20,128 bases of DNA from a virus. Below the pieces are notes generated by a model. That model worked only from the letters and a program-made list of their open reading frames with translations. It did no database searches and was not told where the DNA came from. The DNA lies in the IMG/VR virus record IMGVR_UViG_3300042922_000484, positions 1-20,128 of that record. One strand, given 5' to 3'. This document shows, piece by piece, positions 1 to 20,128 of the stretch (its first letter is position 1; every line of letters begins with the position of its first letter). A program made the position numbers and the translations under genes.

Positions 1-32
1 AACTTTGTTTGCTAATTACATCGTCAGTCGGC

Positions 33-154
33 TTATTTTGAAGTTTCTTCAATAGCAACTGCTACTGCAACTGTAGCTCCAACCATTGGGTTGTTACCCA
101 TTCCGATAAGACCCATCATTTCAACGCTGGTTTCGGTTTTAATCCTTGAAACCC
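33..154 (-). CDS. 3' end of an unrecognised host-side gene
   Basis: An open minus-strand frame ends at TAA (33-35). Its last residues are rich in Gly, Ala and Val, with the stretch GLIGMGNNPMVGATVAVAVA shortly before the C-terminus. The frame stays open rightward to about position 205 but has no convincing start or ribosome site there, so this looks like the C-terminal fragment of a gene whose 5' part lies elsewhere, perhaps beyond the prophage. Base composition is visibly less AT-rich than the phage genes. I do not recognise the family. The upstream limit given is only a guess at where host-like sequence begins. Confidence 0.4.
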
Positions 155-217
155 GCACTATCACTAACTTTACATACGTTGCTTTTGAAAAATAAAGCCA
201 CGTTATTTATTAATTTT

Positions 218-247
218 ATTATACCAAATTATGAATTGAAAAGTAAA
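218..247 (-). promoter_or_regulatory. possible promoter pointing into the left flank
   Basis: On the minus strand there is TATAAT (218-223) with a weak TTTACT (242-247) 18 bp upstream. It would drive transcription leftward into the host-side fragment. The -35 match is poor and the region is AT-rich, so this may be chance. The rest of 155-330 shows no gene that I can support. Confidence 0.3.
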
Positions 248-330
248 GATATTTTTCTATATTTATCTTAAATACTCTAAAAAATAAAGTTCTTCAAATT
301 TGAGATAGTACAAAATTTCAAACACCTAAG

Positions 331-366
331 AAAAAATATGATATCACCATTTCTGGCAATACCCTA
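331..366 (-). terminator. terminator after the SHOCT gene
   Basis: Minus-strand hairpin with a GAAA loop; stem arms at 340-349 and 354-363 include some G-U pairs, followed by a T-run (331-336). It is a near copy of the terminator at 1309-1342, sharing the core GCCAGAAATGG. It closes the single-gene SHOCT transcription unit. Confidence 0.7.
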
Positions 367-378
367 AAATAATATATG

Positions 379-1203
379 CTATTTAATTTTATTTAATAAT
401 ACTTTCTTCTTTTCACTAAATTCTTCTTCAGTAATTATTCCCTTTCCTTTTAAATCAGCCAAATCTTTTAATTGTTCAGTAACTGATACCATTGAACCTT
501 TCGATAATTGCATATTTATAAAATTATTGTAATCTTTTTCAGGTATCATTTTTATTAAAGTTATATAATCTTTAAAATCAAAAAACATTGAATGCCTTTC
601 TCCATTAACATAATAGTTAAAAAAAGTTTCCCTATCATCATGAGTTATAATTTCGGACTTTATTGATTCAATCTTACCTTTTTTCCTACTACCAATTACG
701 GCACCTGCACCACCTGCAATAACACCTCCGACAATTGCTCCTCCTACTGAACTTCCTCCTATTTCTCCACCACCACCCGAGATTTTTGTTTGTTTAGAAA
801 CATTACCTTGAGTTGAATAGTATTCGATATCTTTTAATGGTACTTTATACAAAATATATTTTTCCTCTCTGCTTTGTACTACTGCTGGAAATAAAAACAA
901 ACTCTGATCTTTAATCCAAATATATTGCTTATCTTTAGATATTTTAGCAAAACCATTTTTATAGTTTACAATTTTATAATCATTGGATATATTATATTCA
1001 ATCTTCTTTTCTTCAAATATCTTATTATTTTTTTCATCTTCTTTAATTTGTCTTTGTTTTTGAGTTTCTTTTATTTTATTATTAGAAATAACCGCCCATA
1101 TACAGAGTCCTATAAATATAAATAGTCCTATAAAAAACGTACTTGGCGATGCAACAGCCCACCATATTAATAAAATTAAAGCTATTATAGCAATACAACC
1201 CAT
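379..1203 (-). CDS. SHOCT-domain membrane protein, moron-like
   Basis: 274-residue protein. Residues about 1-40 form two hydrophobic membrane segments. A basic, glutamate-rich linker and a soluble middle domain follow, then a Gly-rich hydrophobic stretch (about residues 142-175) that may be a third membrane region. The last 30 or so residues (LKDLADLKGKGIITEEEFSE) are a typical SHOCT domain, a short C-terminal oligomerisation motif. The gene has its own promoter (1249-1278) and lies between two similar terminators, so it is transcribed apart from the tail operon. That is the usual setting of a moron (cargo) gene expressed in the lysogen. It contains no in-frame TGA and stops with TAG. The function is unknown; superinfection exclusion or envelope modification would be inference only. 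Confidence 0.85.
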   Translation of the reverse strand: MGCIAIIALILLIWWAVASPSTFFIGLFIFIGLCIWAVISNNKIKETQKQRQIKEDEKNNKIFEEKKIEYNISNDYKIVNYKNGFAKISKDKQYIWIKDQSLFLFPAVVQSREEKYILYKVPLKDIEYYSTQGNVSKQTKISGGGGEIGGSSVGGAIVGGVIAGGAGAVIGSRKKGKIESIKSEIITHDDRETFFNYYVNGERHSMFFDFKDYITLIKMIPEKDYNNFINMQLSKGSMVSVTEQLKDLADLKGKGIITEEEFSEKKKVLLNKIK

Positions 1204-1248
1204 CTATTAACACTTCCTTTACATATTAAATAAAAAATTCATATTTAC

Positions 1249-1278
1249 ATTATAATCATAAATATCTACAAATATCAA
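1249..1278 (-). promoter_or_regulatory. promoter of the SHOCT gene
   Basis: Minus-strand TTGATA (1273-1278), an 18-bp spacer and TATAAT (1249-1254), about 45 bp upstream of the start codon and just downstream of the terminator at 1309-1342. The match is close to a housekeeping sigma promoter and supports independent transcription of the cassette. Confidence 0.6.
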
Positions 1279-1308
1279 TAATTTCTTCATTATTCCTTAT
1301 AAAAAGTC

Positions 1309-1342
1309 AAAAAAAGGGTATCACCATTTCTGGCAACACCCT
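1309..1342 (-). terminator. terminator after the tape measure gene
   Basis: Minus-strand hairpin: AGGGTGTTGCCA, loop GAAA, TGGTGATACCCT, followed by a T-run. It ends the structural operon just after the tape measure stop codon and is repeated in slightly decayed form at 331-366. Confidence 0.85.
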
Positions 1343-1379
1343 AAAAATTTTCACTACTACATATGTTATTTTTTTATTT

Positions 1380-3791
1380 TTAACTATGAGTAGTAACAAA
1401 TCTAGTGATATCATTAAGCATATCATCCGCATTATTTACTTCATGTAAATTAATATTATCTATATGATAATTATTAGTTACTCTATGATCTTCAGTTTGT
1501 GGCTGTATAGACCCATTTGTATTATTTATGCTTCTATTATTCCTATTATTAATGATTCCTTGGCCTATGTTATCAGCTGCTGGTATCGGATTTAATTTAT
1601 TTAGATTAAGTCCAACACTCATATCTTTTGATAATCCTTTTATTGCATCAGTAACTTTAGATTTATTTTTATCAATTCCTTGAGCAAGTCCACCCATAAA
1701 GTCTGGCATCCAAGTTTCATAATCAGTTAACGGTCCTTCATCTGGTACACTAAAATGTAAAAAGCCTTTTATTTTATCCGCTACTCCACTAACTGCATTT
1801 ATAACTCCACCAATAGCACCTTTAATACCGTCTATTAATCCTTGTATAAAATCTTTACCCCATTGTAAAGCCTTACCTGGTAAACTTGTTAAGAAACTTA
1901 TAGCACTATTAAATCCATTACTAATAACGCTTCCTATAGTACCCATAACAGACGATATACCGTTTTTCAATCCATTTATCATATTCGCACCAAATTGTAC
2001 AAATCGACTAGGTAAACTTTCAAACCAACTTACTACTGCATTAAAAGCATTTTTAATTCCATTTCCAGCACTCTCTACACCGCTAACCAAATTTCCAAAA
2101 AATCCAATAACAGCGTTAATTACTCCACCAATTACAGATTTTATTGTGTTTCATACTTCATTCACTAAATCTCTAAAAGCTTGATTCTTATTGTATAAAA
2201 CTACTAATGCTGTAACTAATCCAGCTATAGCTATAACTACTATTGCAATAGGATTTAAACTCATAGCTAAATTCAATGCTGTTTGTGCTACTGTTGCTGC
2301 TCCCTCTGCTATAGTTGAAGCCACAAGTTGAGCCTTTTGTGCTATTCATGCTATAGCCTGTTTCCCAAGTTCCAATGTCATTTTGGCTAAACTTACTGCA
2401 CCTTCTGCTGCTGCCCTTCCAAAATCTAGCATCGCACTTCCAGCTGTTCTTGCAAATCCACCTATTTTACTTAATCCACTACCTAATGTATCAAGTACAC
2501 TAGAACCAAAATTAGATATTCTAGTACTTACAGATAAAACTCCATCTTGTAAATACATGAATGCAACTCTAGCTGTATCTATTTTATCTTTAACATTCCC
2601 TATAGTAGTTGTTACTGTAGCTATAGCAGTTCTAACATTGTTTACAGTGCCAATTATGCCTTGGATTGCTTTCCATGTAGCAAAAGCCGAACCTATACCA
2701 ATTACTATTGCCTTTGTAGCTTCTCCATGTTGTGCAAATCAATCAAGTGCATCTTTTATAGCAGTTAGTCCACCTTTAGCAAGTCCTAAAAGTTGATTAC
2801 TTAAATTAGATCCACTGCTACCCATCTTAGGGAATAAATTAGTAGCTATTTGTATAACATCTTTTATAATCCCTGAAATTATAGGTGATAATGTAGTTAT
2901 TGCCTGACTTATAAATTTCATCCCATTACTAATAATATCTTTAGAGCCATTTATTGCATTTTTTATAGCATCTTGTATTTTTGGCATATTCCCATTAAAC
3001 CAAGTAACCGCATTATTAAAAGCTGGTAATAATAATGTACCAACACTTTGACCTAATGTAGCAAGATTCAATTGTGCAACCCTGATCTGATTCGCAAAAC
3101 TTCCACTTAATGTTCTGCCAAAATCTCCTTGAGCATCTTTTGTAACGTTCATAAGATAGTTATATCTTAATATAGTTTGTTCTGATTGACTCATTTGAGC
3201 ATATGGCTTTTTAATACCTTCAGATAATGCAAAAGCTTGTAAATTAGCTACGGACATGTTAATACCAAGTGCTTTTAATGGCTCTGTCTCTCCAGATATT
3301 CCTGACCTTATCTTTTCCCACATATCAGAAGTACCTACATTATAAAAAGAACTCATGTCTCCAGTTAGTTGTACAAGTTTCTTGGACATATCCCCAGCTT
3401 TTTGTTCTGTAACTCCACTAGATTTAAGCATAGCACCCATAAATCCAACCCACTGTGTACTAGCTGTCTGGGATATTCCAGCACTTTTAGCTGTTGTTTG
3501 TGTCCAATCTTCAATAGATTTTGCACTATTCTTATATGTCTGTTGGACTACATTCTGTGCTTCCGATAAATTGCTAGCACTTTCAGCCAGTTTATATCCC
3601 TGATCTATTAAGGATTTAAACCCAAAACCCACACCTAATACAGCACCTAATTTAAGAGCAAGACTACCTATTTTTCCAAAAGAACTCTCAAATATTCCTG
3701 ATAACCCTTTTGCTTTTTCTCCTGCTTTATCAAGTTCTGTACTTGCATTATCTTTTAGTAATAATTCTCCAAATATACTAAATAATTTCAT
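1380..3791 (-). CDS. tail tape measure protein (three UGA-Trp codons)
   Basis: Read with TGA as Trp, this is one 803-residue protein; read with the standard code it breaks into three pieces. The TGA codons are at 2739-2741, 2346-2348 and 2151-2153 (residues 351, 482 and 547), all in one frame, and eight further Trp residues use TGG. The N-terminus (MKLFSIFGELLLKDNASTEL) and the Ala/Ser-rich helical body are typical of siphovirus tape measures, which set tail length and help DNA entry. Hydrophobic segments lie around residues 500-525. The C-terminal tail (VTNNYHIDNINLHEVNNADD) looks complete, so the gene is not truncated. ATG follows GGGGGTGAT and lies 3 nt after the stop of the upstream chaperone frame. 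No in-frame TAA or TAG occurs across 2.4 kb. Confidence 0.9.
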
Positions 3792-3794
3792 CCG

Positions 3795-4507
3795 TTAATC
3801 ACCCCCTTTTTGATTATTTCTATTTAAGTTATCTAATCTTCGTATTTTTTCAGCTTCTGCCAATGCTTCTTCTTTCGTTATTTTTTTAGCACTTTTTATG
3901 TCTGTATTTGTATTTTTGAATGCTTTATTTTTATAATCTTCAAAACTTATATAATTATTTTCATCCATGTAAATATGCTCTATATTTCATTGTTCAAAGA
4001 GTCTATCTTCAGCAATCTTTATATTCATCTTTCCAATTAATTTAATTCCATCAAAAAATCTTAAATTCATTACATAATCAATATTATTGTATCTACTTAA
4101 AATCGTATCCATGCATTCATATTCATCAAAATCTTCAGGCACTATACTATGTGCAAATTGAATTATTTTGCAGAGTTCAGTGCCTGTCCGAAAAAACCTG
4201 AGAATTGGTCATCATTAAATATTGAATTTACTATCTCCATAACATCTTTTAATTCCATGTTTTCTACTTCACTTATAGACTGGCTACTTATATCAGCAAA
4301 TAATTTATATATTTCTTGTTGTGCGTCTCCTAAATGTTCTACAAATAACATTGTTAATTCTACTTGTAGATTTTGCTGTGCTTCTTCTTTTTCTTTAGGA
4401 GTTTTGTTTGATATATCTGTTATTAATTCTTTTATTTCTGCCTTTATATTCATTTTTTTAATAATTCTAGTTAATGTAAATAGATCTCCAAATTGTAATT
4501 TTCTCAT
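3795..4507 (-). CDS. GT tail assembly chaperone, -1 frameshift product
   Basis: Two overlapping frames can be joined by -1 slippage at T TTT TTC (4190-4196). The first 106 residues come from the G frame; then 131 residues are read from CGG at 4190-4188 to TAA at 3795-3797, giving about 237 residues. The extension contains one TGA (3987-3989, fusion residue 174) read as Trp. It ends in a charged helix (ITKEEALAEAEKIRRLDNLN) common in T-type extensions. The extension frame has no start or ribosome site of its own that I can see and sits directly before the tape measure, as in the lambda G/GT arrangement. GT bridges G to the tape measure during tail assembly. The heptamer and frame layout are seen; the frameshifting itself is inferred. 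Confidence 0.8.
4163..4507 (-). CDS. G-type tail assembly chaperone
   Basis: 114 residues, ATG start, TAA stop. It is mostly helical with an acidic C-terminal half (SQSISEVENMELKDVMEIVN) and has the usual position between major tail protein and tape measure. It is the unshifted product of the gene whose last residues overlap the slippery heptamer at 4190-4196. The G protein coats the tape measure during assembly and is absent from the virion in characterised phages. The assignment rests on position, size and the frameshift site. Confidence 0.75.
   Translation of the reverse strand: MRKLQFGDLFTLTRIIKKMNIKAEIKELITDISNKTPKEKEEAQQNLQVELTMLFVEHLGDAQQEIYKLFADISSQSISEVENMELKDVMEIVNSIFNDDQFSGFFGQALNSAK
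4190..4196 (-). promoter_or_regulatory. -1 ribosomal frameshift heptamer
   Basis: Reads TTTTTTC on the minus strand, in phase as GGT TTT TTC in the G frame. Both tRNAs can re-pair one base back and continue with CGG. The G stop codon lies about 25 nt downstream. I did not model a stimulatory structure. Confidence 0.75.
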
Positions 4508-4560
4508 ATTATTATTACCTCTTTCTTATATTTATTTATTTTTATTTAATTTTCTAACGT

Positions 4561-4586
4561 AAAAAAGCACCTATTGAAAGGTACTT
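4561..4586 (-). terminator. terminator after the major tail protein
   Basis: Minus-strand hairpin AAGTACCT / AGGTGCTT (one wobble) with a short loop, followed by TTTTTT. It lies between the major tail protein stop and the chaperone start, so it probably reduces transcription of chaperone and tape measure relative to the abundant tube protein. Confidence 0.7.
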
Positions 4587-4590
4587 ATAA

Positions 4591-5481
4591 TTAGTTGTTT
4601 GTTACATTCATTGTTGGAATTGAATTTAAATACAATCCGTTTGTAGATTTAACATTATTAAGCATATTTGTATCTTTATTATATGCCACTGTAACGATTT
4701 GACCACTTGTTGGTGCTGTGGTTAATGTTAATTCTATTGTATTTTGGTTATTAACCCCTATTTCTGCATCTGTAATAATATCTGTTGTAACACCTGTTGT
4801 ACCTTTTACTGTAACAGTAAATCCATTTTTTGGCACTGGAGTGGTTACTGTATCTGTAAATGTTAATAATACCTTATTATTAGATATAATAGGTGTTTGG
4901 CTTAATGTGAATATAGTTGATACATTTGCTTTCGGGAACCTAATTTCAAATGGTAATTCATCTATAGCATAAGGATCTATATAAGCTGTAAATGTACATG
5001 CTAAAACGTTATCATTATCGTCCTTTGTATTTCATTTCAAACCATCTGTATTTGCTGCGTTCTTTAGAATTATAATAACTGGTAAATTACTGCCACTTAT
5101 TTTTCCCACTAATGCTAGATTTTCTAAATAATCCGATTCATCTATGCTAGTTTTACCTGTTATAATATCGTAACTTGCATCAGAGTCGGTGTCTATTGTT
5201 CCTCTCAATAATAATGTTAATATTTCTGCTGTAACTTCCAATAAATTTGTTGCCAAAGTTACTGTTGTATTCGTAACAAACTCTCCATACTTCATATCGC
5301 CTTTAATTCCATCCACCTTAATTTGACGGGTGTTACTTTTTACTGTAAACGTATTCCCACCTGCTGTAGCACCAATTAAAGCTTCTTGATCTGTACCATA
5401 ATTTTTATATAATGCCCCAGCATCTATTAATAAATTATTAGGTGTATTGGGTGTAAAACCAACTGTTTTTGTATTATTCAT
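4591..5481 (-). CDS. major tail (tube) protein with C-terminal Ig-like domain, one UGA-Trp
   Basis: 296 residues when TGA at 5032-5034 (residue 150) is read as Trp; otherwise it splits into pieces with about 195 bp between them that are also fully open. The N-terminal 190 or so residues are tube-like and beta-rich (start MNNTKTVGFTPNTPNNLLID). From about residue 195 a SwmB/Ig-like domain follows, with alternating Thr/Val strands (GFTVTVKGTTGV, TIELTLTTAPTSGQIVTVAY). Such C-terminal domains decorate the outside of siphovirus tails and often contact surfaces. Position between tail terminator and chaperones, followed directly by a terminator, fits a highly made structural protein. The TGA codon is the only Trp in the protein. 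Confidence 0.85.
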
Positions 5482-5508
5482 ATATTTATTACCTGCCTTT
5501 CTATTTTT

Positions 5509-5904
5509 TTATTGATCTCTTTCATAAGTTTTAACTAAAAATCTTAGCTGACGTCTTTTTAAATTAACGTCTGGATCATTTAAATTAAGACGACATGGGT
5601 TATACCTACTTATTTGTATAAACATATCGTCTTTTATTATTGTTATTTTATTTAATTTCTTATATATAGCATCCGTTAAAGTCTCAACTTCTTCTACTCC
5701 ATGCTTATTGGTCCATATATCTATGTACACTAAGTTATTATTAGAATATTCATTATTGGGAATGGCACTGTACATTAAAACTGTAGCATATGGATATACT
5801 TTGGCTCCATTTTCTGCACTTTCCTTATCTTGTGGATATTCGTCTGTATAGCATGTAACAATAGGCTGTATTTGTTCGATTAAATAATCATACATATTAA
5901 GCAT
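5509..5904 (-). CDS. probable tail terminator (SPP1 gp17-like)
   Basis: 131 residues starting MLNMYDYLIEQIQPIVTCYT. Size, mixed alpha/beta character (YATVLMYSAIPN, LVYIDIWTNK) and place between the HK97-gp10-like protein and the tail tube gene match the tail terminator or tail completion family, which caps the tail tube and joins it to the head. The ATG lies 2 nt after the upstream stop codon, suggesting translational coupling. No catalytic motif is expected. Assigned by synteny more than by sequence. Confidence 0.6.
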   Translation of the reverse strand: MLNMYDYLIEQIQPIVTCYTDEYPQDKESAENGAKVYPYATVLMYSAIPNNEYSNNNLVYIDIWTNKHGVEEVETLTDAIYKKLNKITIIKDDMFIQISRYNPCRLNLNDPDVNLKRRQLRFLVKTYERDQ

Positions 5905-5906
5905 TT

Positions 5907-6248
5907 TTAAACACCCATTTTAGATGTTATAATTTTATCTGCTATTTCAGTTATTTTACTTGAACTATCATTAATAGTATTTTGTAATATATGCTGTGCC
6001 TTTTGCTTAGAACTTCCATTTTCTACTCATTCGGAGTAATACGCTTCAGGCGTTGTTCCTATTCTAATACCACTATTATTATCAAGGGTATCAAAGGTTT
6101 CTGACCTTCTCATATTTCCACTTACAACTGGTGTTCTTGATTGATATTCAGCAACTAAAACTGTGCCCCATGCGTTGCATATTTCTTTTTTACTTGCATT
6201 AATAGCCGCTTTTACTTCTGAACTATAATCTTTAAAAGTAGATGACAT
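5907..6248 (-). CDS. HK97 gp10-like head-tail protein, one UGA-Trp
   Basis: 113 residues with TGA at 6027-6029 (residue 74) read as Trp, restoring the motif YYSEWVENGSSKQKAQHIL. This is the signature region of HK97 gp10-family proteins (a Y..xVE.G pattern). With the standard code the protein would end exactly inside this conserved motif. The N-terminus (MSSTFKDYSSEVKAAINASK) and RTPVVSGNMRRS, matching the family's 'TPVdtGnLR' motif, support the call. The family acts in joining head and tail. The stop is TAA just before the next start. Confidence 0.85.
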
Positions 6249-6264
6249 TATATCACCATCCTTT

Positions 6265-6582
6265 CTATTTTATTTGATATACAAATATCTCTGTATAAGT
6301 ATCCCATCGAATAAATTTTCTTATCTCATATTCTTCTGTATCATCTGTAGTTTTAAGTATAGAATTAATTTTAATATCTTCATCTACTCCAAAATACTCA
6401 TAGAATAATCGGTTTGTAACATCTAAATCATACCCATATGTCTTTAACAGTAATTCTTTATTATAAGGTTGTTTGTCCAAATCTATATTTTTTATAAATA
6501 TATCTGTAGTAACATAATCACCATGGCTATTAATAGAGCCTTGTCCTTTATTCCATAGGGCATATGTTGTATTAGCTAACAT
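6265..6582 (-). CDS. probable head closure protein (SPP1 gp16-like)
   Basis: 105 residues, ATG start 8 bp after the previous stop with GATAGG upstream. A small, beta-rich protein (YEIRKFIRWDTYTEIFVYQI) in the place of the head completion or stopper protein between connector and HK97-gp10-like genes. The family plugs the portal after packaging. The call is mainly synteny. Confidence 0.55.
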   Translation of the reverse strand: MLANTTYALWNKGQGSINSHGDYVTTDIFIKNIDLDKQPYNKELLLKTYGYDLDVTNRLFYEYFGVDEDIKINSILKTTDDTEEYEIRKFIRWDTYTEIFVYQIK

Positions 6583-6590
6583 CCTATCAC

Positions 6591-6890
6591 CTATCCCATC
6601 AATTTAATTCTAGGTAGTGGTAGTAATACTTTTACATCAGAAGATAGTCCATCAGTAAAAGTACCACTTCTAGAACCTTGGCTAAATTGTTTAGTTCCCT
6701 CAAGACCATGTTTCCTAAAAGCTTCAACTATATATTGTAGTAATGCATCAAGATAAGTAGCTTCTACATCTAAATTATCAATCTTTAAATAATTCTTAAT
6801 TAAAGTAGAACCTTGCCTTAAATAAATACTTATAAGAGCATCTTGGTTGCTAACATTTAATATAATTTTTGCATCATCTAAAATTGCCAT
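6591..6890 (-). CDS. head-tail connector (gp6/gp15-like adaptor)
   Basis: 99 residues. MAILDDAKIILNVSNQDALI, then YLDALLQYIVEAFRKHGLEG, is the all-helical pattern of phage gp6-like connectors (SPP1 gp15, HK97 gp6), which form the ring beneath the portal. It sits after the capsid gene as expected and stops with TAG. AGGAGG lies about 5 nt upstream of the ATG. Confidence 0.75.
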   Translation of the reverse strand: MAILDDAKIILNVSNQDALISIYLRQGSTLIKNYLKIDNLDVEATYLDALLQYIVEAFRKHGLEGTKQFSQGSRSGTFTDGLSSDVKVLLPLPRIKLMG

Positions 6891-6908
6891 AAGACTTACC
6901 TCCTATTT

Positions 6909-6942
6909 AAAAAGGATAAGGCTTTTATTTATCCTTATCCTT
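6909..6942 (-). terminator. terminator overlapping the end of the 45-residue gene
   Basis: Minus-strand stem AAGGATAAGG / CCTTATCCTT (arms 6933-6942 and 6912-6921) with an 11-nt loop, followed by TTTTTAAA. The last Lys/Asp codons and the stop codon (6925-6927) lie in the stem and loop. It probably sets the ratio of capsid to connector transcripts. Confidence 0.75.
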
Positions 6943-7062
6943 AGTTTTATCTTCAACTTTTTTAACAACTTCCTTAATTTCTTTAAAACCTTTTGAAATT
7001 AAATCTTTTATGATTTTTTCATCTTCACTTATTCTCACAACATTTAAATTTTTAAGCTTCAT
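6925..7062 (-). CDS. small lysine-rich phage protein
   Basis: 45 residues, ATG at 7062, TAA at 6925-6927, preceded by GGGGTGAT at good spacing and immediately downstream of the capsid gene. It begins MKLKNLNVVRISEDEKIIKD and ends in a charged Lys/Asp tail. A short N-terminal beta segment followed by helix recurs in small genes placed after major capsid genes in Clostridium phages; the function is unknown. The good ribosome site and tight packing between capsid stop and terminator argue it is real. Confidence 0.7.
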   Translation of the reverse strand: MKLKNLNVVRISEDEKIIKDLISKGFKEIKEVVKKVEDKTKDKDK

Positions 7063-7080
7063 ATATAATCACCCCTAATA

Positions 7081-8004
7081 TTAAGCTAAAGCTTCTTTAA
7101 TATTTGCAAAACAATGTGCTAACATATTGTCTGGAATCCAAAGATCATGATACTTTCTATAGTCTAATTTATATGCTCTTGCACTCTGATTAGTCTCTGG
7201 ATCAAATATTCTTATATTATCTGTCTTACTTACTGCTATAGGGCAAGTCTGTGAGCATATTAACCAATTAATATTTTTAGCATTGGCATCAGCTACAAAA
7301 CCACCGGATGTTTGTCCCGCTGTTTTACCATCTTGGAATACATAAGCTGTCTTTAATCTTAAAGAAGGTACTGCAACAATTAAGTTGTCATCAATCATTG
7401 TTACTTTAGTAGAATAAGCACCACTCGCAAAATCAGTAACTTGAAGCTGTTTAGTAATTTCAGTAGAATTTTCAAGGATATTTTTAGTAATAGCACTCAT
7501 TGTTATAATAAGTGGAATATCTCCTACAACATCCTTTACTGCTGCAATATCAGCTTTCAATTTAGAAAGTATATCGGATGCTGCTGGTAAATAACCTCCA
7601 CTTGCTCTACTGCCTGCTATTGCTAAAGATGCTATTTTGCTGTATCTGTAAGCATCTATCTCAGGAATAACTTGTGTTCTCTGGAATTGAGACATAACGT
7701 TAGATGCAGTTGCTACAAAATTAGATTCATCCACATCATTCTCATCAATTGAGAAGGATCTACCTCTATCCATAGTCATAGTTTTAGTTTCATATTCAAG
7801 AGTAACATCCCCTGATACAAAACCTGCTGATCTATCATAATTTCCTAAACCACTCATAGAAATTTTAGGTATCTTTATCTCTTTTCCACCCTTATATATA
7901 ACTTGTCCTGCATTTGCTTCCATCCAACCACTTGTAGCACCTGCCACTGCTTGAGCATCTAATGCATTTTGAAATAAACTTGCGTATTCTATTGTATTTG
8001 CCAT
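7081..8004 (-). CDS. major capsid protein
   Basis: 307 residues, starting MANTIEYASLFQNALDAQAV, with conserved-looking segments KEIKIPKISMSGLGNYDRSA, TMDRGRSFSIDENDVDESNF and YRKYHDLWIPDNM near the end. This is a common Firmicutes HK97-fold capsid protein without an obvious prohead protease gene nearby. It follows the scaffold gene directly, as in SPP1-like modules. The ATG is preceded by AAAGAGG. All three Trp codons are TGG and no TGA occurs, notable for the protein made in the largest amount. Confidence 0.9.
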   Translation of the reverse strand: MANTIEYASLFQNALDAQAVAGATSGWMEANAGQVIYKGGKEIKIPKISMSGLGNYDRSAGFVSGDVTLEYETKTMTMDRGRSFSIDENDVDESNFVATASNVMSQFQRTQVIPEIDAYRYSKIASLAIAGSRASGGYLPAASDILSKLKADIAAVKDVVGDIPLIITMSAITKNILENSTEITKQLQVTDFASGAYSTKVTMIDDNLIVAVPSLRLKTAYVFQDGKTAGQTSGGFVADANAKNINWLICSQTCPIAVSKTDNIRIFDPETNQSARAYKLDYRKYHDLWIPDNMLAHCFANIKEALA

Positions 8005-8080
8005 AATTTAAATTACCTCTTTCTTATATAAATTTATTTTTTATTTCTTGTTCTTTAAAGACTACAATTACAAAAAGTCA

Positions 8081-8659
8081 TTATTTAATACCAAATATTT
8101 TATTAATTTCAGCTTTTACTTGTTCTTCAGCTGTTAAATTTGTATTAGTATTTTTAGGTGGTTTATATCCACCCTTTAATCTTTCTTCTGCTAGAGCATT
8201 AACCTTAGTATTTAAAACATTCTCTAAGCTTTCCAGATTCTTGGTTGTTGTTTCTTCATCTTCTCCAATAAAATAATCGACTAATTCAGAAGGTAACTTC
8301 TTATCTGTAGCCATTTTAAGAGCCTTATTTCTTAGTGTTTCATGAGCCTTTTCTTTTTCAGACTTATTAATTCTCTCAGTAAGTTCTCTAATTTGTTTTT
8401 GTTCTGCTGTTTCCTGTGGATTAGATTTAGTAACTGCATCATCAATAAGTTTTTTAAGATTATTTGTTTTCCAAGTATCTAAACCCTTATTAAAGTTTGT
8501 GTCTAGTTTAGGCTGTAATAGCTTTTTACCATCATCTGTATTCAAGAAGTTCTCAACTCTATCAGGTGTAACTAAACCCCCAACATAATTTTTAACATCT
8601 TCACTATCTTTGTTTGCTTCAAAATAATCTGTTATCTCTTTAAAATTTTCTACTGCCAT
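8081..8659 (-). CDS. capsid scaffolding protein (DUF4355-like)
   Basis: 192 residues, acidic and strongly helical, with a central coiled coil (KQIRELTERINKSEKEKAHE) and a basic C-terminus (LTAEEQVKAEINKIFGIK). This layout and its place just before the capsid gene are typical of phage scaffolds of the DUF4355 type, which guide capsid assembly and leave the head before packaging. ATG with GGAGAGAG upstream. Its single Trp is TGG. Confidence 0.85.
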   Translation of the reverse strand: MAVENFKEITDYFEANKDSEDVKNYVGGLVTPDRVENFLNTDDGKKLLQPKLDTNFNKGLDTWKTNNLKKLIDDAVTKSNPQETAEQKQIRELTERINKSEKEKAHETLRNKALKMATDKKLPSELVDYFIGEDEETTTKNLESLENVLNTKVNALAEERLKGGYKPPKNTNTNLTAEEQVKAEINKIFGIK

Positions 8660-8683
8660 TGAAATATCTCTCTCCTTTTCGCC

Positions 8684-8712
8684 CTTTATGTACCTTAGTC
8701 CATAAAGTGCAT
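8684..8712 (-). promoter_or_regulatory. leader hairpin upstream of the scaffold gene
   Basis: The minus strand carries CTTTATG and CATAAAG separated by about 11 nt, between the MuF-gene terminator and the scaffold ribosome site. It may stabilise or regulate the scaffold/capsid mRNA. No clear promoter was found here. Confidence 0.3.
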
Positions 8713-8727
8713 TTATTTTTTTGTATA

Positions 8728-8753
8728 ATAAAAAAGCCTTATTTCTAAGACTT
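8728..8753 (-). terminator. terminator after the MuF-type gene
   Basis: Minus-strand AAGTCTTA, loop GAAA, TAAGGCTT, then TTTTTT. It lies directly after the stop codon at 8757-8759 and would separate portal/minor head from scaffold/capsid transcripts. Confidence 0.75.
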
Positions 8754-8756
8754 GTT

Positions 8757-9662
8757 TTAATCTATTCCCTTTTCTTTTGCCCAAGAATCATAATCTTGAT
8801 AGTCTATTAATTCTCTACTTTCATTATCAAGTCTTTTTGATGGTTTCCAGTCCTCACTAGGCATATTTATAAGACAACAACGACATGAAGTATGATTTTC
8901 TGGTGGAACTACCTTATCAGGATCATCAATATCATAAACATGACCATCAAGTGCCGCACATTTATCACTTGTTTTACCATCTAAAGTAGCAGTATACATT
9001 TGTTTTGTTACACCTATATTTTCACCTAAATCATTACTAGCTTGGCTTTGTACCCTAGCACTTTCATTCATAACAAGTCTTTTTGATTCGTAGGCGGTTA
9101 CATTGAACTGTTGTTTTATACTTCTAGCTAATTCATCTAAATGTATTTTACCATTCATAGAATCTTCAATTCCTTGTTTAATACTATCAACTAAATTAGC
9201 TTTGTTAGTCCATATTCTATCTGAAAATATCTTACCATCAATAGGATTGTTTACTGCTGCGTCAATGTATTCCTTTTTTAAGATACCAAAGTTAAGCACA
9301 TTCTTCATACCGCTATCAAGTATATAAGCATTGTGATAATAAACCATAGGATAAGTGTCAGCTAATATATTAATTACCTGGTCCACTTCTTGCTGACCTA
9401 AATTTTTACCCATATCTTTAAGCTTTTTATCTATATCAGCTAATAAGACTTTTTTCTGCTGTGGTGTTACATTTAATAATCCATTTTCAGCATTTTTTAT
9501 ATACAGCATACCTAAATATTGATGCAATTCTTCTAAATTAGCTTTTTGATTAGAATATACACTCTTCATTTGTTCATCAGCATATTTTTCAGCATCTAAT
9601 TTAATTTGTTCAATCATCTTTTGATACATAGGATTTAAAGTATTAGCCATCTGTACCACCAT
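8757..9662 (-). CDS. minor head protein, MuF domain (SPP1 gp7-like)
   Basis: Up to 301 residues. The C-terminal third holds the MuF-type motif: TDKCAALDGHVYDIDDP-like cysteine and Asp residues around 235-250, then PPENHTSCRCCLINMPSED, the usual P.H..CRC signature. MuF proteins enter the head, sometimes with a toxin domain; none is fused here. Two starts are possible: ATG at 9662 (GGAG about 12 nt upstream) or ATG at 9650 (GGTGG 6-7 nt upstream, beginning MANTLNPMYQ). Both overlap the end of the portal gene, so translation is probably coupled. All Trp codons are TGG. Confidence 0.85.
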   Translation of the reverse strand: MVVQMANTLNPMYQKMIEQIKLDAEKYADEQMKSVYSNQKANLEELHQYLGMLYIKNAENGLLNVTPQQKKVLLADIDKKLKDMGKNLGQQEVDQVINILADTYPMVYYHNAYILDSGMKNVLNFGILKKEYIDAAVNNPIDGKIFSDRIWTNKANLVDSIKQGIEDSMNGKIHLDELARSIKQQFNVTAYESKRLVMNESARVQSQASNDLGENIGVTKQMYTATLDGKTSDKCAALDGHVYDIDDPDKVVPPENHTSCRCCLINMPSEDWKPSKRLDNESRELIDYQDYDSWAKEKGID

Positions 9663-10953
9663 TTAATAAGTCTGCTCCTATAGAATTAGCTTTATTTTCT
9701 TCCTGCAATTGCTTCATTTCAGCACCGGGATTAGAAACAAAACTTAATTGACTTAATCCAGTTTTAATAGATAGCTTTCCATTAAGCTGAGATATTATTT
9801 GAGCCATCATTAAATCATCACTTGGTATGTTTGGAGTAAACTTGGAATCTATATCTTTCCAATCATAAGACTTGTTTTCTTTAATTTTAAGATATTCAAA
9901 TAAAAATTGTAATCTTAATTTAATAGCATCAGTTAAAGCTTGAATATTATCACTACATTTCTGCTCTAAGCTTATAAGTCTATTCTTTAATGCTAAACTT
10001 GATGTATTACTAGCAAGTTTCTCATTATGATTGATATGGGAACTTAATTGATATATCTTATCTTCTTGGGTGGATAATGTATTCTGAATAAAGCTATCAT
10101 TTATATTTTTAATAACCCATGCTGCGTCTGCATCTTTAGTAGGCATATTTAAAATACCTAATTCTTTCATTTTATCTAAGTCTGTTTTTCCATCTTCGTC
10201 TTTTGTTTCATCATCCAACTCACAACCTGTTATCTTTAGATATGCATTTCTAAAATCACTTATTTCGTTTGATATATCTGATAAATTAGTTTCATAAGCA
10301 TCTTGAAGTCCTTTTATCTTTCTATATAAACTCTCATAATAAGAACCTATTTTCACTATACTTACTGGCACTTTAGAGAATATATTTTCATCTACTGTGG
10401 AACCTTTTATAAGTTCAAAACTTGAGCCTACACAAGTATAGTGTATTATATCTTCGTTAGTATAAACATCAGCATATAATGTCTTTGATTCATCAAACTT
10501 CTTACTAAAAAATCTTATAAATAATTCTATATTCCCAAAGTCATCTTGAAGTATGTAAGAATTTTGTGGTGTACATATAAGACTATTAAATAATCCATTG
10601 CTATCAATATAATATAATTCATAGGCTTCATTATAAATTAAGGCTTCTTTACAAAGTTCTTTATCATGACTAGTATTTCAATGCTTAAAATTAACTCTTA
10701 AATCTTCTATAACATTACTGTCATTAGAATGACTTGTATAAGTAATTTTATTTCCACAACAATAAGAAGCTTCTTCATTAACAAACTTCTGAATAAAGTT
10801 ACATGAGAGTTTATTATTACTTCTCTTAGTAACCATTTTATAATGTAGTATAGCGTCTGTATGTCCATTATAATATCTTCTCATGGTTTCATATCTATGT
10901 AACTTTAAATCAAAATCAGTTTTACATTGTGTTAGTAAATTATTATCAATCAA
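9643..10953 (-). CDS. portal protein (SPP1 gp6-like), one UGA-Trp
   Basis: 436 residues with TGA at 10678-10680 (residue 92) as Trp, in the segment VNFKHWNTSHDKELCKEA. The standard code would leave two separate pieces with about 300 open bases between them. The start is TTG (10951-10953) preceded by AGGAGG at good spacing. Features of Firmicutes SPP1-type portals: early YYNGHTDAILHY, NKLSCNFIQKFVNEEASYCC (the 'N..NxI...v...a.Y..G' region), PVSIVKIG in the middle, and a helical C-terminal half ending with a MuF-gene overlap. The portal forms the dodecameric packaging channel at one capsid vertex. Confidence 0.9.
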
Positions 10954-10982
10954 TAAATATTACCTCCTGTTCTTTTGCAAAA

Positions 10983-11007
10983 TAAAAAAAGCTATAATCC
11001 TAGCTTT
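10983..11007 (-). terminator. terminator overlapping the TerL stop
   Basis: Minus-strand AAAGCTA / TAGCTTT stem with a short loop, then TTTTTATTTT. The TerL stop TAG (10992-10994) lies in the stem. It reduces or separates transcription into the portal gene. Confidence 0.6.
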
Positions 11008-12731
11008 CTTCTATCAAATACCTTTAGTTTTTGTATTACTTGTATTTCCTTTATGTCTATTGTTAATTGTGCTACTGCATCTGGAGCATCATCATGTTCT
11101 GAATACTCCTGACCACAAAAACTCATTATTTGCTCTATAAAATCTGTATCATCTTGATTAAATATAATTCTGCCATTATTTACATCACTTATGATAGTAG
11201 ATATTTTTTCATCTTTATTTTTCTTCTGCATTCTGTTTATAAATGTGATATTTCTATATTTTAATTCATCATCTTTATTAATTAGTTCTTTAATTTTTAA
11301 TACATCTGCACTCATATATAGATTTTTTTCTATAGATACATGAGTTATTTCGGGGAAATCCCTTAAAAGCTTTACAACATAGTTACAAAAATCATCAAAA
11401 CCCACTTTTAATAATTCACCTTTTTTAATATAAAGAAAATCATTATCTGCTAAACCACCAACCGCAAAAGCAGAATAATCGGCTTTATTGCTTATACTAT
11501 TGGCTGGATCACATACAAGTATATTTTTTATAAATGTATGTTCTTTTATTTCTTCTAAAGATTGAGTTCTATTAGATATGAACCACTTTTCGCCTATCTT
11601 ACTGGCATCGTTCATCATTTCCTGTTTAAATGCCACTGGATTATTATAGTAATCTATTGCTAAATCTAAACAATCGTATTTATCGGGCCATAAGGTTTTA
11701 TATTGCATCTCTTTTTCGTGCTGATAATAAAATTCTTTGGCATCTGCAACACTATCTTTAGATTTATCATTAAAATAAAGCTGTCTGAATTTCTCTCAGA
11801 TACCTTCATGGAAATATTCATCAACATTAAAGTTAACTACTCTTTTAACTATATGTTTATAATCCTTATTTTTAAGTAATCTACTCATAAAGCAATCTTT
11901 ATGTAAAATAGTTCCAAGTACAATAAATTTAGTAGCCATTTTTATCTTATGTCCATCACGGACAACTGCTTTATCTCCTGCATATTGTGAATCTTCTACC
12001 CATGTATTATATTTTTTATTCCTTGCTTCTGCTGTAATACAATCACTTTTTGATTGATAATCGTCTGCAATAATTACAGAAGGCCTAGAACCGGAATATT
12101 TCTTACCTCGCATAGATGAAGTACTAGAAATAGCTTGTATTTTCGTTTTGTTAGATAATTCCAATTCTAATTTATTAACTGTATACCTTTTGGGCTCGAT
12201 AAGTTTACCAAAAGATTTTATTATGTATTTATTTTCTTCAAAGGCTTGTCTAGTTTGTGCTATAAACTCTGTAGCATCTTGCTCTGTTTTTCCTGCAACC
12301 AATGTATATATAGACTTCTTATAACAATGTAATCATACAGATATTGCAAAATCACAGACCGTTGTCTTTGCTGCACCTCTAGGCATTATTAATTCTAATT
12401 TATCTATAGTATCCTTTAAAAATACATTTTCTAATTGCTCCCAAATCTCATAATGTACTGGTGCTAATATTCTAGCTGTATTATCTTCTTTAGGTAGAAA
12501 TGTATCTTGAAGGTAATATAAACAGAAAAATTCTATAGAATATGCTCCAAGTTGTGCTGCTAATGAATTTATTCCAAATAAGTTGTTGGTATGGGACGAT
12601 ACTATTTCTTCTGCTTTCATTTCTGCATCTGATTGATTAAATCCACTTGATATTAATTGTTTAGTCGTATATTTATATAGTAGATATCTGTTTTGTTCGT
12701 CTTCTGTGCTAAAATTTATATTATCTATCAA
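10992..12731 (-). CDS. terL: terminase large subunit, two UGA-Trp codons
   Basis: 579 residues in one frame once TGA at 12333-12335 (residue 133) and 11796-11798 (residue 312) are read as Trp; the standard code gives three fragments. ATPase motifs: LIMPRGAAKTTVCDFA (Walker A, PRGAAKTT) and SVIIADDYQ (Walker B). Nuclease motifs: VCDPANSISNKADYSAFAV (first Asp), THVSIEKNLY, and DDAPDAVAQL (last Asp). The first TGA lies directly after Walker A and the second between the ATPase and nuclease domains, so a standard-code ribosome could not make a working motor. The start is TTG at 12731 downstream of AGGAGG (spacing about 11). Confidence 0.93.
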
Positions 12732-12809
12732 TTCATATATTGCCTCCTTTCTTGTATCAAAGTTTAAAAAATATTATAAAAAATTGTCTGACTCTATATG
12801 GGTACTTTT

Positions 12810-12873
12810 GGAAATTTACAAAATAGAAAGCCACCCCCTTGACCTCTTTGTCGAACCATGTAAAATTATTTCC
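12810..12873. other. G/C-rich structured element between TerL and recombinase
   Basis: A 64-bp element with complementary ends (GGAAATTTAC and GTAAAATTATTTCC) enclosing an unusually G/C-rich core (GCCACCCCCTTGACC at 12829-12843, then TTTGTCGAACCATG). It stands out in a roughly 25-30% GC background and contains no supported gene. Its place between terminase genes suggests a packaging site (cos or pac) or a structured RNA; the sequence alone does not decide. The rest of 12732-12941 holds only the TerL ribosome site. Confidence 0.4.
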
Positions 12874-12941
12874 ATAAAAATAAGACATAGAAACTCTATA
12901 TCTTACTAATAATAATTATTATTAAATTATTCATCTTATAA

Positions 12942-13514
12942 TTATCTTCTAAAACTCTTCAATGCATCTTCATATTCCTCATCAACTATATGTGTATATA
13001 TCATCGTTGTTGATAAATCTGAATGTCCTAATGCCTTCTGCACTAATCTTATATTCTTTGTATCTCTTAATAAATCTGTAGCAAATGTATGTCTTAAAGT
13101 ATGTGGGGAAATAGTCTTTGTTATACCTGCCTTACCTGCATAATTAACAACCATCTCTCTTACATCTCTATCAACCAATTGTTTACCAGTTCTATTTGTG
13201 AATACATGGACCACCTTGCCTAATTGCTCCCCCTGTCTTTGTTTCCAATCTTGTAATAGATGGAGGGTATTTTCTCCAAGCCATAGTATTCTATCTTTTG
13301 ATCCTTTACCATCTACTACTTTTAATTGTCCTGTTAATAAATTAATATCTTGCCATTTTAAATTAATCATTTCAGATAATCTTAGTCCAGTTGCAAGAAA
13401 TAACTGTATCATTATTTTATTTCTATGGCTATTAAAATATCTTACATTAAATATATTTATTAATTGTTCTTGTTCTTCTTTAGTCAAAAACTCTGGTATT
13501 TTCTTATTACTCAT
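12942..13514 (-). CDS. short tyrosine recombinase
   Basis: 190 residues from ATG 13514, preceded by AAAGGTGA; an upstream in-frame extension to 13562 lacks a ribosome site. It holds the whole catalytic domain: Arg in TGLRLSEMINLKW, Lys in GKGSKDRILWL, HTLRHTFATDLL (H..R), LGHSDLSTT (His) and the nucleophile Tyr in MIYTHI. What is missing is most of the usual N-terminal SAM-like core-binding domain: only about 30 residues precede the catalytic fold, against about 100 in XerC/D or phage integrases. It lies between TerS and TerL in the same orientation, not beside an att site. It could be the prophage integrase, a resolvase or a packaging-linked recombinase. All Trp codons are TGG. Confidence 0.85.
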   Translation of the reverse strand: MSNKKIPEFLTKEEQEQLINIFNVRYFNSHRNKIMIQLFLATGLRLSEMINLKWQDINLLTGQLKVVDGKGSKDRILWLGENTLHLLQDWKQRQGEQLGKVVHVFTNRTGKQLVDRDVREMVVNYAGKAGITKTISPHTLRHTFATDLLRDTKNIRLVQKALGHSDLSTTMIYTHIVDEEYEDALKSFRR

Positions 13515-13568
13515 AACTTTCACCTTTTTATAATATATTATAGTTTTCCACCTAAAATACATATTATA

Positions 13569-13641
13569 GGTGGTTATTCACTACAATTATTAGTATATAT
13601 CTACTCGATATAAAATTCAAGTACAATCGGTGGTTATTCAC
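13569..13641. repeat. two direct repeats upstream of the recombinase
   Basis: GGTGGTTATTCAC occurs at 13569-13581 and again at 13629-13641, exactly 60 bp apart, in the gap between TerS and the recombinase. A CCACCT copy at 13549-13554 makes an inverted repeat with the first. They may be recombinase arm-type sites or an operator controlling its gene. Confidence 0.55.
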
Positions 13642-13665
13642 AATAAAATAAAAATATTTATGTAC

Positions 13666-14070
13666 TTACTCAGCCTTCTTTAACTTATACTTTTCAAATT
13701 CATTATGAATGACTTTAGGATCTACACTTTCATCTTTCTTATCGGATACATCCTGTGTCTTAGATGTTGGCAATCCATATATTCTATTTAATAAATAAAT
13801 CAGGATGTCTTTCTTTGTGTTTTCTGACTTACTTGTCAATGCTATTTTTTCCAATTCACTAATATAGATATCAACTTTCGACATTATTTTTTGTTCGCCT
13901 TGTTTTTTGAGTTGTGTCACGTACTCGTCTACTGTTGCCTTCCATTCTGGTCTTTTCATATCGTTATATATTGTCTGTCTAGCAACTCCACATAACTTAG
14001 CAATATCAGTAATTTCTGTACCTTGGGCATACAACTCTGCTTCCTTTTGTTGTCTCTCATTTAATGGCAT
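13666..14070 (-). CDS. terS: terminase small subunit
   Basis: 134 residues with strong ribosome site GGAGGTGG before the ATG. Residues about 1-35 form a helix-turn-helix (TDIAKLCGVARQTIYNDMKR) typical of small terminases of the 'phBC6A51/Terminase_4' style that recognise pac or cos DNA. A helical oligomerisation region and a charged, disordered tail (VSDKKDESVDPK) follow. It precedes recombinase and TerL in the operon. No TGA is present and the stop is TAA. Confidence 0.8.
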   Translation of the reverse strand: MPLNERQQKEAELYAQGTEITDIAKLCGVARQTIYNDMKRPEWKATVDEYVTQLKKQGEQKIMSKVDIYISELEKIALTSKSENTKKDILIYLLNRIYGLPTSKTQDVSDKKDESVDPKVIHNEFEKYKLKKAE

Positions 14071-14133
14071 TTTACCACCTCCACTCTATTTACAAGTTTA
14101 CATTTTTTTTGATTATTTTTATCATGTATCAGT

Positions 14134-14164
14134 ATTATATAGCTATATATCTAGTACAGTTCAA
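14134..14164 (-). promoter_or_regulatory. possible promoter of the packaging/structural operon
   Basis: Minus-strand TTGAAC (14159-14164) lies 17 bp from TATATA (14136-14141) or 19 bp from TATAAT (14134-14139), about 65 bp before the TerS start. It overlaps the T-run of the terminator at 14163-14197, giving a stop-then-restart boundary before the late genes. Confidence 0.45.
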
Positions 14165-14197
14165 AAAAATATATGGGGGGGTATATTTTTGTACCCC
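14163..14197 (-). terminator. terminator after the 201-residue gene
   Basis: Minus-strand TTGGGGTA, short A-rich loop, TATACCCC, a few more bases, then TTTTTTT. It separates the upstream genes from TerS. Confidence 0.6.
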
Positions 14198-14203
14198 AAT
14201 AAT

Positions 14204-14809
14204 TTATTTGCCACCTATTATTCTATTACCACTGCCATCATATTTACCATTTTTGTTACCAAAACCACCCAATACTTCTGTAATAGCTTTTCTATGGACT
14301 TCATCAAAATTATATTCTTTATCTAATATCTCTAATAAATCATCTTTAAAATGACTTTGCAAACAAGTAACTGATTCTGTTTTAATAGCTGTCTGTATTA
14401 TCCCAGTGGTACCATCACTATGATCTATCTGTGGATCTATAAGTAAATAAGCATAATCCTCTAAATTTATCTTTGGAAATATATATTCACTCATTTTTTT
14501 ACAGCCTTTTATTTTTTCTCTTATATCATCTTCTCTAAGTGTATCTAATTTTTTTATTTCTTCAGCTTCTGTTAGAATATCTGCTTTTCTTTTCTCAGCT
14601 TTTTCAGATCGTAATTCATTAATCTTATGTATTAAAATTGCATATAGTTCCACAGTATAAAATTCATAAACACAACGTTCACTTAATTTGCATTCACCAT
14701 TATCCATCTTTACATATGGTATTTTATCATCTTTAATAATACCAAAGTATTCTAATAAACATTCTATCTCATTCCTATTTAATTCATATCTATCATCGAA
14801 TTTTTCCAT
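14204..14809 (-). CDS. unknown phage protein upstream of TerS
   Basis: 201 residues, ATG start and TAA stop, bounded by terminators on both sides. The first 90 residues are charged and helical; the region around 75-115 (ELRSEKAEKRKADILTEAEE) is likely coiled coil. A mixed middle part follows (LEDYAYLLIDPQIDHSDGTT), and the end is Gly-rich (VLGGFGNKNGKYDGSGNRII). It has no Trp. I do not recognise the family. Its position just before TerS and its separate terminator suggest a late-gene regulator or accessory protein, but this is speculation. Confidence 0.7.
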   Translation of the reverse strand: MEKFDDRYELNRNEIECLLEYFGIIKDDKIPYVKMDNGECKLSERCVYEFYTVELYAILIHKINELRSEKAEKRKADILTEAEEIKKLDTLREDDIREKIKGCKKMSEYIFPKINLEDYAYLLIDPQIDHSDGTTGIIQTAIKTESVTCLQSHFKDDLLEILDKEYNFDEVHRKAITEVLGGFGNKNGKYDGSGNRIIGGK

Positions 14810-14862
14810 TATTTCTTCACCATTCCTTATCTATTTTTTTAATCAGCTTAATTTTTTGCATT

Positions 14863-14892
14863 AAAAAAGAACCTATAATTTCTATAGATTCT
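14863..14892 (-). terminator. terminator after the DUF4236 gene
   Basis: Minus-strand AGAATCTATA, loop GAAAT, TATAGGTTCT, then TTTTTT. The stop TAG (14882-14884) lies within the left arm of the hairpin. Confidence 0.75.
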
Positions 14893-15361
14893 CCCCTATT
14901 ATTTTTCCCTCTTTATTTGCTTTAAACCATTTCTTAATGATACTAAACATAGTTCCAAAACATATTACTACATCAATAATACCTACAATCCAAAGTAATA
15001 CTGTACTTTGCAATGTAAACATATCACCTATTGCAAATACAAAATATACTATCAAGCACATCTTAATTAACTTCATTACAGCTTTATTAGTTATCTCACT
15101 ATTTCTCTTACGTAATAGCTTATCATTAGCCTTTATCTGATTTGTGCTATAAGAATTATTGGTACTTTTACTATTACTATTACCACCTAATTCTTTTCTA
15201 AAATAAATACCATCTTTACCACCGGCAACATAAGTTTTACCTTTACTATTAACACCAATCCTAGCACCCTTTACCCCTGTGCTTATTCCTATTCCTGATT
15301 TACTTAAATTTAATCGTGTATGCTTACCTAATTTAATACTTTTCCTGAAGAATACCCCCAT
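14882..15361 (-). CDS. DUF4236-domain membrane protein
   Basis: 159 residues from ATG 15361, preceded by AAGGTG; a GTG three codons upstream lies inside that ribosome site and is unlikely. Residues 1-55 are a clear DUF4236 domain (FFRKSIKLGKHTRLNLSKSG, then GVKGARIGVNSKG), found in small bacterial and phage proteins of unknown function. A Ser/Asn-rich linker follows, then two membrane segments (about residues 97-117 and 121-143). It forms its own transcription unit between terminators and carries no TGA. It may be another accessory (moron-type) gene. Confidence 0.8.
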   Translation of the reverse strand: MGVFFRKSIKLGKHTRLNLSKSGIGISTGVKGARIGVNSKGKTYVAGGKDGIYFRKELGGNSNSKSTNNSYSTNQIKANDKLLRKRNSEITNKAVMKLIKMCLIVYFVFAIGDMFTLQSTVLLWIVGIIDVVICFGTMFSIIKKWFKANKEGKIIGENL

Positions 15362-15481
15362 TGATAACACCTTCTTATAGGAATATTATACTACTTTTAT
15401 TGGTTCAAAAAAAGAGTTACTTAAATTTTATTTATACATCTGATTCCTTTATTTATCGAATTATTTATTTTATAATTCTAT

Positions 15482-15517
15482 AAAAAATAACACTTAGCTA
15501 GTGACTAAGTGTTATTT
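15482..15517. terminator. strong bidirectional terminator
   Basis: Perfect 13-bp stem AAATAACACTTAG / CTAAGTGTTATTT (15485-15497 and 15505-15517) with a 7-nt loop. T-rich on the minus-strand exit and A/T-rich on the other side. It separates the 138-residue gene from the DUF4236 gene. Confidence 0.8.
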
Positions 15518-15560
15518 AATAAAACCACTATATAAATTTAAATAAACTCAAGGTTTATCC
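15482..15560 (-). ncRNA. possible small RNA of about 79 nt
   Basis: A good promoter (15567-15594) would start RNA near 15560, and the strong terminator ends it at about 15482. No ORF fits between. The predicted RNA has a 5' hairpin (ATAAAC / GTTTAT around 15540-15556), an AU-rich linker and the terminator hairpin, the usual shape of a regulatory sRNA. The alternative is a leader for DUF4236 by read-through. Confidence 0.35.
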
Positions 15561-15566
15561 ACCTTT

Positions 15567-15594
15567 ATTATAGCATGTTTCATATTAAATGCAA
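15567..15594 (-). promoter_or_regulatory. sigma-A-like promoter
   Basis: Minus-strand TTGCAT (15589-15594), 16-bp spacer, TATAAT (15567-15572) with TG one base upstream of the -10 (extended -10). It lies directly after the stop of the 138-residue gene and about 75 nt before a strong terminator. Confidence 0.6.
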
Positions 15595-15609
15595 TAATTG
15601 TATTGTACC

Positions 15610-16026
15610 TTACATATACATAAATTCCAATAAATTATCATAAAACTCATCTTCTCTAGCTGTTTGTATTGCCCTTGTACAATAATCAAAGGTAAATTTT
15701 ATTTCTTCTAATACATCATCAAGTATAACAATAGCTGCATGATTGTCGCTCTCTATTTGCTCCTGAAACCACTCAATATCTCTATCCACTTCTATATCAG
15801 TTATTATTGGTAAGGCTTCATATACTTTTCTAATCTTATTAAAATCTTTAAGCTTATATAATCTATGTAATAATTCCATACTTGGATCTTTATAAATAAT
15901 TTTAATTACTGGTTTTCTTCCTTCTTGTACCTTTTCTTTCATCTCTAAATTCTTACTTTTTATTTTCTCTATATTACTTAATTTCACTATTTTTTTACTC
16001 CCCTTATTTTTTAATTTAATCAGCAT
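15610..16026 (-). CDS. unknown phage protein
   Basis: 138 residues. The first 45 residues are very basic (KLKNKGSKKIVKLSNIEKIK), followed by helical segments rich in Glu/Asp (ITDIEVDRDIEWFQEQIESD) and aromatic residues near the end. The ATG lies inside the stop region of the upstream gene (11-bp overlap), so the pair is translationally coupled. The length, basic start and position between lysis-type and late genes recall transcription regulators of late genes, but I see no clear helix-turn-helix and make no assignment. Its Trp is TGG. Confidence 0.65.
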   Translation of the reverse strand: MLIKLKNKGSKKIVKLSNIEKIKSKNLEMKEKVQEGRKPVIKIIYKDPSMELLHRLYKLKDFNKIRKVYEALPIITDIEVDRDIEWFQEQIESDNHAAIVILDDVLEEIKFTFDYCTRAIQTAREDEFYDNLLEFMYM

Positions 16027-16228
16027 TTAAAACAAAATCATGGTTATTATCTATAATAATTTCTTTAATTTCGCTTATATATTTTGGATTAACATATATA
16101 TCATTATTCAATTGTAATAAATTATTATCACTTAATAAAGCCATATGGTAACGTACCTTAAATTTAATTAATTCTTCATCTACTACGAAATATTCGTGTC
16201 CGTTGTTCATTATAATTTTAATATTCAT
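16016..16228 (-). CDS. small unknown protein, coupled to next gene
   Basis: 70 residues, ATG preceded by AAAAGGATGAT. It is beta-rich (IKIIMNNGHEYFVVDEELIK, then NDIYVNPKYISEIKEIIIDN), resembling small phage proteins with an SH3-like fold that begin 'IkiimnnG.ey'. No catalytic motif. It overlaps the 138-residue gene by 11 bp. Confidence 0.65.
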   Translation of the reverse strand: MNIKIIMNNGHEYFVVDEELIKFKVRYHMALLSDNNLLQLNNDIYVNPKYISEIKEIIIDNNHDFVLNAD

Positions 16229-16242
16229 ATTATCATCCTTTT

Positions 16243-16563
16243 TTACTTATTTAACCAACCAAGTAACAGTAAAATAATTGACACGGCTATTGGTAATCAT
16301 ATACCAATTTTTCACTGCCAACTAGCATTGCTTTGTTTGTTACCATCGATTAAATAACTATCAAATTTATCCGCTCATTTATTAATAGTTTCTGTTAGTT
16401 TATCCATACTCTTATTTAGATTTTTAACAGTAGTCTCCTGGCAAGCCGCATCTATCTTTATATCGCCAATATCGTCTGTATTTTTTGTGATTCTTTTATC
16501 GTGATCATCTAATCTCTTATCATGATTTTCTAATTTTTCCAATATAACATCTTCTTGCTGCAT
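16243..16563 (-). CDS. XhlA-like lysis/hemolysin protein, three UGA-Trp codons
   Basis: 106 residues from ATG 16563 (AGGTG 6 nt upstream). The N-terminal half is a coiled coil with repeats DKRLDDHDKRI and NLNKSMDKLTETINK; the C-terminus is one membrane helix (LPIAVSIILLLLGW) with a short charged tail. This layout is that of the XhlA (haemolysin) family, which works with holin and endolysin in cell lysis. TGA codons at 16375-16377, 16312-16314 and 16297-16299 (residues 63, 84 and 89) are read as Trp, and TGG Trp residues stand nearby. Without recoding, the membrane anchor would be lost. It lies upstream of TerS, away from the usual place after the tail genes, with no holin or endolysin beside it. 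Confidence 0.8.
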
Positions 16564-16587
16564 AATAAGCACCTACCTTTCTATTTT

Positions 16588-16890
16588 GTAAAATCCCCAG
16601 GTCATGGGATTTCCTTTTACTGACTTTATCCTAGTCGGTTGAAACGTCCACGGATTCTATAATCTCAAATAATTTGCTCCTTAATAACTATTCGCCACAA
16701 CGTAGAATACCATAATACTATTACGGGATTTAAAGGATATTATGTTTTGCAATACCTTTATTAAAATATTCTTACCATTAAGATTTAAAACGGAGGACTT
16801 TAAACGACCTGTTTTGAAACGTGTTATTTTACCAATCCCTTGCAAGAGTAGTCGCCAGCCTTGGCGATTTCCCTAGTCTGGGAATTTTAC
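16588..16890 (-). ncRNA. candidate large structured RNA, about 303 nt
   Basis: The ends of this gene-free stretch are complementary: minus-strand GTAAAATTCCCAG (16878-16890) pairs with CTGGGGATTTTAC (16588-16600) over 13 bp with one G-U pair. Inside, local hairpins are visible: TTCCC/GGGAA (16869-16884), TCGCCA/TGGCGA (16852-16867), GACT/AGTC near the 3' end, and AAATCCC/GGGATTT (16591-16612). The first and last compete with the closing stem, so two alternative folds are possible. The stretch is less AT-rich than its neighbours and has stops in all minus frames. It begins at the stop codon of the GIY-YIG gene, which suggests a homing intron or intron-like partner. I could not find the paired group I P7 core or a group II domain V, so the class is unknown. 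Confidence 0.5.
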
Positions 16891-17549
16891 CATCTAAATA
16901 GCGTTTCTTCCTTCAAAGGAATTATTATAATTTTCTTTAAAAGTTGATCTGCAAAATCTTCTTGATTATCGTCCTTAACATTACTAATATCTTTATTTAT
17001 AATATAATATCCGTATTCATCAACAAATAATTGCCTTTGAGATAGATTATATTGTAACTTTGGTAAATCATTATATAATCTATATGTATTCATATTATAT
17101 AGGTGTACAAATACATAATCATCATTTTTTATATGTATACCTATAGGTCAATGTAAGGCTGCTTTTTTACCCTTGCATCTATCATCTATATAGTCTATCT
17201 CAAAATCAATTATGTCATCTGATTTATCCAATTTATCACATATATATCAAACTATATCATCTTTTGTAGAAGGTGTATTATAAAGTTGATATCCAAGCCT
17301 TCTATATTTATCTATCTCAAATAACTCCAAATATTTAGCATCCTTATTACTGGAACATTCATCAATGCCCTCAAACTTAAAATTATCTGGTCCATATTCA
17401 TCTCAATCTATCTGTAAATCTTTATTTATATGTTTACCATTATTTAATTCACGTATATGAGATTCTCACCGATGCTTAATATCTAAACTTCTTCCTATGT
17501 ATACCTTATTTGTATCCTTTAAATTTGTAATCTTATAAATACCTATCAT
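16887..17549 (-). CDS. GIY-YIG nuclease, four UGA-Trp codons
   Basis: 220 residues with TGA at 17466-17468, 17403-17405, 17247-17249 and 17148-17150 (residues 28, 49, 101 and 134) read as Trp; only the last Trp (residue 220) is TGG. The N-terminal GIY-YIG domain is clear: MIGIYKITNLKDTNKVYIGR, then SLDIKHRWESHIRELNNGKH, with the catalytic Arg and the H/W spacing of the family, and a Glu-containing third motif around KFEGIDEC. The C-terminal half is unrelated and acidic, probably for DNA recognition. Such enzymes are homing endonucleases of phage introns or free-standing. A GGGGAG ribosome site is rather far (about 12 nt) from the ATG. It ends inside the closing stem of the structured RNA. Confidence 0.88.
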
Positions 17550-17587
17550 TATGTGTTATGTCTCCCCTTTCTGCTATACTGGTCTGT

Positions 17588-17860
17588 TTATATACTTATT
17601 CTACGTATTGTTTCCATAGAAAAGTCAATAATATAGGCGTAACCTGTTGAAGTATAAAAAGTTACATAAGATTCTATAATATCGACATACATTTTTTCTA
17701 CTGTATCTAAATCTAGTGTAATCTTATCATTTCTAGATTTAGCAGTATAAATTACTCCATATTTCATTTTTAAATTAGTACACTGACACTCATCCATCAA
17801 CTCTCTAACAAATTTTTCTTCTTTTCCTGGTTCATAATAATAATCGTCCATTGTTTCCAT
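17588..17860 (-). CDS. small acidic unknown protein
   Basis: 90 residues from ATG 17860, with GGAGG 10 nt upstream; an ATG at 17869 sits directly on GGAGGA and is too close to be used. It starts METMDDYYYEPGKEEKFVRE, is acidic and ends with a beta-rich segment (YVTFYTSTGYAYIIDFSMET). Two cysteines in ECQCTN are the only ones. No family recognised. Small acidic phage proteins of this size can be inhibitors of host enzymes, but nothing here shows that. Confidence 0.65.
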   Translation of the reverse strand: METMDDYYYEPGKEEKFVRELMDECQCTNLKMKYGVIYTAKSRNDKITLDLDTVEKMYVDIIESYVTFYTSTGYAYIIDFSMETIRRISI

Positions 17861-17913
17861 GTAATACATTCCTCCATTTATTTTTTATTTAAGTTTATTG
17901 CTTATGTGTATCA

Positions 17914-17976
17914 TTGGGGGAACTCTCTTATTTTGCTTCGTACCTCGCAAAAATAATAGAGATAGCATTCCCCCAA
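17914..17976. repeat. two-tier hairpin 6
   Basis: Outer arms TTGGGGGAA (17914-17922) and TTCCCCCAA (17968-17976). An inner imperfect stem pairs TCTCTTATTTTGC with GCAAAAATAATAGAGA around a 10-nt loop. The gene-free stretch 17861-18262 holds this hairpin, hairpins 5 and 4 and a short open remnant. Confidence 0.75.
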
Positions 17977-18017
17977 ACCCCCTTGCGTGGTTATTTTTTT
18001 ATTATCAAAATAAAAAC

Positions 18018-18091
18018 GTTCCATCTTTCAAAACCACTAATATAAGAAAATCCTGAATATATTTTTTATTAGATGGTTTGAAAGATGGAAC
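18018..18091. repeat. large hairpin 5, bidirectional terminator-like
   Basis: Perfect 15-bp outer arms GTTCCATCTTTCAAA (18018-18032) and TTTGAAAGATGGAAC (18077-18091), continued by an imperfect inner stem (CCACTAATA with TATTAGATGG). T-runs follow on both strands, so it could end transcription in either direction. Confidence 0.8.
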
Positions 18092-18112
18092 TATTTTTTA
18101 CCCTAATAGATT

Positions 18113-18214
18113 TCCTATGTAGTTTGCTTGTAAATTACATATTAGATTAATTATTTTTGTGCAATAGTCTATATAATTTTTATAGATTTTCTTAATGTGA
18201 TAAAATACATTTTA
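18113..18214 (-). pseudogene. open remnant between hairpins 4 and 5
   Basis: Between hairpins 4 and 5 a minus frame without a start codon is open for about 35 codons (FYHIKKIYKNYIDYC, then IINLICNLQANYIGNLL) up to a TAA. The composition looks protein-like. It may be the tail of the HNH-like gene cut off by hairpins 3 and 4, but the frame cannot be joined directly and I cannot prove it. Confidence 0.25.
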
Positions 18215-18272
18215 CTTAATATAATATAAATATGTGAGCTGTTTTTGCGAACAATATTTATATTATATTAAG
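18215..18272. repeat. large hairpin 4
   Basis: Perfect 19-bp arms CTTAATATAATATAAATAT (18215-18233) and its complement (18254-18272) around a 20-nt loop. It abuts hairpin 3 at 18272/18273 and contains the stop codon of the HNH-like frame. Confidence 0.85.
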
Positions 18273-18448
18273 GGGTACTGATTTTTAGATGGCGGGTTTT
18301 GCCAGCTAATAAATCGGTGCCCAATACTACTATTACTATGATGTACTTCTAAATTTTCTGTACTACCACAAATTTTACATGAATCTTTTTTAATTAATAA
18401 AATAACCTTATTATTAACTATTGTTCTTAAATATTGACTTAATTTCAT
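18263..18448 (-). pseudogene. HNH-type nuclease fragment
   Basis: 61 residues from ATG 18448 with GAGGTG just upstream. CKICGSTENLEVHHSNSS is the start of an HNH/zinc-binding nuclease motif (C..C, then HH). The family normally continues for dozens of residues to an Asn/His and a second CxxC or CH element, missing here. After VHHSNSS the frame runs into hairpin 3 and stops inside hairpin 4. It looks like an HNH gene cut by the hairpin elements; a genuine short zinc-binding protein is the alternative. Confidence 0.5.
18273..18322. repeat. two-tier hairpin 3
   Basis: Imperfect stem from GGG (18273-18275) to CCC (18320-18322) including GATTT/AAATC, with an inner TGGC/GCCA stem (18290-18304) around a 7-nt loop. 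It lies inside the end of the HNH-like frame. Confidence 0.65.
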
Positions 18449-18475
18449 ATTGCACCTCATTTCTAAAGTGAATAT

Positions 18476-18540
18476 AAAAGGTAGGCGTTTTTGTGGAGTA
18501 TCCCTAATTTAGGGAGTATCCACATTTTCGCCTACCTTTT
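18476..18540. repeat. three-tier hairpin 1
   Basis: 12-bp outer arms AAAAGGTAGGCG (18476-18487) and CGCCTACCTTTT (18529-18540). Two inner stems follow, GTGGA/TCCAC and CCCTAA/TTAGGG, separated by symmetric internal loops. It lies between the small frame at 18509-18700 and the HNH-like gene, so it could terminate the former. Confidence 0.85.
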
Positions 18541-18700
18541 TAGAAAGTTCATAAATCATCCAATATCTATTATTGTTACTTAAAACTTCATTTGTTACCA
18601 AATTAGGCGTCATCCTATAATTAGGGATGACGCTCAATTCGGTAACATAGTTATTAAAACCATATAACAAAATTATTATTCCATACCTATTATTTTGCAA
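18509..18700 (-). CDS. doubtful small frame carrying two hairpins
   Basis: 63 codons overlapping the 3' end of the helicase gene by 25 bp in another frame, with no convincing ribosome site. It encodes a hydrophobic start (GIIILLYGFNNYV), runs through hairpin 2 in frame and stops inside hairpin 1. Leaving out hairpin 2 gives the smooth joint FNNYVTNEVLSNNNRYW, with V-T duplicated at both edges, as if the hairpin had been inserted in a coding stretch. Low confidence as an expressed gene. Confidence 0.3.
   Translation of the reverse strand: MQNNRYGIIILLYGFNNYVTELSVIPNYRMTPNLVTNEVLSNNNRYWMIYELSKKVGENVDTP
18593..18647. repeat. two-tier hairpin 2
   Basis: Outer arms GTTACC (18594-18599) and GGTAAC (18641-18646), AATT/AATT, then a 9-bp inner stem GCGTCATCC/GGATGACGC (18607-18615 and 18625-18633) around a 9-nt loop. 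The ends resemble terminal inverted repeats and the element keeps the reading frame open. Confidence 0.85.
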
Positions 18701-20006
18701 ACTACCCAGTAGGACTTATCTTTTTTTAATTTACCATTTTCGTCTCTATATGGTTTTCTTTCTGGTACATTAATTATATATGATATACCTTGCTCTTTAA
18801 AACTAGCATTAAAACTTGTAGGTCGTTTAAGTCGTTTTCCATCTTGTCTTAAATCAATAAATTCTATTAATTCCTTTTGTTCATCTTTATATAATTTTTT
18901 ACCTACAAGTTCTTCTAACAGTTCTTCCAAACTTTTTACCTTTTCCGTTGTTTCTAATTCTGAAATAGAAGTTTTATCAATGCTTAATGCTGTTGCAATC
19001 ATATTTTTATAATTGAATTTACTTTTTTTACTAAGGATACTATTATATAAAATTAAATCTTCTTGATATTTAGTATACATACACTCATTAACAACTTTCT
19101 TTATACTATTATCAGTATTTAAAATATCATCAATAATCCTAGTATCTGTAAATCTTTCATTTTTAAATTTATGCTTTACATATTCCTCTTGTCCATGATC
19201 TAATAAATAATCTGCTCTTTCAAGAGAATTCGTAATTTTACTTTTAAATCCATTGATTCTCCTATTATCTTTATAGTTATAGAAATATAAATTTATTGAT
19301 TCACCTTCACCTATACGTTTCCTACCCAAACACTGAATAAATTCATCTGGATCAAATATATCTATTATAATATGCTTTACTGGAGTACCTTCTTCTATAT
19401 TTATACCATTATCTAAAGCTGTAGTTATACATAGCAAATGGTTTTTAAACTCTCCGTTTTCTATTATATTAGTTCTTTCTTCCTCATTCTCAGTATTTTT
19501 TACATATTTATCGTAATATTGATTATACTGACTACAGATAAAAGCGCCGTTATATTTCTTACTTATTTCCAATGCTCTTTTGGCGCTGGTAAATAATAAA
19601 ATCTGTTCCTCTTTGGGAATATCTTCTATAATACTATCTATACTTTCATATGTGCTAAAGGCTGTTATATTTCTTATGTAACTATAATCTGTAGGTAATT
19701 CATATCTATAATCTATTGTAATATTATTATTTTTAAGATAATTCTCTATTATTCCTGGAGTAGCAGTTAGTAGTATTTTGCATATAGTATTATCTTTTAT
19801 CATCTTTTTAAAAAATAAATCTGTTTTTATATTAAACGAACTGTCCACGAAAAAGTAATGTGATTCATCCATAACTACATAATCATAGTTATCAAGAGAT
19901 ATGTTATTTAATATAAACGTTTCTATTTTCTGATAATTCATCACAGTTATATTACTACATTCACCTATATCTTTTTTAACTTGATCTTTTAAAGCATTTC
20001 TATTAG
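18676..20006 (-). pseudogene. DEAD/DEAH-type helicase, 5' end cut by an IS
   Basis: About 443 codons remain. Visible motifs: Ia-like NRNALKDQVKKDIG (upstream of the first internal start), motif II VVMDESHYF, motif III LLTATPG, and a motif VI-like QCLGRKRIGEG. The Walker A part that should precede it is absent because the frame runs into the IS end at about 20006. Related phage and mobile-element superfamily 2 helicases act in replication. Internal starts (GTG 19944, ATG 19941) exist but would give a protein without the ATP-binding loop. It ends in charged residues and TAA. No TGA is present; its Trp (SYWVVC) is TGG. Confidence 0.8.
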
Positions 20007-20128
20007 GATGTGTCTGAAAACATGAATTTGCACATAAATCAAGTTTAAGATAAAATAAAAGAAAAAAACTTGGAGATAAAATTATGGCACAAAAACGTTA
20101 TGAAATATCTGATGAACAATGGTTACAA
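20006..20128 (+). mobile_element. left end of an IS5-like insertion sequence
   Basis: The helicase frame breaks where TTAG is followed by GATGTGTCTGAAAAC, which looks like an IS terminal repeat. A transposase start follows 70 bp later. The target resembles the YTAR sites used by IS5-group elements. The other end lies beyond the window, so repeat and target duplication cannot be checked here. Confidence 0.6.
20084..20128 (+). CDS. IS5-family transposase, N-terminus only
   Basis: First 15 residues (MAQKRYEISDEQWLQ) with GGAG 8 nt upstream. This N-terminus, with its 'RYE.sDEQW' pattern, is the standard start of IS5/IS4-type DDE transposases. It is the only plus-strand gene in the window. Its one Trp is TGG, so it does not show which code the element uses. 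Confidence 0.75.
   Translation, partial: MAQKRYEISDEQWLQ

What the first reader, a model, noticed from the sequence alone, without database searches (positions are those of the whole stretch)
16588..16890. Unclassified 303-nt structured RNA adjoining a GIY-YIG gene
The gene-free stretch has a 13-bp closing stem joining its two ends plus several internal hairpins, and two of these compete with the closing stem. It starts at the stop codon of a homing-type nuclease. I could not match it to group I (no GACTA/TAGTC P7 pair), group II, tmRNA or other phage RNAs known to me. It may be a new or very divergent mobile ribozyme or phage large RNA.
Basis: partly seen in the sequence, partly recalled or inferred. 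Interest (0 to 1): 0.68.

Follow-up and report, generated by a model that had tools for sequence, protein, structure and literature searches.

The report
Conserved noncoding patch in a phage
Between two genes of a bacterial virus lies a 300-base stretch that codes for no protein, keeps several short blocks almost unchanged in the one related virus found, is very unlikely to be a self-splicing intron, and is probably a modest, still unclassified control RNA.

Summary
The gap is real and noncoding, but probably not a mobile ribozyme. The window is a fragment of a phage that reads TGA as Trp, all genes on the - strand; the gap lies between a GIY-YIG gene and an XhlA-like gene. The only homologue found is one related phage, IMGVR_UViG_2551306534_000001 (G001). 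Five blocks are 90-100% identical there (clustering beats 5000/5000 column shuffles), separated by frame-breaking indels. The 13-bp closing stem exists in the window (0.3% of shuffles reach it) but shrinks to 6 bp in G001, while the two hairpins competing with it survive. Folding energy is no better than the phage's background; two-sequence covariation is suggestive, not significant. G001's copy has no GUC, so it cannot form a group I P7, and both flanking ORFs are intact. Rfam is silent, but it also missed an annotated phage intron used as a control, so that silence is weak evidence. Most likely this is a structured intercistronic leader: CCUUU can pair with an upstream AAGGG or with the Shine-Dalgarno AAAGG of the next gene, suggesting translational control. 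A trans-acting RNA or a DNA-level site remain open, and the transcribed strand is not proven.

The parts
16887..17549 (-). GIY-YIG homing-type endonuclease gene (220 aa, four in-frame TGA read as Trp)
   Evidence: (PF01541 E=1.9e-9)
16576..16891 (-). noncoding stretch with conserved blocks; gene-sense strand assumed, not shown
   Evidence: no shared frame with G001
16869..16884 (-). hairpin UUCCC-AGACUA-GGGAA, identical in both phages; competes with the closing stem
16836..16841 (-). AAGGGA (AAGGGG in G001), 5' arm of a helix with 16732-16737; possible anti-anti-SD
   Evidence: one A-U to G-C double change
16732..16737 (-). UCCUUU (CCCUUU in G001), 3' arm of that helix; its CCUUU can instead pair with the SD at 16576-16580
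16750..16787 (-). possible hairpin in the variable region, three double changes; alignment uncertain there
16710..16726 (-). hairpin CCRUAA-YAGUA-UUAUGG (alternative partner of CCRUAA: 16695-16701)
16689..16709 (-). hairpin UAUUC...GAAUA whose loop holds GUUR (16698-16701)
16630..16653 (-). hairpin CC-g-UGG-a-CG UUUYAAC CG-a-CUA-GG; loop YAAC (16638-16641) complementary to GUUR with one G-C to A-U double change
16595..16608 (-). hairpin CCC...GGG (CCCC...GGGG in G001) before the ribosome-binding site; competes with the closing stem
16576..16580 (-). Shine-Dalgarno AAAGG of the XhlA-like gene, identical in G001
16243..16572 (-). XhlA-like small membrane protein (109 aa, three in-frame TGA read as Trp)
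   Evidence: (XhlA E=1.4e-4, below the curated cut-off)

Best explanation
The stretch is a structured, noncoding, intercistronic leader in a polycistronic phage mRNA, between the GIY-YIG gene and the XhlA-like gene and upstream of the packaging and structural genes. I think it most likely controls translation of the XhlA-like gene. CCUUU (16732-16736) acts as an anti-Shine-Dalgarno: pairing with AAAGG (16576-16580) closes the start site, pairing with the upstream AAGGG (16837-16841) leaves it open. Two conserved hairpins with complementary loops (GUUR/YAAC) would be the sensing or protein-binding part. Shown: noncoding, conserved blocks, the listed helices possible in both phages. Inferred: the strand, that it is transcribed, the switch and the target gene.
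For: Conserved blocks between frame-breaking indels, clustered beyond 5000 of 5000 shuffles. The ribosome-binding site of the next gene is identical and adjoins the element. CCUUU pairs with the SD in the minimum-energy fold of the isolated 3' domain of both sequences; in full-length G001 the pairing probability is 0.39-0.47. The competing helix AAGGGA/UCCUUU carries a compensatory double change. All genes run the same way with no strong promoter or terminator in between on that strand, so it is probably cotranscribed.
Against: Only two sequences. Covarying helices are not more frequent than in shuffled alignments. In the full-length window sequence the SD is mostly unpaired, probability 0.89-0.96. 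Single-sequence folding is better on the antisense strand. CCUUU is short and will pair with any AAAGG.
Confidence: 0.35

Rival explanations
1. It encodes an independent, trans-acting structured phage RNA, possibly read from the + strand, comparable in kind to skipping-rope, ROOL or GOLLD RNAs; its complementary loops would kiss within or between molecules.
For: Consensus fold better than column shuffles on both strands (sense z -2.3, 3/150; antisense z -2.5, 1/150); antisense single-sequence z -2.6 and -3.9; a loop-loop pairing with one double change. G001 also carries a skipping-rope RNA, and relatives carry another conserved RNA between terminase genes, so this phage group does use such RNAs.
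Against: No promoter above chance and no clear terminator of its own on the gene-sense strand; no Rfam match; stability within the phage's background.
Confidence: 0.25
2. It is a DNA-level element (operator array, replication or packaging site, recombination ends); the hairpin-like blocks are inverted repeats read by proteins.
For: The conserved blocks contain short inverted repeats, and CTTGCAAG is a perfect DNA palindrome (sequence); neither strand clearly wins in folding.
Against: Two conserved helices contain G-U pairs in both phages (16839/16734, 16649/16633), which are mismatches in DNA palindromes.
Confidence: 0.2
3. It is a relic: the decayed 3' tail or insertion scar of a mobile element next to the nuclease gene, with blocks shared only by recent common descent.
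For: The genes are only 5-14% diverged, so some identity is expected; only two copies are known.
Against: Identity is strongly clustered, and intergenic DNA nearby (about 17906-18190) has diverged beyond detection.
Confidence: 0.15
4. It is the 3' part of a very divergent self-splicing intron or mobile ribozyme that carries the nuclease gene.
For: It lies directly downstream of a GIY-YIG gene; GACUA occurs twice; Rfam missed an annotated phage intron used as a control.
Against: No GUC anywhere in G001's copy, so no P7; no group II domain V seen by eye; both flanking genes complete, and only 38 nt lie between the upstream gene and the nuclease gene.
Confidence: 0.05

Closest known systems
Translational leaders and riboswitch-like elements that hide the Shine-Dalgarno
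   Same: Noncoding stretch ending in a ribosome-binding site; an anti-SD with an alternative upstream partner
   Different: No known aptamer or Rfam family; switch deduced from two sequences only
Phage structured RNAs: skipping-rope (RF02924), ROOL, GOLLD
   Same: Phage-encoded noncoding RNA with possible kissing loops; ROOL and GOLLD are of unknown function and use kissing loops (PMC12286853); skipping-rope occurs in G001
   Different: No sequence or covariance-model match; ROOL and GOLLD are larger and usually lie near tRNA islands (PMC12286853), and no tRNA is found here
Group I introns with GIY-YIG ORFs (phage SEP9 nrd intron as control)
   Same: Adjacent GIY-YIG ORF
   Different: No P7 partner and no interrupted gene; the SEP9 intron shows AACGACTATCC ... 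GATATAGTCTG

Membership tests
Group I intron | P7 (GAC...GUC pairing around the guanosine site) | tested here: not met
   G001's copy has no GUC at all; the window has three GUC but no UAGUC
Group I intron | Covariance-model match (RF00028) | tested here: inconclusive
   No hit at E<=10, but the positive control, the annotated SEP9 intron, was missed too
Group I intron | Interrupts a gene whose exons join | tested here: not met
   Flanking ORFs 17588-17869 and 16243-16572 are complete in both phages, and an in-frame TAG precedes the XhlA-like start
Group II intron | Domain V and reverse-transcriptase ORF | tested here: not met
   No Rfam intron hit; the ORF is GIY-YIG, not a reverse transcriptase; domain V checked by eye only
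tRNA / tmRNA | Cloverleaf or tRNA-like domain | tested here: not met
   ARAGORN finds none; lowered thresholds give only noise
skipping-rope, ROOL, GOLLD and other Rfam RNAs | Score above the family's gathering cut-off | tested here: not met
   0 matches in the window
SD-sequestering leader | SD pairs with a conserved anti-SD in homologues | tested here: inconclusive
   Present in the isolated 3' domain of both, and in full-length G001 with P about 0.4-0.5; absent in the full-length window ensemble
SD-sequestering leader | Changes expression of the downstream gene | not testable with these tools
   Needs a reporter assay

The most novel reading that the evidence does not exclude
A new class of phage structured RNA, absent from Rfam, in which two hairpins kiss through GUUR/YAAC loops and a three-way competition AAGGG / CCUUU / AAAGG gates translation of the XhlA-like gene ahead of the packaging genes.
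Probability: 0.18. Interest if true: 0.5.

Novelty: new member of a known kind. Interest (0 to 1): 0.28.

Why it matters
If it is a regulatory leader, it would show how a phage that reads TGA as Trp times its next gene block, and it would add an RNA family. As it stands it is a conserved but thinly sampled noncoding element. The structured elements seen nearby and in relatives (noted in passing) may be the more rewarding leads.

Tried and rejected
Rfam at E<=10 on both homologues: chance-level hits only (a Spot_42-like score, E=0.04, on the antisense strand of G001; a RAGATH-25 fragment). Group I and II anatomy by hand: rejected. tRNA idea (loop UUUCAAC looks like a UCA anticodon, which would suit TGA decoding): rejected, because there is no cloverleaf and G001 has UUUUAAC (UUA). 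DNA patterns in viral and genome contigs: only G001 is a true match; the others are chance. Covariance model R1 on 61 loci and 46 genomes of one bacterial family: nothing more. Model R2 was built with its pairs one column off and was not used. Pattern in 83 genomes of one class and P0001 in 398 genomes of the phylum: none. Helicase scan: only G001. Profile of the TerS-TerL RNA of relatives against the window: no match up to E=10. A first folding-background run timed out. My own estimate of covariation from hand-picked helices looked good, but an unbiased count did not support it.

Full report
Setting. The window is itself a 20,128-base virus record. Its genes run on the - strand and are readable only if TGA means Trp: 24 genes hold 16 in-frame TGA codons. 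The two in the large terminase fall where aligned relatives mostly have Trp (46 of 55 rows at residue 133, 59 of 59 at 312). Terminase relatives at 70% identity or less read through without TGA, with a single exception. The gap in question lies between a GIY-YIG nuclease gene (17549..16887) and a gene for a small XhlA-like membrane protein (16572..16243).

Homologues. One relative has the same arrangement: IMGVR_UViG_2551306534_000001, called G001 here (nuclease 88-90% identical). Five DNA patterns in viral contigs, one in genome contigs and a covariance model over 61 loci and one bacterial family gave no third copy.

Observation. Between the two phages the stretch is 68.6% identical, but the identity is bunched. 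Identical runs of 28, 16, 15, 12 and 11 nt are separated by poorly alignable spacers whose indels are mostly not multiples of three; none of 5000 column shuffles is as clustered. That makes it noncoding and constrained. The two hairpins that compete with it, 16869-16884 and 16595-16608, are kept in both. Thermodynamic stability is not special: z -1.6 and -1.1 for the two sequences, within the window's own background.

Structure. Helices that both sequences can form are listed under parts. Two of them change on both sides and stay paired: A-U to G-C at 16836/16737, and G-C to A-U at 16698/16641, which joins the loops of two hairpins. A third, in the variable region, has three such changes. I chose these after searching. 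In an unbiased count against class-preserving column shuffles the number of covarying helices is ordinary (77/200 shuffles reach it for helices of 4 bp or more, 21/200 for 6 bp or more). The consensus-fold test is mildly positive on both strands (sense z -2.3, 3/150; antisense z -2.5, 1/150), and single-sequence folding favours the antisense strand (z -2.6 and -3.9 against -1.9 and -1.4). The strand is therefore inferred from gene direction. G-U pairs at 16839/16734 and 16649/16633, present in both phages, speak for the gene-sense strand.

What it is not. Group I is excluded in practice because G001's copy contains no GUC to make P7, and no gene is interrupted. The lack of an Rfam hit counts for little on this point: as a control I scanned the annotated GIY-YIG intron in the ribonucleotide reductase gene of Staphylococcus phage SEP9, and Rfam missed it too, although its GACTA/TAGTC pair is visible. 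No tRNA or tmRNA is present.

Most likely mechanism. The 3' part ends in the ribosome-binding site of the XhlA-like gene, identical in both phages. CCUUU at 16732-16736 can pair with that AAAGG or with an upstream AAGGG. The SD-closing helix is in the minimum-energy fold of the isolated 3' domain of both sequences and has probability 0.39-0.47 in full-length G001; in the full-length window sequence the closing stem wins and the SD is free. This is the pattern of a translational switch, but it rests on two sequences and on folding calculations. I put it at 0.35, a trans-acting RNA at 0.25, a DNA-level site at 0.2, a relic at 0.15 and an intron or ribozyme at 0.05.

Verdict. A real, conserved, unclassified noncoding element; the intron or mobile-ribozyme reading is not supported. 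The function is a hypothesis that more homologues, strand-specific RNA-seq and a reporter assay would settle.

Noticed in passing
window 18194-18329 (+) and L004:4387-4528 (+): A 136-nt element, 84% identical between the phages, that is inverted relative to all flanking genes. Two tandem long hairpins with paired changes; the better-folding strand (-50 and -51 kcal/mol against -36 and -31 for its complement) is the + strand in the window and the gene-sense strand in G001. It looks like a mobile or invertible structured RNA; no Rfam match.
   Followed up: partly
window 18263-18460 (-): A short HNH-type ORF runs into the inverted element and seems cut by it (phrog HNH hit E=1.5e-4); the stretch 18330-18688 has no counterpart in G001.
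   Followed up: partly
L069:8951-9229, L024:335-603, L023:3230-3496, L026:8499-8778, L028:2278-2534 (partial L027:4287-4428): Relatives that use the standard code carry a conserved ~270-nt noncoding RNA shortly upstream of the large terminase gene (after a terminase-small-like gene in L069), with a 12-pair helix joining its ends and six pairs with compensatory changes. No Rfam match at gathering thresholds in the loci scanned. Possibly a new phage RNA family.
   Followed up: partly
L004:8318-8402 (G001): A skipping-rope RNA (RF02924, 64.6 bits, E=5.6e-13) lies between small genes upstream of the terminase genes in G001; none scores in the window.
   Followed up: no
whole window; G001: TGA is read as Trp in this phage and G001, while near relatives do not use it. 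No suppressor or Trp tRNA was found in either record, so the source of TGA decoding is open.
   Followed up: partly
window 332-369 and 1309-1346 (-): Two copies, 89% alike, of a terminator-like hairpin with a UGCCAGAAAUGG core on the gene strand; the region near 1251 has folding z -6.8.
   Followed up: no
window 17915-18100: A long GGGGGAA...TTCCCCC hairpin before the 93-aa gene and a 34-nt inverted repeat at 18012-18097; the 18001-18200 window has the strongest folding of the record (z about -7.5 on both strands).
   Followed up: no
L019:5755-8193 (-), G001: An 812-aa protein of unknown function (phrog_8308, E=1e-215) with an SGQDCDSDN motif that, from memory only, recalls single-chain YonO-type RNA polymerases; no Pfam or PDB sequence match.
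   Followed up: partly
L077 (NC_023582.1 66845-70132): The annotated intron of phage SEP9 is missed by Rfam even at E<=10, so a missing Rfam hit does not exclude a phage group I intron.
   Followed up: yes
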